DNA of 64,000 bases from Pseudonocardia hydrocarbonoxydans (lineage in GTDB: Bacteria; Actinomycetota; Actinomycetes; Mycobacteriales; Pseudonocardiaceae). Both the position numbers and the translations under genes were made by a program. The stretch lies in the NCBI RefSeq assembly GCF_006539565.1, contig NZ_BJNG01000040.1, positions 1 through 64,000 on the forward strand. The letters run 5' to 3'. Below, in pieces: positions 1 through 64,000 of the stretch (position 1 is the stretch's first letter; each line of letters starts with the position of its first letter). Below the pieces are notes generated by a model that saw only the letters and a program-made list of their open reading frames with translations, had not been told where the DNA came from and made no database searches.

Positions 1-1580
1 CGTCCACCGGCCCCACCCCCGCGGATCCGGCACCACCCGCCACCCGCGGCCCCGCGGACGCCGGCCCGGCGGCCCCCGGCCGTCGACGCACGGCGGGCAC
101 CGACGGGGGGCCGGCGTCCGACGAGGCCCGGCGCATCGACGAGACCCTGTCCCGCCTCACCGCGGCGCACGCCGGGATCACCTTCGCCGAGACCGACGCC
201 GACGCCCCCGTGCCCGCACCCGCTCGGGTCCGGGTGCGACCGGGGGCGGGGCAGGTGCTGCTGGCCGTCCTGGCACTGGCGGTGTTCGCGGTGACCGCGT
301 TCCAGTACGTCGGCAAGGCCCGCCTCGACGCCGCGCTGACCCGGGTGACGGCACTGGACCCCGGCTCCGGCGCCATCGTCGACGCCGAGGCGCAGGCGGG
401 GGCCGAGAACGTGCTCATCGTCGGCACCGATCCGGCCGGTGCGGCCGCGGGCGGCCCGCGCACCGACACCGTGCTGCTCGCGCACGTCCCCGCGGACGGC
501 GACGGCGTCGTGGGCCTGTCGATCCCGCGCGACCTGGAGGTCAACCGGCCGCCGTGCCGGCGCTGGGACCCCACCGCACGCGACTACGTCGACGAGACCG
601 TCCCCGCCCAGGTCCGCACGCCGCTGATGTCGGCGTTCGACGTCGGCGGTCCCCAGTGCGTCACGCGCGTCGTGCAGCAGCTCACCGGCCTGGCCGTCAC
701 CCGCTTCGTCGGGCTGGACCTCGACGGCATCGGCGATCTCGTCGACGCCGTGGGCGGGGTGGAGGTGTGCGTCGAGCAGCCCGTCGTCGACGGCCTGCTC
801 GGCACGGTCGTGCCCCGGCCCGGCGTCACCACGCTGGACGGGCCGACGGCGCGCGACCTGGTGGGCGCCCGCACCGTCGAGGGCGACCCGCCCGGCGGGC
901 GCGGCGTCCTGGAGCGCCAGCAGCGGCTGGTCGCGGCTGTGCTGGAGAAGGTGCTGTCGCGCGAGGTCCTGCTCGACCCCGCCCGGACGGGATCGCTCGG
1001 CCCCGCGCTCGGCGGCGCGCTGAGCGCCGACGCGGCCGACCTCGACCGCATCCTGGCCGCCGCGCGCGCCGTGCGTTCCTTCTCCGCCGACGGCGTCACC
1101 TTCACCGCGGTCCCGACCTCGACCGAGACCAGCAGCCAGGGCAACACCCTGCTCCGGGGCGCCGACGCCGCCGCCCTGTTCACCGCCCTGCGCGAGGGCA
1201 CGCCGCCGCCCGACCAGACCGTCCTCGCCGCGGGGGCCGGTCCCGCGCCCGCCGACGTCACCGTCGACGTCCTCAACGCCTCCGACCGGCAGGGGCTGGC
1301 CGCCGAGATCGGCGGCACGCTCGGGACCCTCGGGTTCGGGGTGGGCGAGATCGGCAACGCCGAGGCGCCCGCGCCCGGCACCGTCATCCGCTTCTCCCCC
1401 GACCGGGCGGCGGCGGCGGAGCTGCTGGCGGCCACCGTGCCGTCCGCCGTGCCGCAGCCCGATCCCTCCGCGAGCGGCGTGCTGCAGCTCGTCCTGGGCA
1501 CCTCCTTCGACGGCGTCGTGCGCGCCCCGTCGACGGCCGCGGCCGCGCCGGCGGCCGGTCCGGCGGCGACCTGTACCTGA
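1..1580 (+). CDS. LCP (LytR-CpsA-Psr) family cell-wall ligase with LytR_C domain, 5' end outside window
   Basis: LCP proteins transfer anionic glycopolymers or arabinogalactan onto peptidoglycan at the outer face of the membrane. The reading frame (third frame) is open from the window edge, so the true start is probably upstream; the first usable internal start is GTG at 210. Order seen: a cytosolic acidic/proline-rich segment, one TM segment (LLAVLALAVFAVTAF), the LCP core (NVLIVGTD, the PRTDTV-type motif, SIPRDLEV), then a C-terminal LytR_C domain (VDVLNASDRQGLAAEI). An LCP gene beside phoU matches the Rv0822c-phoY2 order of M. tuberculosis as I recall it. Family is certain from motifs; the exact glycopolymer is not determinable. 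Confidence 0.88.
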   Translation, partial: STGPTPADPAPPATRGPADAGPAAPGRRRTAGTDGGPASDEARRIDETLSRLTAAHAGITFAETDADAPVPAPARVRVRPGAGQVLLAVLALAVFAVTAFQYVGKARLDAALTRVTALDPGSGAIVDAEAQAGAENVLIVGTDPAGAAAGGPRTDTVLLAHVPADGDGVVGLSIPRDLEVNRPPCRRWDPTARDYVDETVPAQVRTPLMSAFDVGGPQCVTRVVQQLTGLAVTRFVGLDLDGIGDLVDAVGGVEVCVEQPVVDGLLGTVVPRPGVTTLDGPTARDLVGARTVEGDPPGGRGVLERQQRLVAAVLEKVLSREVLLDPARTGSLGPALGGALSADAADLDRILAAARAVRSFSADGVTFTAVPTSTETSSQGNTLLRGADAAALFTALREGTPPPDQTVLAAGAGPAPADVTVDVLNASDRQGLAAEIGGTLGTLGFGVGEIGNAEAPAPGTVIRFSPDRAAAAELLAATVPSAVPQPDPSASGVLQLVLGTSFDGVVRAPSTAAAAPAAGPAATCT

Positions 1581-1593
1581 TCCGCAGGTCAGC

Positions 1594-1615
1594 GTTCACC
1601 TCCGGTTCACCCCGG
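1594..1615 (+). promoter_or_regulatory. PHO box (two contiguous 11-bp direct repeats) upstream of phoU
   Basis: Two adjacent 11-mers, GTTCACCTCCG (1594-1604) and GTTCACCCCGG (1605-1615), sit 41 bp before the first phoU start. They fit the actinobacterial PhoP direct-repeat unit (GTTCACC-type heptamer plus 4 bp). A weak -10-like stretch (TAGTCT, 1643-1648) lies between box and gene. Suggests PhoP control in phosphate limitation; binding itself is inferred. Confidence 0.75.
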
Positions 1616-1655
1616 CGCGCTGCCCGGGGCCGCCCGCCCCTCTAGTCTGAGTGGC

Positions 1656-2312
1656 ATGCGTGACGCCTACCAGGAACAACTCGACGGCCTGGCCGACGGG
1701 CTCGCCGGAATGTGCGACCAGGTCGCGGAGGCGATGGCGAAGGCCACGACGGCCCTCCTGGAGAGCGACCTGCAGCTGGCGGAGGAGGTCATCACCTCCG
1801 ACATCCGCATCGACGAGCTGCGGGCCGCCGCCGAGGAGAAGGCGTTCGCGCTCCTCGCGCTGCAGGCCCCGGTGGCCACCGACCTGCGCACGGTCGTGTC
1901 GGCCATCCACGGCGCGGGCGACATCGAGCGGATGGGCGACCTCGCGCTGCACGTCGCCCAGGCCGCCCGCCGCCGCCACCCGGAGCCGGTGCTGCCGCAG
2001 GAGATCGGCCCCTACTTCGCCGAGATGGGCCGGGTCGGCGTGGAGCTGGCGCACAAGGCGGGCGACGTCATCCGCACCCGCGACCTGCGGCGCGCCGAGG
2101 AGCTGGAGCGCGACGACGACGCGATGGACGACCTGCACCGGCACATGTTCACGGTGCTCATGGACCCGACGTGGACCCACGGCGTCGGCCCGGCGGTCGA
2201 CATCACCCTGCTCGCCCGCTTCTACGAGCGCTACGCCGACCACGCCGTCGCGGTGGCCCGGCGCATCGTCTACGTCGTCACGGGCCGGATGCCCGGCCCG
2301 CTGACGGTCTGA
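1656..2312 (+). CDS. phoU: Phosphate signalling/transport regulator PhoU (copy 1)
   Basis: PhoU links the PstSCAB transporter to the PhoR sensor kinase and represses the Pho response when phosphate is plentiful. The 218-residue protein has the usual size and two PhoU three-helix repeats, with the metal-cluster-type motifs DLRTVVSAIHGAGDIERMGDLALH (split here as DLRTVVS and DIERMGDLA) and the second-repeat EERYADHA-like YERYADHAVAVA. Start ATG chosen because it gives the canonical MRDAYQEQLD opening. A PHO box lies just upstream and a second phoU follows 7 bp downstream, suggesting one transcript. Confidence 0.95.
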   Translation: MRDAYQEQLDGLADGLAGMCDQVAEAMAKATTALLESDLQLAEEVITSDIRIDELRAAAEEKAFALLALQAPVATDLRTVVSAIHGAGDIERMGDLALHVAQAARRRHPEPVLPQEIGPYFAEMGRVGVELAHKAGDVIRTRDLRRAEELERDDDAMDDLHRHMFTVLMDPTWTHGVGPAVDITLLARFYERYADHAVAVARRIVYVVTGRMPGPLTV

Positions 2313-2319
2313 GCGGCCG

Positions 2320-2979
2320 GTGGTCCCGGCTCCGCTGCCCCAGCAGCTCGCCGATCTCTCCGACCTGGTGGGGCGGATGTGCACGCACGCCGCCGGGTCG
2401 CTGCAGAGCGCCACGGCGGCCCTGCTGGAGTGTCGTGAGCGCCTCGCGCTGCAGGTGATCGCGCGCGAGCCAGAGCTCGACGCGCTGCGCGTCGAGACCG
2501 AGGAGCTCGCCCGCGACGCCCTGCTGTTCCACCAGCCGGTGGCAGGCGACCTGCGCTCGGTCGTGTCGACCCTGCGTTCGGCGGGCGACATCGACCGGAT
2601 GAACCGCCTCGCCCTGCACGTCGCGGAGGCCGTGCAGCGCCGCCATCCGGCGCCCACCCTGCCCCCGGAGGTGCGCGACGACTTCGCCGAGATGGGCCGG
2701 GTCGCGGTGGCGCTGGCGGTGAAGGCCGCCGACGTCGTCCGCTCGCGCAACGTCGTGCGGGCCATCGAGCTCGACCACGACGACGACGCGATGGACGTGC
2801 TGCACCGCCGCATGTTCGAGGTGCTCATGGACCCGCACTGGCCGCACGGGGTGGCCACCGCCGTCGACGTCACGCTGCTGGCGCGCTACTACGAGCGCTT
2901 CGCCGACCACGCCGTGGCCGTGGCCCGCGAGACCGTCTACGCCGTCACCGGCGAGGAGCCGGACGCCATCCCGATCTGA
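2320..2979 (+). CDS. phoU: PhoU-family regulator (copy 2, tandem paralog)
   Basis: A second 219-residue PhoU-like protein directly after the first, starting at GTG. It keeps the same repeat signatures (DLRSVVSTLRSAGDIDRMNRLALH in two pieces: DLRSVVS, DIDRMNRLA; YERFADHAVAVARE near the C-terminus) and the acidic DHDDDAMD stretch, so it is a tandem duplicate rather than a fragment. The change of MGD to MNR in the first motif could alter metal binding or partner choice. Its 3' end overlaps the convergent arsR by 43 bp. Mycobacteria also keep two PhoU (PhoY1/PhoY2), but there they are unlinked; function as second PhoU is inferred. Confidence 0.9.
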   Translation: MVPAPLPQQLADLSDLVGRMCTHAAGSLQSATAALLECRERLALQVIAREPELDALRVETEELARDALLFHQPVAGDLRSVVSTLRSAGDIDRMNRLALHVAEAVQRRHPAPTLPPEVRDDFAEMGRVAVALAVKAADVVRSRNVVRAIELDHDDDAMDVLHRRMFEVLMDPHWPHGVATAVDVTLLARYYERFADHAVAVARETVYAVTGEEPDAIPI

Positions 2980-3323
2980 GGGGTGGGGTCGAGCACCCGG
3001 CCCAGCGCGCCGAGCGACTCGGGGCGCGCGCGGTACCAGACGTTCATCCCCCGGCGCGTGCCCTCGGCCAGCCCGGCCTTGCGCAGCTGCGCGAGGTGGT
3101 GGCTGACGGTGGCGTCGGAGAGCCCGACCTCGGCCGCGAGGTCGCAGGTGCACAGCTCCCCCTCGGTGAGCAGCATCGACATCAGCCGCACCCGCGTGGG
3201 GTCGGCGAGCGCCTTGAGCCGCAGCGCCACCTCCAGCGCCTCCGCCTCCCCCATGCGGCCGGCCGCGACCGGGGCGCAGCAGATGGGGGCGGTCAGGTCG
3301 ATGACGGGCAGCGCGCGGGGCAT
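2937..3323 (-). CDS. arsR: ArsR/SmtB-family arsenite-responsive repressor (arsR1)
   Basis: Winged-helix metalloregulator, 128 residues from the ATG at 3323 (an ATG at 3344 would lie inside the operator). The ELCTCDLA motif supplies Cys58 and Cys60 for trivalent arsenic, as in classic ArsR; an additional vicinal pair Cys15-Cys16 (ICCAP) sits at the N-terminus. The recognition helix region reads SDATVSHHLAQLRKAG. It is divergent from arsI, with two operator-like palindromes between them, and overlaps the phoU copy 2 tail. Expected to repress arsI and itself until As(III) binds. Confidence 0.9.
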   Translation of the reverse strand: MPRALPVIDLTAPICCAPVAAGRMGEAEALEVALRLKALADPTRVRLMSMLLTEGELCTCDLAAEVGLSDATVSHHLAQLRKAGLAEGTRRGMNVWYRARPESLGALGRVLDPTPQIGMASGSSPVTA

Positions 3324-3337
3324 GTCGCCGAGACTAC

Positions 3338-3386
3338 TTGACATATGTCGAATCAGCGAGGCACCCTTTCGACGAACGTCGAATCA
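3338..3386 (+). promoter_or_regulatory. ArsR-type operators between arsR1 and arsI
   Basis: Two imperfect palindromes occupy the gap: TTGACATATGTCGAA at 3338-3352 and TTCGACGAACGTCGAA at 3368-3383. Each is followed by TCA, giving a direct repeat of the core TCGAATCA (3348-3355 and 3379-3386, 31 bp apart). The same core flanks arsR2. TTGACA at 3338 could also be a -35 element. Assignment as ArsR sites is inferred from position and symmetry. Confidence 0.6.
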
Positions 3387-3406
3387 CTCTTCCCGAGGAG
3401 GACCCC

Positions 3407-3823
3407 GTGTCCCGTGTCCAGCTCGCCCTCAACGTCGACGACATCGACCAGGCCGTCGCCTTCTACACCACGCTGCTCGGCGTCGAGCCGGCCAAGCGCA
3501 AGCCCGGCTACGCCAACTTCGCCGTCGCGCAGCCGCCGCTGAAGCTCGTGCTCCTGGAGAACCCCGGGCAGGGCGGCTCGCTCAACCACCTCGGCGTCGA
3601 GGTGGAGGACAGCGAGACCGTGCACTCCGAGATCGCCCGGTTCACCGAGGCCGGCCTGTTCACCGACGAGGAGATCGGCACCACCTGCTGCTTCGCCACC
3701 CAGGACAAGGTCTGGGTGACGGGGCCGGGCGGCGAGCGCTGGGAGGTCTACACGGTGCTGGCCGACAGCGAGACCTTCTACGCCACCGCGGATGCCGACG
3801 ACACCTGCTGCACCCCCGCCTGA
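3407..3823 (+). CDS. arsI: ArsI/CadI-family metalloenzyme (VOC fold; C-As lyase-like)
   Basis: A 138-residue vicinal-oxygen-chelate protein. ArsI enzymes cleave the carbon-arsenic bond of trivalent organoarsenicals; CadI is a cadmium-induced relative. The start GTG at 3407 is chosen because a strong GAGGAGG ribosome site ends 5 bp before it, although the frame opens further upstream. It has the family opening VQLALNVDDIDQAVAFY, a CC pair in GTTCCFATQDKVWV, and a terminal DDTCCTPA second CC pair. First gene of the ars cluster, divergent from arsR1. Substrate (MAs(III) versus cadmium) cannot be decided from sequence. Confidence 0.88.
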   Translation: MSRVQLALNVDDIDQAVAFYTTLLGVEPAKRKPGYANFAVAQPPLKLVLLENPGQGGSLNHLGVEVEDSETVHSEIARFTEAGLFTDEEIGTTCCFATQDKVWVTGPGGERWEVYTVLADSETFYATADADDTCCTPA

Positions 3824-3869
3824 CAGAGCCGCCCCGCCCGCCCCGCCCCGCGCCCTCGCGCCCCCGCGC

Positions 3870-3926
3870 GTTGCAGTGGGGTGGCTTCACTGCAACCTGG
3901 TTGCAGTGAAGCCACCCCACTGCGAC
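3870..3926 (+). terminator. Very long near-perfect hairpin between arsI and arsC (bidirectional terminator or repeat)
   Basis: A 27-bp arm at 3870-3896 pairs with 3900-3926 around a 3-base loop, with one G-T wobble. Each arm is itself an inverted repeat (TTGCAGTG and CACTGCAA). It lies between two convergent genes. Its GTGGCTTCACTGC segment recurs almost exactly in the hairpin at 16794-16861. Confidence 0.7.
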
Positions 3927-3946
3927 CGGGGGCGGAGCCGGGGGGA

Positions 3947-4345
3947 TCAGGGCGAGCGGAGCTCGGCCAGGAGCGCCCGGACCCGGCGGTCGATGTCGTC
4001 GCGGATGGGGCGGATCTCCGCCGCCGTGCGGCCGGCCGGGTCCTCGAGCTGCCAGTCGAGGTAGCGGGTGCCGGGAAAGACCGGGCAGACGTCGCCGCAG
4101 CCCATCGTGATCACCACGTCGGAGGACTCCACGGCGTCGGCGGTGAGCGGCTTCGGGAACTCCCGCGACAGGTCGATCCCGATCTCGTCCATCACCTCCC
4201 GCACGGCCGGGTTGATCGAGTCGGCGGGGGCGGAGCCGGCCGAGCGCACCTGCACGGCACCCTCGGCGTGGTGGTGCAGCAGCGCCGCGGCCATCTGCGA
4301 GCGCCCGGCGTTGTGCACGCACACGAACAGCACCGACGGCGTCAC
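3947..4345 (-). CDS. arsC: Arsenate reductase, low-molecular-weight phosphatase fold
   Basis: Reduces arsenate to arsenite, which the neighbouring pump exports. The 132-residue protein has the P-loop CVHNAGRS with nucleophile Cys9 and Arg15, and a resolving pair Cys83/Cys87 in GCGDVCPVFPG, so it looks like the disulfide-relay type that uses thioredoxin rather than the mycothiol type. The start GTG at 4345 overlaps the ACR3 stop by 4 bp (GTGA), so the genes are translationally coupled. Last gene of the arsR2-ACR3-arsC operon. Confidence 0.92.
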   Translation of the reverse strand: MTPSVLFVCVHNAGRSQMAAALLHHHAEGAVQVRSAGSAPADSINPAVREVMDEIGIDLSREFPKPLTADAVESSDVVITMGCGDVCPVFPGTRYLDWQLEDPAGRTAAEIRPIRDDIDRRVRALLAELRSP

Positions 4346-5409
4346 GACGCCACCCCCCACCAGCGCCTGCGCAGGGCCAGCGACACGTACACCAGCGCCA
4401 CCAGCACCGGCACCTCGATCAGCGGCCCGACCACCCCGGCGAGCGCCTGCCCGCTGGTCACGCCGAACGTCGCGATGGCGACGGCGATGGCGAGCTCGAA
4501 GTTGTTGCCCGCCGCGGTGAACGCCAGCGTCGTGGACCGCTCGTAGCCCATCCCGAGCGCACGCCCGAGCACCAGCGAGCCGAACCACATCACGAAGAAG
4601 TAGATCAGCAGCGGCAGCGCGATCCGCGCGACGTCGAGCGGGGCCGAGGTGATGGCCTCACCCTGCAGCGCGAACAGCACGACGATCGTGAAGAGCAGGC
4701 CGTAGAGCGCGAACGGGCCGATCCGCGGCAGGAACCGCGTCTCGTACCACTCGCGGCCCTTGGCCCGCTCCCCCAGCACGCGCGACAGGAACCCGGCCAC
4801 CAGCGGGATCCCCAGGAAGATCAGCACCGAGGCCGCGATCTGCCACGGCGAGACGTCGAGATCGGTCTGCGGCAGGCCCAGCCAGCCGGGCAGCACCGTG
4901 AGGTAGAACCAGCCCAGCGCGGCGAACGCGATCACCTGGAACACCGAGTTGACGGCGACGAGCACGGCCGCGGCCTCGCGGTCCCCGCAGGCCAGGTCGT
5001 TCCAGATGATGACCATCGCGATGCACCGCGCGAGGCCGACGATGATCAGCCCGGTGCGGTACTCGGGCAGGTCCGGCAGCAGCAGCCAGGCGAGGGCGAA
5101 CATCAGCGCCGGGCCCAGCACCCAGTTCAGCACCAGCGAGCTCAGCAGGAGCCTGCGGTCGCCGGTGACGGTGTCGAGCCGGTCGTAGCGGACCTTGGCC
5201 AGCACCGGGTACATCATGATCAGCAGGCCGAGCGCGATCGGCAGCGAGACGCCGTCGATGGCGACGGCGTCGAGTGCCGGGCCCATCCCGGGCACCAGGC
5301 GGCCGAGCAGCAGCCCCGCGACCATCGCCGCGACGATCCAGACCGGGAGGAACCGGTCCAGTGTGGACAGCCGGGCGACGACCGGCCGGTCCAGTTCGGG
5401 AGTGGTCAC
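4342..5409 (-). CDS. arsB: ACR3-family arsenite efflux transporter
   Basis: Expels As(III) across the membrane by secondary transport. 355 residues with ten or so predicted TM segments; the family marks are the N-terminal RFLPVWIVAAMVAGLLLGR, ALGLLIMMYPVLAKVRY and the conserved cysteine in GLARCIAMVIIWNDLACGD. The GTG start overlaps the stop of arsR2 (GTGA) and the gene ends overlapping arsC, giving the usual arsR-acr3-arsC operon. Often named arsB or acr3. Confidence 0.95.
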   Translation of the reverse strand: MTTPELDRPVVARLSTLDRFLPVWIVAAMVAGLLLGRLVPGMGPALDAVAIDGVSLPIALGLLIMMYPVLAKVRYDRLDTVTGDRRLLLSSLVLNWVLGPALMFALAWLLLPDLPEYRTGLIIVGLARCIAMVIIWNDLACGDREAAAVLVAVNSVFQVIAFAALGWFYLTVLPGWLGLPQTDLDVSPWQIAASVLIFLGIPLVAGFLSRVLGERAKGREWYETRFLPRIGPFALYGLLFTIVVLFALQGEAITSAPLDVARIALPLLIYFFVMWFGSLVLGRALGMGYERSTTLAFTAAGNNFELAIAVAIATFGVTSGQALAGVVGPLIEVPVLVALVYVSLALRRRWWGVAS

Positions 5410-5747
5410 GCGGGGACACCTTCCATCAGCAGCACCCGCGACAGCGCCGCCAGTGCGTCGGGGCGGACGCGGTAGTAGATCCAGGTGCCGCGCCGGTCAC
5501 CGGTGACCAGACCCGCCTCGCGGAGCACCCTGAGGTGGTGGCTGATCGTCGGCCCGGCGAGGTCGAACGCCGCGGTCAGGTCGCAGACGCAGGCCTCCCC
5601 GCCGTCGTGGGCGGCGATGAGGTGCAGCAGCCGCAGCCGGGTGGGGTCGCCGACCGCCTTGAAGGCCGCGGCGAGCGCGGCCGCCTCGTCGGCGTCGAGC
5701 AGCGGGGGCGGGCTCGAGCCCGGCGTGCAGGCATCCTGATTCGACAC
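5406..5747 (-). CDS. arsR: ArsR/SmtB-family repressor (arsR2)
   Basis: 113-residue winged-helix regulator heading the ACR3-arsC operon. The sensing motif is EACVCDLT (Cys53, Cys55), with an extra N-terminal Cys7 that could complete a three-sulfur As(III) site. DNA-reading helix: GPTISHHLRVLREAG. Start is GTG at 5747; the first codons overlap a TCGAATCA core in the minus orientation. Divergent from the ArsR-ArsC fusion gene. Confidence 0.92.
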   Translation of the reverse strand: MSNQDACTPGSSPPPLLDADEAAALAAAFKAVGDPTRLRLLHLIAAHDGGEACVCDLTAAFDLAGPTISHHLRVLREAGLVTGDRRGTWIYYRVRPDALAALSRVLLMEGVPA

Positions 5748-5774
5748 CCGTCTACCTTCATTGATCTCGAATCA
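5737..5774. promoter_or_regulatory. Paired TCGAATCA half-sites at the arsR2 promoter
   Basis: TGATTCGA (5737-5744) and TCGAATCA (5767-5774) form a perfect 8-bp inverted repeat separated by 22 bp. The first lies inside the first codons of arsR2. The identical core occurs twice at the arsI promoter, suggesting both ArsR1 and ArsR2 see a shared operator sequence. Inferred from sequence only. Confidence 0.5.
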
Positions 5775-5814
5775 GACTGCAAGACCGCTTGACGTGGCGA
5801 TGATAACTCAGCAA

Positions 5815-5829
5815 TCATTGACTCAATGA
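5815..5829 (+). promoter_or_regulatory. Perfect 7-1-7 palindrome over the start codon of the ArsR-ArsC fusion gene
   Basis: TCATTGACTCAATGA is a perfect palindrome whose right arm contains the ATG of the fusion gene at 5826. No ribosome site precedes the ATG. A repressor bound here would block a leaderless transcript directly. Sequence differs from the TCGAATCA operators nearby, so it may be the private operator of the fusion protein. Confidence 0.5.
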
Positions 5830-6509
5830 ACATCGAGGAACGTGCCGCGGTGCACCAAGCACTCGGCGACCCGTCGCGCCTGGCCGTCGTCGACGCGCTG
5901 GCGTTCGGCGACGCGTCCCCGAGCGAGCTGCAGGCCCTGCTGACGATGCCGTCCAACCTGCTCGCCCACCACGTGCGGGTCCTGGAGCGGGCCGGGATCG
6001 TGCGCCGCACCCGCTCGGAGGGCGACCGCAGGCGCACCTACCTCGGGCTCGTCCCCGGCACCCTCGACGCGCTCTTCCCCGCCGCGCACCGGGAGGCGCC
6101 GCGGGTGGTGTTCGTCTGCACGCAGAACTCCGCGCGCTCCCAGCTCGCCGCCGCCCTCTGGAACGCCGGGAGCGCGGTGCCCGCCACGTCGGCGGGCACC
6201 GCCCCCGCACCCGCCGTGCATCCCGGCGCGGTGGCCGCCGCGCGGCGTCACCGGGTGCCGCTGCACCCCGCGACGCCGCAGCACGCGGCCGACGTGCTGC
6301 GCCCCGACGACCTCGTCATCACCGTCTGCGACCGCGCCCACGAGGAGCTCGACACCCCGGCCACCCACTGGTCGGTGGCCGATCCCGCCCGCGCCGGCGA
6401 CGTGGCGGCCACCGACCCCGCGGCGTTCGACCGGGCGCTCACCGATCTCGCCGGCCGGATCTCCCGCCTGGCCCCCGCCGTCCACCCGTCCGGAACGAGG
6501 TCCGCATGA
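5826..6509 (+). CDS. ArsR regulator fused to a low-molecular-weight phosphatase/arsenate reductase domain
   Basis: 227 residues in two domains. Residues 1-85 form a winged helix of ArsR type ([30 protein letters not shown]) but lack the CxC metal motif. Residues about 92-220 form an LMW-phosphatase domain with P-loop CTQNSARS (Cys98, Arg104) and only a single later cysteine ([12 protein letters not shown]). Such fusions are known in actinobacterial ars loci; the two domains could couple arsenate handling to gene control. Its stop overlaps the next start (ATGA), giving a three-gene rightward operon. Confidence 0.88.
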
Positions 6510-7162
6510 GCGCCCCCACCCACCACCGCGACAACCTGTCCATCGACCAGGCGCTCGCCCTGCGCACCGCCGCCGTCCGCCTGTCCGACACCTTCCGCGA
6601 CATGTTCGGCACCGAGACCATCGAGCGGTTCCTGCACTCGTCCTACGACGAGTTCGCCGGGCGCGCCGTGGTGCTGAACTACCTCCCGCTGCTCGCCGAG
6701 CGCTTCGCCCGCCAGCGACTCAAGGCTCTTGCCAGGGTGGAGGGCAAGGCCCACGACGGGATCCCGGTCGTCCTGTTCCTGTGCACCCACAACGCCGGCC
6801 GCTCGCAGATGGCGATGGGCTTCTTCACCCACTACGCGGGCGACCGCGCGGTCGCCTGGTCCGGCGGCTCCGAGCCCGGCTCGCGCGTCAACCCGGCCGC
6901 GGTGGCGGCCATGGCCGAGCGCGGTATCGACATCTCCGGCGAGTACCCCAAGCCCTGGACCGACGAGATCGTGCGGGCCGCCGACGCCGTGATCACCATG
7001 GGCTGCGGCGACGCCTGCCCCGTCTTCCCCGGCCGCCGCTACGAGGAGTGGGTGCTCGACGACCCGGCCGGCATGGACGTCGCCGCCGTGCGCCCGGTCC
7101 GCGACGAGATCGAGCGCCGGGTCCGCGTCCTGCTCGACGAGCTGGGGGTGCCGGCCGCGTGA
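6506..7162 (+). CDS. arsC: Arsenate reductase ArsC with N-terminal three-helix extension
   Basis: 218 residues. The first ~80 residues form a helical segment ([33 protein letters not shown]) seen in several actinobacterial ArsC proteins. The catalytic domain follows, with P-loop CTHNAGRS (Cys93, Arg99) and resolving Cys167/Cys171 in [11 protein letters not shown], closely resembling the separate arsC at 3947-4345. Probably a thioredoxin-linked reductase. Second gene of the operon; overlaps both neighbours by 4 bp. Confidence 0.9.
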
Positions 7163-7584
7163 GCAGCGTGCTGTTCGTCTGCGTGCGCAACGGCGGGAAG
7201 TCGCAGATGGCCGAGGGGCTGATGCGGGCCGCGGCGGGTGACGCCGTCGCGGCGTCCTCGGCCGGCACCCGCCCCGGCACGGGGCTCAACGCGCTGTCGG
7301 TCGAGTCCCTGCGCGAGGTCGGCGTCGACATCTCCGGCGGGGTCCCGCGCGCGCTCACCGCCGACCTGGTGGCCGCGGCCGATCTCGTCGTCACCCTCGG
7401 GGCCGAGGCCCACGTCGAGCCGGTCGACGGCACGCCGGTGGAGAACTGGGACACCGACGAGCCGTCGGAGCGCGGGATCGAGGGCCTCGAGCGGATGCGC
7501 CTGGTCCGCGACGACATCGCCGCGCGGGCGGCCGAGCTCGCGGCGCGGCTGACGGCGGATCAGCCGAAGCGACCGGAGACGTAG
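7159..7584 (+). CDS. arsC2: Arsenate-mycothiol transferase-like ArsC (LMW phosphatase fold)
   Basis: 141 residues from GTG 7159, overlapping the upstream stop. The P-loop reads CVRNGGKS: nucleophile Cys8 is kept but the usual Arg is Lys14, and no resolving cysteines are present. This GGKSQMA pattern is what I recall from Corynebacterium ArsC1/ArsC2, which join arsenate to mycothiol for reduction by mycoredoxin; the nearby mshD supplies mycothiol. Its last 25 bp overlap the convergent pstB. Mechanism is inferred from family resemblance. Confidence 0.85.
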
Positions 7585-8339
7585 TCCTCGGTGGCCTTCT
7601 CCCGGGGCTGGGAGAAGATCGTCTTGGTCTCGTCCATCTCCACCAGCTTGCCCGGCTTGCCGGTGCCCTCGATGTTGAAGAACCCGGTGTAGTCGCTCAC
7701 CCGCGCGGCCTGCTGCATGTTGTGGGTGACGATGACGATCGTGTACTCGGTCTTCAGCTCGTTGATCAGGTCCTCGATCGCGAGCGTGGAGATCGGGTCG
7801 AGCGCGGAGCACGGCTCGTCCATCAGCAGGACGTCGGGCTGCACGGCGATGGCCCGGGCGATGCATAGGCGCTGCTGCTGGCCGCCGGAGAGCCCGGCGC
7901 CGGGCTTGTCGAGTCGGTCCTTGACCTCGTTCCACAGGTTGGCCCCGCGCAGCGAACGCTCCACGAGCTCGTCGGTGACCGTCTTGCTGGCCTTCCTGCT
8001 GTTCAGCTTGTAGCCCGCGACCACGTTGTCGTAGATCGACATCGTGGGGAACGGGTTGGGCCGCTGGAACACCATGCCGACCTGACGACGCACGCTCACC
8101 GGGTCGGTCCCCGGCGCGTAGAGGTCGTTGCCGTTGAGCGTCAGCGAGCCCTCGACGTACGCCCCCGGGATCACCTCGTGCATGCGGTTGATCGAGCGCA
8201 GGAAGGTCGACTTCCCGCAGCCGGACGGGCCGATCAGCGCGGTCACCTGCGCCGGCCGGATGGACATGGTGACGCCCTCGACCGCGCGGAAGGCGCCGTA
8301 GTAGATGTTGAGGTCGCGGACCTCGATGCTCTTGGCCAC
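7560..8339 (-). CDS. pstB: Phosphate ABC transporter ATP-binding protein PstB
   Basis: Cytoplasmic ATPase of the high-affinity phosphate importer. 259 residues from GTG 8339, matching the family length near 258. Walker [10 protein letters not shown], signature [14 protein letters not shown], Walker [14 protein letters not shown] and the H-loop [14 protein letters not shown] are all present. Last gene of pstS-pstC-pstA-pstB; its 3' end overlaps the convergent arsC2 by 25 bp. Confidence 0.97.
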
Positions 8340-8347
8340 GGTGGGTC

Positions 8348-9433
8348 CTATCGGATCTTCGGCGAGAACAGGTACGAGATGAGGCGGGCGAGCAGGCTGA
8401 GCGCCATCACGATGAGCATCAGCACCAGCGCCGCGGCCCAGGCCCGGTCGATCGAGGGCGCGGGCGAGGCACCCGGCGCGACGTAGGAGTAGTAGGAGAA
8501 GACCGGCAGCGACGACATGCGGCCCTCGAACGGGTTGAAGTTCACCCCGGTGACGGCTCCGAGGGTGATGAGCAGCGGCGCCGTCTCCCCGATGACCCGG
8601 GCGACCGCCAGCGTGATGCCGGTGGCGATGCCGGCCACCGAGGTGCGCAGGACGACCTTGACGATGGTGCGCCACTTGGAGACGCCCAGCGCGTAGGAGG
8701 CCTCGCGCAGCTCGTTGGGCACGATCTTGAGCATCTCCTCGACCGACCGGACCACGACGGGGATCATCAGCACGGTCAGCGCGACCGCACCCATGATGCC
8801 CAGCCGGATGCCCGGGCCGAAGAAGAGCTGGAACAGCGCCACGGCGAACAGCCCGGCCACGATCGACGGGATCCCGGTCATGACGTCGACCAGGAACGTG
8901 ATGGACCTGGCCAGCCGGCCCTTGCCGTACTCGACCAGGTAGACCGCGGTCATGATGCCGATCGGGACGGAGATCAGCGCGGCGAGCCCGGTGACGATCA
9001 GCGTGCCCATGATCGCGTGATAGGCGCCGCCGCCCTCACCGACGACCCCGAGCATCGAGTTGGTGAAGAACGCCGCGTCCATCCGTGCCGCGCCGCGGGA
9101 GACCACCGTGTACAGCAGCGAGACCAGCGGGATCATCGCGATGACGAACGCGGTCGCGACGACCGCGGTGACCATGCGGTCGGTCGCGGCCCGGCGCCCC
9201 TCCACCAGCCGGGACCAGAGGCAGATGCCGAGGATGTTCGCGGCCAGCCCGCCGATGACGACCAGTGCCGGGCTCACGCCCACGAACAGCAGCAGGACCG
9301 CGACGGAGGCGACCGCCCCGACGACGAGCCAGGGCGCCCGCGGCGGGAGCTTGCCGGGGCTCGGCGACGACGTGGCGGGGCCGACCTCCCCCGCGCCGAC
9401 GGTGCCCGCGGGCTTGGATGTCGACGTGGTCAT
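8348..9433 (-). CDS. pstA: Phosphate ABC transporter permease PstA
   Basis: One of the two membrane channel subunits of Pst. 361 residues, longer than the ~290 typical, because of an N-terminal Pro/Ser-rich tail and an extra pair of TM segments ([20 protein letters not shown]). The EAA loop typical of permeases ([29 protein letters not shown], read as [11 protein letters not shown]) contacts PstB. Start ATG overlaps the pstC stop (TGATG), so translation is coupled. Confidence 0.95.
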
Positions 9434-10398
9434 CAGTTCGCTCCCGAGAACTCGCTGCGACGGTTGATGATGTACCGGGCGAAGGCGTTCACCAGGAACG
9501 TCACCAGGAACAGCACCAGGCCCGAGGCGATCAGGGCGTTGATCGCCAGGCCGCTGGACTCCGGGAAGTCGAGCGCGATGTTGGCGGCGATGGTCAGCGA
9601 GTTCTGCCCGCTGATCAGGTTGAAGGTGATGATCCCGAGCCCGGACAGGATCAGGGCGACGGCGATGGTCTCGCCCAGCGCCCGGCCCAGGCCGAGCATC
9701 GCGCCGCTGATGATGCCGGAGCGGCCGAACGGCAGCACCGCCATCCTGATCATCTCCCAGCGGGTGGCGCCGAGGGCGAGTGCCGCCTCCTCGTGCAGGC
9801 GCGGGGTCTGCAGGAAGACCTCACGGCTGACCGCGCTGATGATCGGCAGGATCATGACCGCCAGCACGAGGCCGGCGACGAGCATCGTCCGCCCGGTGGT
9901 CGACGCCGGGCCGGCGAACAGCGGGATGAAGCCGAGGTTGTCGGCCAGCCACCGGGCCGACGGCACGGTCGCCGGTGCCAGCACCGTGACCCCCCACAGC
10001 CCGTAGACCAGGCTGGGGATGGCGGCGAGAAGGTCCATCAGGTAGCCGAGGCCGGACGCGAGCCTGCGGGGCGCGAAGTGGCTGATGAACAGGGCCACCC
10101 CGACCGCGAAGGGGGTGGCGACGACCAGCGCGATCGTCGCGGCCAGGAGCGTCCCGAACAGCAACGGCCAGGCGAACGCGACGAAGCCCTGGCCGCCCGG
10201 TACGTCCTCCGCGGGGGCGACGATGGCGGGGAAACCCTCGGCCAGCAGGAAGGCCGCGACACCGGCCAGCATGAGCAGGATCAGGATGCCCGCTCCCGTG
10301 GCGAACCCGGCGAACACCCGGTCGCCGACCTGCCGCGACGGTCTGCCCCGGGTCGATGCGCCCGGCGGCGATGCCTGGGGCTCGGTGGAGATGCTCAC
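9433..10398 (-). CDS. pstC: Phosphate ABC transporter permease PstC
   Basis: Second membrane subunit of Pst. 321 residues with six main TM helices and the EAA-type loop (LHEEAALALGATRWEMIRMAVLPFG, e.g. EEAALALGATRW). Start GTG 10398 follows an AAAGGACG ribosome site. Separated from pstS by 119 bp holding a hairpin. Confidence 0.95.
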   Translation of the reverse strand: MSISTEPQASPPGASTRGRPSRQVGDRVFAGFATGAGILILLMLAGVAAFLLAEGFPAIVAPAEDVPGGQGFVAFAWPLLFGTLLAATIALVVATPFAVGVALFISHFAPRRLASGLGYLMDLLAAIPSLVYGLWGVTVLAPATVPSARWLADNLGFIPLFAGPASTTGRTMLVAGLVLAVMILPIISAVSREVFLQTPRLHEEAALALGATRWEMIRMAVLPFGRSGIISGAMLGLGRALGETIAVALILSGLGIITFNLISGQNSLTIAANIALDFPESSGLAINALIASGLVLFLVTFLVNAFARYIINRRSEFSGAN

Positions 10399-10454
10399 GT
10401 CGTCCTTTCACGGGCGGAGGTGGTGGGCGGCGCGACGCTGCGCCCGTGGACGAA

Positions 10455-10491
10455 CCCGGGGGCCGCCATCTCATGATGACGGCCGCCCGGG
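10455..10491 (-). terminator. Hairpin between pstS and pstC (attenuator/partial terminator)
   Basis: CCCGGG-GGCCG-CCATC pairs with GATGA-CGGCC-GCCCGGG around TCAT, with small bulges. Lying just after the pstS stop, it could stop most transcripts so that PstS is made in excess over the permease genes. No U-tract follows. Confidence 0.5.
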
Positions 10492-10517
10492 CGCGCTGGC
10501 TAGGGAACGAAGGTCAC

Positions 10518-11633
10518 TCAGGCCCCACCGGTGATCGAGTCGATCGCGGTCTGGAACTGCTGGCGGCTCTCGTCGGAGATCGGGGCGGAACCCGCGTTCT
10601 CCCCGGACGCCGCCTGGCCCTCCTCGCTGATCACGTAGGACAGGAAGGCCTTGACCAGCTCGGCCTTGTTCGGGTCGTCGTAGGTGCCGCAGGCCAGCTC
10701 GTAGGACACCAGGACGATCGGGTAGGCGCCGGACTCGGTGGTGTCCCGGGCGATGTCGATGGCGAAGCTGCCCTCGGGGCGGCCCTCCACCCGCGGCGAC
10801 GCGTCGACGACCGCCGCGGCGGCCTCCGGGGTGTACTCCACGAACTCGTCGCCCACGCCGACCGCGGCCACGCCCAGGTCACCGACCTGGCTGGCCTCGG
10901 CGTAGCCGATCGTGCCGTTGCCCGCGCCGATGGCCTGGACCACGCCGGCGTTCTGCGGGGCGGCCTCGCCCTGGACCTCGGCGGGCCAGTCGCCGCTGAC
11001 CTCGAAGGTCCAGGCCTCGGGAGCCGCGGCGGCCAGGTACTCCTGGAAGTTCTCGGTGGTGCCGGACTCGTCGGAGCGGTGCACGACGGTGATCGGCAGG
11101 TCGGGCAGCGTGACGCCCGGGTTGTCGGCCGCGATGGCCGGGTCGTTCCAGTTCGTGATCTGCTTGGCGAAGATGCCGCCGATCGTGGCCGGGCCGAGGT
11201 TCAGGCTGTCGACGCCCTCGAGGTTGAACGCGATCGCGATCGGCGAGATGTAGGCGGGGAGCTCGAGGACGTTGCCGCCACAGCGCTCGATGGTCCCGGG
11301 CAGCTCCTCCTCGTCGAGGTAGGCGTCCGACCCGCCGAAGTCGGTGGCGCCGGCCTCGAACTGCTCGCGCCCGCCACCGGAGCCCACCGGGTCGTAGGTC
11401 ACCTGCACGCCCGGGTTGGCCACGTTGAAGCCGGCCACCCACGCCTCCATCGCGGAGGCCTGCGCGCTGGCGCCGGCACCGGCGAGGGTGCCGGAGAGCG
11501 CGGATCCGCCGTCGCCGCCTGCGGGCGCACCGGACTCGTTGGCCGCGCCGCAGCCGGCGAGCAGCAGGGCGCCACTGGTGGCCAGGCCGACCGCGGCGAT
11601 TCGGGCACGTGCGCTGTGCCGCAGTGTCTTCAC
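10518..11633 (-). CDS. pstS: Periplasmic/lipoprotein phosphate-binding protein PstS
   Basis: Captures inorganic phosphate outside the membrane for PstCAB. 371 residues from GTG 11633, chosen because GGAGG lies 9 bp upstream. A lipoprotein signal peptide ends in LLAGC with Cys28 as the lipid anchor. Phosphate-binding signatures include GAGASAQASAM, DPVGSGGGREQF, FGGSDAYL and HRSDESGTTENFQEYL. First gene of the pst operon, preceded by a PHO-like box. Confidence 0.96.
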   Translation of the reverse strand: MKTLRHSARARIAAVGLATSGALLLAGCGAANESGAPAGGDGGSALSGTLAGAGASAQASAMEAWVAGFNVANPGVQVTYDPVGSGGGREQFEAGATDFGGSDAYLDEEELPGTIERCGGNVLELPAYISPIAIAFNLEGVDSLNLGPATIGGIFAKQITNWNDPAIAADNPGVTLPDLPITVVHRSDESGTTENFQEYLAAAAPEAWTFEVSGDWPAEVQGEAAPQNAGVVQAIGAGNGTIGYAEASQVGDLGVAAVGVGDEFVEYTPEAAAAVVDASPRVEGRPEGSFAIDIARDTTESGAYPIVLVSYELACGTYDDPNKAELVKAFLSYVISEEGQAASGENAGSAPISDESRQQFQTAIDSITGGA

Positions 11634-11730
11634 GTGAGGTTCCTCCGTCGTCGGACCGGGAAGGTCGTTGCGGCCTCGGGGTGGCCGCTCGCCGCGGACG
11701 GTAGGTAGCGACGGTGGACGCACCCCCCCG

Positions 11731-11752
11731 ATCAGGTAAACGAGGGATGAAC
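11731..11752 (-). promoter_or_regulatory. PHO-like box upstream of pstS
   Basis: Read on the minus strand: GTTCATCCCTC (11742-11752) followed directly by GTTTACCTGAT (11731-11741), two contiguous 11-mers of the PhoP direct-repeat type, about 100 bp before the pstS start. A GTTCACGG sequence further upstream could be another unit. Fits phosphate-starvation control. Confidence 0.65.
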
Positions 11753-11864
11753 ACATCACCGAAGGTGAGCCATCACACCCGATCGGTCGTAGCCGTGACC
11801 CCTCCGTGACCAGCGGGTTCCGTATCGCCGTGAACGTTGCGCCGGGATGAACCGGACGTGGACC

Positions 11865-12752
11865 TCAGCCGACGGTCGCCGCGGCGCGGGTGAAGAGGAC
11901 GTCGCTGTGGCGCACCTCGAAGCCCAGCTTGCGGTACACCCGCACCGCCGCCTCGTTGTCGGACTCGACGTAGAGCAGGACCCGGCGCAGCCCCCGGGCG
12001 TGCAGGTGCCGCAGGCCCGCGATCGTCAGCGCGGCGCCGAGCCCGGTGCCCTGCGCCGACGGGTCGACGCCCAGCACGTAGACCTCGCCGATGCGCTCGG
12101 GCTCGGTGTGCACCTTGGTCCAGTGGAAGCCGCGCAGCCGGTCGGCGGCGTCGACGGCGAGCAGGAAGCCCTCGGCGTCGAACCAGGGCTCGGCCTCCCG
12201 CGCCCGCACCTGCTCGACACCCCAGCCGCCCTGCTCGGGGTGCCAGTCGAAGGCCGCGTTGTTGACGCGCAGGAACTCGTCCTCGTCGGCGCCGACGACG
12301 AACGGCCGCAGCGTCACCCCGTCCGGCAGGGCGACGGCGGCCGGGGCGTCGGGCATGTCCAGGTACATCTGCCAGAGCTCGCGGGAGCGCACGAAGCCCA
12401 GCCGCCCGGCCAGCGCGACGGCGCCGGGGTGCTCGCCGTGCGCCCACACCCGCAGCGCGGCGTCGCCGGCGCGTTCCACCATCGCGCGCGCGATGCGGGT
12501 ACCCAGCCCGGCGCGGCGGTGCCCGGGGTGCACGACCAGTTCGCCGCCGCCCTCGGGGTCGAGGTGGGCGAAGCCGACGAGGTCGGGCCCGGAGCAGGCG
12601 AACAGGTGCGCGGCACCGGGGCTGCGCAGCGCCAGCAGCACCTCGTCGGACAGCGGGGCGCTCCCGTCGGCGGCCGCGGCCGCCGAGGCCAGCGCGCGGA
12701 CCACCGCGACGCCGTCGTCGTCGAGCCCGGCCCGCCACTGCAGTTCGATCAC
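11865..12752 (-). CDS. mshD: Mycothiol synthase MshD (mycothiol acetyltransferase)
   Basis: Last step of mycothiol synthesis: acetylates Cys-GlcN-Ins with acetyl-CoA. 295 residues made of two GNAT domains; the second carries the acetyl-CoA loop (VYVLGVDPSAQGTGLGAALT) and YVESDNEAAVRVYRKLGF. Start GTG 12752. The order pst-mshD-glnR matches M. tuberculosis phoT-mshD-Rv0818. Mycothiol would also serve the arsenate transferase 4 kb away. Confidence 0.93.
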   Translation of the reverse strand: MIELQWRAGLDDDGVAVVRALASAAAAADGSAPLSDEVLLALRSPGAAHLFACSGPDLVGFAHLDPEGGGELVVHPGHRRAGLGTRIARAMVERAGDAALRVWAHGEHPGAVALAGRLGFVRSRELWQMYLDMPDAPAAVALPDGVTLRPFVVGADEDEFLRVNNAAFDWHPEQGGWGVEQVRAREAEPWFDAEGFLLAVDAADRLRGFHWTKVHTEPERIGEVYVLGVDPSAQGTGLGAALTIAGLRHLHARGLRRVLLYVESDNEAAVRVYRKLGFEVRHSDVLFTRAAATVG

Positions 12753-12762
12753 ACGGGCGAGC

Positions 12763-13506
12763 CTACGCGCGGAAGGAGAACCGCTCGTCGGACTCGGCGT
12801 CCTCGTCGTCGGCCTCCAGCGCGGGCGCGCCCAGCGAGCCGCGGCCGGGGCGCACGAACTTGTAGCCGACGTTGCGGACAGTGCCGATCATCTGCTCGTG
12901 CTCGGTGCCGAGCTTGGCGCGCAGCCGCCGGACGTGGACGTCGACGGTGCGGGTGCCGCCGAAGAAGTCGTAGCCCCAGACCTCCTGCAGCAGCTGCGCG
13001 CGGGTGAACACCCGGCCCGCGTGCTGCGCCAGGTACTTGAGCAGCTCGAACTCCTTGTAGGTGAGCTCGAGCAGCCGCCCCCGCAGGCGCGCCGCGTAGG
13101 TGGCCTCGTCGATCACCAGCTCGCCGAGCACCAGCGCGCCGCTCCCGGCGCCGCTGTCGGCCCCGGGCCGGGCCTTGAGCAGGCGCAGCCGGGCGTCGAC
13201 CTCCGCCGGGCCCGCGCCGGGCAGCAGGATCTCGTCGACGACCCACTCCCCCGACACCGCGACCAGCCCGCCCTCGGTGAGCACCGCGACGACCGGGACG
13301 TCGGTGCCGGTGCTCCCGAGCAGCCGGCACAGGCTGCGTGCGGCGACCAGGTCGGTGCGCGCGTCGACGAGGACGGCGTCGTGCGGGCCCGCGTCGAGCA
13401 GCGCCGCCACCTCCGGAGCCGCGGTACGGACCCCGTGCGGCAGCAGCGTCAGCGCCGGCAGTACCGATCCCGGGTCGGGGTCGGCCGTCAGCAGAAGGAG
13501 CTCCAT
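12763..13506 (-). CDS. glnR: GlnR-type OmpR-family transcriptional regulator
   Basis: Orphan response regulator controlling nitrogen metabolism genes in actinobacteria. 247 residues from ATG 13506, which follows GGGAGGAACCAG; longer open frame upstream is not used. N-terminal receiver-like domain ([30 protein letters not shown]) and C-terminal winged helix nearly identical to GlnR ([40 protein letters not shown]). An acidic tail follows. As in GlnR, the receiver is atypical. Sits 10 bp upstream of mshD in the same direction. Confidence 0.92.
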
Positions 13507-13752
13507 CTGGTTCCTCCCAATCGGGGCGGGGCACGGCCCCTCCTGGAGAAACGGCGGGCGACGCTGACGCACCGTGTTCACTTCCGCGTGACCCGTGAGT
13601 GACCTCACGCGGATCGACGAAGAATAGCCCGCTACGCACCGGTACCCCTAGCGGCGCGGTGCAGCTCACGGCGTCGGGGCCGCCCGGACGACGGGCCCGC
13701 GGCCGCCCGCTCTACGGTCTCCGGATACCGCTGGACGTCATCGGAGGGTCGG

Positions 13753-14541
13753 ATGAAGCGCCTGATCGTCGGGCTGATCGTGCTCGTGGGCGTGCTCGTG
13801 GGCGTCGACTTCGGGGCCGCCGCCCTGGCCGAGTCCGCCGTCTCCCGGCAGATGCGCGAGCAGATCGGCCTGCCCGACGACCCGGACGTCCGGATCAACG
13901 GCTTCCCGTTCGTCACCCAGGCGCTGGCCGGCCGGTACTCCAGCATCGACGTCGCCGCCGACCGGCTGCAGGTCGGCATGCTGCAGGAGGTGGAGGTCGT
14001 CGCGCAGCTGCGCGACGTGCAGGCCCCGCTCTCGGAGGTGCTCGGGTCGGGTCCGAAGTCGCTGCGCGCCGCCGAGGCCGACGGCACCGTCCGGGTCGGC
14101 GCCGACGATCTCGAGCGGCTGCTCGGTGACGTCGACCGGCTGCGCATCGAGTCGCTCGACGCCGAGGCGCTCGAGCAGGCCGTCGAGGACGGGGCCGACC
14201 CCGCGCTGGCCGACGCCGACCCCGACACCGTCGCCCGGCTCGTCGGCACCACCGCGGCGCTGGGCGAGGAGACCGAGGTGACCGCGATCGTCGCACTGGA
14301 GCTCACCGACGGCCTGGTGCGGATCGTGCCGCGCGACATCCGCCTGGGCGGACCCGACGCCCCGCCGCTGCCGGAGTCCACGCAGAGCGCCCTGCGCGAC
14401 CGGTTCACCGTCGACGTCGACCCCGGTTCGCTCCCGCTGCAGGTCACGCCCACCGAGCTGCGGGCCGTCGACGGCGTGCTGGAGATCAGCGGCAGCACCA
14501 CCGACCTCGTGCTGGGCGCCGCCGCGACGACGTCGGGCTGA
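13753..14541 (+). CDS. LmeA-like DUF2993 phospholipid-binding secreted protein
   Basis: 262 residues with an N-terminal membrane/signal segment (LIVGLIVLVGVLVGVDFGAAALAE) followed by a DUF2993 domain of repeated beta-rich units (VRINGFPFVTQALAGRYSSIDV). The M. tuberculosis neighbour Rv0817c (LmeA, lipomannan elongation) has the same setting next to the GlnR gene. ATG 13753 follows CGGAGGG. Binding lipid in the periplasm is inferred from the family. Confidence 0.85.
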   Translation: MKRLIVGLIVLVGVLVGVDFGAAALAESAVSRQMREQIGLPDDPDVRINGFPFVTQALAGRYSSIDVAADRLQVGMLQEVEVVAQLRDVQAPLSEVLGSGPKSLRAAEADGTVRVGADDLERLLGDVDRLRIESLDAEALEQAVEDGADPALADADPDTVARLVGTTAALGEETEVTAIVALELTDGLVRIVPRDIRLGGPDAPPLPESTQSALRDRFTVDVDPGSLPLQVTPTELRAVDGVLEISGSTTDLVLGAAATTSG

Positions 14542-14583
14542 GCGGCCCGGACTAAACCCGCTGCGCCCGGCGTTCGGCCCGAC

Positions 14584-15006
14584 GTGGACCCGATCGGACT
14601 ACTGGTGCTCGTCGCCGCGCTGCTGCTGGCCACGGCCGCCGGCCTGCTGCTGCGCCGCCGCGACGGCCGGATCCGCCGGGGCGCGGCCACCGGCGGCTGG
14701 GCGCTGGCCGGTGCCGCTCCCGGCGCGGAGGACCGGGTGCTGCTGCTGCAGCTGTCCTCGCCGGTCTGCACGCCGTGCCGGCGCACCGCCGAGCTCATCG
14801 ACGACCTGCGCGCGCGGCGGCCGGGCGTCGTCCACGCGGAGATCGACGTGGCGCAGCGCCCGGACGTCGCGCGCACCCTCGGCGTGCTCCGCACGCCCAC
14901 CGTCGTCGCCTTCGACCGGGCGGGGGCGGAGCTGCTGCGGCTGTCCGGGCTGCCCCGCCGGGCCGACCTCGACGCGGCGCTCGACCCGGTGCTCGGCCCA
15001 CGGTGA
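14584..15006 (+). CDS. Membrane-anchored thioredoxin-like protein (ThiX type)
   Basis: 140 residues: an N-terminal TM segment (LLVLVAALLLATAAGLLL), then a thioredoxin fold with active site CTPC (Cys62, Cys65) and the cis-Pro region RTPTVVAFDRAG. GTG start at 14584. Position between lmeA and the sulfurtransferase gene equals thiX (Rv0816c). Likely works on disulfides linked to sulfur transfer; the substrate is unknown. Confidence 0.85.
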   Translation: MDPIGLLVLVAALLLATAAGLLLRRRDGRIRRGAATGGWALAGAAPGAEDRVLLLQLSSPVCTPCRRTAELIDDLRARRPGVVHAEIDVAQRPDVARTLGVLRTPTVVAFDRAGAELLRLSGLPRRADLDAALDPVLGPR

Positions 15007-15061
15007 GGTGTGACGCCGTCCGCCTTTCGGGACGACGGTCCCGCACGGCGGGATCCTGCGT

Positions 15062-15067
15062 TACCCT
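15062..15067 (+). promoter_or_regulatory. -10 element for a leaderless transcript
   Basis: TACCCT fits the TANNNT -10 consensus and ends 7 bp before the GTG of the leader peptide, so the transcript would start at or next to that G. No ribosome site exists before the GTG. Confidence 0.55.
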
Positions 15068-15074
15068 CGGCGCT

Positions 15075-15149
15075 GTGAACTGGCCGCTGACCCGTCGCCG
15101 CGCAGTGGACCTGTGCCGCGTCGGCAGCTGCCTGTGTCGCGCCTCCTGA
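15075..15149 (+). CDS. Cysteine-containing leaderless leader peptide (attenuator of the downstream sulfur operon)
   Basis: 24-residue ORF, GTG start, ending ...VDLCRVGSCLCRAS with three cysteines in nine residues. It matches the actinobacterial putative-leader-peptide pattern (TRRRAVDLCRV). Mycobacteria use leaderless polycysteine small ORFs at the same operon as cysteine-responsive attenuators: slow decoding at Cys codons when cysteine is low permits expression downstream. It ends 43 bp before the DUF4395 gene, whose own start has a weak CAGGAG site. Function is inferred from this precedent. Confidence 0.8.
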   Translation: MNWPLTRRRAVDLCRVGSCLCRAS

Positions 15150-15192
15150 GCCTCCGCGTCCCCTCACCCCCGCTCGACTCAGGAGTACCCCC

Positions 15193-15638
15193 GTGTCCGT
15201 CTCGGACCCCCAGCTCGATCCGCGCGGTGTGCGCTTCGCCGCCGCGCTGACGACCGTCGTGCTGGCGATCGTGCTGCTCACCGGCAGCGGCTGGCTGCTC
15301 GCCGCGCAGGCCGTCGTGTTCGCGCTCGCCGCGTTCGCCGGGCCGCGCTTCGCGCCGTACCCGCTGCTGTTCCGCACGTTCGTCGCCCCGCGCCTGAGCC
15401 CGCCCACCGAGCGGGAGGACGCCGCACCCGTGCGGTTCTCCCAGCTCGTCGGGTTCGTGTTCGCGCTCGTCGGCACGATCGGCTACCTCACCGGGCTCGC
15501 CGCGCTCGGCGTGGTGGCCACGGCGTTCGCGCTCGTCGCCGCCTTCCTCAACGCCGCGTTCGGCTTCTGCCTCGGCTGCGAGATGTACGCCCTCATCCAC
15601 CGATTCCGCACCGACCGCACCACGCAGGGAGCATCAGC

Positions 15639-15642
<4 letters not shown>
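15193..15642 (+). CDS. DUF4395 integral membrane protein
   Basis: 149 residues, GTG start after CAGGAGTA. About four TM helices (FAAALTTVVLAIVLLTGSGW, LLAAQAVVFALAAFAG, LVGFVFALVGTIGYLTGLAAL, VVATAFALVAAFLNAAFG) and a conserved CLGCEMY cysteine motif near the end. It heads a sulfurtransferase operon, overlaps the next start by 4 bp, and is preceded by the cysteine-sensing leader. A role in sulfur/thiosulfate handling at the membrane is inferred from context only. Confidence 0.85.
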
Positions 15643-16477
<835 letters not shown>

Positions 16478-16478
<1 letters not shown>

Positions 16479-16777
16479 TGTGTGCCGCGCCTGACCAGTC
16501 CGTGTCGCTGCCCGCAGGCACCGACCTGTCCAAGGAGACCGTCCTCGCCGGGCGCGTCGTGGCCGGGGGCGAGCCCGTCGGCGGCGCGTTCGTGCGGCTG
16601 CTCGACGGCACCGGGGAGTTCACCGCCGAGGTGGTGGCGAGCGCGAGCGGCGACTTCCGCTTCTTCGCCGCCCCCGGCACCTGGACGCTGCGCGCCCTGA
16701 GCCGCAGCGGCAACGGCGAGTCCGTCCTCACCGCCGAGGCCCCCGGCCTGCACCAGACGCAGGTGTCGGTGGCGTAG
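16478..16777 (+). CDS. sseC: DUF1416 protein (SseC type)
   Basis: 99-residue protein with a beta-sandwich/carboxypeptidase-regulatory-like pattern (LAGRVVAGGEPVGGAFVRLLD, GDFRFFAAPGTWTLRAL). Its ATG overlaps the sulfurtransferase stop as TGATG. SseC proteins always accompany this rhodanese in actinobacteria; the molecular role is unknown. A strong hairpin follows 17 bp after the stop. Confidence 0.88.
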
Positions 16778-16793
16778 GCCCGGCTCGCACCTT

Positions 16794-16861
16794 CCCGAAA
16801 TGGCAGTAAAGCCACTGTGCCGCCGTCTCCTGGCGGCACAGTGGCTTTACTGCCGTTCGGG
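16794..16861 (+). terminator. Long hairpin ending the sulfur operon
   Basis: Arms 16794-16824 and 16832-16861 pair around a 7-base loop with one bulge, giving a stem of about 30 bp. No T-tract. The GTGGCTTTACTGCC segment resembles the hairpin at 3870-3926, so this may belong to a repeated terminator family of the genome. Confidence 0.75.
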
Positions 16862-16892
16862 GTCCGGGGCGCGGCAGGGCTAGGGTCGTCCT

Positions 16893-17021
16893 GTGCAGTG
16901 GTTCTTCACCGGCTTGTTGATCGCGGCCAGCGCGGGGACGGTGGCCTACACCGGCTACCTGCTCCGCAGGCTGTTCACCACCGAGACGACGGCCGAGCCG
17001 TCGACGGAGCCCGCGTCGTGA
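16893..17021 (+). CDS. Small single-TM protein (42 aa)
   Basis: GTG start; reads MQWFFTGLLIAASAGTVA then YTGYLLRRLFTT and a Glu/Pro/Thr tail. One TM helix with a positively charged flank. Its TGA overlaps the GTG of the next gene by 4 bp, and the -10-like TAGGGT at 16881-16886 places a leaderless start on the GTG. The coupling suggests it is real and co-expressed with the nitrobindin-like gene. Function unknown. Confidence 0.65.
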   Translation: MQWFFTGLLIAASAGTVAYTGYLLRRLFTTETTAEPSTEPAS

Positions 17022-17644
17022 GCGGGCCCGACGGCGAGCTGCCGGGCACCATCACCGGCCCGGCGAACGCCGCCCCCGACTCCCCGCGCCGCAACCGTCC
17101 GCGCTTCGAGGACCTCCCGGTCCCCGACGACACCGCCAACCTGCGCGAGGGCCCGGACCTGCACCAGCAGTGCCTGGGCCTGCTCCCGCTGATCGGGGTG
17201 TGGCGCGGGGCGGGCGAGGTCGTCTACCCCACGATCGACGGCCCCTTCGCCTACGGCCAGCAGCTCGTCTTCGCCCACGACGGCCGCCCGTTCCTGTCCT
17301 ACGAGGCGCGCGCCTGGCTGCTCGACGACGACGGCAAGGTCATCCGCCCGGCCGCGCGCGAGACCGGCTTCTGGCGGCCGCAGGACGGCGGCGAGCTGGA
17401 GGTGCTGATCACCCACGCCACCGGCATCGTCGAGGTGTTCTTCGGCCGCGCGCTCGACCTGCGCTCCTGGGAGATCCGGACCGACGCCGTCGTGCGCACC
17501 CCGACCGCACAGGACGTGCAGGCCTCCCACCGGCTCTACGGTCTCGTGGAGGGCGGCGACCTGGCCTACGTCGACGAGCGCGCCATGATGGGCCAGCCGC
17601 TGCAGCCGCACCTCTCGGCACGGCTGAGCCGCATCGCGGGCTGA
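17018..17644 (+). CDS. Nitrobindin-like heme/fatty-acid-binding beta-barrel protein
   Basis: 208 residues from GTG 17018, coupled to the small ORF before it. The barrel signature IGVWRGAGEVVYP (GxWxGxG type) and the C-terminal histidine/phenylalanine region (RSWEIRTDAVVRTPTA) match the Rv0813c family, actinobacterial nitrobindins that bind heme and may isomerise peroxynitrite. An open frame extends upstream to 16817 but runs through the hairpin, so it is not used. Ligand not determinable here. Confidence 0.85.
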   Translation: MSGPDGELPGTITGPANAAPDSPRRNRPRFEDLPVPDDTANLREGPDLHQQCLGLLPLIGVWRGAGEVVYPTIDGPFAYGQQLVFAHDGRPFLSYEARAWLLDDDGKVIRPAARETGFWRPQDGGELEVLITHATGIVEVFFGRALDLRSWEIRTDAVVRTPTAQDVQASHRLYGLVEGGDLAYVDERAMMGQPLQPHLSARLSRIAG

Positions 17645-17650
17645 ACGCCC

Positions 17651-18355
17651 TCAGCCCGCCCCGACGCGCGCGGCGAGCAGGCCGCGCAGCTCGTCGTCGG
17701 ACAGGCCCGAGAGGCGGGCGAGCTGGTCGGGGGCCAGGCCGGCGTCGGCGAGTCGGGCGAGCACGGAGCCGAGGGCGTCGCGCTCGTGCTGCACGGCCTC
17801 GGTCAGCCGGGCGAGCTGGCGTCGGCACGCCTCCAGCTCCACGGTGGCACCGACCGCGCGCACCGGGTCGTCCAGCAGCACGGCCAGCAGCCGGTCACGG
17901 GCGTCACCGCGGTCGGCGGGCGGGCCGCCGGGGGCGGACCAGGCGCCGGCCGCGTCCCCCTCGCCCACGAGGTGCGCGTGCGCCGTGGCCGGGGCCCCGT
18001 CCACGGCCGGGCGGCCCCGCGCCTCCCGGACGGCGAACGCGTGGGCGACGGCCGCGGCGACCGTCCGTCCCGACCCCACCCGGTCCGCCGGGTCCACGCC
18101 GTGCTCCGACGACCCCTCGCCCCGGTCCGGCGGGCCGTCGACGGGCCCGGCCGGCACGGCGGGGTCCTCCGGCACGGCGGGACCCGGCTCCGGCCCGACG
18201 GGGCCGGCGTCGCGCACCGCGTCGGCGACGGTCGGCCGCATCCGGGCCCGGGCCCGGCGCCGCCGGAGTCTCCGGACGACCACCACGGCGACGAGCAGGA
18301 GGAGCGCCCCGATCCCGGCCGGGATCAGGATCTCAGGCGTCAGGGCCGGCTGCAT
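17651..18355 (-). CDS. Hypothetical single-TM protein with C-terminal helical region
   Basis: 234 residues not recognised. N-terminal TM helix (ILIPAGIGALLLLVAVVVV) followed by an Arg-rich stop-transfer (RRLRRRRARARMR), a low-complexity Pro/Asp/Gly middle, and a C-terminal helical coiled-coil-like part (ACRRQLARLTEAVQHERDAL). The last residues (LARLSGLSDDELRGLLAARV) could form a small helical bundle. Convergent with the nitrobindin-like gene, 6 bp apart. Confidence 0.65.
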   Translation of the reverse strand: MQPALTPEILIPAGIGALLLLVAVVVVRRLRRRRARARMRPTVADAVRDAGPVGPEPGPAVPEDPAVPAGPVDGPPDRGEGSSEHGVDPADRVGSGRTVAAAVAHAFAVREARGRPAVDGAPATAHAHLVGEGDAAGAWSAPGGPPADRGDARDRLLAVLLDDPVRAVGATVELEACRRQLARLTEAVQHERDALGSVLARLADAGLAPDQLARLSGLSDDELRGLLAARVGAG

Positions 18356-18360
18356 GGCAG

Positions 18361-18391
18361 CACACCGTACGCCGTTCGGCGTAACGGTGTG
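18361..18391 (-). terminator. Bulged hairpin after the DivIVA-like gene
   Basis: CACACCGT-ACGCC pairs with GGCGT-AACGGTGTG around GTTC, with one bulged base. It lies in the 45 bp between the DivIVA-like gene and the downstream gene on the same strand. Confidence 0.5.
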
Positions 18392-18400
18392 CGACCGGGA

Positions 18401-20017
18401 TCACGCGGAGCGTGAGGGTGAGGTCGGGCGGGTGCCGCCGCCGGCGCTCGTGCCCGGCTCCGGGTTCTTCGGGGCGTCCTTCGGGCGGACGGCACCGACC
18501 GCGGTGGTCGGCTGCTCGGTCGACGGTCCGTCCTTCGCTGCGTCGGCCTGCTCGCCCCGCCGCACCGCGACCGTGGGCTCGGCGGGCTTCGCCGCCTCCG
18601 GGGCCCCGGAGCCGCGGGGCCGGAAGAGGTCGGCGGGCTCGGGCTCGGGCTTGCTGCGCGGCCGCAGGGACGAGTTCTGGTCGACGGCCGGGTAGGCGCC
18701 CGTGGGCAACCGGTGCGCGGCCTTCTTCTCCGCCTCGCGCTCGGGGCGCGCGCCGGACGCCTCGTCGGCGGCCGGGGCCGGGCTCGTCGACGGCGAGCCG
18801 TTCGTCGGGCGCCCGGCGGCCGGGGACCCCGGTCGGGCCGGGTTCTTCCCCGCGGCGGGCGGGGCAGGCTCGGACGCGGCACCGGGGGCCTGCCCGCGGC
18901 GGTCGGTCGACGGCGCCGCCGGGCCGGAGCCGGACGGCGCGCTGGCACCGGACGCCGTCGACGCGCCCGCGGCCGGGGCGGCACCCGGCGTGCGCGACGG
19001 CAGCGCCGTGGTGGCCGGGGAGGGCGTCTCGGCAGCACCGTCGGCGGAGGGCTTCTCCGCGGTCCCGGCCGGCCGGGACGGGCCAGGACGGGCCGCGCCG
19101 GGGTGCGGTGGGACGGATCCACCGGCCGTGGAGCCCGTGGCCGGGGGCCCCGGCGTCGCCTGCCCGAACGTCGCGAACTCGGGGACGGCGGCCCCGGGTG
19201 CGGGGGCCCCGGGTGCGGGGGCTCCGGACGCGGGGGCTCCGGGCGACGGGGCGGGACGGGCCGTGGCGGAGGTGGTGGACGGCGACGGAGCGCTGCGGGC
19301 CGGATCGGCGGGCCGGGGATCGGCCGCCGGGGGGCGCGGGGACGGGCCGGGCCCCGGGCGCGGCGACGGCTCGGGTCGCGGCCCCGCCCCGGGCCGGACC
19401 GCGTCGGGACGCTGGCCGTCGGGACGAGGGGCATCCGGGCGCGGGGCATCCGGGCGCTGGGCGTCGGGACGCGGGGCATCCGGGCGCTGGGCGTCGGGAC
19501 GCTGGGCGTCGGGACGCGGGAGGTCCGGGCGCGGGGCCCCGGGCCGGGCGGGCTCGCGGGCCGAGAGCTGCGCGGTCGGCGCGGCGAGCAGGCCCTCGAG
19601 CTGCGAGCGCATACGGGTGAGCTCGGCCAGCACGGCATCGCGCTGGCGCATCAGGTCGGCCACCTGGGCCCGGACGCCGTCGGTCTCGGCACGCGCCGCC
19701 AGGTGGGCGTTGCGGCGGATCTCGGCCGCCTCCTCCTCCGCGGCCGCCAGGATGCTCTCCATGCGGTCGGTGAAGGTGCCGATCGTGTCCGGGTTGCCCG
19801 CCGGGGCACCGGGCCGGGGCCGCGGCGTCGGCCGGGACCGGGGCTGGCTCGGCGTGACGACCGGCATCGGCTGGCTCCGCACGACCTCCAGGTCCGCCCG
19901 CATCCGGGCGAGCACCCGCTGCAGCCGGTCGACGTGCTCGTCGACCTGGCGGCGGTCGTAGCCGCGCAGCACGACGTCGAAGCGTGGGGCGCCGGGCACC
20001 CCCGCGTCACTCGTCAT
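18401..20017 (-). CDS. DivIVA/Wag31-like coiled-coil protein with long disordered Pro-rich tail
   Basis: 538 residues from ATG 20017, chosen for GGGAGGG 8 bp upstream; the frame opens earlier. Residues ~8-40 hold a DivIVA-type opening (FDVVLRGYDRRQVDEHVDRL), residues ~80-150 a coiled coil (ESILAAAEEEAAEIRRNAHL), and the rest is Pro/Ala/Ser-rich with tandem RPDAP/Q pentapeptides at about 158-206. DivIVA proteins mark curved membranes and organise polar growth; the long tail is atypical and its role unknown. Confidence 0.75.
   Translation of the reverse strand: MTSDAGVPGAPRFDVVLRGYDRRQVDEHVDRLQRVLARMRADLEVVRSQPMPVVTPSQPRSRPTPRPRPGAPAGNPDTIGTFTDRMESILAAAEEEAAEIRRNAHLAARAETDGVRAQVADLMRQRDAVLAELTRMRSQLEGLLAAPTAQLSAREPARPGAPRPDLPRPDAQRPDAQRPDAPRPDAQRPDAPRPDAPRPDGQRPDAVRPGAGPRPEPSPRPGPGPSPRPPAADPRPADPARSAPSPSTTSATARPAPSPGAPASGAPAPGAPAPGAAVPEFATFGQATPGPPATGSTAGGSVPPHPGAARPGPSRPAGTAEKPSADGAAETPSPATTALPSRTPGAAPAAGASTASGASAPSGSGPAAPSTDRRGQAPGAASEPAPPAAGKNPARPGSPAAGRPTNGSPSTSPAPAADEASGARPEREAEKKAAHRLPTGAYPAVDQNSSLRPRSKPEPEPADLFRPRGSGAPEAAKPAEPTVAVRRGEQADAAKDGPSTEQPTTAVGAVRPKDAPKNPEPGTSAGGGTRPTSPSRSA
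19401..19545 (-). repeat. Tandem 15-bp repeats encoding RPDA(P/Q) pentapeptides
   Basis: About ten units of a GC-rich 15-mer (variants of GGGACGCTGGGCGTC) inside the DivIVA-like gene. In-frame length keeps the protein open whatever the copy number, so it may vary between strains. Confidence 0.85.
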
Positions 20018-20170
20018 CGCTTGCCCTCCCGTGCGTGCCGTCACCGTGCATTGCGCCGAGGGTAGGGGGGTCGTTTCGCCCGAGCCCGGCCGTTCACCCT
20101 TTCGCAGCATACCGACGGGTGACCGGACGGGCAGCCGCGGTGCACGCCGGAGCGGCCTACCATCGGGCGG

Positions 20171-20641
20171 GTGGACACCTCGACCCGGACCGACACCGCA
20201 GGTGAGCGGCCTGCCGACGCATCACGTCCGGAGGACCTGAAGCGCACGCTGCACCAGCGCGGTCTCCGGATGACGCCCCAGCGCCAGCTCGTGCTCGACG
20301 CCGTCCGCACGCTCGGGCACGCCACGCCCGAGCAGATCTGTGCGCAGGTGCAGACGGTGGCCCCGGCGGTCAACATCACGACGATCTACCGCACGCTGGA
20401 CCTGCTGGAGAAGCTGGGCGTGGTGCGGCACACGCACCTGGGCCACGGCGCGCCGAACTACTCCGAACAGGAGCACCAGCACGTCCACCTGGTCTGTCAC
20501 GAGTGCGGCGCCGTCGTGGAGTCCCCGTCGGACCTGATGAACGGCCTCGCCGAGCGACTGCGGGAGGTCGCCGGGTTCGAGCTCGACGTCACCCACGTCG
20601 CGCTGTCGGGCCACTGCGCGGACTGCGCGGGCACCCGATGA
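20171..20641 (+). CDS. Fur-family metal-dependent regulator
   Basis: 156 residues, GTG start. Winged helix (GLRMTPQRQLVLDAVRTLG, VNITTIYRTLDLLEKLGVV) and dimerisation domain with the metal-ligand run EHQHVHLVCHECG and a C-terminal CADC; the two CxxC pairs form the structural zinc site. Fur, Zur or Nur cannot be told apart by sequence alone. Stop overlaps the ygfZ-like start (ATGA). Confidence 0.9.
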   Translation: MDTSTRTDTAGERPADASRPEDLKRTLHQRGLRMTPQRQLVLDAVRTLGHATPEQICAQVQTVAPAVNITTIYRTLDLLEKLGVVRHTHLGHGAPNYSEQEHQHVHLVCHECGAVVESPSDLMNGLAERLREVAGFELDVTHVALSGHCADCAGTR

Positions 20642-21714
20642 GCGAGGTCGCGCCCGAGGCCCCCGACCGCGACTCGGCCGTCGCCGCCCACCGGGGCGAC
20701 CCGCCGGCCGAGCAGCGCCGCATGGCCCGCTCGGCGGCCGTCGTCGACCGCTCCCACCGCGGCGTGATCGCCGTGCCCGGCGAGGACCGGCTGAGCTGGC
20801 TGCACCTGCTGCTCACCCAGCACGTGAGCGAGCTGCCGGCCGACACCGGCACCGAGGCGCTGATCCTGGACCTGCAGGGCCGGGTGCAGCACCACATGGT
20901 CGTGGCCCACGCGGACGACGTCGTGTACCTCGACACCGAGCCCGGCGAGCTCCCCGAGCTGCTGGACTACCTCACGAAGATGGTGTTCTGGTCGAAGGTG
21001 CAGCCGCGCGATGCCACGGCCGAGTTCGCCGTGCTGAGCGTGGTCGGGCCCGACACCGCGGCGGTGCTCACCGCGGCCGGCGTCCCGGTACCCGAGCAGC
21101 CCCACGGCGTCCTCGCCCTCCCCGGTGGCGGGGTCGTGCACCGCATGCCGTGGCCCGGCGTCGACGCGGCCGACCTGCTCGTGCCGCGCGCCGACCAGCC
21201 CGCGTGGTGGGCCCGGCTCACCGCCGCGGGCGCCCACGAGGCGGGCACCATGGCCTTCGAGGCGTTGCGCGTGGAGGCGGGGCGGCCGCGGCTGGGCGTC
21301 GACACCGACGAGCGCACGATCCCGCACGAGGTCGGCTGGATCGGCGCGGCCGTGCACCTGACGAAGGGCTGCTACCGCGGCCAGGAGACGGTCGCACGCG
21401 TCGCCAACCTCGGCCGCCCGCCGCGCCGTCTGGTGCTCCTGCACCTCGACGCGGGTGACGAGCACCTGCCTGGCCCCGGCGCCCCGGTCACCCTCGGTGG
21501 GCGCCCGGTGGGCCGGGTCGGCACCGTCGTGCAGCACCACGAGCTGGGGCCGGTGGCGCTGGCGCTGGTCAAGCGGTCCGTACCCGTCGACGCCGATCTG
21601 GTCGCCGGGACCGAGGAGTACGCCGCCCCCGCCCGGATCGACCCGGACTCGGTGCCCGAGGAGGAGGCCGCGCCGCCGCCCGGCCGCGCCGCCCAGAGCG
21701 GGCTGCGCCACTGA
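20638..21714 (+). CDS. ygfZ: YgfZ/GcvT-like folate-binding protein
   Basis: 358 residues from ATG 20638, coupled to the Fur-type gene. YgfZ proteins use tetrahydrofolate in repair or assembly of iron-sulfur clusters. The hallmark KGCYRGQE with its conserved cysteine is present, plus VPGEDRLSWLHLLLTQHV at the N-terminus. Tail is Pro/Glu-rich. The pairing with an iron/zinc regulator fits an Fe-S theme. Confidence 0.88.
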   Translation: MSEVAPEAPDRDSAVAAHRGDPPAEQRRMARSAAVVDRSHRGVIAVPGEDRLSWLHLLLTQHVSELPADTGTEALILDLQGRVQHHMVVAHADDVVYLDTEPGELPELLDYLTKMVFWSKVQPRDATAEFAVLSVVGPDTAAVLTAAGVPVPEQPHGVLALPGGGVVHRMPWPGVDAADLLVPRADQPAWWARLTAAGAHEAGTMAFEALRVEAGRPRLGVDTDERTIPHEVGWIGAAVHLTKGCYRGQETVARVANLGRPPRRLVLLHLDAGDEHLPGPGAPVTLGGRPVGRVGTVVQHHELGPVALALVKRSVPVDADLVAGTEEYAAPARIDPDSVPEEEAAPPPGRAAQSGLRH

Positions 21715-21774
21715 CCGTCCCACAGGACGAGACGCTGCTCCCGGATAGCGGGACCCGGGCGTAGCGTCCGACCC

Positions 21775-23022
21775 GTGGACACGCCCCGGTACCGCTGGGT
21801 GGTGCTCGCCGTGGGCACCGGCGCGCAGGCCGCCACCGCGGCGTACTTCCTCGGGCTCGCCGCCGTCACCCCGGCACTGCGCGCCTACTTCGACCTGGAC
21901 CTCGCCGGGGTCGGCCTGCTGATCGGCGCGATCTCGGTCGGGCTCGTGCCGACGCTGATCCCGTGGGGCGCCGCCGCCGACCGGTACGGGGAGCGCGGCG
22001 TGATGGCGATCGGGCTCGTCGGCTCCGCGGCGGCGCTCGGCGCCACCGCGCTGGTGACCCACCCCGTCGCCGCGGGTGCACTGCTCATGGCGGCCGGGGC
22101 CTCCGGGGCGTCGGTCAACGCGGCGAGCGGGCGCGCGGTGCTGACCTGGTTCCCGGCGCACAGCCGGGGCATGGCGATGGCGGTGCGGCAGACGTCGGTG
22201 CCGCTCGGCGCGGCGCTCGCGGCGGTCGCGCTGCCCGTCATCGCGGGCGTGGGCGGGGTGCCCGCGGTGTTCGTCGCCCTCGCGCTGGTGTGCCTGGTCG
22301 CCGCGGCGGCCGTCACGCTGCTCGTCCGCGAGCCCCCGGACGCCCCCGCGCGCGGCACCCGGTCGGCGGGGCGGATGCGCGACGTCGTCGCCGACCGCAG
22401 GCTGCTGCGCCTGAGCACGGCCGGGCTGCTGCTGGTCGTCCCCCAGTTCCTCGGTTCGGTGTTCCTCGTGGAGGTCCTGCACACCGGCAGCGGCGTGCCA
22501 CTGGCCGCCGCGGGCGCGCTGCTCGCGCTCACCCAGCTGCTCGGCGCGGCCGGGCGCCTCGGCAACGGCGTCTGGTCCGACCGGGCCGGCAGCCGGCTGC
22601 GACCGCTGCGGGTCGTCGCCGTGCTCGTCGCCGCCGGCTTCGGGGCGGCCGCGCTCCTGCAGCCCGGACCGGCCGTCCTGCTCGCCGTGGTGCTCGTGCC
22701 CGCCGCGGCGCTGGCCGTCAGCTGGAACGGGCTGGTGTTCACCGCCGCGGGCGAGATGGCGCCACCCGGGCGCGCCGCGACGGCCATGGCGGTGTCGAAC
22801 ACGGCCAACTACGTCGGTGCCGCGGTGACGCCGGTGCTCGGCGGGGCCGTCGCGCAGGCCGCCGGATGGCCCGCGATGCTGGCGCTGGGCACGGCCGCCG
22901 CGGCACTGGCCCTGCTCACCCTGCGGGGTCTGCGGGAGCCGGGTGACGAAGCCGACGTGACACCGACGGTGCCACGTCGCACGCGCGGCCGTAGGCACGG
23001 TACGGTGGTGCCAGGACACTGA
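21775..23022 (+). CDS. Major facilitator superfamily transporter
   Basis: 415 residues, GTG start, about 12 TM helices. The loop 2-3 motif (WGAAADRYGERGVMAIG) matches the MFS signature G-x-L-a-D-r-x-G-r. Mostly Ala/Leu/Val-rich helices; the exported or imported substrate is not evident. Short intergenic spacing of 60 bp to the ygfZ-like gene. Confidence 0.88.
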   Translation: MDTPRYRWVVLAVGTGAQAATAAYFLGLAAVTPALRAYFDLDLAGVGLLIGAISVGLVPTLIPWGAAADRYGERGVMAIGLVGSAAALGATALVTHPVAAGALLMAAGASGASVNAASGRAVLTWFPAHSRGMAMAVRQTSVPLGAALAAVALPVIAGVGGVPAVFVALALVCLVAAAAVTLLVREPPDAPARGTRSAGRMRDVVADRRLLRLSTAGLLLVVPQFLGSVFLVEVLHTGSGVPLAAAGALLALTQLLGAAGRLGNGVWSDRAGSRLRPLRVVAVLVAAGFGAAALLQPGPAVLLAVVLVPAAALAVSWNGLVFTAAGEMAPPGRAATAMAVSNTANYVGAAVTPVLGGAVAQAAGWPAMLALGTAAAALALLTLRGLREPGDEADVTPTVPRRTRGRRHGTVVPGH

Positions 23023-23084
23023 TGACATGAATGGGGCCGCCGAGACATCCGGCCGCCCCTTCCCTGTTGTAAGGGGGACCAGCC

Positions 23085-23276
23085 ATGGGGCGCGGACGAG
23101 CCAAGGCCAAGCAGACGAAGGTGGCCCGTGAGCTCAAGTACAGCTCCCCCACGATGGATCTCGACGCGCTGCAGCGCGAGATCGGTAGTGGGACGGTGCT
23201 CCACGACACGGAGGCGGAGGACGAGTACGACCCCTACGCCCCCGAGTCCGACAGGGACGACGACCCCGGACGTTGA
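23085..23276 (+). CDS. DUF3073 small basic-acidic protein
   Basis: 63 residues: a basic N-terminus (MGRGRAKAKQTKVARELKY) then acidic tail (YDPYAPESDRDDDPGR). DUF3073 is found in actinobacteria next to purM (Rv0810c). Start follows AAGGGGGACC. Function unknown. A perfect hairpin follows. Confidence 0.92.
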   Translation: MGRGRAKAKQTKVARELKYSSPTMDLDALQREIGSGTVLHDTEAEDEYDPYAPESDRDDDPGR

Positions 23277-23281
23277 TCCTG

Positions 23282-23310
23282 CGGTGACGGGCGCGACGCG
23301 CCCGTCACCG
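23282..23310. terminator. Perfect 12-bp hairpin between DUF3073 and purM
   Basis: CGGTGACGGGCG and CGCCCGTCACCG flank a CGACG loop between two convergent genes; a bidirectional terminator. Confidence 0.75.
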
Positions 23311-23335
23311 GGGCATCCGGGCGTCGGTCCGCGGG

Positions 23336-24409
23336 TCAGAACCGCGGGTGGTCGCCCCGGAGCATGACGCGTGGTGCCGCCGCGTCCTCGGTGCGGGAGA
23401 CCTCACCCAGGACCCAGGCGGGCACGTGTCGGGCCGTGAGCACGGCCAGCGCGCGGTCGACGTCGTCGGCGGGCAGCACGGCCACCATGCCCACGCCCAT
23501 GTTGAACGTCTTCTCCATCTCGGCGCGCTCGACGCGGCCCCGGGAGGCGATGAGGTTGAAGATCGGCGCGGGCGTCCAGGTGTTGCGCTCGACGTGGGCG
23601 CTGAGGCCGTCGGGCAGCACCCGCTCCAGGTTGCGGCCCAGCCCTCCGCCGGTGACGTGCGCGAACGTGCGGACGCCGGTCTCGGCGGCCAGCGCCAGGC
23701 AGTCGCGCGCATAGATGCGGGTGGGGACGAGCAGCTCCTCGCCCAGCGTGTGCCCGAACTCCTCGACGTGGCCCTCCAGCGACATCCGCGCGATGTCGAG
23801 GAGCACGTGCCGGGCCAGCGAGTAGCCGTTGGAGTGCAGGCCCGAGGCCCCCATGGCGAGCAGCACGTCGCCGGGCCGGACGCGGTCGGGCCGCAGCATG
23901 GCGTCGGCCTCGACGATGCCCACGCCGGTGCCGGAGATGTCGTAGCCGCCGACCTCCATCAGGCCCGGGTGCTCGGCGGTCTCGCCACCCAGCAGCGCGC
24001 AGCCGGCCTGCTGGCAGCCCTCCGCGATCCCCTTGACGACGGAGGCGACCATCTCCGGGACGAGCTTGCCGACGGCGATGTAGTCCTGCATGAACAGCGG
24101 CTCCGCGCCGCACACCACGAGGTCGTCGACGACCATCGCGACGAGGTCGAGCCCGATGGTGTCGTGCTTGTCCATCGCCTGCGCGATCGCGACCTTCGTG
24201 CCCACGCCGTCGGTGGAGGAGGCGAGCACCGGCTCGGTGTACTTGCCGATCTTGAGCGCGAACAGGCCCGCGAAGCCGCCGATCCCGCCGAGCACCTCGG
24301 GCCGGTTGGCCTTCTCCGCGTACGGGCGCAGCGCGTCGACGGCCCGTTCGCCTGCCTCGATGTCCACGCCTGCGGCGGCGTAGCTGGCTCCGGGCAGATC
24401 GGTCGGCAT
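23336..24409 (-). CDS. purM: Phosphoribosylformylglycinamidine cyclo-ligase PurM
   Basis: Fifth step of de novo purine synthesis: makes AIR from FGAM with ATP. 357 residues from ATG 24409. Signatures: SYAAAGVDIEAG, SSTDGVGTKVAIA, CALLGGETAEHPG, GASGLHSNGYSLAR and HVTGGGLGRNLERVLP. Follows purF by 62 bp on the same strand, probably one transcript. Confidence 0.97.
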   Translation of the reverse strand: MPTDLPGASYAAAGVDIEAGERAVDALRPYAEKANRPEVLGGIGGFAGLFALKIGKYTEPVLASSTDGVGTKVAIAQAMDKHDTIGLDLVAMVVDDLVVCGAEPLFMQDYIAVGKLVPEMVASVVKGIAEGCQQAGCALLGGETAEHPGLMEVGGYDISGTGVGIVEADAMLRPDRVRPGDVLLAMGASGLHSNGYSLARHVLLDIARMSLEGHVEEFGHTLGEELLVPTRIYARDCLALAAETGVRTFAHVTGGGLGRNLERVLPDGLSAHVERNTWTPAPIFNLIASRGRVERAEMEKTFNMGVGMVAVLPADDVDRALAVLTARHVPAWVLGEVSRTEDAAAPRVMLRGDHPRF

Positions 24410-24471
24410 ACTCGTTCTCGCTCTCGGGCGGGCGGCGGGTGCGCGGTGGCGGGTCCCGGTACGCGTGGGGA

Positions 24472-26040
24472 TCAGGGACGCTCGAGAGCGCCCGAAGCAC
24501 CGTAGCCGACGGCCACCGGCCCGGCGTCGCCCGATGCGGCGCCGGACACGTCGGGGCCGGGCACGTCCGGGACGTCGGGCACGGCCTCGAGGAGGTGCTT
24601 GCCCAGCCGCGCCTCCTCCGGCAGCGGGATCGGGTACTCGCCGTCGAAACAGGCGGAGCAGAGCCGGGAGCGGGGCTGCTCGCTGGCGGCGATCAGGCCC
24701 TCCAGCGACACGTAGCCCAGGGTGTCGGCGCCGATCGAGCGCCGTACGCCGTCGGTGTCGATGCCGCTGGCCACGAGCTCGGCGCGGGTGGCGAAGTCGA
24801 TGCCGTAGAAGCACGGCCAGCGCACCGGCGGGGACGCGATGCGCACGTGCACCTCCAGCGCCCCGGCCTCGCGCAGCATCCGCACCAGCGCGCGCTGGGT
24901 GTTGCCGCGCACGATCGAGTCGTCGACGACCACGAGCCGCTTGCCGCGGATGACCTCGCGCAGCGGGTTGAGCTTGAGCCGGATGCCGAGCTGGCGGATC
25001 GTCTGGCTGGGCTGGATGAAGGTGCGCCCCACGTAGGCGTTCTTGACCAGGCCCTGGCCGTAGGGGATGCCGGACTCCTGCGCGTAGCCGATGGCCGCGG
25101 GCGTGCCCGACTCCGGCGTGGGGATCACCAGGTCGGCCTCGACGGGGTGCTCCTGGGCCAGCCGCCGCCCGATGTCGACGCGGGTGGCGTGCACCGAGCG
25201 CCCGGAGATCGTGGTGTCCGGCCGGGCCAGGTACACGTACTCGAAGACGCAGCCCTTGGGCTCGGGCGCGGCGAAGCGCGAGCTGCGCATGCCGTCGGCG
25301 TCGATGGCCAGCAGCTCGCCCGGCTCGACCTCGCGGACCATGGACGCGCCGACGATGTCGAGCGCCGCGGTCTCGCTGGCGACGACCCAGCCGCGCTCCA
25401 GCCGGCCGAGCACCAGCGGGCGGACGCCGTGGCGGTCGCGCGCGGCGTAGAGCGTCTGCTCGTCGCCGAAGACCAGGGAGAACGCGCCGCGCAGCCGGGG
25501 CAGCAGCCGCATCGCGGCCTCCTCCACCCCGATGTCGGCGGCGGTGGCGGCGATCAGCTCGGCGACCAGGTCGGAGTCGGTGCTGGCCTGCATCTGCGCC
25601 CGGGTGGACGCGGGCGCCGCGGCGAGTGCGGCGACCTCGTCGCGCAGCTCGGCGGTGTTGACCAGGTTGCCGTTGTGGCCCAGGGCGATGCCGCTGCCGG
25701 TGGCCGTGGTGCGGAACGTGGGCTGCGCGTTCTCCCAGGTCGTGGACCCGGTGGTGGAGTAGCGGCAGTGCCCGATCGCGATGTGGCCCTTGAGCGAGCT
25801 GAGGATCTGCTCGTCGAACACCTGGCTGACCAGGCCGAGGTCCTTGAACACGACCATCCGCCGGCCGTCGGACACCGCGATGCCTGCGGCCTCCTGGCCG
25901 CGGTGCTGCAGCGCGTAGAGCCCGTAGTAGGCGAGCTTCGCGACGTCCTCCCCGGGCGCCCACGCGCCGAACACGCCGCACTCCTCGCGGGGCTCGTCGT
26001 CGATGGTCGGGTGGTCGGATTCCGGGTTCGGACCCAACAC
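24472..26040 (-). CDS. purF: Amidophosphoribosyltransferase PurF
   Basis: Committed step of purine synthesis: PRPP plus glutamine to phosphoribosylamine. 522 residues from GTG 26040, which follows AGGAGAGTGC. A 20-residue propeptide precedes the glutaminase nucleophile Cys21 (EECGVFGAW). The PRPP loop VVVDDSIVRGNT and the glutamine site HCRYSTTGS are intact. C-terminal CSACFDGEYP region carries cysteines of the Fe-S type seen in many PurF. Confidence 0.97.
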   Translation of the reverse strand: MLGPNPESDHPTIDDEPREECGVFGAWAPGEDVAKLAYYGLYALQHRGQEAAGIAVSDGRRMVVFKDLGLVSQVFDEQILSSLKGHIAIGHCRYSTTGSTTWENAQPTFRTTATGSGIALGHNGNLVNTAELRDEVAALAAAPASTRAQMQASTDSDLVAELIAATAADIGVEEAAMRLLPRLRGAFSLVFGDEQTLYAARDRHGVRPLVLGRLERGWVVASETAALDIVGASMVREVEPGELLAIDADGMRSSRFAAPEPKGCVFEYVYLARPDTTISGRSVHATRVDIGRRLAQEHPVEADLVIPTPESGTPAAIGYAQESGIPYGQGLVKNAYVGRTFIQPSQTIRQLGIRLKLNPLREVIRGKRLVVVDDSIVRGNTQRALVRMLREAGALEVHVRIASPPVRWPCFYGIDFATRAELVASGIDTDGVRRSIGADTLGYVSLEGLIAASEQPRSRLCSACFDGEYPIPLPEEARLGKHLLEAVPDVPDVPGPDVSGAASGDAGPVAVGYGASGALERP

Positions 26041-26073
26041 GCACTCTCCTGTCGCAGACCTCTCGACGGCCGG

Positions 26074-28245
26074 TCAGGTGCCGATGCTACGCCGCGCGAG
26101 GCCCGGAACCCATCCGGCGGGACCGGCGTCACCGAACCAGCGGCCCTGTCCCACGTCACAGCCCAGCGCCGTGAGCCGATCCGCCTGGACGCGGGTCTCC
26201 ACCCACTCGGCGGTCACCTCCAGCCCGAGGGCGTGGGCCATCCCGACCAGTGACCCGACGATCGCCGAGTCGACGGGATCGGGGTCGGTGTGGCGCAGGC
26301 CGTCGATGAACGAGCCGTCGATCTTCAGGGCGTGCACCGGGAGCCGCCGCAGCCACGCCAGGCTCGAGTAGCCGGTGCCGAAGTCGTCGAGCGCGAGGCG
26401 GACACCCGAGGCGCGCAGCGCCACCAGCGCCTCGAGGGCCGCCGTCTCGTCGCCGAGCACCGCCTGCTCGGTGATCTCCAGCTGGAGCAGCCGGGCCGGC
26501 AGCCCCGTGGCGTGCAGCGCGGAGGCGACGACGCCGACCCAGTCGGGCTCCACGAGCTGCACCGGCGAGACGTTCACGCTGACGTACGGCGCGTCCCCGC
26601 CCAGCTCCCGGTACCACTGCGCGGCCTGGGCGCACGCCGTGTGCAGGATCCACCGGCCCAGCGGCACGATGGACCCGCTGCGCTCGGCCAGCTCGATGAA
26701 CCGGCCCGGGGCGAGCAGCCCCTGCACCGGGTGCTGCCAGCGGACCAGCGCCTCCACCCCGCGCATCCGGCGGTCGCCGCTCAGGCCGACGAGCGGCTGG
26801 TACACCAGCCGGAACTCGCCGCGGTCGATCGCGCCGGGCAGGCCGGAGAGCAGCTCGAACCGGGCCGACTCACCGGCGTCCCGCTCGGGGTCGAAGACCA
26901 CCCGGCGGGCGCCGCCGCGCGACTTGGCCCAGTTCAGCGCGACGTCGGCGGCGCGCATCAGCTCCTCGGGGCACGCGGTGGCCGTCGGCGCCGCGGCCAC
27001 GCCGATGCTGGCGGTCATCGTGAGGGTGTGGCCGCCCACCAGGAACGGGGTGGCGAACGCCTCCAGCACGCGGTCGGCGACCCGGCAGAGCCCGGCGACG
27101 CCGTCGGGCTCGGCGACGAGCACCGCGAACTCGTCGCCCCCGGTGCGCGTGACGAGGTGGTCGCCCGAGGCCATCTGCAGCCGCGCCGCCACCGCGAGCA
27201 GGAGCTGGTCGCCGACCTGGTGCCCCAGCCCGTCGTTGACGCCGGTGAGCCCGTCGAGGTCGAGCGCGCAGATGCCGACGTGCTCCGGCCCGCCCGCCTC
27301 GAACGCGCGGTGCACCCACTGCTCGGTGAGCGAGCGGTTGGGCAGCTGCGTGAGCTGGTCGTGGTAGGCGGCGCGTCGCAGCCGCAGCCGCAGCCGGGTG
27401 CGCTCGGACCGGTCGTCGACGACGGCGATCAGGTGGGTGGCCGTGCCCTCGTCGGTGCGCACCAGCGAGGTGACGACGTCGGTGAACAGCACCAGCCCGT
27501 CGGGGCGGACGAACCGCAGCTGCATCCGCAGGACGTCGCCGTCGTCGGGGGCCCGGCCGTCCACGTCGAGCCGCTTGAACCGCTCGATGACCTCCGGGAT
27601 GTCGTCGGGGTGCACGAAGTCGGTGACCGGACGGGGCTGGTCGAGCGGGCCCGCGATCCCGAACATGGTGCGCAGGGCCGGGTTGAGGTCGAGGACGAAC
27701 CCGTCGAGGCTGACGATGCCGATCCCCACCGCGCCCTGGGTGTAGACGGTGCGGTAGTGGCTCTCGCTCAGCGCCAGCGCCCGCCGGACGCCCGCCTGCG
27801 CCCGCATCGTGTGCGAGAGCAGGCCGACCTGGTCGGCGACGGCGCGGTCGCGCAGGGCGCCGGTGAAGCCGGTGACGAGCTCGTCGAGGGCGGCGGCCAG
27901 CCGCTGGTCACCGTCCGCACCGCCGGGCCCGACGGCGGCCGGGCCGAGCTCGCGCATCAGCCGCAGCGTCGGGGGCAGGATCTCCTCGGCGGCCCGGGCC
28001 ACGTCGGCGACCGGACCGCAGATCCCGCTGGTGAGCAGGTCGGCGCCGATGTCGCGGGCGGCGATCGGCCAGAACGGCTCGGCCGCCAGCGTGGTGGCCA
28101 GGCGCCGCAGGAGGGTGGCCAGCCGGGCGGGGAGGGTGGGGTCGGGCGCGGGGGCGATCTCGGCCCAGAGCGCGGCGAGGTGGTGCAGCGCCGATGCCGA
28201 CGGCCGGTGGGCCGGCACGCCGGCACGACTGCGTGCTGCGACCAT
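26074..28245 (-). CDS. PAS-GGDEF-EAL c-di-GMP turnover protein
   Basis: 723 residues from ATG 28245, chosen for AGGAGG 7 bp upstream. N-terminal helical region (~1-170), PAS (~175-290, GAVGIGIVSLDGFVLDLNPA), GGDEF (RTGGDEFAVL, residues 369-373 intact) and EAL (VEALVRWQHP, EAL 498-500; DDFGTGYSSLAWL and KIDGSFID intact). Both halves look catalytically competent, so it may make and degrade cyclic-di-GMP. No TM segment, so it should be soluble. It sits between purF and the sterol-carrier-like gene. Confidence 0.93.
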   Translation of the reverse strand: MVAARSRAGVPAHRPSASALHHLAALWAEIAPAPDPTLPARLATLLRRLATTLAAEPFWPIAARDIGADLLTSGICGPVADVARAAEEILPPTLRLMRELGPAAVGPGGADGDQRLAAALDELVTGFTGALRDRAVADQVGLLSHTMRAQAGVRRALALSESHYRTVYTQGAVGIGIVSLDGFVLDLNPALRTMFGIAGPLDQPRPVTDFVHPDDIPEVIERFKRLDVDGRAPDDGDVLRMQLRFVRPDGLVLFTDVVTSLVRTDEGTATHLIAVVDDRSERTRLRLRLRRAAYHDQLTQLPNRSLTEQWVHRAFEAGGPEHVGICALDLDGLTGVNDGLGHQVGDQLLLAVAARLQMASGDHLVTRTGGDEFAVLVAEPDGVAGLCRVADRVLEAFATPFLVGGHTLTMTASIGVAAAPTATACPEELMRAADVALNWAKSRGGARRVVFDPERDAGESARFELLSGLPGAIDRGEFRLVYQPLVGLSGDRRMRGVEALVRWQHPVQGLLAPGRFIELAERSGSIVPLGRWILHTACAQAAQWYRELGGDAPYVSVNVSPVQLVEPDWVGVVASALHATGLPARLLQLEITEQAVLGDETAALEALVALRASGVRLALDDFGTGYSSLAWLRRLPVHALKIDGSFIDGLRHTDPDPVDSAIVGSLVGMAHALGLEVTAEWVETRVQADRLTALGCDVGQGRWFGDAGPAGWVPGLARRSIGT

Positions 28246-28376
28246 CTCGACACCTCCTGTCACCCGTCTGCCGGGACCCGTACCCCGGACGGCGTGATTC
28301 TCCGCATCACCCCGTACTTACGCCAGTACGACCGTTTTCGGCCCGCCGGGCCACCGTGGACCCGAGAATCCGCCGT

Positions 28377-28724
28377 TCAGACCAGTGGCAGGACGGTGCC
28401 GACCTCACCCGATCGGCTGCCCGACGCCCGCAGTCTCCCCGTCGACTCGGCATCGGTCCAGCTCAGACGGCCCGTGACCAGCAGCAGCCAGGTCCGCGGA
28501 TCGGCCTCCACCACGTTCGGCGGAGTGCCGCGCGTGTGCCGGGGCCCGGCGACGCACTGCACCGCCCCGAACGGCGGGATCCGGACCTCCACACTGCGCC
28601 CCGGAGCGGCCGCGGCCAGCGCCGCGAGGCTCTCCTTCACCGCCGCACGCAGCACCGCCCGGTCCGGCTCCGGCCCGCCGTCGAGCCAGGACCCGACCGC
28701 GTCGGGTACCCGTCCGTCCGTCAC
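28377..28724 (-). CDS. Sterol-carrier (SCP2-like) family protein
   Basis: 115 residues, GTG start. Resembles the small SCP-family proteins that sit between purL and purF in actinobacteria (Rv0807-like): [40 protein letters not shown]. Lipid binding is inferred; no enzymatic motif. 28 bp after purL on the same strand. Confidence 0.8.
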
Positions 28725-28752
28725 GGGGTACCCCGTCCGATCGGACAGGTAC

Positions 28753-31047
<2,295 letters not shown>

Positions 31048-31075
31048 GGCTGCTGAGCCTACGGAACGCCCGCAG

Positions 31076-31528
31076 TCAGCCGCCGTCGCGGCCCGTGGGC
31101 AGCTGGACGACGGAGACGAAGAAGTGGTCGATCTGCTTGATCGCCTCGATGAACCCCTCGAAGTCGACGGGCTTGGTCACGTAGGCGTTGGCGTGCAGCT
31201 GGTAGCTGCGCAGCACGTCCTCCTCGGCCTGCGAGGTCGTCAGCACGATCACCGGGATGTGCTGCAGCGACGGGTCCTTCTTCACCTCCTCCAACACCTC
31301 GCGGCCGTCGCGGCGGGGCAGGTTGAGGTCGAGCAGGATGAGGTCGGGGCGCGGCACGTCGGCGTAGGGCGCCTCGTTGCGCAGGTAGGACAGCGCCTCC
31401 GCCCCGTCGGTGACGACGTCGAGGCGGTTGTGCAGGTACTCGTCGAACGCCTCGCGGGTCATCAGCACGTCGCCCGGGTCGTCCTCCACCAGCAGGACGT
31501 TGACGATGCGCGGCTCGGGCGTGCTCAT
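31076..31528 (-). CDS. Single-domain response regulator (Rcp1-like)
   Basis: 150-residue receiver with the acidic pair EDDPGD, phospho-acceptor Asp in [13 protein letters not shown], Thr in VIVLTTSQ and Lys in YVTKPVDF. No output domain. Its ATG overlaps the kinase stop (ATGA). This RR class is the usual partner of phytochrome-like or bacteriophytochrome-type kinases, where it relays phosphate. Confidence 0.92.
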
Positions 31529-33096
31529 GCGGGGAGCTCCTCGGGAAGGTCGGACGGGGCCGGGAAGGTGACGGCGACGGTGGCGCCGGGGCCCTCGTCG
31601 TGCACGACCCGGATGGTGCCACCGTGGAACTCGGCGATCTTCTTGGACAGCGCCAGGCCGATCCCGGTGCCGGCGTAGACGTCGCGGGCGTGCAGCCGCT
31701 GGAAGATCACGAAGATCTTGTCGTCGTACTCGGGCTGGATGCCGATCCCGTTGTCGGACACGGTGATCTCGACGCGGCCGTCCTGCTCGGTGCCCTCGAC
31801 CCGCACCACCGGCGGCACGCCCTCGCGGTGGAACTTCAGGCCGTTGCCGACGAGGTTGGCCAGCAGCTGCCGCAGCAGCTGGGGGTCGCCGAGGACGGTG
31901 GGCAGCGGCCCGACGACGATCTCGCCGCCGAGCTCGGCGCGGGTCGTCTCCAGACCGGTGACGACGGCGGCGGCCACCTCGCCGAGCGGCACGTCGACGA
32001 AGCCCTCGGTGGTGCGCCCGACCCGGGAGAACGCGAGCAGGTCGTTGATCAGGCGCTGCATGCGCTGCGCCCCGTCGACGGCGAACTCGATGTACTGGTC
32101 GGCGCGCTCGTCGAGCTGCCCGCCGTAGCGGCGCTGCAGCAGCTGGCAGAAGCTCGACACCTTGCGCAGCGGCTCCTGCAGGTCGTGGCTCGCGACGTAG
32201 GCGAACTGCTCCAGGTCGCGGTTGGAGCGTTCCAGCTCCTGTCCCTGGTCGGCGAGCCTGCGGTTGGCCTCCTCGACGCGGGCGAGGTCGGCGAGTATGC
32301 GCACCCGCATCGCCTCGACGTCGGCCCCCAGCTCGACGATCTCGCGCGGCCCGTCGGCGACGATGTGCCGGTCGGCGTCGCCGTCGACCACCGCCTTCAC
32401 CTGACCGACGAGGTCCGACACCGGCTGCAGCACGGTGCGGCGCAGGCCGATCGCGGCGGCGGCGAGCACCAGTACCAGGAGCGCGCCGACGACGACGGCG
32501 GTGCCCTGCAGGAACCCCGCCGCCGCGGAGACGTCGGCGCGGGCCTCGCGCTGGCGTTCGGCGAGGTTGCCCAGGAGCACGTCCGCCCGCGTCCGGACCT
32601 CGTCGAACAGGGCCCGGCCCGCCTCCGGGTCGGGCACGGGCGCCCCGGCGTCGACCGCGGCGACGGTGGGCTCGGCGTGCTCGGTGCGCCAGCGCTGCAC
32701 GGCCCCGACCAGCGCGTCGAGGTCGGCGGACAGGTCCGGGGTGTCGAGGAGCCCGCGCAGCTCCCCGAGGGCGGCGGCCTCGGCGTCGACGCCCGTGCGG
32801 TAGGGCGCCAGGAAGTCGGGCCGCGCGGTGAGGCTGTAGCCGCGGACGCCGGTCTCCTGGTCGAGCAGGGCCACCGACAGGCTCTGCGCCGAGTCGAGCG
32901 CGGGCGAGACGCGGTCGAGCAGCACCGCACGCGAGGCCGTCAACCCGGACAGGGCGACGCCGCCCGCCCAGATCGCGGCGACGGCCAGCAGCGCCAGCGT
33001 CGCGGCCCCGACGGCGAACAGCCTGCCCAGCGGCCACCGGTCCCCCGGGTTCTCGGTGGGCGCGGGGCGCCTGCGCAGCAGTGCCCGTGTGGTCAC
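31525..33096 (-). CDS. Membrane sensor histidine kinase with CHASE3 and HAMP domains
   Basis: 523 residues from GTG 33096, overlapping the preceding stop. Two TM helices (LFAVGAATLALLAVAAIWAG and TAVVVGALLVLVLAAAAIG) flank a CHASE3 sensor (residues ~40-190, DQETGVRGYSLTARPDFL). HAMP, then HisKA with SHDLQEPLRKV, and HATPase with NLVGNGLKFHREG, DNGIGI and GTGIGLALSKKI. All catalytic boxes intact. Signal unknown. Confidence 0.93.
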   Translation of the reverse strand: MTTRALLRRRPAPTENPGDRWPLGRLFAVGAATLALLAVAAIWAGGVALSGLTASRAVLLDRVSPALDSAQSLSVALLDQETGVRGYSLTARPDFLAPYRTGVDAEAAALGELRGLLDTPDLSADLDALVGAVQRWRTEHAEPTVAAVDAGAPVPDPEAGRALFDEVRTRADVLLGNLAERQREARADVSAAAGFLQGTAVVVGALLVLVLAAAAIGLRRTVLQPVSDLVGQVKAVVDGDADRHIVADGPREIVELGADVEAMRVRILADLARVEEANRRLADQGQELERSNRDLEQFAYVASHDLQEPLRKVSSFCQLLQRRYGGQLDERADQYIEFAVDGAQRMQRLINDLLAFSRVGRTTEGFVDVPLGEVAAAVVTGLETTRAELGGEIVVGPLPTVLGDPQLLRQLLANLVGNGLKFHREGVPPVVRVEGTEQDGRVEITVSDNGIGIQPEYDDKIFVIFQRLHARDVYAGTGIGLALSKKIAEFHGGTIRVVHDEGPGATVAVTFPAPSDLPEELPA

Positions 33097-34238
33097 GGGG
33101 CGGCCGCCGTGAGCAGCAGGATCGCGACGTCGTCGGACAGCGGGCCCCCGTTGAGCTCCTGCACGCGCTCCACGAGCCGGACCGGCAGGTCCTCGGCCGG
33201 GGTGGCGGACTCGGCGACCAGCAGCTCGATCAGGCCTTCCGGCCACAGCGGCTCGTCGGGCATCGGACCCTTCCCCTCGATCAGTCCGTCGGTGAACATC
33301 AGCAGCGACCAGCCGGGGTGCAGGCTCAGCCGCTCGGCCTCCCACCGGGTCTCGGCGGCGATCCCGAGCGGGAGCCCGATCATCGGCTCCACCTGCCGTG
33401 GGGGGTGCAGCGACACCGGCGCGGGGTGGCCCGCGAGCCGGACCAGCCCCTCACCGTCCGGGGGGATCGCGACCGTGCAGACGGTGGTGAACAGCGTCTG
33501 GTCGTGCCGCTCGCTGACCAGGACCTGCTGCAGCTTCGGCAGCACCTGCGGCTCGTCGACGCCCGCGAGGACCAGCGCCCGCCACGACACCCGCAGCAGC
33601 GCGCCCAGGGCCGCCTCGTCCGGGCCGTGCCCGCAGACGTCGCCGATGATCGCGTGGACCGTGCCGTCCGGGCCGCGGACGGCGTCGTAGAAGTCGCCGC
33701 CGAGCACCGACCGGGCGCGGCCCGACCGGTAGAACGACCGTGCGGCGACATGGCTGCCGGCCAGCAGCGGCGTGGGCAGCAGCCCGCGTTCCAGGCGGGT
33801 GGCCTCCGCCGCGACCAGCCGCTCCTCGCGCAGGCGCAGGGCGCTGGTCTCGGCGCGGCGGCGCTCCACGGCGTACCGGATCGCGCGGATCAGGACCTGC
33901 CCGTCGACCTTGCCCTTCACCAGGTAGTCCTGCGCCCCGGCGGCGACGGCGGCGACCCCGAGGTGCTCGTCGTCCAGGCCGGTGAGCACGCACACCGCGG
34001 CCCCGGCGTCGGCCCGCAGGATCGCGTGCAGGCCCTCCAGCCCGTGGGTGCCGGGCAGGTTGAGGTCGAGCAGGACGCACTCCGGACCGGACAGCAGGTC
34101 ACCCGCGACGACCTCGGCGAGCGAGGTCGCCACCGTCAGCCGCAGCTCGGGCTCCACCTCGGCGAGCAGCTCACCCACCAGGAAGGCGTCGCCGGGATCG
34201 TCCTCGACGAGGAGGACGGCACGTCCGGACACCGTCAC
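33093..34238 (-). CDS. Response regulator with PP2C/SpoIIE phosphatase output
   Basis: 381 residues, GTG start. Receiver ([39 protein letters not shown]) then PPM-type phosphatase (SVLGGDFYDAV, VHAIIGDVCGHGPDEA, LLMFTDGLIEGKG, LSDDVAILLL) with the metal-binding aspartates. First of three coupled genes; suggests a sensor kinase controlling a partner-switch phosphatase, as in general stress pathways. No anti-sigma partner is seen nearby. Confidence 0.92.
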   Translation of the reverse strand: MTVSGRAVLLVEDDPGDAFLVGELLAEVEPELRLTVATSLAEVVAGDLLSGPECVLLDLNLPGTHGLEGLHAILRADAGAAVCVLTGLDDEHLGVAAVAAGAQDYLVKGKVDGQVLIRAIRYAVERRRAETSALRLREERLVAAEATRLERGLLPTPLLAGSHVAARSFYRSGRARSVLGGDFYDAVRGPDGTVHAIIGDVCGHGPDEAALGALLRVSWRALVLAGVDEPQVLPKLQQVLVSERHDQTLFTTVCTVAIPPDGEGLVRLAGHPAPVSLHPPRQVEPMIGLPLGIAAETRWEAERLSLHPGWSLLMFTDGLIEGKGPMPDEPLWPEGLIELLVAESATPAEDLPVRLVERVQELNGGPLSDDVAILLLTAAAP

Positions 34239-34239
34239 C

Positions 34240-34908
34240 TCAGCCGACCGCCGCTCCCAGCACCGAGGTGAACAGCACGAGGCCGTCGTCGGAGGGGCCG
34301 GTCAGCGGGTCGATGGCGTGCTCGGGGTGCGGCATCAGGCCGACGACACGACCGTCGGCGGAGGAGATGCCGGCGATGTCGGCCAGCGCACCGTTCGGGT
34401 TGCCGCCCAGGTAGCGGAACACGACCCGGCCCTCGCCCTCCAGCCGCGCGACGGTGTCGGCGTCGGCGACGAACCGGCCCTCCCCCGACTTGAGCGGCAC
34501 CAGGATCTCCTGGCCCGCCGTGGCCGCGCCCGTCCACGCCGTGGCGGTGGACTCGATCCGCAGCCGCTGGTCCCGGCAGACGAAGTGCAGGCCGGAGTTG
34601 CGGGCCAGCGCACCGGGCAGCAGGCCCGCCTCGCACAGGATCTGGAAGCCGTTGCAGATGCCCAGCACCGGCATCCCGCGCCGGGCGGCGTCCTTCACCT
34701 CGGTCATGATCGGCGCGAGGCTGGCGATCGCGCCGGCGCGCAGGTAGTCGCCGTAGGAGAAGCCGCCGGGCACGACCACCGCGTCGACGCCTGCCAGGTC
34801 GTGGTCGGCGTGCCACAGGGACACCGGCTCGGCGCCCGCGTAGCGCACCGCGCGGGCCGCGTCGACGTCGTCGAGGGTGCCGGGGAACGTGATGACCCCG
34901 ATCCTCAC
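34240..34908 (-). CDS. purQ: Phosphoribosylformylglycinamidine synthase glutaminase subunit PurQ
   Basis: 222-residue class I glutaminase supplying ammonia to PurL. Nucleophile Cys85 in GICNGFQI; catalytic His in [13 protein letters not shown] start overlaps the purS stop, so purS-purQ are coupled. purL lies 3.2 kb away, with the signalling operon in between. Confidence 0.97.
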
Positions 34909-35138
34909 TTGCGCGTCACCACCCAGTCCTCGATCACCGGGTTGGCGAGCAGCTCGCCGGCGATGCGGTGCAGGGTCGCGTCGTCGATCGCGTCGTCGAC
35001 GTCGAGCTCGAAGTGCTTGCCCTGCCGCACCTCGGTCACCCCCGCCACGCCGATCCGGCCCAGCGCCCGAGTGACCGCCTGACCCTGCACGTCGAGGATC
35101 TCCGGTTTGGGCATCACGTCCACCACAACTCTGGCCAC
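34905..35138 (-). CDS. purS: Phosphoribosylformylglycinamidine synthase subunit PurS
   Basis: 77-residue structural subunit bridging PurL and PurQ. Typical [20 protein letters not shown] start, FELDVDD and VIEDWVV end. Coupled to purQ by a 4-bp overlap. Confidence 0.96.
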
Positions 35139-35160
35139 GCGCCAGAGCCTACGGCCCTGC

Positions 35161-35916
35161 TCAGTCGAGGAACGCGGCGAGCATGGGCAGCAGCAGATCG
35201 GCCCGTCGCGGAGCCTGCATGTGGGTGGTGCCGGGCAGGATCGCCAGCTGCGATCCGGGGATCAGCTGCTGCATCACCGCACCGTGGGCGGGCACGGTGA
35301 AGTCGCGGTCGCCGATCACGATCAGCGTCGGGGCGGTGACGGCGGCGAGCTGCTCGTCGGTCCAGCCCGACCAGCCGTTGAGCGAGGTCATCGACCGGGC
35401 GGGCAGGTCGTCGAAGCGCTCGGGGTGCGGGGAGCGCTCGGCGTAGGCCCGCGCCATGTCGGCGAAGTCCTGCTCGGTGGGCATGATCGGGGAGGTGGCG
35501 AAGGTCGAGGGGTCGGACAGGTCCGGGTGCGCGCCGTCCGGGCGGACGCTCGCCGAGATGGGCACCACCTTCCGCAGGCGGTCGGGGTGGCTGACCGCGA
35601 GCTCGATGGTCGTGCCGCCGCCCATGCTGTGCCCCATCACGTGGGCGCGGTCGATGCCGAGGTGGTCGAGCAGACCGACGACGTCGCCCGCGAGGTTGGC
35701 GTAGGTGAGGTCGCGGTCGATGTCGGCGGTGCGGCCGTGGGCCTGGAACTCCACGCCGATCACGCGGTGCCTCGTCGCCAGCGTCGGGATCAGCGCGGCG
35801 TAGGTGAGGTCGATGGTCATCACCCCGCCGTGCAGCAGCACCAGCGGCGTGCCCTCGTCGCCGTGGGTCTCGTAGTACATGTGCAGGCCGTTCACGTCCG
35901 CGTATCCGTTGCTCAT
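35161..35916 (-). CDS. Alpha/beta hydrolase
   Basis: 251 residues. Oxyanion-hole HGGV, nucleophile elbow GHSMGGG with Ser, the acid in GDRDFTVP and the catalytic His in PGTTHMQAP. Not assignable to one substrate; resembles small esterases and haloperoxidase-like hydrolases. It follows purS by 22 bp on the same strand. Confidence 0.85.
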   Translation of the reverse strand: MSNGYADVNGLHMYYETHGDEGTPLVLLHGGVMTIDLTYAALIPTLATRHRVIGVEFQAHGRTADIDRDLTYANLAGDVVGLLDHLGIDRAHVMGHSMGGGTTIELAVSHPDRLRKVVPISASVRPDGAHPDLSDPSTFATSPIMPTEQDFADMARAYAERSPHPERFDDLPARSMTSLNGWSGWTDEQLAAVTAPTLIVIGDRDFTVPAHGAVMQQLIPGSQLAILPGTTHMQAPRRADLLLPMLAAFLD

Positions 35917-36003
35917 GCCCGTCCGACGACGGTGCCGCGCCCGACTCATCGGCCACGGGCGAAATTCCTTGATCGCGCCGTCGCGGAGCCGTAGGACGGG
36001 GCC

Positions 36004-36954
36004 ATGGGGAGATGGCTGGTTCTCGGGGGGACGCGGTTCCTGTCGCACGCGGTGGCGGCCGGGGCGGTGGCGTGCGGGCACGAGGTGACGTGCGTGGCGC
36101 GCGGGTCGTCCGGGCCGGTGCCGGACGGGGCGACGCTCGTCGTCGCCGACCGGGACGTCCCGGGATCGCTCGACGCACTGCGTGGGCAGCGTTTCGACGC
36201 CGTCGTCGAGGTGGCCCGGTCGCTGCCGTGGGTGCGGGAGGCCCTCGCCGTGGTCGACGCCGCGCACCGGACGTTCGTGTCGACGGTCAGCGTCTACGCG
36301 GACCCCGCGACCCCGGGGCAGGGCGTCGACGCACCGCTGCTCGCGCCGCGCGAGGACGGCGACTACGGGGCGGTCAAGGTGGCCTCGGAGGAGGCGGTGC
36401 GGGCCGCGCACCCGGACGCCCTGATCGTGCGCGCCGGGCTGATCTGCGGCCCCGGCGACCTCAGCGACCGCTTCGGCTACTGGCCCGCCCGGTTCGCCCG
36501 GGGTGGGCGCGCGGTGATCCCGGACGCGCCGGACCAGCCCCTGCAGATCGTCGACGTCCGCGACCTCGCCGCGTGGATCGTCGACGCCGGGGAGCGCGGT
36601 CTGGGCGGCACGTTCGACGCGAGCGGGCCCCGGACGACGCTCGGTGCGGTGCTCGACGCGATCGCGGCCGCGGTCGGCGCCCCGGACCTCGTCCCGGTGC
36701 CGGTCGCCCCCGCCGCGCTGGAGGCGGCGGGGGTGGCGCCGTGGGCCGGGCCACGGTCGTTGCCCCTCTGGTTGCCGGCGACACACGTCGGGATCGTGGC
36801 CAGGGACACCGCTCCGGCGGCCGCTGCGGGGCTGGTGTGCCGGCCGGTGGCCGAGACCGCCCGCGCGGCGCTCGCCCACGAGCGGGCCCTCGGGCCCGAT
36901 CGCCCGCGGCAGGCGGGGCTCGACCCGGCCGAGGAGGCCACCCTCGTCCGGTAG
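36004..36954 (+). CDS. NAD-dependent epimerase/dehydratase family protein
   Basis: 316 residues with an N-terminal Rossmann motif (WLVLGGTRFLSHAVAAGAV) typical of isoflavone-reductase-like extended SDR enzymes; DYGAVKVASEEAV gives the Tyr/Lys pair. Substrate unknown. Divergent from the hydrolase gene with an 87-bp gap. Confidence 0.82.
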   Translation: MGRWLVLGGTRFLSHAVAAGAVACGHEVTCVARGSSGPVPDGATLVVADRDVPGSLDALRGQRFDAVVEVARSLPWVREALAVVDAAHRTFVSTVSVYADPATPGQGVDAPLLAPREDGDYGAVKVASEEAVRAAHPDALIVRAGLICGPGDLSDRFGYWPARFARGGRAVIPDAPDQPLQIVDVRDLAAWIVDAGERGLGGTFDASGPRTTLGAVLDAIAAAVGAPDLVPVPVAPAALEAAGVAPWAGPRSLPLWLPATHVGIVARDTAPAAAAGLVCRPVAETARAALAHERALGPDRPRQAGLDPAEEATLVR

Positions 36955-37002
36955 GCGTCGTCGAGCCGCCACGCGGGGGCGGGCGGTGGCAGGCTGGACG
37001 CC

Positions 37003-37629
37003 GTGCAGATCACCCACTTCGGCCACTCGTGCGTGCTGCTCGACACCGGCGCCGCGCGCCTGCTCGTCGACCCCGGTTCGTTCTCGTCCGACTTCGAGTC
37101 GATCACGGGACTGGACGCCGTCCTGGTCACCCACCAGCACCCCGACCACCTCGACGTCGAGCGGCTGCGACCGCTGCTGCGCGCCAACCCGGACGCCCGG
37201 CTGGTCGTCGACCCCGGGACGGCCGGCGGGCTGTCCGGCGTCGACCACGAGGTGACCGCACCCGGGGAGGTCCTGGAGCTGGCCGGGGCGCGGGTCGAGG
37301 TGCTCGGCGGCGAGCACGCGGTCATCCACCCGGACATCCCGGTGATCCCCAACAACGCCTACCTCGTCGACGGCACCCACCTGCACCCCGGTGACGCCTT
37401 CCCCGCCCTCCCGGCGCCCGTCGACGTCCTGTTCCTGCCCACCGCGGCACCGTGGCTCAAGGCGTCGGAGTGCGTCGACTACCTGCGCTCGATCGCCCCG
37501 CGCACCGCCGTGCCGATCCACCAGGGCCTGCTCGCCCGGCCCCAGGTGTTCTACGGGCTGTTCACCTCCCTCGCCCCCGAGGGCACCGCGCTGACCGTGC
37601 TCGACGAGGGCGCGACGACGGCACTCTGA
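37003..37629 (+). CDS. MBL-fold metallo-hydrolase (UlaG-like)
   Basis: 208 residues. Metal motif HQHPDH follows LDAVLVTH, with further histidines at GGEHAVIH and PIHQG. Such small MBL proteins include UlaG-type lactonases and RNase-like enzymes; here no partner identifies the substrate. Confidence 0.8.
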   Translation: MQITHFGHSCVLLDTGAARLLVDPGSFSSDFESITGLDAVLVTHQHPDHLDVERLRPLLRANPDARLVVDPGTAGGLSGVDHEVTAPGEVLELAGARVEVLGGEHAVIHPDIPVIPNNAYLVDGTHLHPGDAFPALPAPVDVLFLPTAAPWLKASECVDYLRSIAPRTAVPIHQGLLARPQVFYGLFTSLAPEGTALTVLDEGATTAL

Positions 37630-37665
37630 GGCGGACCCGGTCGCACGGATGTCCCGACTCGCGGG

Positions 37666-38394
37666 TCAGGCGGCGCGGGCGGGCGTGGTGGTGGGGAGGC
37701 GGTAGGTCACCGGGGTCGCGCCCGCGGCCAGTGCCGCGTCGATCGCCGCCAGCGCCGCGTCGACGCGGGCCGAGCGGCGCAGGTCCTTCGCACGCACGTT
37801 GATCCGCACGACGCCGTCGCGGCGTGCCACCCGGACCGTCTCCGCCACCAGCAACCGGCACCGCCAGGCCTCGGCGGCGCGGGCGTCGTCGGCCACCGGT
37901 CGCCGATCACCCGAGGCCCGGAACCCCAGCACGCGGGCCCGGACCGAGCCGGGGCCGTCGAGGCGGTGCACCCCGTTCTCGTCGGCGTACATCGTGAACC
38001 CCTGCTCGCGCAGCGCGTCGACGGTGCCGGTGGAGGCGATCCAGCGGGGCGGGACGAACAGGTCGGTGCGCAGGCCGACCGCGCCGAGCGTGCGGCGGGC
38101 GGCGCGCAGCCGCAGGCCGGCCTCGTGCCGCGGCAGCGCGGCGAACTCGGCGCGGCGCCCGACGCGGGCGGGGCCGGCGCTGTGGTCGAACCCGTGCAGG
38201 ACGATCGCGTCACCGCGGCCGCGGCGCCCGCGCAGCCAGTCGACGAGCGGCGGGTCGGCCTGCCCGGTCCAGGCACCGGGGCGGTAAAGCTGCGACAGCG
38301 GCACGCCGCGGGCGTCGAGGGCGGCGGCGAACGCGGCGCCGCGGGGCAGGGAGTCGTCGGTCAGTCCGGACAGGGAGACGATCAGGCGAGCCAC
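37666..38394 (-). CDS. DUF2334 polysaccharide-deacetylase-like protein
   Basis: 242 residues from GTG 38394. Resembles divergent carbohydrate-esterase-4 folds: HGFDHS metal site, ARLIVSLSGLTDDSLPRG start and FVPPRWIAS. No signal peptide, so it is likely cytoplasmic. Substrate not known. Confidence 0.75.
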   Translation of the reverse strand: MARLIVSLSGLTDDSLPRGAAFAAALDARGVPLSQLYRPGAWTGQADPPLVDWLRGRRGRGDAIVLHGFDHSAGPARVGRRAEFAALPRHEAGLRLRAARRTLGAVGLRTDLFVPPRWIASTGTVDALREQGFTMYADENGVHRLDGPGSVRARVLGFRASGDRRPVADDARAAEAWRCRLLVAETVRVARRDGVVRINVRAKDLRRSARVDAALAAIDAALAAGATPVTYRLPTTTPARAA

Positions 38395-38444
38395 CCGCCC
38401 ATGGACTCACGTCGACGTGAACACCCCGTGCGCGGGAACCGTCG

Positions 38445-39284
38445 TCAGGGCGACGTTTTCCACTCACGACCGGTGAGGCGCTCGTAGACCTCGACGTATC
38501 GCGCGCGGGTGGCGTCGACGACCTCGGCGGGGACCTCGGGCCCGGGCGGGGTGCGGTCCCAGTCCAGGCCGGCGGACCAGTCACGCACGTACTGCTTGTC
38601 GAAGGAGAACTGCGGGCCACCCGGCGCCCAGCGGTCGGCGGGCCAGTAGCGCGACGAGTCCGACGTCAGGACCTCGTCGGCGAGCACGATCTCCCCCGCC
38701 GGGTCGAGCCCGAACTCCAGCTTCGTGTCGGCGACGAGCAGCCCGTGCGCGGCGGCCGTCGTCGCCCCGCGCTCGTAGACCGCGAGGGTCAGGTCGCGGA
38801 CCCGCACGGCCCGGTCCACCCCGATCAGCTCCTCCACCTGCGTGAACGACATGAACTCGTCGTGCTCCCCGACGGGCGCCTTGGTGGTCGGGGTGAAGAT
38901 CGGCTCCGGCAGCTTCGAGCCCTCGACGAGCCCGGGCGGCAGCTCCACCCCGGACACGCTGCCGTGCTTCTCGTACTCCTTGAGCCCCAGCCCGGCCAGG
39001 TACCCGCGCGCGATGCACTCGACGGGCAGCATCTCCAGGCGCCGGCAGCGCACCGCCCGCCCGGCGAACTCGGCGGGCACGTCCTGGGACAGGACGTGGT
39101 GCGGCACCAGGTCGGAGAGCTGCTCGAACCACCACAGCGAGAGCTGGGTGAGCAGCGCGCCCTTGTCCGGCACCGGGGTGGGCAGCACGACGTCGTAGAT
39201 CGAGAGCCGGTCGGAGGCGACGAGGATCAGGTCGTCGCCGTCGGCGTAGACGTCGCGGACCTTGCCGCTGTGCAGCAGCTTCAC
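38445..39284 (-). CDS. purC: Phosphoribosylaminoimidazole-succinocarboxamide synthase PurC
   Basis: SAICAR synthetase: joins aspartate to CAIR. 279 residues from GTG 39284, overlapping the purB stop (GTGA). Signatures: LHSGKVRDVYADGD, RRLEMLPVECIARGYLAG, LLVADTKLEFG and LADEVLTSDSSRYW. Confidence 0.97.
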   Translation of the reverse strand: MKLLHSGKVRDVYADGDDLILVASDRLSIYDVVLPTPVPDKGALLTQLSLWWFEQLSDLVPHHVLSQDVPAEFAGRAVRCRRLEMLPVECIARGYLAGLGLKEYEKHGSVSGVELPPGLVEGSKLPEPIFTPTTKAPVGEHDEFMSFTQVEELIGVDRAVRVRDLTLAVYERGATTAAAHGLLVADTKLEFGLDPAGEIVLADEVLTSDSSRYWPADRWAPGGPQFSFDKQYVRDWSAGLDWDRTPPGPEVPAEVVDATRARYVEVYERLTGREWKTSP

Positions 39285-40699
39285 AGGATGGCTCCGGGGG
39301 TGTAGGCGGCGGCCTCGGGGTGCGCGGCGACGATCCCGTCCACCCGCGCGACGACGGCGGCGACCTGCGCGGCGGCCGCCCCGGTGAAGGCCAGCGGGTC
39401 GGTGAGGAGGCCGTCGAACGAGCCGCCGAGGCGCTCGTCGGCGGCGAGGCGGGCCATCAGGTCGTTGTCGGACCGGCCCTTCTCCCGCATCTCCAGCGCC
39501 ACGCCCACGGCGTGCTCCTTGATCACCTCGTGCGCGGTCTCCCGCCCGACGCCCGCCCTCACGGCGGCCATCAGCACCGAGGTGGTGGCCAGGAACGGCA
39601 GGTAACGGTCGAGCTCGCGGGCGATGACGGCCGGGTAGGCGCCGAACTCGTCGAGGACCGTCAGCGTGGTCTCGATCAGCCCGTCGAGGGCGAAGAACGC
39701 GTCGGGCAGCGCGACCCGGCGGACCACGGAGTCGGCGACGTCGCCCTCGTTCCACTGCGCCCCGGCCAGCTCACCGGCCATCCCGGCGTAGCCGCGGAGC
39801 AGGACCATCATCCCGTTGATCCGCTCGGTGGAGCGCGAGTTCATCTTGTGCGGCATCGCCGAGGACCCGACCTGGCCGGGCTGGAAGCCCTCCGTCGCCA
39901 GCTCGATCCCGGCCATCAGCCGGATCGTGGTGGCCAGCGACGACGGCGCCGCCGCCAGCTGCACCAGCGCGGAGAGCACGTCGAAGTCCAGCGACCGCGG
40001 GTAGACCTGGCCGACGCTGGTCAGCGTGGCCTCGAAGCCGAGGTGGGCCGCCACCCGGGACTCCAGCTCCGCCAGGCGCTCGGGAGTGCCGAGGAGGTCG
40101 AGCATGTCCTGCGCGGTGCCCATCGGGCCCTTGATCCCGCGCAGCGGGTAGCGCGCCCGCAGCTCCTCCAGCCGCGCGAACGCCACCAGCAGCTCGTCGG
40201 CCGCGCTCGCGAAGCGCTTGCCCAGCGTGGTGGCCTGCGCGGCGACGTTGTGGCTGCGGCCGGCCATCGTCAGCTCGGCGTGCTCCGCGGCGCGGCGGGC
40301 GAGGCGGGCGAGCACGGCCACCGTGCGGTCGCGGACGTGGGTCAGGGAGAGGCGGATCTGCAGCTGCTCGACGTTCTCGGTGAGGTCGCGGCTGGTCAGA
40401 CCCTTGTGGACGTGCTCGTGCCCGGCGAGGGCGTTGAACTCCTCGATCCGCGCCTTCACGTCGTGCCGGGTGACGCGCTCGCGCGCCGCGATCGAGGCGA
40501 GGTCGACGTCGTCGATCACGCGCTCGTAGTCCTCGACCACCCCGTCGGGTACCGCGACGCCCAGGTCGCGCTGGGCCCGCAGCACGGCGATCCATAGGCG
40601 GCGCTCGAGGACGATCTTGTGCTCGGGTGACCAGAGGCGCACGAGCTCGGCGCTCGCGTAGCGGGCGGCCAGCACGTTGGGGATCGCGGCGGGGGGCAT
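39281..40699 (-). CDS. purB: Adenylosuccinate lyase PurB
   Basis: Cleaves SAICAR to AICAR and adenylosuccinate to AMP. 472 residues from ATG 40699 (a GTG three bases before is possible). Signature GSSAMPHKMNSRSTERING, plus AGRSHNVAAQATTLGKRF. Coupled with purC. Confidence 0.97.
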   Translation of the reverse strand: MPPAAIPNVLAARYASAELVRLWSPEHKIVLERRLWIAVLRAQRDLGVAVPDGVVEDYERVIDDVDLASIAARERVTRHDVKARIEEFNALAGHEHVHKGLTSRDLTENVEQLQIRLSLTHVRDRTVAVLARLARRAAEHAELTMAGRSHNVAAQATTLGKRFASAADELLVAFARLEELRARYPLRGIKGPMGTAQDMLDLLGTPERLAELESRVAAHLGFEATLTSVGQVYPRSLDFDVLSALVQLAAAPSSLATTIRLMAGIELATEGFQPGQVGSSAMPHKMNSRSTERINGMMVLLRGYAGMAGELAGAQWNEGDVADSVVRRVALPDAFFALDGLIETTLTVLDEFGAYPAVIARELDRYLPFLATTSVLMAAVRAGVGRETAHEVIKEHAVGVALEMREKGRSDNDLMARLAADERLGGSFDGLLTDPLAFTGAAAAQVAAVVARVDGIVAAHPEAAAYTPGAIL

Positions 40700-40827
40700 C
40701 ACGTCGGGTCAGCCTACGGGCAGCCGGTCGGAGTACCGCGGCGACGACCCCGGCCCCGGGATCGCGGACCACGTCCCGGCCTCGACGGCGCTGTCCGCCG
40801 TGCTCGTCCCCGGGTGCGCCGGCGGCC

Positions 40828-41409
40828 TCACAGCAGCCGCAGCAGCACCTCGCGCGCGGCGGCCCGGGGATCCGGGTCGGCCTCGATCAGCGCGCTGATC
40901 ACGGCCCCGTCCACCATGCAGACGAGGTCCCGCAGCGCCGCCGGCTCCAGCCGCCGCCCGGACCGGACCAGGATCTCGACGAGCAGCGCGTCCAGCTCGC
41001 CGCGCAGCTCGCGCATCAGCGGCGCGAGGTAGGGACGGCGGCCCGCCCCGACCAGCCGCTCGTAGCGCAGCAGCACCGCGTCCAGGCCGCCGTCGCGGGA
41101 CTCCGGGCCCAGCAGCTGGTCGATCACCAGCTCCACCAGCTCGGGGGTGTCGGCGCTCCCGGGGGCGAGTGCGGCGAGCTGGGCGCGACCCTCGTCCAGC
41201 TCGTCGCGGCTGGTGCGCTCGGCCGCCGCGGTGACCAGGTCGTCGAGCGAGTCGAAGTAGTAGGTGGTGGACGACAGCGGCAGCCCGGCCCGCTCGGCCA
41301 CGGCCCGGTGCCGCACGGCGTCGAACCCGCCGGAGCGCAGCAGGGCCGCGGCGGCCGTCACCAGCTCGGCGCGGCGCCGTTCACCCTTCGGGGTCCCCAC
41401 CGCGGCCAT
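40828..41409 (-). CDS. TetR-family transcriptional regulator
   Basis: 193 residues with an N-terminal helix-turn-helix (GFDAVRHRAVAERAGLPLSSTTYYFDSLDDLV) and a helical ligand domain. Divergent or neighbouring target unclear; nearest leftward gene is purB. Effector unknown. Confidence 0.88.
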   Translation of the reverse strand: MAAVGTPKGERRRAELVTAAAALLRSGGFDAVRHRAVAERAGLPLSSTTYYFDSLDDLVTAAAERTSRDELDEGRAQLAALAPGSADTPELVELVIDQLLGPESRDGGLDAVLLRYERLVGAGRRPYLAPLMRELRGELDALLVEILVRSGRRLEPAALRDLVCMVDGAVISALIEADPDPRAAAREVLLRLL

Positions 41410-41424
41410 TCTCCCCGCGGACGG

Positions 41425-42084
41425 TCAGAGACGGGGAGCGAGGTCGGCGGCGGTGGCGTCGAGGCGGTCGGCGAACGGGGCGGGCGTGCCGGGGCCCTCG
41501 CCCCGGGAGCCGACGACGACCGTGCCCCCCGACGCCGTCGCGGCCACCGCACTCGGCCCGCTCGTCGGCCCGGCGGGCTCCCCGGGCGGCAGGTACTCCA
41601 CGGTGAGCAGGCCCGCCGTGCCGCCGTCGGAGACCTCCAGGCTGACGCCCCGCTCGCCGCCCGGGCGGCAGTCGGTCGTCACCGCGGCCTCGACGGCCCC
41701 GGCCACCTCGGGCAGCACCTCCTCCAGGACGGCGCGCAGCTGCGGGTCCTGGCGCTGCGCGCACTCCGTGGTGCCCGGCCCGAGCGGGACGGGCGCCGCC
41801 CGCACGGCGTCGGCGGCGGCCCCGGCCTCCGCGGCCGCCTCCGGCGCGGCGGCCGGTGCGGCGGCCGACGACACGGCGTCCCCGCCCGGGCGGGGCAGCC
41901 CCACGGCCACCCCCACCCCGGTGACGACGAGCAGCGCCATCGCGCCCCCGAGCACGGCGGAGCGGCGCCGGGCGGTGATCCGGCGCGAGGTCGCGACCAC
42001 GCGGTCGTGGTCGAACCGGGGCGGCGGCGGGGTCTCGGCGGCGGCCTGGGAGAACAGGGCCGCGAGGCGGTCGTCGTCGGTCAT
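41425..42084 (-). CDS. Membrane protein paired with ECF sigma factor (probable anti-sigma factor)
   Basis: 219 residues: cytosolic N-terminus (RLAALFSQAAAETPPPPRFD), one TM helix (SAVLGGAMALLVVTGVGVAVGL) and an extracytoplasmic Ala-rich, Cys-containing domain (TTECAQRQDPQL, TTDCRPGG). ATG follows GGAGGAGGAACCG. Located 13 bp after the sigma gene, a usual anti-sigma position; no zinc HxxxCxxC motif is present. Role inferred from context. Confidence 0.65.
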   Translation of the reverse strand: MTDDDRLAALFSQAAAETPPPPRFDHDRVVATSRRITARRRSAVLGGAMALLVVTGVGVAVGLPRPGGDAVSSAAAPAAAPEAAAEAGAAADAVRAAPVPLGPGTTECAQRQDPQLRAVLEEVLPEVAGAVEAAVTTDCRPGGERGVSLEVSDGGTAGLLTVEYLPPGEPAGPTSGPSAVAATASGGTVVVGSRGEGPGTPAPFADRLDATAADLAPRL

Positions 42085-42097
42085 CGGTTCCTCCTCC

Positions 42098-42610
42098 TCA
42101 GCCGGCCGGTCGCAGGTCGTCGAGCGTGTCGCCGAGCACCGCGCGCAGCGCGGCGAGCCCGTGCGAGGTCTGGCTCTTCACCGTGCCCTCCGAGCAGCCC
42201 AGCGCGGCGGCGGTGCCCGCGACGTCGAGCCCCTCGAGGTAGCGCAGCACCAGAACCGCGCGCTGGCGGGGCGGTACGGAGCGCAGCCCGTCGACGAGGA
42301 CGTGGCGGGTGGCCACCCCGTCGGTGGCGGACGCGACGGCGCCCGCCTCCACGACGTCGGTGAACCGCTCGCGCCGCCACGGCCGCCGCGACTCGTCGAC
42401 GACCGAGCGCACGAGCGTGCGGCGCATCCACGCGTCGAGCGCGGCCGTGTCGCGGATCCGGCGCCAGTGCCGGTGCAGGGCGACGAACGCGGCCTGGGCG
42501 TGGTCGTCAGCGCGGTGCCAGTCGCCGCAGAGCAGGTACGCGGTGCGCCGCACGGCGTCGCGACGCGCGCGGAAGTAGGCCTCGAACGCCGCCTCGGCGG
42601 ACTCGTCCAA
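42098..42610 (-). CDS. SigE-family ECF RNA polymerase sigma factor
   Basis: 170 residues from TTG 42610, chosen because GGAGGAGG lies 8 bp upstream and no other start fits. Sigma-70 region 2 (FEAYFRARRDAVRRTAYLLC) and region 4 (LEGLDVAGTAAALGCSEGTVK) are present. SigE-like families of about 170 residues are common in actinobacteria. A threonine aldolase gene is divergent. Confidence 0.88.
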   Translation of the reverse strand: MDESAEAAFEAYFRARRDAVRRTAYLLCGDWHRADDHAQAAFVALHRHWRRIRDTAALDAWMRRTLVRSVVDESRRPWRRERFTDVVEAGAVASATDGVATRHVLVDGLRSVPPRQRAVLVLRYLEGLDVAGTAAALGCSEGTVKSQTSHGLAALRAVLGDTLDDLRPAG

Positions 42611-42773
42611 CGCGGTGCCTCCTCCCCCTCCGACTCCCCCTCCGGACCCTGGACGGGCGCGCGGGCGGACACGGTTGCACGCCCCGCCACACCTCCCCCG
42701 ATCGGCCCAATGTCGTGACCGGAACGTGACCCTGGCGCGACCGGGGCGAGTCCGGCTGGTTGAATCCGACACT

Positions 42774-43934
42774 GTGCGATCCACCTCACGCTCCCGCCGG
42801 GCGTCCGCGAAGGCGGGTCCGATCGACCTGCGGTCGGACACCGTCACCCGTCCCACCAGCGAGATGCGCGCGGCGATGGCCGCCGCCGACGTGGGCGACG
42901 ACGTCCTCGACGGCGACCCGACGATGCGCGAGCTGGAGGTCCGCGTCGCGGGCCTGCTCGGCGCCGCCGACGCGCTGTGGACGCCGAGCGGGTCGATGGG
43001 CAACCTCATCGCGCTGATGGCCCACCTGAGCCGCGGCGACGCGTTCCTCGCCCCCGCCGGCGCGCACGTCCTCGACGCCGAGCTGGGCACGGCCGCGTGG
43101 CTCGCCGGCGGCATGCCGCGCCCGCTGCCGCACGACGGCGGCCCGGGCAAGGTCACCCCCGACGCCGTACGCCGCGCCGCGGGCACGCCCGGGCCCTACT
43201 TCACGCTGCGCACCACGCTGCTGTGCCTGGAGAACACCCACAACGCCGCGGGCGGCACCGTCACCGCCCCCGAGGAGCACGCGGCCGTGGCCGCCGCGGC
43301 GCGCGCCGCGAAGCTGCGCGTGCACCTCGACGGCGCCCGGCTGTGGAACGCCGCCGCCGCGCTCGGGGTGCCGCCCGGTGCCCTCACCGTGGGCGCCGAC
43401 ACCGTGCAGGTGTGCCTGAGCAAGGGCCTCGGCGCGCCCGTCGGCTCCGTGGTGGCGGGGTCGACGGAGTTCGTGGACGAGGCCCGGCGGCTGCGCAAGA
43501 TGCTCGGCGGCGGGGTCCGCCAGGGCGGCGTGCTGGCCGCGGCCGGGCTCGTCGCGCTCGACCGGATCGACCGCCTCGCCGACGACCACCGCCGCGCCCG
43601 CACCCTCGCCGACGGCCTGCGCGAGCGCGGCTGGCAGGCGGCGGTCCCGCAGACCAACATCGTCCTGATCCCCGTCGCCGACCTCGACGGCACGCTGCGC
43701 CGCCTCGCCGACGCGGGCGTGCGGGCGGTGGCGATGTCCGGCCAGGTCCGGCTGATGACCCACGCCGACGTCGACGACGCCGACATCGCCGTGGCGCTCG
43801 ACCGGATCGGCGCCCCGGGGGCCGGCACCGGCGAGGACGGCCGGGCCGACGGGCGCGCCGCCTACGCCCCGGTGCAGCGGGGGCTCAGGTCGTCGGGTGC
43901 CGGTCGCGCTCCAGCGCGTCCAGGCGGGCGCTGA
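42774..43934 (+). CDS. ltaE: Low-specificity L-threonine aldolase (PLP enzyme)
   Basis: 386 residues from GTG 42774, in frame with an open region upstream; probable leaderless start as no ribosome site is seen. IDLRSDTVTRPTSEMRAAM, GDDVLDGDPTM and HLDGARLWNAAAALG are threonine-aldolase marks; the PLP lysine lies in LSKGLGAPVGS. Splits Thr or allo-Thr to glycine and acetaldehyde. Last ~50 bp overlap the convergent K+ channel gene. Confidence 0.92.
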   Translation: MRSTSRSRRASAKAGPIDLRSDTVTRPTSEMRAAMAAADVGDDVLDGDPTMRELEVRVAGLLGAADALWTPSGSMGNLIALMAHLSRGDAFLAPAGAHVLDAELGTAAWLAGGMPRPLPHDGGPGKVTPDAVRRAAGTPGPYFTLRTTLLCLENTHNAAGGTVTAPEEHAAVAAAARAAKLRVHLDGARLWNAAAALGVPPGALTVGADTVQVCLSKGLGAPVGSVVAGSTEFVDEARRLRKMLGGGVRQGGVLAAAGLVALDRIDRLADDHRRARTLADGLRERGWQAAVPQTNIVLIPVADLDGTLRRLADAGVRAVAMSGQVRLMTHADVDDADIAVALDRIGAPGAGTGEDGRADGRAAYAPVQRGLRSSGAGRAPARPGGR

Positions 43935-44649
43935 TCGCCCGCAGCTCGGCCAGCACCTGCCCCAGCTGCCCCTCGACGTCGTCGAACTCGTCCTCCAGCT
44001 CGTCGCCGATCCGCTCCCCGGCCTTGCGCAGGTTCTCCACGAACCAGCTCGCGATCGACGCCGTCACCACGCCGAGCAGCGCGATCCCGGCGACCATCAG
44101 CGATCCCGCGACGACCCGACCCTCGAACGTCACCGGGAAGCGGTCGCCGTAGCCGACGGTGGAGATCGTGGTCAGCGTCCACCACACCGCGTCGCCGAAG
44201 GTGGTGATCGACGCGCCGGGGGCGTCCCGCTCGGCGTCGAGCACGGCCAGTGAGGCGACGAACCCCACCAGCGCCACCGTGCCGACGACGTAGAACACGA
44301 CGCGGCCGCGCACGTCGTCACGCAGCTGGCGGTTGAGCACGCTGATCACGGTGATCACCCGCAGCGCGCGGAGCTGGCGGAACATCGGCAGCAGCAGGAT
44401 CGCCAGGTCCAGCAGGTGCGTGTAGACGAACCGCCACCGGTTCTGCGCCAGCCAGATGCGCACCAGGTAGTCCAGGCCGAACACGATCCAGACACCGGTG
44501 ACGACCGCCTCCAGCAGCGTCGCGCCCGGCTCGCCCATCGCCGGGTCGAGCACCTGCCAGGCGTAGGCCACGAGGAACAGGACCGCGAGGCCCGTGAGCC
44601 ACCAGTCCACCCGCCGGTCCCAGGCCTGGATGCGCGGCTCACCGTCCAT
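43885..44649 (-). CDS. Voltage-gated-like potassium channel
   Basis: 254 residues with six TM helices and the selectivity filter TVGYGDRFPVT. A C-terminal coiled coil (DEFDDVEGQLGQVLAELRAI) probably tetramerises the channel. S4 is short with few arginines (RQLRALRVITVISVLNRQLR), so voltage sensing is uncertain. Confidence 0.9.
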   Translation of the reverse strand: MDGEPRIQAWDRRVDWWLTGLAVLFLVAYAWQVLDPAMGEPGATLLEAVVTGVWIVFGLDYLVRIWLAQNRWRFVYTHLLDLAILLLPMFRQLRALRVITVISVLNRQLRDDVRGRVVFYVVGTVALVGFVASLAVLDAERDAPGASITTFGDAVWWTLTTISTVGYGDRFPVTFEGRVVAGSLMVAGIALLGVVTASIASWFVENLRKAGERIGDELEDEFDDVEGQLGQVLAELRAISARLDALERDRHPTT

Positions 44650-44670
44650 GGCGCGGGACAGTACTGCCGA

Positions 44671-45852
44671 TCAGCGGGGGACGGTCCCGATCCACGCCTC
44701 CAACCTGGTCAGCGCCTCGCGGACGTCCTCGGTGGACCCGGCGCAGGAGAACCGGATCCAGCGGTGCCCGTCGACGGGGTCGAAGTCCAGGCCCGGCGCC
44801 ACGGCGAGGCCGACGTCGGCGAGCAGGCGCCGCGTCAGCTCCATCGAGTCGGCCGTCAGGTGCGACACCTCGGCGTAGACGTAGAAGGCGCCGTCGGCGG
44901 GGGCGAGCGTCGTGATCCCGATCCGGGGCAGGCCGGCGAGCAGCAGGTCGCGGTTGACCGCGTAGCGGCCCACGTGCCCGTCGGCCTCGGCGTAGCTCGA
45001 CTCCGCGAACGCCCCCAGCGCCGCGCGCTGCGCCGGGGCGGGCGGGCAGACGGTGAAGTTGCCCGCCACGCAGTCGGCCGCGCGCAGCAGCCGCGGCGGC
45101 AGCAGCAGCCAGCCCAGCCGCCAGCCCGTCATCGAGAAGTACTTGGAGAAGGAGTTGACGACGATCGCCTCGCGCGAGGTCTCCCAGGCGCACGAGGTCG
45201 CGGGCGCGCCGGGGTAGGAGATGCCGTGGTAGATCTCGTCGCTGACGAGCTGGACGCCGCTGCGCTCGCAGTACCGCGCGAGCGCCGCGAGCTCGGCGGG
45301 ATCGAGCACGGTGCCCGTCGGGTTCGCCGGGCTGGCCACGACCAGGCCCTTCACCGGCTCGTCGAGCGCCTCCAGCATCTCCACGGTCGGCTGGTAGCGC
45401 GTCTGCGGCCCGCACGGCAGCTCGACGACCTCGCAGCCCAGCGCCGAGAGGATGTTGCGGTAGCAGGGGTAGCCGGGGCGGGCCATCGCGACGCGGTCAC
45501 CCGCGTCGAAGGCGGCGAGGAACGCGAGCAGGAACCCGCCCGACGAACCGGTGGTGACCACGACCTGCTCGGGCGGCACGTCGAGGCCGTGGGTACGGCC
45601 GTAGTGGCCGGCGATCGCGGCCCGCAGCTCGGGGACGCCCAGCGCCACGGTGTAGCCGAGGACCTCGTCGGCGATCGCGGCCGTCGCGGCGGCCCGCACG
45701 GCCTGCGGGGCACCGGTCGAGGGCTGGCCCGCGGAGAGGTTGACCAGGTCGCCGTGCGTGCGCTGCCGCTCCGCGGCGGCCGCCCACACGTCCATGACGT
45801 GGAACGGCGGGATGGCGGCGCGGCGGGAGACGGTCGGCAGGGGGGTCGTCAC
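44671..45852 (-). CDS. PLP-dependent aminotransferase (class I/II)
   Basis: 393 residues from GTG 45852; an open frame extends much further upstream but has no coding look. Marks: NLSAGQPSTGAPQAVRAA, SGGFLLAFLAAF, ASPANPTGTVLD, SDEIYHGISY and the PLP lysine in NSFSKYFSMTGWRLGW. Close to actinobacterial aspartate/alanine transaminases. Substrate not decided. Confidence 0.9.
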   Translation of the reverse strand: MTTPLPTVSRRAAIPPFHVMDVWAAAAERQRTHGDLVNLSAGQPSTGAPQAVRAAATAAIADEVLGYTVALGVPELRAAIAGHYGRTHGLDVPPEQVVVTTGSSGGFLLAFLAAFDAGDRVAMARPGYPCYRNILSALGCEVVELPCGPQTRYQPTVEMLEALDEPVKGLVVASPANPTGTVLDPAELAALARYCERSGVQLVSDEIYHGISYPGAPATSCAWETSREAIVVNSFSKYFSMTGWRLGWLLLPPRLLRAADCVAGNFTVCPPAPAQRAALGAFAESSYAEADGHVGRYAVNRDLLLAGLPRIGITTLAPADGAFYVYAEVSHLTADSMELTRRLLADVGLAVAPGLDFDPVDGHRWIRFSCAGSTEDVREALTRLEAWIGTVPR

Positions 45853-45931
45853 GGTGTCGAGCCTAGGAAGCGCGACGGGCGGGCCGCGCTCCCCCCAGAG
45901 GAGCCCGGCCCGCCCGCGGCGGCCAACGACG

Positions 45932-46465
45932 TCAGACGATGCCGCTGACGAGGTCCGTGGCGGAGAAGAGGCCGGGGGAGGGCAGGGTGCCGGCGCCGCT
46001 CTCCAGGTCGCCGCTCTCAAGGTCGTCGCTCTCCGCCTCGAGGTCCATCGCGGCCGACAGCGGGATCTCGGGCAGGGCGTCGGCGCCGGGCAGCGAGTCC
46101 GCACCCGGGAGCGCGGGCAGGGCGTCCGTGCCCGGCAGCGAGTCGGCCGGGAGCTCCGGCAGGCCGTCGGCACCGGGAAGGCCCGGCAGGGCGGGCAGGC
46201 CCGGGAGGGCCGCGAGGTCGAAGGCGTCACCGGCCGGGAGACCCCCGACACCGGCGGGCTCCGGCAGCGACGCCTCGGACATCTCGCCGTCGACGGAGAA
46301 GGAGTCGGCGGCCAGGTCGGCGGAGAGGCGATGGTCGTCGAGGGCGGCGGCCGACGCCGGACCGGCGACGGCGAGCAGCGCGACCGGGGCACCGACGGCG
46401 CCCACGGCGACCCGACCGGCGAGTGCGGCGGCCCGGCTCGGAGCGGCGTGACGGGGGTTGCTCAT
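45932..46465 (-). CDS. Secreted Pro/Leu-rich repeat protein
   Basis: 177 residues. Signal peptide (AALAGRVAVGAVGAPVALLAVAGPASA, cut after ASA), then a low-complexity body with repeats of LPGAD/LP type (LPGLPALPGLPGADGLPEL). No enzymatic motif. ATG follows AGAGGAACACC. Looks like a surface or cell-wall protein; function unknown. Confidence 0.7.
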   Translation of the reverse strand: MSNPRHAAPSRAAALAGRVAVGAVGAPVALLAVAGPASAAALDDHRLSADLAADSFSVDGEMSEASLPEPAGVGGLPAGDAFDLAALPGLPALPGLPGADGLPELPADSLPGTDALPALPGADSLPGADALPEIPLSAAMDLEAESDDLESGDLESGAGTLPSPGLFSATDLVSGIV

Positions 46466-46721
46466 GCGGTGTTCCTCTGCTTCGGGGGAAGGGAGCTGCC
46501 CGGAGCACCGCGTCCGCGGCCGGTGGATGCGGGGAGCGACGGCCGTGTCGGGCTCCGGACGCGCAGAGACTGGCCGCTCCCCGGATCGCCCGCAAGTTGC
46601 CGTCAGTGACCGATTCGCCCCGTTGCGCCGCCGAATGAGCGCACGACCTGCACGGAAGGCTGCCCCAAATGCGGGAGCGCCCGCGTCACATCCTCAGATC
46701 GGGTGACGTTGCGTAACCTTG

Positions 46722-47987
46722 TCACCCGGCCGTGGGAACGGTGATCTCTCCGCGGACGGCCTTCAGGGCGATGTCGGTGCGGTGGTGCGAGCCCGCCAGG
46801 TGCACCGCGTCGACGCGGCGGTAGGCGTCCTCGCGTGCGGCGGCGAGATCCGCCCCGGTGCCCACGACCGACAGCACCCGCCCCCCGGAGGAGACCACGG
46901 CACCGTCGTCGCGGCGGCGGGTGCCGGCGTGCAGCACGCCCTCGCCGTCGGCCCCGGTGATCGGGTCGCCCACCCGCGGGGTGCCCGGGTAGCCCTCGGC
47001 GGCCACGACGACGGTGACCGCGGCGCCCTCGGCCCACTCCAGCGGCGGTACGCCGGACAGCGCGCCGGTCGCCGTGGCGTGCAGCAGACCGGCCAGCGGG
47101 GTGCGCAGCAGCGCGAGCACGGCCTGGGTCTCCGGATCGCCGAACCGGCAGTTGAACTCGATCACCGAGGGCCCGCGCGAGGTGAGCGCCAGCCCGGCGT
47201 ACAGCAGCCCGGAGAACGGGGTGCCGCGTGCCACCATCTCCCGCGCGACCGGCGCCACGACCAGCTCGACCAGCTCGTCGGCCAGGCCGGGGGACGCCCA
47301 CGGCAGCGGCGCGTAGGCGCCCATCCCGCCGGTGTTGGGGCCGCTGTCGTCGTCACCGACGCGCTTGAAGTCCTGCGCGGGCAGCAGCGGCACCACCGTC
47401 CCGCCGTCGACGAGGCAGAACAGCGACGCCTCCGGCCCGTCGAGGAACGCCTCCAGCAGCACCGGGTGCCCGCCGTCGAGCAGGGTCATGGCGTGCGCGC
47501 GGGCGAGATCGCGGTCGGGGGTGACGACGACGCCCTTGCCGGCCGCGAGCCCGTCGTCCTTGACGACGTACGGCGGGTCGAAGCGGTCGAGCGCGGCGTC
47601 GAGGTGGGCCGGGTTGACGACGATCTCGCAGCCGGCGGTGGGCACCCCCGCCGCGGCCATGACGTCCTTGGCGAACGCCTTGGAGCCCTCGATCCGGGCG
47701 GCCTCGGCGCCCGGCCCGAAGCAGGGGATGCCGGCGGCGCGCACGGCGTCGGCGACGCCGGCGACCAGCGGCACCTCGGGCCCGATCACCACCAGGTCGG
47801 CCTGCCACTGCCCGGCCAGCGCGGTGACGGCGGCGGGATCGACGACGTCGAGCCCCCGCTGCTCGGCCACCGAGGCCGTTCCCGCATTGCCCGGGGCGCA
47901 GGCGAGCGCCGTCACCCCGGGATCCTGCGCGAGGGCGAGGAGGATGGCGTGCTCTCGAGCACCGGACCCGACGACCAGGACGCGCAC
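46722..47987 (-). CDS. purD: Phosphoribosylamine-glycine ligase PurD
   Basis: Makes GAR from phosphoribosylamine and glycine. 421 residues; ATP-grasp domain with [41 protein letters not shown] and [34 protein letters not shown] inverted repeat overlaps the stop. Confidence 0.97.
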
Positions 47988-48107
47988 GGGGGGAGCCTAG
48001 AGCGGCGCCCCGCCGGTACTGTCGCCGCACCTGCCGTTCACTCCCCCGACCCGGCACCGACGCGCTCCCGTGACGGCGCATTGACCCGCCCCGTCGAGTC
48101 TGACCCC

Positions 48108-49223
48108 ATGCCCGTCCGTCTCCCCCTGCGAGGATTCACCGTGGCCGTTGCCGCTGCCGTCACAGTGGCGGGGGTTCCCTCCGCCGCCGCGCCCGTCGTC
48201 CCGGCGAGGGAGGGGCAGACGGCGTGGCCCGTCGTCATCGGGCACCGCGGCGCCTCGGGCTACCGGCCCGAGCACACCCTCGCGTCCTACGAGCTGGCGG
48301 CGCGGATGGGCGCCGACTTCATCGAGCCCGACCTGGTCACCACCGCCGACGGCGTGCTGGTGGCCCGGCACGAGTCGGAGATCGGCGGCACGACCGACGT
48401 CGCGGACCACCCGGAGTTCGCGGGCCGGCGCACCACCAAGACCGTGGACGGCGCCCAGCACACCGGCTGGTTCACCGAGGACTTCACCCTCGCCGAGCTG
48501 CGGACGCTGCGCGCGGTCGAGCGGATCCCGCTGGTCCGGCAGGAGAACACGATCTACGACCGGCGGTTCGTGATCCCCACGTTCGTCGAGGTCCTCGAGC
48601 TGCGCGAGCGCCTGTCGCACGAGCTGGGCCGCGAGATCGGCGTGTACCCGGAGACCAAGCACCCCACCTACTTCGCCGGGCTGGGCCTCCCGCTCGAGCC
48701 CGCTCTGGTGCGCGCGCTCGACGACGCCGGGCTCAACCGGGCCGACGCCCCGGTGTTCGTGCAGTCGTTCGAGACGACGAACCTGCGCGCGCTCGACGCC
48801 GAGCTCGCGGTGCGGCTCGTCGCGCTGCTGGAGGCCGAGGGCGTCCCGGCCGACGTCGCCGCCGCCGGCGGCACCCGCACCTACCTCGACCTCGTCACCC
48901 CCGAGGGCCTGGCCGAGCTCGCCACGTTCGCCGACGGCATCGGGCCGGACAAGGACCTGGTGATCTCCCGCAACCCCGACGGCACGCTGGGCAGGCCCAC
49001 CACGCTGGTCGCCGACGCGCGCGCCGTCGGCCTCGTGGTGCACCCCTACACCTTCCGCAACGAGAACCAGTTCCTGCCCGTCGACCTGCGCTCGGCCGGG
49101 TCGGAGACCGACTACGGCGACGTGTTCGCCGAGTACGCCGCGTTCTTCGCCGCCGGCGTCGACGGGGTGTTCGCCGACAACCCCGACACCGCCGTGGCCG
49201 CCCGCGCGGAGCACCACTCCTAG
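48108..49223 (+). CDS. glpQ: Secreted glycerophosphodiester phosphodiesterase
   Basis: 371 residues, ATG at 48108. A signal peptide (RGFTVAVAAAVTVAGVPSAAAP) leads to a GDPD domain: GHRGASGYRPEHTLASY, DFIEPDLVTTADGVLVARHE, and C-terminal HPYTFRNENQF with FADNPDT. Hydrolyses glycerophosphodiesters to glycerol-3-phosphate outside the membrane; ties in with phosphate supply, but no PHO box is seen upstream. Confidence 0.93.
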   Translation: MPVRLPLRGFTVAVAAAVTVAGVPSAAAPVVPAREGQTAWPVVIGHRGASGYRPEHTLASYELAARMGADFIEPDLVTTADGVLVARHESEIGGTTDVADHPEFAGRRTTKTVDGAQHTGWFTEDFTLAELRTLRAVERIPLVRQENTIYDRRFVIPTFVEVLELRERLSHELGREIGVYPETKHPTYFAGLGLPLEPALVRALDDAGLNRADAPVFVQSFETTNLRALDAELAVRLVALLEAEGVPADVAAAGGTRTYLDLVTPEGLAELATFADGIGPDKDLVISRNPDGTLGRPTTLVADARAVGLVVHPYTFRNENQFLPVDLRSAGSETDYGDVFAEYAAFFAAGVDGVFADNPDTAVAARAEHHS

Positions 49224-50143
49224 CGGGTCAGGAACCCGGCCAGCAGCTCGGTGGTGGCGTCCGGGCGCTCCTGGTGCGGGAAGTGGCCGACGCCGGGCAG
49301 CAGCTCCGTCCGGAACTCCCCGGCGGCCCACCGCGCCGACCGCACCGCCGTCGACGGCAGCAGGCACGGGTCCAGCTCCCCGTGGATCTGCAGCACCGGC
49401 GCCTCGACCGGCCGGGAGACCGCCGCGGCGTACCGGCGCCCGTCACCGCGGAACTGCGAGCGCAGCGCCCACCGGTAGTACTCCATGGCGCAGTGCGCGA
49501 CCCCGGGCACCGCGATCGCGCCGCGGCAGCGGGCCACGGCGGCGGCGAAGTCGTCCGTCGCCGCCCACCCGGGCCCCGCCCACGCGCGCATGATCGCCCC
49601 GACGCGCGCGCCGTCGTCGCGGCACAGGTCGCGCTCGGGCCGGCGCGGCACCTGGAACGCCAGCGCGTAGCCCGCCGTGGCGCGCCCCTGCCCGCGCAGG
49701 TCGCGCACGAACGCCGACCGCACCGCGAGCGGGTGCGGCGCGGCGACCGCGGTGAGCGTCCGGACCCGGCGCGGGTGCAGCGCGGCGACGGTCCAGCCGA
49801 TGAGGCCGCCCCAGTCGTGCCCGACGACGTGCGCACGGGTCTCCCCCAGCGCGCCGATCAGGCCCGACGCGTCCCCGGCGAGGGTCCACAGGTCGTAGCC
49901 GCGGGGCGGCTTGTCGGTGTCGCCGTAGCCGCGCAGGTCGACCGCGACGGCCCGGAACCCGCGCTCGGCGAGGCCGACGAGCTGGTGTCTCCAGGACCAC
50001 CAGAACTCCGGGAACCCGTGCAGCAGCACGACCAGCGGGCCGTCCCCGCACTCGACGACGTGCTGCCGGATCCCGTTGGCCGAGACCTCCCGGTGCGTCC
50101 ACGGCCCGGGGACGCGCACCGACGACGGATCGGGCGCGCGCAC
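49220..50143 (-). CDS. Epoxide-hydrolase-like alpha/beta hydrolase (EphE-type)
   Basis: 307 residues, GTG start. HGFPEFWWSWRHQL and nucleophile elbow GHDWGGLIGW with Asp instead of Ser, as in epoxide hydrolases and dehalogenases; acid Asp in HGELDPCLLP, His in PGVGHFPHQE. Position next to the holin-family gene resembles ephE (Rv3670). Confidence 0.85.
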   Translation of the reverse strand: MRAPDPSSVRVPGPWTHREVSANGIRQHVVECGDGPLVVLLHGFPEFWWSWRHQLVGLAERGFRAVAVDLRGYGDTDKPPRGYDLWTLAGDASGLIGALGETRAHVVGHDWGGLIGWTVAALHPRRVRTLTAVAAPHPLAVRSAFVRDLRGQGRATAGYALAFQVPRRPERDLCRDDGARVGAIMRAWAGPGWAATDDFAAAVARCRGAIAVPGVAHCAMEYYRWALRSQFRGDGRRYAAAVSRPVEAPVLQIHGELDPCLLPSTAVRSARWAAGEFRTELLPGVGHFPHQERPDATTELLAGFLTR

Positions 50144-50147
50144 GGCG

Positions 50148-50648
50148 TCAGCGGGTGCCGTGGCCGTTCAGCTGCGGGTGCGCCTCGCCGCGGCCGCGCT
50201 GCGACAGCACCTGCGCCGACTCCTTGAGCGAGGAGATCGTGCGCTCGGGCTTGCGGATCCGGCGCACCCGCAGGTAGCCGAGCAGCCCGAACAGGCCCGC
50301 GACGAGGATCATGATGCCGAAGACGATCCAGAACGACGCCGAGCGGTTGAGGAACAGCGCCAGCGTCTCGCCGAGGGCGAAGAACAGGAAGAACAGGCTG
50401 AACAGGGCCACGACCAGCGCGACGATGAAGAAGACGCTGCCCTGCAGGCCCTTCTTCACCTCGGCGGTGACCTCGGACCGGGCGAGCTCGACCTCGGCGC
50501 GCACCAGCGTCGACACCTGCGCGGTGGCCTCGCGGACGAGCCCGCCGATCGACTGTTCCGAGGCCGGGACGACCGGCTCCTTGGAGAGCGGGATCGAGGG
50601 GAGCACGGGCGGAACCTCCGTGCCGCTGGAGCTGGTCGGGCTGGCCAC
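50148..50648 (-). CDS. Phage holin-family (PF07332-type) membrane protein
   Basis: 166 residues from GTG 50648, after AGGAGGACAG. Cytosolic helix (GGLVREATAQVSTLVRAEVELARSEV), two TM helices (SVFFIVALVVALFSLFFLFF, SASFWIVFGIMILVAGLFGLL) and a basic tail. Despite the name it is a conserved actinobacterial protein (Rv3669-like), not a phage gene. Just upstream of the hydrolase. Confidence 0.85.
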   Translation of the reverse strand: MASPTSSSGTEVPPVLPSIPLSKEPVVPASEQSIGGLVREATAQVSTLVRAEVELARSEVTAEVKKGLQGSVFFIVALVVALFSLFFLFFALGETLALFLNRSASFWIVFGIMILVAGLFGLLGYLRVRRIRKPERTISSLKESAQVLSQRGRGEAHPQLNGHGTR

Positions 50649-50751
50649 CACTGTCCTCCTGCACGTGCTGTCTGCGCGTCTCGATGATCGGGAGGCCATC
50701 CTTCCACGGCCCCGGCCCCGGTGCCCGGCCAGGCGCGTCGGATCGACCTGA

Positions 50752-51963
50752 TCAGGGTGGCGGGGCGGGCGTCGCGTGCACCCGCCCGCGCCGGACGAGC
50801 AGCGCCGCGCCGATCAGCGCGGCCGCCGCGGAGGCGATGAGGACGGCCGCCTTGGCGGCGTCGAGGACCTCGGGCTGGTCGACGAGGGACAGCTCCGCGA
50901 TGAGCAGGCTGACGGTGAACCCGACGCCGCCCAGCATCGACACCGCCGCCATGTCGCGCCAGCCCAGCCCGCGCGGGCGGCACGCCGGGGTGATCCGGAT
51001 GGCCAGCCAGGCGAAGCCCAGGATGCCGATGATCTTGCCGACCAGCAGCCCGGCCATGACGGCCAGCGGCACCGGGGTGCTGAACACCTCGCGCAGCGCG
51101 TCGGCCCCGACCGGCACCCCGGCCGCGAACAGCGCGAACACCGGCACGCAGAACCCGGCCGACCACGGCTGCAGCCGGTGCTCCAGGCGCAGGGCGGGCG
51201 CGTACTCCTCGCCGTCGTCGGGGCGGACGCGGGTGAGCAGGCCCAGCAGCACCCCGGCGATCGTGGCGTGGATGCCCGCCTCGTGGATCGCCACCCAGAC
51301 CGCGACGCCCAGTGGCACGTAGATCCACCACGCGCGGACCCGTCGCCGCTGCAGCCACCAGTACAGCGCCGCGCCGAGCAGCCCGGCCCCGAGCGCGAGC
51401 AGGTTCAGGCCCGAGCTGAAGACGAAGGCGATGACGGCGATGGCCCCCAGGTCGTCGGCCACGGCCAGGCCCAGCAGGAACACCCGCGCGGTGACCGGCA
51501 GCGCGGACCCGGCGAGCGCGAGCACCCCCAGCGCGAACGCGATGTCGGTGGCGACGGGGATCGCCCACGCCTGGTCCATCCCCGGCGCCCCCCGCCCGAC
51601 CAGCAGCGCGAGGCAGGCCGGGACGACCATCCCGCCCAGCGCCGCGGCCACCGGGAGCAGCGCCTGGCGCACGCTGGAGAGCTCCCCCACGACCAGCTCG
51701 CGCTTGAGCTCGAGGCCCACCACGAAGAAGAACACCGCGAGCAGCCCGTCGGTGGCCCACTGGGCCAGCGTGAGGTCCAGATGCAGGGACGCGGGGCCCA
51801 CCACGGTGCCGCGCAGCGCGACGTACCCCTCGGCCCACGGCGAGTTCGCCCAGATCAGCGCGACGGCCGTGGCGACCAGCAGCACCACGCCGCCGACGGT
51901 CTCGGTGCGCAGGTAGCGCGCGAACTCGTTGACCGGGGCGACCAGGCGGCGGGGGGCGATCAC
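50752..51963 (-). CDS. nhaA: Na+/H+ antiporter NhaA
   Basis: 403 residues, about 12 TM helices. Marks: LRTETVGGVVLLVATAVALIWANS, ATDIAFALGVLAL with conserved Asp, and LAVADDLGAIAVIA carrying the two Asp of the ion site. Exchanges Na+ for H+. Not in an operon; ATG at 51963. Confidence 0.95.
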   Translation of the reverse strand: MIAPRRLVAPVNEFARYLRTETVGGVVLLVATAVALIWANSPWAEGYVALRGTVVGPASLHLDLTLAQWATDGLLAVFFFVVGLELKRELVVGELSSVRQALLPVAAALGGMVVPACLALLVGRGAPGMDQAWAIPVATDIAFALGVLALAGSALPVTARVFLLGLAVADDLGAIAVIAFVFSSGLNLLALGAGLLGAALYWWLQRRRVRAWWIYVPLGVAVWVAIHEAGIHATIAGVLLGLLTRVRPDDGEEYAPALRLEHRLQPWSAGFCVPVFALFAAGVPVGADALREVFSTPVPLAVMAGLLVGKIIGILGFAWLAIRITPACRPRGLGWRDMAAVSMLGGVGFTVSLLIAELSLVDQPEVLDAAKAAVLIASAAAALIGAALLVRRGRVHATPAPPP

Positions 51964-52079
51964 GGGCGGCTCCGGAGTCGTTCGGGTTCGGCGACGACGT
52001 TGCCGACCAGACTTCCCGGCGCACCTGGACCAGACCCTAACCTGCGGTTCGCGGTTTCGGGGCCCCGAGTTGCGGCCCG

Positions 52080-52487
<408 letters not shown>

Positions 52488-52504
52488 GTGCAGGTCGTCG
52501 TCGA

Positions 52505-54475
<1,971 letters not shown>

Positions 54476-54600
54476 CCGTACACCCTCCTGCTCGTCATCA
54501 CGCCGAGCGTCAGTGCCCGGCGCACGTTCTCGGGTGGACGCTAGCGCCCGGCACCGACCGGCGCACCGGCTGTCCGACCAGTACCCCCCCTACTGGCAGC

Positions 54601-55350
54601 ATGGATCGGGTGATCGCCACCGACCCGCTCGCTCCGCTGACCGAGCTCCCCGGCGTCGCCGAGGCGGTGACGAGGGCCCGCGACGCGGTGGTGGCCGTGC
54701 ACAACCACCCGGCGAACCGGCAGGGCTGGCCCGCCGGCGCCGCGGAGGCCGGGATCCGCGCGGCCCGTGCGTCGGCCGCACTCGACGGCGCGCCGTTCGA
54801 GTCCCCCGACACCGTCACCGACCCGGTGCTCGCGGGCGCCGTGCGGATCGCCGAGGAGTCCGGCCGGCTGCTCGCCGCGTGGCGCACCTCCCCCTCGCAG
54901 GCGCTGGCCCGGCTGCACGTCCTGGCCGCCACCGACCTGGTGCCCGCCGACCGGCACCACGCCGAGCTGGGCCGTCCGCGCAGCGGCCCCGGCGTCACCG
55001 AACGGCTGGCGCTGCTGGCCGGTCTCGTCACCGGTGGCACGCGGGCCCCGGCCCCGGTGCTGGTCGCGGTCGTGCACGGAGAGTTGCTGGCGCTGGCACC
55101 GTTCGGCTCGGCGAGCGGCGTCGTCGCCCGGGCGGCGGCCCGGCTCACCGCGCTGACCGCCGGGCTCGACCCGCGCGGCCTGGCCGTTCCGGAGGTCGGG
55201 CACCTGCGCCGGGCCGCGGAGTACCGCGCGGCCGCGGAGGGCTTCGCCGCGGGGGGCGCCGACGGCGTCGGCGCCTGGGTCCTGCACTGCTGCGCCCAGT
55301 GGGAGGCCGGCGCGAACGAGGGCCTCTCGATCGCGGACGCCCGGGTCTGA
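54601..55350 (+). CDS. Conserved actinobacterial protein (Rv3662c-like, Fic-like helical fold)
   Basis: 249 residues, all-helical in appearance, with AVVAVHNHPANRQGWPAGAAEAGIR and AVRIAEESGRLLAAWRTSP. Resembles the Fic-like family members near Rv3661 but has no HxFx(D/E)GNGR motif, so AMP transfer is unlikely. Function unknown. Divergent from acs with a 125-bp gap. Confidence 0.7.
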   Translation: MDRVIATDPLAPLTELPGVAEAVTRARDAVVAVHNHPANRQGWPAGAAEAGIRAARASAALDGAPFESPDTVTDPVLAGAVRIAEESGRLLAAWRTSPSQALARLHVLAATDLVPADRHHAELGRPRSGPGVTERLALLAGLVTGGTRAPAPVLVAVVHGELLALAPFGSASGVVARAAARLTALTAGLDPRGLAVPEVGHLRRAAEYRAAAEGFAAGGADGVGAWVLHCCAQWEAGANEGLSIADARV

Positions 55351-55695
55351 GCCACCCGCACCGGCGACCACCTGCGGGAACGCGAGACGGGCGGCACCCC
55401 TCCCGGGGTACCGCCCGCCCACGCGCGACGAACCGGGGGTCCAGGCGTGCACTACGTGTCGTGAGGGTGGCCTCGGCGTCCGGCGTCCCGGTACGCAGGC
55501 CCACGACGACATGCCTCCCGCGGCGTGCTGTGCGTGGAGTGCCCGCTTCCTCGCGCACGGAGCCCTGGTCGGGGGAGACGGGTGCTTCTCCACCGCACCG
55601 CCCCTGGCCTCCCAGAAGTCCGTACCCCATGAGTACCCGGTGGTGCCGGTCACAGCAAGGGTCAGGCGCCGGTGCACCGGTTCAGCGACGGTGCG
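55351..55695. other. 345-bp intergenic stretch between convergent genes
   Basis: No convincing gene. It starts with a 12-bp hairpin (55389-55416) and then GC-rich sequence without a credible ORF on either strand. No known riboswitch or RNA core was recognised. Confidence 0.5.
55389..55416. terminator. Hairpin between convergent genes
   Basis: GGGCGGCACCCC pairs with GGGGTACCGCCC (one mismatch) around a TCCC loop. Likely a bidirectional terminator. Confidence 0.6.
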
Positions 55696-56511
55696 TCACG
55701 AACGGCGACTGCGATACCCCATCCAGCCCGCCCCGATCAGCGCCGCCATCCCCACCCCGCCGATCGCCGCGGCCACCGGGACCGGGGGGCGGAAGCGCAC
55801 GCCGAGCGCGACGGGCGCGGTGAAAGTGAGGATCGGCCAACCGCGTTCGAGGGCCACGCGCCGCAGCGCCTTGTCCGGGTTGACGACGGTGGGGTGGCCG
55901 ACCGCCTCGAGCAGCGGCAGGTCGGTGATCGAGTCGGAGTAGGCCCGGCAGTCGGCGAGCCGGTAGCCGCGGGCGGTGGCGATGTCGCGGGCGGCGCGCG
56001 CCTTCTCCTCGCCGTAGCAGTAGTACTCGATCTCCCCGGTGTACCGCCCGTCGACGACGCCCATCCGGGTGGCCAGGCAGCGGTCGGCGCCCACCAGCGC
56101 GGCGATCGGCTCGACGACCTCCTGCCCCGACGCGGAGAGCACCACGATCTCCTCGCCTGCGGCCCGGTGCTCGGCGATCAGCTCGGTGGCCTCGGCGTAG
56201 ACCAGCGGCTCGACGATCTCGTGCAGCGTCTCCGCGACGATCGCGCTCACCTGCGCGACGTCCCATCCCGTGCAGAGCTCGGTGATCCGGCGGCGCAGGT
56301 GCTCCATCGTCCCGGCGTCGGCGCCGGAGAGCACGAGCAGCAGCTGGGCGTACCCGCTGCGCAGCACGGCCCGCCTGCTGATCAGCCCGCGGCGACGGAA
56401 CGGCCTGCTGAAGGCGAGCGCGCTGGACCCCGCGATGATCGTCTTGTCGAGGTCGAAGAAGGCGGCGGCGGTCGGCCGCTCCGGGAGCGGGATCGGCGGC
56501 GGACCGGGCAT
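55696..56511 (-). CDS. HAD-superfamily phosphatase (SerB-like, Rv3661 type)
   Basis: 271 residues from ATG 56511; an open frame extends upstream through a non-coding region. HAD motif I FFDLDKTII (Asp nucleophile), motif II VVLSASGQEV, and motif III/IV CRAYSDSITDLPLLEAVGHP. A C-terminal TM segment (VPVAAAIGGVGMAALIGAGW) anchors it. Phosphoserine-type phosphatase fold; substrate unknown. Divergent from the Ssd gene and the 6C RNA. Confidence 0.88.
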   Translation of the reverse strand: MPGPPPIPLPERPTAAAFFDLDKTIIAGSSALAFSRPFRRRGLISRRAVLRSGYAQLLLVLSGADAGTMEHLRRRITELCTGWDVAQVSAIVAETLHEIVEPLVYAEATELIAEHRAAGEEIVVLSASGQEVVEPIAALVGADRCLATRMGVVDGRYTGEIEYYCYGEEKARAARDIATARGYRLADCRAYSDSITDLPLLEAVGHPTVVNPDKALRRVALERGWPILTFTAPVALGVRFRPPVPVAAAIGGVGMAALIGAGWMGYRSRRS

Positions 56512-56638
56512 GTCGAGCGAGCTTGCCAGACCGTGCCGGGGCCGCCGGTGGCACGGGGGTCGGGCTCCGGCGAAAACTCGTGGCGGATGCTCCGTCCAGG
56601 GGTGCGCGTACCGCCTGGTCACCGGCTACAGTTGACGT

Positions 56639-56731
56639 CGTCCGGATACGTCCGGACGTGGTTCAGCTCGACCCCCCGGAGCTGAACCGACGACGACCCC
56701 CGCCAATCCCCCCTGGCGGGGGTCGTCCCGT
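56639..56731 (+). ncRNA. 6C small RNA
   Basis: Two hairpins with exactly six C in each loop: stem GGTTCAGCTC/GAGCTGAACC (56660-56669, 56679-56688) with loop GACCCCCCG, then a perfect 14-bp stem (56692-56705 with 56714-56727) with loop ATCCCCCC. A small 5' hairpin (56639-56658) precedes. TACAGT at 56627-56632 is a -10 giving a start near 56639 and about 93 nt. This is the actinobacterial 6C RNA (called B11 in M. tuberculosis), whose location between the HAD and Ssd genes is the same. It pairs C-rich loops with G-rich mRNA sites. Confidence 0.92.
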
Positions 56732-56922
56732 GTCCGGGCGCTCCCCGTCCCAGGGTGCCGCTCCACCCCGACGCGCCGGTGTCGCGAATCGGCCGAACGC
56801 CCGGGGTTGTCCACATCGGTCCCCCGCCGTCCACAGGAATTCGGCTCGTCGCCGCGGAGGCCGTCTCCCGGGTGAGGCTGGTCCCGTCCCGCACCGGGTG
56901 GGACGGGACCAGGGAGGCCGTG

Positions 56923-58005
56923 ATGCACCGTTCCCGGCGGGGACTCGTGATGGTGTCCGACCCCGAGCTGCTCGACGCCGTGCTGCGGCTCGCCGCCGCG
57001 GCGGGGTGCGAGCTCGACCGCGCCGTCGACGCCACGGCGGCGCGGCGGATGTGGGCCCGGGCGCCGGTGGTGCTGCTCGACGCGGACGCCGCGGCCCACT
57101 GCGCCCGGGGCGGGTTGCCGCGGCGCGGACGGGTCGTCGTCGCGGTCCGCGGGGAGCCGCCGCCCGGGGTGTGGCAGCAGGCCGTCGCGATCGGGGCCGA
57201 GCACGTGGTGTCGCTGCCCGACGCCGAGCCGTGGCTCGTCGCGGCGCTGTCGGAGACCACCGAGGAACCCCGCGGGCGGGGGCCCGTCCTCGGCGTGGTC
57301 GGGGGCCGGGGCGGGGCCGGCGCGTCGGTACTGGCCGCCGCGGTCGCCGTGGCCGCGGTGCGCGACGGGGGGCGGGCGCTGCTGGTCGACTGCGATCCGC
57401 TCGGCGGAGGTCTCGACCTGGTGCTCGGCGCCGAGGACCTCGACGGCCTGCGCTGGCCCGGGGTCGGCGTCGGCGGGGGCCGGGTCCCCGCCGCCGCCCT
57501 GCACGCCGCACTGCCGGCACCCGCGGTCCGCGGCCGGGGCGAGCTGGCCCTGCTCTCGTGCGACCGGGCCGCCGACGGGCCGGGGGCGGCCGCGGTCTCG
57601 GCGGTGATCGACGCGGGGCGCCGGGCGGGCGAGACCGTCGTGTGCGACCTGCCGCGACACCCCACCGACGCCGCCGCCGCGGCACTGGCCGCGGCCGACC
57701 TGGTGGTGCTGGTCGTCCCCGCCGACGTGCGGTCCTGTGCGGCCGCGGCCCGCGTCGTCGCGGCACTGGCCGGGCACGGGTCCGTACCGCGGCTGGTCGT
57801 CCGCGGCCCCGCCCCGGGCGGGATCGACGCCACCGAGGTCGCGCGGGCGCTCGGGCTGTCGCTGCTCACCACGATGCGGCCCGAACCGGGACTGGCCCGC
57901 GCGCTGGAGCGCGGCGCGGCCCCGGGCCGGGCCCGCGGGCCGCTGGCCGCGGCCGCCCGCGCGGTGCTGGCCGAGCTGGGCACGACCGCGGGGGCCGGGT
58001 CGTGA
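56923..58005 (+). CDS. ssd: Septum-site-determining protein Ssd (CpaE/MinD-like)
   Basis: 360 residues from ATG 56923 after AGGGAGG. N-terminal receiver-like part (MVSDPELLDAVLRL) then a MinD/CpaE ATPase-like domain with a deviant Walker A (GVVGGRGGAGASVLAAAV) and LLVDCDPLGGGLDLVLG. In mycobacteria Ssd (Rv3660c) affects septation; in tad loci the CpaE protein places the pilus machine. Overlaps the TadA gene by 4 bp. Confidence 0.88.
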   Translation: MHRSRRGLVMVSDPELLDAVLRLAAAAGCELDRAVDATAARRMWARAPVVLLDADAAAHCARGGLPRRGRVVVAVRGEPPPGVWQQAVAIGAEHVVSLPDAEPWLVAALSETTEEPRGRGPVLGVVGGRGGAGASVLAAAVAVAAVRDGGRALLVDCDPLGGGLDLVLGAEDLDGLRWPGVGVGGGRVPAAALHAALPAPAVRGRGELALLSCDRAADGPGAAAVSAVIDAGRRAGETVVCDLPRHPTDAAAAALAAADLVVLVVPADVRSCAAAARVVAALAGHGSVPRLVVRGPAPGGIDATEVARALGLSLLTTMRPEPGLARALERGAAPGRARGPLAAAARAVLAELGTTAGAGS

Positions 58006-58676
58006 GCGGGCGGGTGCTCGTCGACCGCGTGCGCTCCCGGCTCGCCGCCACCGGCGACGGCACCGGCGTGGCGGCCGTCGCGGCCGCGGTGCGGGCCGAG
58101 TCCGGCGGCGTCGCCTCCGATCTCGACGTGCTCGACGCCCTGCGCGTACTGCGGGAGGAGTTCGTCGGCGCGGGCCCGCTCGACGCGCTGCTGCGCGACC
58201 CCCGCACCACCGACGTGCTGGTGGGCCACGGAGGCCGGGTGTGGGTCGACCGCGGCACCGGACCCGAGCCCTCGTCGGTGCGGCTGCCCGACGAGGCCGC
58301 GGTCCGCAGGCTCGCCCAGCGGCTCGCGCTCGCCGCGGGCAGGCGGCTCGACGACGCCTCGCCCTACGTCGACGGGTGGCTCGCCGACGCCGGTGTCCGG
58401 CTGCACGCGGTGCTGCCGCCCGTCTCCCCCGACGGCACCTGCCTCTCGCTGCGCGTCCTGCAGCCCGCCGTGCACGATCTGGCCGCGCTGCGCCGCACCG
58501 GCACCCTCGACGCGGGGGGCGAGGCGCTGCTGCGGGCCGTGCTCACCGCGCGGCTGGCGCTGCTGGTCTCCGGGGGCACCGGCACGGGGAAGACCACGAT
58601 CCTGGGCGCGTTGCTCAGCGCGGTCGACCCGCGGGAGCGCATCATCTGCGTCGAGGACGCGACGCACACATATTAG
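58002..58676 (+). pseudogene. TadA/CpaF-type secretion ATPase, truncated by the inserted island
   Basis: 224 residues from GTG 58002. N-terminal helical domain (LDVLDALRVLREEFVGAGPLDAL) and Walker A (VSGGTGTGKTTILGALL) are intact, but the reading ends after CVEDATHTY. Intact TadA continues after VEDA with a further ~150-170 residues holding Walker B and the His box. The break falls near 58660, at the drop in GC. Cannot hydrolyse ATP normally; the tad/Flp pilus locus is probably inactive. The 3' part is not in the window. Confidence 0.85.
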
Positions 58677-58718
58677 CACGCACTCGCCAATGCAACGCAC
58701 TCCTCGGTATCCTTCGAT

Positions 58719-59315
58719 GTGCCCATCCACACGGTGACGCGACCTCGCCAGACGAGCGACTCCGACGAGAGATACACGGCGCGCCTTGGCCTAATCGGCG
58801 CTATCGCCGCTGTCGTACTCTCAGGCTTCATAGCGTATGCCGCCGGAGCGCAACAATCAGATGTCGACTACAAGCGTGAACGTCGCGATACAGCGTACGT
58901 CGAACTACTCAATGCTCACGACTCACTGTTCCGCATCGAGCAAGACATTGCTAAATTCGACGAGCCTACTCCTGGATACTTTCAGGCTGTCGAACAACTC
59001 AATGCGGCAACCGAAGAATACAGCACTGCGTCCAACTCGGTCGTTGTTATCGAATCGGACGGCGTCGGCCAGATTCGCAACGAGCTCGATGCGTGCCATA
59101 CCACGTTTCGAAACTTCGCCACCGACGGTACGTTTGGTGAACTATTTACCGGCGATTTGTGTGTTCCGGGCCAGACCGAACTGACAGCCACAGGTGACGG
59201 CATAATTTTCGAGACAGCTTCAACCGGCGCTGTAACGGTTAAGGACTTCTTGCCTGACATCTACAGACTCGGCGTAAAGTTGGCAGAAGCCATGCGTTCG
59301 GACATAAACGGCTGA
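58719..59315 (+). CDS. TM-anchored helical protein of unknown function
   Basis: 198 residues, GTG start. One TM helix (LIGAIAAVVLSGFIAYAAGA), then helices (DYKRERRDTAYVELLNAHDSLFRIEQ) and a C-terminal mixed region with Cys (ACHTTFRN, GDLCVPGQTE). Convergent with the Shedu gene, 20 bp apart. A decayed relative at 61129-61558 shares the 17-base stretch at the TM codons. Function unknown; may go with the defence gene. Confidence 0.6.
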   Translation: MPIHTVTRPRQTSDSDERYTARLGLIGAIAAVVLSGFIAYAAGAQQSDVDYKRERRDTAYVELLNAHDSLFRIEQDIAKFDEPTPGYFQAVEQLNAATEEYSTASNSVVVIESDGVGQIRNELDACHTTFRNFATDGTFGELFTGDLCVPGQTELTATGDGIIFETASTGAVTVKDFLPDIYRLGVKLAEAMRSDING

Positions 59316-59335
59316 CGAGCCGCTCGATCACGAAC

Positions 59336-60538
59336 CTAATCCTCGACGATGAACCGGGCACGCTCATAGAGCTCGTCGTACGTAATCACCTCCGTATCTG
59401 CGAGGGCAGTTCGAAACAGTTCGAAGCTTTCCATCATCTCGCCATTCGGGCCGCTCTCGGTATCGAACTCTTGCAGCTTTCCGATTACCACAACCTGACG
59501 CGGGCGAGACCCACTCACGCTAAGTCCGGTCGGCGCACCATCAGCACCGATAATGCTGTGCATCTGCGTGCCGATATGGCGAAGTGCCTTACGAGTTGTT
59601 TTCTGCACCTGCGCGACGCCCCCAACTAGCTCGTAACTGGGCGCAAAGGTGCTCGGCTTCCGGTACGGGTTCTTCGCTAGCAGTTCAGCATCGTGCCTCT
59701 TGATCTCACAGAAGAGAAGAGTGTTCACATAGCCACGCGTCCGCATCAGCGCATCTATACGATTACCTGCGCCAAGAAAAACGCTCTTGCCTGCGGTTGC
59801 CCTTTCGAGCTTCCCGTCGTCCATTCCATCCGTTGCAATTAGGTTCAGGCCATACCCGAAAATCCAGCGGTTGCGCTCAAAGAAGTTCTGCCAGACGCCT
59901 TCAGGCTTCTCCCTAGTCCGCTCCCTGTGTGCTGCAAAGTAAGCAGCATCATTAAGTAATCTCTCAAACTCGGCGAGTTCCTGCTTTCTGTTTGCAATTA
60001 GCGAGATGTCCTTGTCGGTAAGGTTGCTCCCGAGGGCGGTGCGGATAGCTTCGAGAACTTGGGCTTTATCCTCAGACTGCAGCAGCTCGATCAGCTTGAC
60101 TGCATCGTCCGGCACCACGCTGAATCCGCCCTCAGGTATGACAATACCGCGGACGCCCTGTACGAACGTGATGAGTTTCCACAAGTTCTTGTGAGCATCG
60201 GTCGCGTCGACCGCGCCCTTAACGGTTAGCGGCGCATCATGATCGTTCAACTCAAGCGCAGTCTGGCCCAACTTGGTCTTGTCCTTCAGCCAGAACTTGA
60301 ACCGTGGCGAGCATCCGTCAGGCTTCTTCACCAAGGTGACTGTCACCATGACTGCCGTTCGAGGCTTATCCATCAAGATAAAATGCTTGACTAAGGATCT
60401 GCCGTGAGTGCGTTTAGTGTCATAGAAGTAGTTGATACTTGCCTCAGCGACTCGGATCTGGAGATCCGACAAATCCTCGGACTCGACGTCAAACTCCACA
60501 TTCGGACTGAAGAGACTTGTTGGAGCTTTTATAGCCAT
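59336..60538 (-). CDS. sduA: Shedu (DUF4263) anti-phage defence nuclease
   Basis: 400 residues from ATG 60538, chosen because AGGGGG lies upstream; GTG at 60571 is also open. The C-terminal half is the DUF4263 PD-(D/E)xK nuclease: NRWIFGYGL, then RIDALMRTRG (Asp262) and FCEIKRHDAELL (Glu278, Lys280). The N-terminal half (TAVMVTVTLVKKPDG, LWKLITFVQGVRGI) is the less conserved sensory part. Shedu proteins restrict phage as single-gene systems by nicking DNA. Lower GC than the host and set in the island. Confidence 0.88.
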   Translation of the reverse strand: MAIKAPTSLFSPNVEFDVESEDLSDLQIRVAEASINYFYDTKRTHGRSLVKHFILMDKPRTAVMVTVTLVKKPDGCSPRFKFWLKDKTKLGQTALELNDHDAPLTVKGAVDATDAHKNLWKLITFVQGVRGIVIPEGGFSVVPDDAVKLIELLQSEDKAQVLEAIRTALGSNLTDKDISLIANRKQELAEFERLLNDAAYFAAHRERTREKPEGVWQNFFERNRWIFGYGLNLIATDGMDDGKLERATAGKSVFLGAGNRIDALMRTRGYVNTLLFCEIKRHDAELLAKNPYRKPSTFAPSYELVGGVAQVQKTTRKALRHIGTQMHSIIGADGAPTGLSVSGSRPRQVVVIGKLQEFDTESGPNGEMMESFELFRTALADTEVITYDELYERARFIVED

Positions 60539-60779
60539 GTCAGCAACCCCCTGCTCAGCAAGCAACACCAACTTGCCTTCGCTCAGCGTGGCTCTACCGT
60601 TACTTTCCGTCTGCGTACTTGTAGGACTCGACTATGACTCGCCGCCGCTCGGCCTGACAGACCTTCCGGACGGGCTACGCACCGCGCTGGCGTGCGGGCT
60701 TGATCCGAGACTTGGCTACTGCACGGAGCGCATCCACATGTGTGTGCAGACGGCTCTGCGAAGCATCGGCCCCGCGCTA
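60539..60779. other. Shedu upstream region, no gene seen
   Basis: Low-complexity-free but AT-richer than the host; no credible ORF. Promoter for the Shedu gene must lie here, but no clear -10/-35 pair was found. Confidence 0.4.
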
Positions 60780-60944
60780 TCAGTACCTCGCTAGCGGCTC
60801 GACGAGCGCGACCGCCTCAGCGTCGGCCGTGTTTAACGGTGTACCCGTGGTGACGTGGTCGCGGTACCTGGCTGCTAGACCGCGGTCCCACCCGGACAGG
60901 AGCCCGCATACTGCGACTTCCAGGTCCGTCAGCATCCGGCCCAT
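60780..60944 (-). CDS. Small hypothetical protein (54 aa)
   Basis: ATG start at 60944. Reads MGRMLTDLEVAVCGLLSGWDR then GLAARYRDHVTTGTPLNTAD and ends AEAVALVEPLARY. The reading is natural-looking (helical, mixed charge) and uses normal codons, but the ribosome site is weak. Alternative start ATG at 60935. Function unknown; low-to-moderate confidence. Confidence 0.4.
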   Translation of the reverse strand: MGRMLTDLEVAVCGLLSGWDRGLAARYRDHVTTGTPLNTADAEAVALVEPLARY

Positions 60945-61128
60945 CCCGCACCAGTCGCCGGTCGTCTCTTGCCGCCCGGGAGATCGAGCAGGGGCGTCCT
61001 AGTGCCTCTGCACGCATCGCAGACCGGCCGGACCCGTTCGAAGCTCGTAGCGGGCCCGTGACCGTGAGCAGATGGTCAGGCGCAACCTCCCCAAGTGCCC
61101 GGCCGCTGGGCGTCGATAACCTCGATCG

Positions 61129-61558
61129 ATGCAGCTCGTCGCAACGGCCCCCGCCCCGGCTCCTGGCCCCGCCATCCTTACACCGACAGCCGCTCTAATC
61201 GGCGCTATCGCAGTAGTGCTCGTTGGTTTCGGCGCAGCGGAACTGGCTAAAGCAGCATAGAGAAAGTATCTATGCAGTAGTTCAGGGCGGCCTAGACGCC
61301 TCCGTACTTGAAGTTATTCTCTTGGTTGCACCACCGGAGGTCGGAACGAAGTCAGTCGCTCTAATGCAGAAGGTAGTCTTGCTGGAACAAGCCGTATTCT
61401 CGCATGAGGATGATACAGCGACTGAGCGTCTACACGACGAGTTGGCTCAGATTAACCAGAACTTGCGAACAATGATGCGGGCCGACATCAGTGTTGCAAC
61501 AGTTAACGAACAAGGGTCGGGGCAGGAGCGACGGCTTCCCGTGCCCGGTCGTACGTAG
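61129..61558 (+). pseudogene. Frameshifted TM-anchored protein
   Basis: A first ORF (61129-61260) encodes a TM segment (AALIGAIAVVLVGFGAAELA) and stops at TAG; dropping one base (T at 61258) joins it in frame with ORF 61223-61558, giving AARESIYAVVQGGLDA. The combined 143-residue protein (TM helix then helical domain) matches the architecture of the protein at 58719-59315, sharing CTAATCGGCGCTATCGC. Either a pseudogene, a sequencing error or a +1 recoding site. Confidence 0.5.
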
Positions 61559-61607
61559 TCCACGGCTGCATTCCTAGCAAAGTATCGAGTACGCGACTGA
61601 TTCTCAA

Positions 61608-62189
61608 TCATGCCCCGGGACCCCTCACGACCTGGAACGTGTGACTATCAGACTGGGCTTGCTCGTTGGTGTCATCCATTCTGGCGTCCGCAACTACCCT
61701 GTAGTCTCCTACAGGTAGATAAAGCAAAACCTTAGCATTGCAGCCAGTCGTTCCGGCGCCTTCGGGGGCAATTTCTCCGGTAGCCACCGAGACTATCCGG
61801 TAGCTGACAGTGCACGGCCTCGGGCCATCGGTGGTTAGGCCGGTGATCCGTATTCTCAGCCCAGCTTTCGGCGTCCCGCTACTAACAATAGTGGTTTCGA
61901 ATACGTCGTTCTGAATCTCATTGCGCGCAAAACCTTCGGAGGTCTCAACTTGTAGCTCTAGAAACCTTGGAGCCTCCGAGGTTTCGGGAGGTGGATCTGT
62001 CGCGGCAGTCGTAGCATTTGCTTCGGCCGACGGAATCGATGCCGGCGGCGTCGCATAGGTTGGGGGTGACCCGGGTGATGAGCCTCCACGTACGTCATTT
62101 GCAAAGGCCAAGAGTGCCACTACTAACGCCGCAATGGTGGAGTACGCGACGATGCGGGCTAGGCGGGGTCCCACGCCGTCATCTGCCAT
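61608..62189 (-). CDS. TM-anchored extracytoplasmic protein, hypothetical
   Basis: 193 residues: TM helix (IVAYSTIAALVVALLAFA), then a Pro/Thr/Ser-rich linker (SPPTYATPPASIPSAEANA) and a beta-rich domain (FETTIVSSGTPKAGLRIRIT, YRVVADARMDDTNEQ). Looks like an Ig-like or beta-sandwich surface domain. No family recognised. Sits in the island. Confidence 0.6.
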   Translation of the reverse strand: MADDGVGPRLARIVAYSTIAALVVALLAFANDVRGGSSPGSPPTYATPPASIPSAEANATTAATDPPPETSEAPRFLELQVETSEGFARNEIQNDVFETTIVSSGTPKAGLRIRITGLTTDGPRPCTVSYRIVSVATGEIAPEGAGTTGCNAKVLLYLPVGDYRVVADARMDDTNEQAQSDSHTFQVVRGPGA

Positions 62190-62421
62190 AGACGAACTCT
62201 ATCGGGCGACGCCCTTAGGTGCACACCTACCGAAGCGACCCGTTCATCGTCCCGGCCGCAGCTCTTAGCTCACGCCCGACGACGGCCGGAAGGTCCACGC
62301 GACGAGTGCGGCACCGGGCGGAGCCGCGTTGCCCACCCCCGGTGCGGTGTCGTCCCGGCACTGCTCCCCGCATCGCGAACGGATCGACGGGGCCTTGTCA
62401 CGGAGCCATCGAGTACCGGGG
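62190..62421. other. Intergenic stretch, no gene seen
   Basis: 232 bp, GC-rich again, with a short open reading in both strands but no credible start or conserved look. Confidence 0.35.
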
Positions 62422-62733
62422 TCATCGGACACCGGGGATCCGATCGGACCGCGTCAGCATCCCGTCCGCGGTGAGGACGTAGAAGCCCAGCCGGTCGACC
62501 CTGGCGCGGTCGTCCGTACTCAGCACCGCGTGGATCTCGTATCCGTGGACCAGGACGTCCCGACCGGCTGCAAGCTCGTCGAGACGGTCCAGGCCATAGG
62601 CACGGCGGAAGACGGGATCGACTCTCCCGTCCCGTGCGCTAAGGCGTGCCTCTAGGTAACGGAGTCGGTCTCGAAGGTGGTCGCGTAGTTCGCTGCGAGC
62701 CTCTGGGCTACGAACCTTTCTAGACATCGCCAT
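62422..62733 (-). CDS. Hypothetical protein, downstream of terminase small subunit
   Basis: 103 residues from ATG 62733 (second ATG at 62727). Reads MSRKVRSPEARSELRDHLRD then a helical region and ends with LGFYVLTADGMLTRSDRIPG. Overlaps the terminase stop by 14 bp, so probably the same operon. AAGGGGC ribosome site upstream. No family recognised. Confidence 0.5.
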   Translation of the reverse strand: MAMSRKVRSPEARSELRDHLRDRLRYLEARLSARDGRVDPVFRRAYGLDRLDELAAGRDVLVHGYEIHAVLSTDDRARVDRLGFYVLTADGMLTRSDRIPGVR

Positions 62734-63148
62734 TTGTGAGCCCCTTCGCCCTATCCCAGCGAGCCCGCGCGGCTTTACGGCCCGACTCGGATCGACTCAT
62801 CGGCCCGTCGGTAATGACGGTCGTTGTCACGGTCTCGACGGAGTCGTGGAACTTAATCTTGCCGAGCAGGCCGGCTAGGGCCTGCTCTTGGTATCTACGC
62901 TCAGAGATCAGAGGATGGATTACGAGATTCTTCTGACTTCCGAGCACCGTAAGCGGTTGTCCTGCGATGCCTTCGGTCAACTTGTCGATCTGATCTCGGA
63001 TACGGCACGCGGCGTGAAGCACTTCGAGTTCGTCGCGGCGCAGTTCGTAGTCGTCGGTGATCGAGTTCCATAGCTCGATCCCGGATTTGCCGAGATCGTC
63101 CGGGGCGGAGGCGTCCCGCTTAGCGTCAGTGAGTGTGTCGGTGGTCAT
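62720..63148 (-). CDS. P27-like phage terminase small subunit
   Basis: 142 residues from ATG 63148, after AAAGGCAAC. Marks: GIELWNSITDDYELRRDELE, LHAACRIRDQIDKL and HPLISERRYQEQALAGLLGK, the helical core of P27-family TerS that binds DNA at packaging sites, then a basic C-terminal tail (SESGRKAARARWDRAKG). A terminase large subunit would be expected further on but is not seen downstream; the gene may act alone as in phage satellites. Confidence 0.7.
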   Translation of the reverse strand: MTTDTLTDAKRDASAPDDLGKSGIELWNSITDDYELRRDELEVLHAACRIRDQIDKLTEGIAGQPLTVLGSQKNLVIHPLISERRYQEQALAGLLGKIKFHDSVETVTTTVITDGPMSRSESGRKAARARWDRAKGLTNGDV

Positions 63149-63274
63149 TAGTTGCCTTTCTGCAATTTCTATTGTGGGTCTGCGTCGTACCCGAAGCCTG
63201 ATCCGGATTACGGGGCGATCAGGGAGCCCCGGGGAGGGGTAACCTCCCCTGGGGGTCACGGCCTAAGCGGCTGG
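63149..63274. other. Terminase promoter region
   Basis: 126 bp upstream of the terminase-like gene. No strong -10/-35 pair was recognised. The AAAGG ribosome site lies at the gene end of it. Confidence 0.3.
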
Positions 63275-63469
63275 CTAAGCCATGCCCGGAATTGATCCGA
63301 CATCCCTAGCGGATTCGCTTATCGCTGCGCTTAGCTCGTACGCGTTGCCGGTCCGGTTGTGCTCGATGTCGGGCGGGCCGTGCACGTCCTGATCGAGCGG
63401 TGCTCGTGGCCGTGCCGTGCCTCCGGCCTCGGTCGCGTTAGTGAGCCTGGCCGTGCTCGTTCCCGTCAC
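63275..63469 (-). CDS. Possible small ORF (64 aa)
   Basis: GTG start 63469, reading MTGTSTARLTNATEAGGTAR then RPRAPLDQDVHGPPDIEHNR and ending AYELSAAISESARDVGSIPG. Natural-looking but no good ribosome site, and the frame is open upstream. No family recognised; low confidence. Confidence 0.35.
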   Translation of the reverse strand: MTGTSTARLTNATEAGGTARPRAPLDQDVHGPPDIEHNRTGNAYELSAAISESARDVGSIPGMA

Positions 63470-63721
63470 TCGACGAGCTACACCGCCGCCTGGTCGTGAT
63501 GCCGGTACGCGCGTGCTCGGTGCGGGTCGGTGTCGACCAGGCCGCGATGCAGGGCCGTACGTGGCTCTGCGATGCCCATTGCGCTTCCCCGGGTAGCACC
63601 GTGCAGGGCCGCGGACGGCTTCCCGGTGTGTTTGCCTAGGGGCGGCTAGCGCGGGCCTGAGATTCGCGACCCGGGGCGGTTATCGAGCCGGGATCGCGTA
63701 CGGCAGAGCCACCCTTACCGC

Positions 63722-63814
63722 GTGGCTGAGCTTGCTTTCCATCTCGTCGGTGTCGCGTTACAGATCGGCGGTGCAGCGCTCACTGTCGTCGGCGCCCATC
63801 TAGGGATCAACTAG
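63722..63814 (+). CDS. Possible 30-residue hydrophobic peptide
   Basis: GTG 63722 to TAG 63814: VAELAFHLVGVALQIGGAA then TVVGAHLGIN. Single TM-like helix of small-holin or toxin-peptide type, but too short to trust. Ends next to the stop of the partial gene on the other strand. Confidence 0.22.
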   Translation: MAELAFHLVGVALQIGGAALTVVGAHLGIN

Positions 63815-64000
63815 TCACCCCGACGCGAAATCTGGCGAGTCTGTCACCGCAGGTTCCGGGAACGTAAGGTTTCGAATCGCCGGGAAAAGGTTGAGAAATG
63901 AATCCTCGATCTCGGCCGTTGCGGGTTTGTTGTCCGTCGTCTGCCACGAAACCTTCGTAGTCATCTTGTTCTTGTCAGTTGTCGCCACCCACACCGCCGG
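63815..64000 (-). CDS. 3' part of an unknown gene cut by the right edge
   Basis: Minus-strand reading frame with TGA at 63815-63817, open to the window edge (62 codons). Ends ...SFLNLFPAIRNLTFPEPAVTD and carries VWVATTDKNKMTTKVSW before it. Coding is clear from the even composition; function unknown, start beyond 64000. Confidence 0.6.
   Translation of the reverse strand, partial: PAVWVATTDKNKMTTKVSWQTTDNKPATAEIEDSFLNLFPAIRNLTFPEPAVTDSPDFASG

What the first reader, a model, noticed from the sequence alone, without database searches (positions are those of the whole stretch)
58661..64000. Candidate phage-satellite: terminase small subunit plus defence gene, no other phage structural genes
A P27-like TerS, small ORFs and Shedu together without capsid, portal or large terminase in the visible part resembles phage-inducible islands, which redirect helper packaging and often carry defence genes. 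Actinobacterial satellites are little described. Speculative because the right part is missing.
Basis: inference. Interest (0 to 1): 0.75.

Follow-up and report, generated by a model that had tools for sequence, protein, structure and literature searches.

The report
Pseudonocardia phage satellite carrying Shedu
A 12.8-kb piece of parasitic DNA sits inside a pilus-secretion gene of a soil actinobacterium and looks like a satellite that rides in the particles of a helper phage, while carrying an anti-phage defence gene for its host.

Summary
The contig continues to 69,902. The element begins at a 12-bp core (58649-58660) inside a tadA/cpaF ATPase gene. The rest of tadA lies on contig C74, beside a large serine integrase whose two pieces end the two contigs and align to adjoining residues of two homologues, so little is missing. 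Joining the flanks gives an uninterrupted tadA; in a relative's intact gene the two flank alignments overlap by 12 bp. The element, 12,828 bp as held, has a serine integrase, HTH genes, a winged-helix protein followed by two sets of palindromic iterons around an AT-rich stretch, a small terminase, Shedu and an Mrr-like gene. No capsid, portal, large terminase or tail gene was found. The iteron layout is the origin organisation reported for PICIs. Integrase, TerS and the winged-helix protein recur in other actinobacterial elements. Two of these also carry clear mini-scaffold and g10-like proteins; the window element's candidates for both fit only weakly. I read it as a PICI-like, TerS-type satellite with a serine integrase. 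Helper, induction and packaging are not shown. New variant of a known kind.

The parts
58001..58660 (+). 5' part (approximate start) of the host tadA/cpaF (T2SSE) ATPase gene, cut by the element; the 3' part is on contig C74 (L027 about 1041-1554, - strand)
   Evidence: PF00437 on C40:58167-58664 and C74:1212-1562; joined frame uninterrupted; uninterrupted across the site in 53 of 60 genomes searched in the genus
58649..58660 (.). attL core CGTCGAGGACGC; same 12 bp at attR on C74 (+ strand 1543-1554)
   Evidence: in relative L134 the alignments of the left and right flanks overlap by 12 bp (1872-1883)
58719..59315 (+). g1, 198 aa, unknown cargo protein
   Evidence: no family hit
59336..60571 (-). 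Shedu SduA defence nuclease
   Evidence: PF14082 95.5 bits; PADLOC SduA 5.4e-131; PDB 8ti8 Shedu 1.6e-8
61223..61558 (+). g3, 111 aa, unknown cargo
   Evidence: no family hit
61608..62189 (-). g4, 193 aa, unknown cargo
   Evidence: no family hit
62422..62733 (-). g5, 103 aa, next to terS; a similar small gene lies next to terS in L062 and L117
62720..63259 (-). TerS, terminase small subunit (conserved core residues about 51-172; the first 50 residues are low-confidence, so the true start may be internal)
   Evidence: phrog_1496 5.6e-20; AlphaFold pLDDT above 90 for residues 51-130; viral structure library hits named terminase small subunit, best E 7.4e-5
63260..63814 (.). stretch upstream of terS, candidate packaging site (inference only; a 64-aa ORF also lies here)
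   Evidence: no conserved cos or pac shown
63815..64000 (-). 3' part of g8, 331 aa, Mrr_cat-like nuclease; the gene runs to C40:64810, beyond the window
   Evidence: PF04471 22.5 bits, cut-off 21
64000..64000 (.). Place-holder for the rest of the element, which lies beyond the window on contig C40 (same numbering) and C74. Iterons, five copies of TACCCGGCA-N5-TGCCGGGTA in two sets (2+3) around an AT-rich stretch: C40:64878-65204. g9, 274 aa winged-helix (by eye) candidate initiator: C40:65181-66005 (-). g10, 346 aa: C40:66311-67351 (-). g11, 67 aa possible mini-scaffold: C40:67361-67564 (-). g12, 105 aa HTH candidate repressor: C40:67561-67878 (-). g13, 324 aa unknown: C40:67967-68941 (-). g14, 88 aa unknown phage protein: C40:69248-69514 (-). 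Serine integrase: C-terminal piece C40:69515-69902 (-), N-terminal 434 aa on C74:1826-3127 (+). attR core C74:1543-1554.
   Evidence: Iterons: (6 matches in L002, 0.01 expected). g9: homologues in 6 of 390 genomes, own included. g10: profiles without g10 E 0.0066-0.013 in 14,428 ORFs, 0.0042 in 9,133, first of 157 non-members by hhalign but probability 10.7%. g11: profile of 8 scaffolds chosen without g11 E 0.0072, phrog_233 0.034 and phrog_3760 0.05. g12: phrog_2328 0.011, homologues in L063, L060, L117. g13: no hit. g14: phrog_4421 2.2e-9. Integrase pieces. attR.

Best explanation
A 12.8-kb, PICI-like, TerS-type phage satellite integrated in the tadA gene of a Pseudonocardia genome. Shown by sequence: borders, att core, serine integrase, TerS without other recognised packaging or structural genes, iteron array, Shedu. 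Inferred: the HTH protein g12 keeps it silent until a helper phage infects or is induced. The serine integrase then excises it, which rejoins tadA. The winged-helix protein g9 binds the palindromic iterons immediately 3' of its gene and starts replication at the AT-rich stretch. The element's TerS displaces or supplements the helper's TerS and directs the helper's large terminase to element DNA. A mini-scaffold (g11), possibly with g10, competes with the helper's scaffold for the capsid protein so that small capsids form, as SaPI1 CpmB does; this is the least certain step. Shedu and the Mrr-like protein are cargo that protects the host, and the satellite, from other phages.
For: Right side read. 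att core and joined tadA frame. Empty site in a relative with a 12-bp overlap of the flank alignments. tadA uninterrupted across the site in 53 of 60 genomes of the genus. TerS. No structural genes. Iterons: 5 copies within 330 bp plus a weaker sixth elsewhere, 0.01 expected. They lie just 3' of g9 as two sets around one of the three lowest-G+C 40-bp spots of the C40 part of the element; Fillol-Salom et al. [quoted passage not shown] Arrays elsewhere: L057, 3 copies directly 3' of its g9 homologue; L117, palindromes about 0.5 kb 3' of its g9 homologue; L060, 3 copies directly 3' of a gene that is winged-helix by eye only; L104, 4 copies inside its O-like initiator gene. Recurrence: L116 (another genus) and L117 (same genus) carry serine integrase, TerS and a g9 homologue and clear mini-scaffold and g10-like proteins. 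Kin deposited as a phage: JSForest1 (11,037 bp, linear) carries TerS, serine integrase and an O-like initiator, with no large terminase or portal annotated.
Against: No helper, excision, particle or transfer has been observed. No primase and no AlpA or Stl homologue was found. The integrase is of the serine class. g10 fits its family only at E 0.004-0.013 and 10.7% hhalign probability. g11 fits scaffolds only at E 0.003-0.007 once members recruited with g11 are removed, and a three-member prophage profile misses it; the E of 4.2e-5 was partly circular. L117 also carries head protease, head closure and tape-measure genes, and JSForest1 has its own capsid, so the kin are not all TerS-only. L059's repeats are not clearly above chance (4 matches; 7 of 200 shuffles reach that) and lie about 900 bp from its g9. 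The exact 11-mer GTCGAGGACGC is in 1 of 5 relatives' sites examined. No packaging site was identified. No 17-mer is shared with the resident prophage stretch on C26 or the TerL end of C39. The contig junction was not read.
Confidence: 0.78

Rival explanations
1. A prophage remnant: an ordinary phage decayed to its integrase, early genes and terS and picked up Shedu; it no longer moves.
For: A lone terS and a shortened scaffold are what deletion could leave; g9 also occurs in the early region of a prophage with TerL and portal (L118).
Against: Identical 12-bp core at both ends; open frames for TerS, Shedu and g9; intact iteron array; integrase, TerS and g9 homologues together again in elements of another species and another genus, which random decay would not be expected to repeat.
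Confidence: 0.13
2. A serine-integrase genomic or defence island that moves by itself or by conjugation; TerS is a passenger or a DNA-binding regulator.
For: Carries Shedu and an Mrr-like nuclease; no helper known.
Against: No relaxase or conjugation family among the Pfam hits of the 15 element proteins scanned; TerS is the protein most widely shared with the 20 loci compared, which were however chosen by TerS; PICI-type candidate origin.
Confidence: 0.05
3. A capsid-forming satellite (cfPICI or phiRv1-like) whose capsid gene is too divergent to recognise, g10 being the capsid protein.
For: g10 follows a scaffold-like gene, the usual order before a capsid gene; JSForest1 and the Mycobacterium candidates carry capsid genes.
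Against: g10 had no capsid hit in PHROGs or Pfam, nor did g10-like proteins of L059, L063 and L117; they look all-helical by eye, unlike the HK97 fold (recalled).
Confidence: 0.08

Closest known systems
PICIs (SaPI / EcCI type; Fillol-Salom et al. 2018, PMC6092414, passages read)
   Same: Size near 15 kb, specific att, no structural or lytic genes found, terS, iterons in two sets around an AT-rich stretch directly 3' of the candidate initiator gene, defence cargo.
   Different: Serine integrase instead of the usual tyrosine; no primase found; no recognisable stl or alpA; att inside a protein gene; actinobacterial.
Mycobacterium candidate PICIs and phiRv1/phiRv2 (PMC10654092, passages read)
   Same: Actinobacterial, prophage-like, one shown with a serine integrase.
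   Different: They were selected for having a major capsid gene; none was found in this element.
Mulch/Flayer Streptomyces satellites (PMC10690885, passages read)
   Same: Actinobacterial satellites dependent on helpers.
   Different: They carry both terminase subunits, portal, capsid and scaffold; one has a tyrosine integrase, the other no integrase.
JSForest1 and 11 further ~11-kb 'Mycolicibacterium phage' records (OR387110-OR387121)
   Same: JSForest1: TerS, serine integrase, O-like initiator with palindromic iterons, linear record with terS 318 bp from its start.
   Different: JSForest1 has its own capsid, adaptor, stopper and tape measure. Only its annotation was read; the other records were seen as search rows.
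SaPI1 CpmB (PMC5644958, passages read)
   Same: A 72-residue protein sharing the C-terminal capsid-binding motif of the helper scaffold; g11 is 67 aa and its weak match is to the C-terminal part of scaffold profiles.
   Different: RIIK motif not looked for; different scaffold family; no test of function.

Membership tests
PICI | Specific att site, integrase at one end | tested here: met
   12-bp core at both ends in tadA, integrase beside attR. Serine class, whereas satellite integration is typically by tyrosine integrases (PMC10690885). Whether prophages ever use this site was not tested.
PICI | No phage structural or lytic genes | tested here: met
   15 predicted proteins; weak scaffold hits of g11 only; six-frame
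PICI | Size around 15 kb | tested here: met
   12,828 bp as held, contig junction unread
PICI | Origin 3' of rep: two sets of iterons around an AT-rich region | tested here: met
   layout only, not function; criterion from PMC6092414
PICI | Primase / replication initiator module | tested here: inconclusive
   No primase hit; g9 has no PHROG or Pfam hit of its own; JSForest1's analogue hits replication initiation families
PICI | Master regulator (Stl/Rpr) or AlpA | tested here: inconclusive
   g12 hits a phage repressor family only at E 0.011
PICI | TerS or other packaging signal, no TerL | tested here: met
PICI | Capsid morphogenesis genes | tested here: inconclusive
   g11 scaffold resemblance E 0.0072 without circular members
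PICI | Helper-dependent induction, interference and transfer | not testable with these tools
   needs bench work
Capsid-forming satellite (cfPICI / phiRv1-like) | Own major capsid protein | tested here: not met
P27-type TerS (Pfam Terminase_4) | Score above the Pfam cut-off | tested here: not met
   15.4 bits against 24.7; but phrog_1496 terminase small subunit 5.6e-20
Shedu | SduA C-terminal nuclease domain with E-x-K | tested here: met
   PF14082 95.5 bits; EIK aligned with the EIK of 8ti8; its role as the catalytic motif is recalled

The most novel reading that the evidence does not exclude
A distinct actinobacterial satellite lineage in which a serine integrase, TerS, a winged-helix initiator with palindromic iterons, a mini-scaffold and a new helical protein family (g10-like) form a conserved kit. 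The g10-like protein and the mini-scaffold together make a previously unseen capsid-redirection system, an analogue of CpmA/CpmB.
Probability: 0.25. Interest if true: 0.78.

Novelty: new variant of a known kind. Interest (0 to 1): 0.6.

Why it matters
Satellites without a capsid gene are hard to see: the Mycobacterium survey (PMC10654092) defined candidates by a capsid gene, and the actinobacterial prophage survey (PMC10023795) assumed that many elements under 15 kb may be satellites and said experimental validation lags (passages read). This element gives a bounded, testable case: precise att sites, an origin that can be tested on a plasmid, a TerS, a candidate capsid-size gene, and profiles (TerS, g9, mini-scaffold, g10-like) with which to look for more in Pseudonocardiaceae and their relatives. 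It also shows Shedu on such an element.

Tried and rejected
TerS of the window as a single query in viral contigs: no relatives; with an alignment, 23 loci there and 5 in genome contigs. g9 alignment in viral contigs: none. g10-like alignment could not be used for a collection scan. tRNA genes as an att target: none in the window or to the contig end. A helper in the same genome: contig C26 holds an integrase, capsid, portal and TerL, but no 17-mer is shared with the element in C26:28001-68000 or C39:82001-100985; three 17-18-bp matches on C25 were judged chance. No helper was assigned.

First palindrome scan too strict: it found 3 of the 5 iterons; the relaxed scan found 4 and the pattern search 5 plus a weaker sixth. 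The relaxed scan did not list L057 or L060, whose arrays came from repeat and pattern searches. It also gave 3 three-copy clusters in the 58-kb host part, and one or two in L070, L117, L119 and L064, so a three-copy cluster alone is weak evidence.

TerS fold against PDB: no match at E below 0.001; HK97 small terminase at rank 5, E 1.4, probability 0.44. g10-like as a pure TerS-island marker: too simple. In the order-wide sample 8 of 397 genomes matched; of the 6 loci not seen before, 2 have a TerS near (L130, L133) and 4 do not (L128, L129, L131, L132). g10 as a proven family member: rejected.

Without them g11 scores E 0.0072. I lowered the main confidence from 0.80 to 0.78 and the novel case from 0.30 to 0.25 for this.

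Literature: searches. No listed title describes this element, but the library holds only open-licence PMC papers and the main satellite survey (PMC10085698) was not held.
Full report
OBSERVATION. The window is contig C40:1-64000 of a 5.29-Mb, 89-contig genome. The contig runs to 69,902. The genus is Pseudonocardia by kinship: genome G221, listed as same genus, has its TerS locus on a contig of the same length as the record the named search returned as Pseudonocardia sp.. No capsid, portal, large terminase or tail family was hit by the 15 predicted element proteins scanned; g11 had weak scaffold hits.

BORDERS. The left edge lies inside a tadA/cpaF-type ATPase gene. The genome's only two matches to PF00437 above the cut-off are the 5' part on C40 and a 3' part on the 3,128-bp contig C74. 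On C74 a large serine recombinase runs off one end and tadA's remainder follows. C40's right end holds the C-terminal piece of such a recombinase. In two homologues the two pieces align to adjoining residues: 451/451 in L056 and 463/463 in L057. The contigs therefore abut closely, although the junction itself was not read. Both edges share CGTCGAGGACGC. Joining the flanks there gives one uninterrupted TadA frame, and the element as held is 12,828 bp. In genome G229 the left and right flanks align to one intact gene with a 12-bp overlap; the exact 11-mer GTCGAGGACGC is present in 1 of 5 relatives looked at, so the target varies. Of 60 genomes of the genus, 53 have this gene uninterrupted across the site. 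Of the other 7, the own genome is split by the element, one (G082) is in two overlapping frames, three have only distant paralogues and two have no match.

CONTENT. From attL: g1, Shedu, g3, g4, g5, TerS, a stretch without a convincing gene, an Mrr-like nuclease (22.5 bits, cut-off 21), the iteron array, g9, g10, g11, g12 (HTH), g13, g14 (phrog_4421, unknown function), serine integrase, attR. From g4 to the integrase these genes read on one strand. G+C of the C40 part is 0.61 against 0.67-0.83 in the windows 50000-58499 to its left.

ORIGIN. Five copies of the palindrome TACCCGGCA-N5-TGCCGGGTA lie within 330 bp, with a weaker sixth elsewhere; 0.01 matches are expected by chance. The region lies directly 3' of g9: two copies, an AT-rich stretch (one of the three lowest-G+C 40-bp spots of the C40 part), three copies. 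Fillol-Salom et al. [quoted passage not shown] L057 shows two copies, an A+T-rich stretch and a third copy 3' of its g9 homologue. L117 has palindromes about 0.5 kb 3' of its g9 homologue. L060 has three copies directly 3' of a 158-aa gene that I call winged-helix by eye; it has no PHROG hit and only E 0.036 to the g9 profile in a 28-protein set. JSForest1 has four copies inside its O-like initiator gene. L059's two copies are not clearly above chance.

RELATIVES. TerS homologues occur in 26 of 297 genomes of the family, own included. I fetched 20 kb or less around 21 of the other 25 (20; L116); four were not fetched. Of the 20, 9 have an HK97 capsid hit and L073 has TerL and portal. Ten have none of these by PF05065, PF03354, phrog_2 or PF04860. 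Because one search showed that those models miss the TerL (phrog_9) and portal (phrog_104) of L058, I built local TerL, portal and capsid profiles from L058, L064 and L065. They found nothing in the ten, but they also miss the TerL of L073 and L075, so they are narrow. A PHROG scan of 66 proteins of 240 aa or more (62 of the 70 such proteins of the ten loci, plus 4 of L116) showed no head or terminase family among the 25 of 46 families listed; 21 were not shown. Three of the eight proteins left out were scanned and five were not scanned. L070 and L071 carry tape-measure proteins. Among the ten, serine integrases are in L056, L057, L059, L063, L069 and L070.

CONSERVED KIT. g9-like proteins occur in 6 of 390 genomes of the family, own included: within about 2.3 kb of TerS in L057, L059 and L116, with TerS about 7.7 kb off in L117, and in the early region of a prophage in L118. 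Mini-scaffold: the 116-aa protein of L116 and the 88-aa protein of L117 hit phrog_233 head scaffolding at 2e-11 and 6.5e-7, against about 165-300 aa for the scaffolds of phage loci, eight of which hit scaffold families in PHROGs. For g11 of the window element the case is weaker. A profile of those eight gives E 0.0072 in 14,428 ORFs, and the best of 20,000 shuffles scores 10.0 bits against 17.0; a profile of the three prophage scaffolds alone does not list it. Its first two PHROG hits are both scaffold families, at E 0.034 and 0.05. The better value was partly circular. CpmB of SaPI1 is a 72-residue protein sharing the scaffold's C-terminal capsid-binding motif (PMC5644958, passages); the analogy is inference. 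A g10-like family is clear in L056, L059, L060, L063, L068, L116 and L117: 5 of the ten capsid-less loci, weakly also L069, and 0 of the other ten (Fisher p 0.033; L063 was one of the seeds, and loci are not independent draws). g10 itself fits only weakly (E 0.0066-0.013; hhalign probability 10.7%, first of 157 non-members). An order-wide search without TerS as bait found 8 of 397 genomes; of six new loci, two have TerS near and four do not. Three of the six have a primase-like protein and one an O-like initiator.

KIN IN PHAGE RECORDS. A protein search of 50,697 phage records with this TerS gave 139 records. Twelve are ~11-kb M. aichiense records. JSForest1 carries TerS, serine integrase, O-like initiator, capsid and tape measure, with no large terminase or portal annotated. 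If deposited from particles, as phage records with a soil source imply, TerS elements with serine integrases do get packaged. I found no paper on them.

JUDGEMENT. Satellite status is inferred from anatomy and kin. Not shown: helper, excision, replication, packaging, capsid size change. TerS structure: confident core, five hits at E below 0.001 in the viral library, all named terminase small subunit, no significant PDB hit.

Noticed in passing
L104 (OR387115) and OR387110-OR387121: Twelve ~11-kb Mycolicibacterium aichiense records deposited as phages look like satellites: JSForest1 has no large terminase or portal annotated but has a serine integrase, TerS, capsid and tape measure.
   Followed up: partly
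L117 4443-7016, L131 7009-9279, L070 4275-7631, L071 12497-17119: Several elements with TerS or a g10-like gene carry a tape-measure gene (L131 by similarity to L117's). L070 and L071 have no PF05065 capsid hit; L117 and L131 were tested only with the narrow local capsid profile. A satellite that sets tail length would be unusual.
   Followed up: no
L002 8126-8449 (contig C40 66126-66449): A small ORF between g9 and g10 repeats part of g9's proline-rich N-terminal half (61.5% over 39 aa): a partial duplication.
   Followed up: no
L118 7482-8039 (genome G122): A g9-like gene lies in the early region of a prophage with TerL, portal and a weak capsid hit in a congener that also carries a TerS element (L060): a possible helper-satellite pair.
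   Followed up: partly
genome G000, C26:32182-50339: Resident prophage with integrase, capsid, portal and TerL hits; also a weak serine-recombinase match at C26 about 54.9-56.5 kb.
   Followed up: partly
L002 7953-8117; L060 6324-6509; L063 5937-6110: A 55-aa ORF overlapping the g9 start has matches in two other elements of the genus (47.6% over 42 aa and 30.9% over 55 aa), next to the integrase in L063.
   Followed up: no
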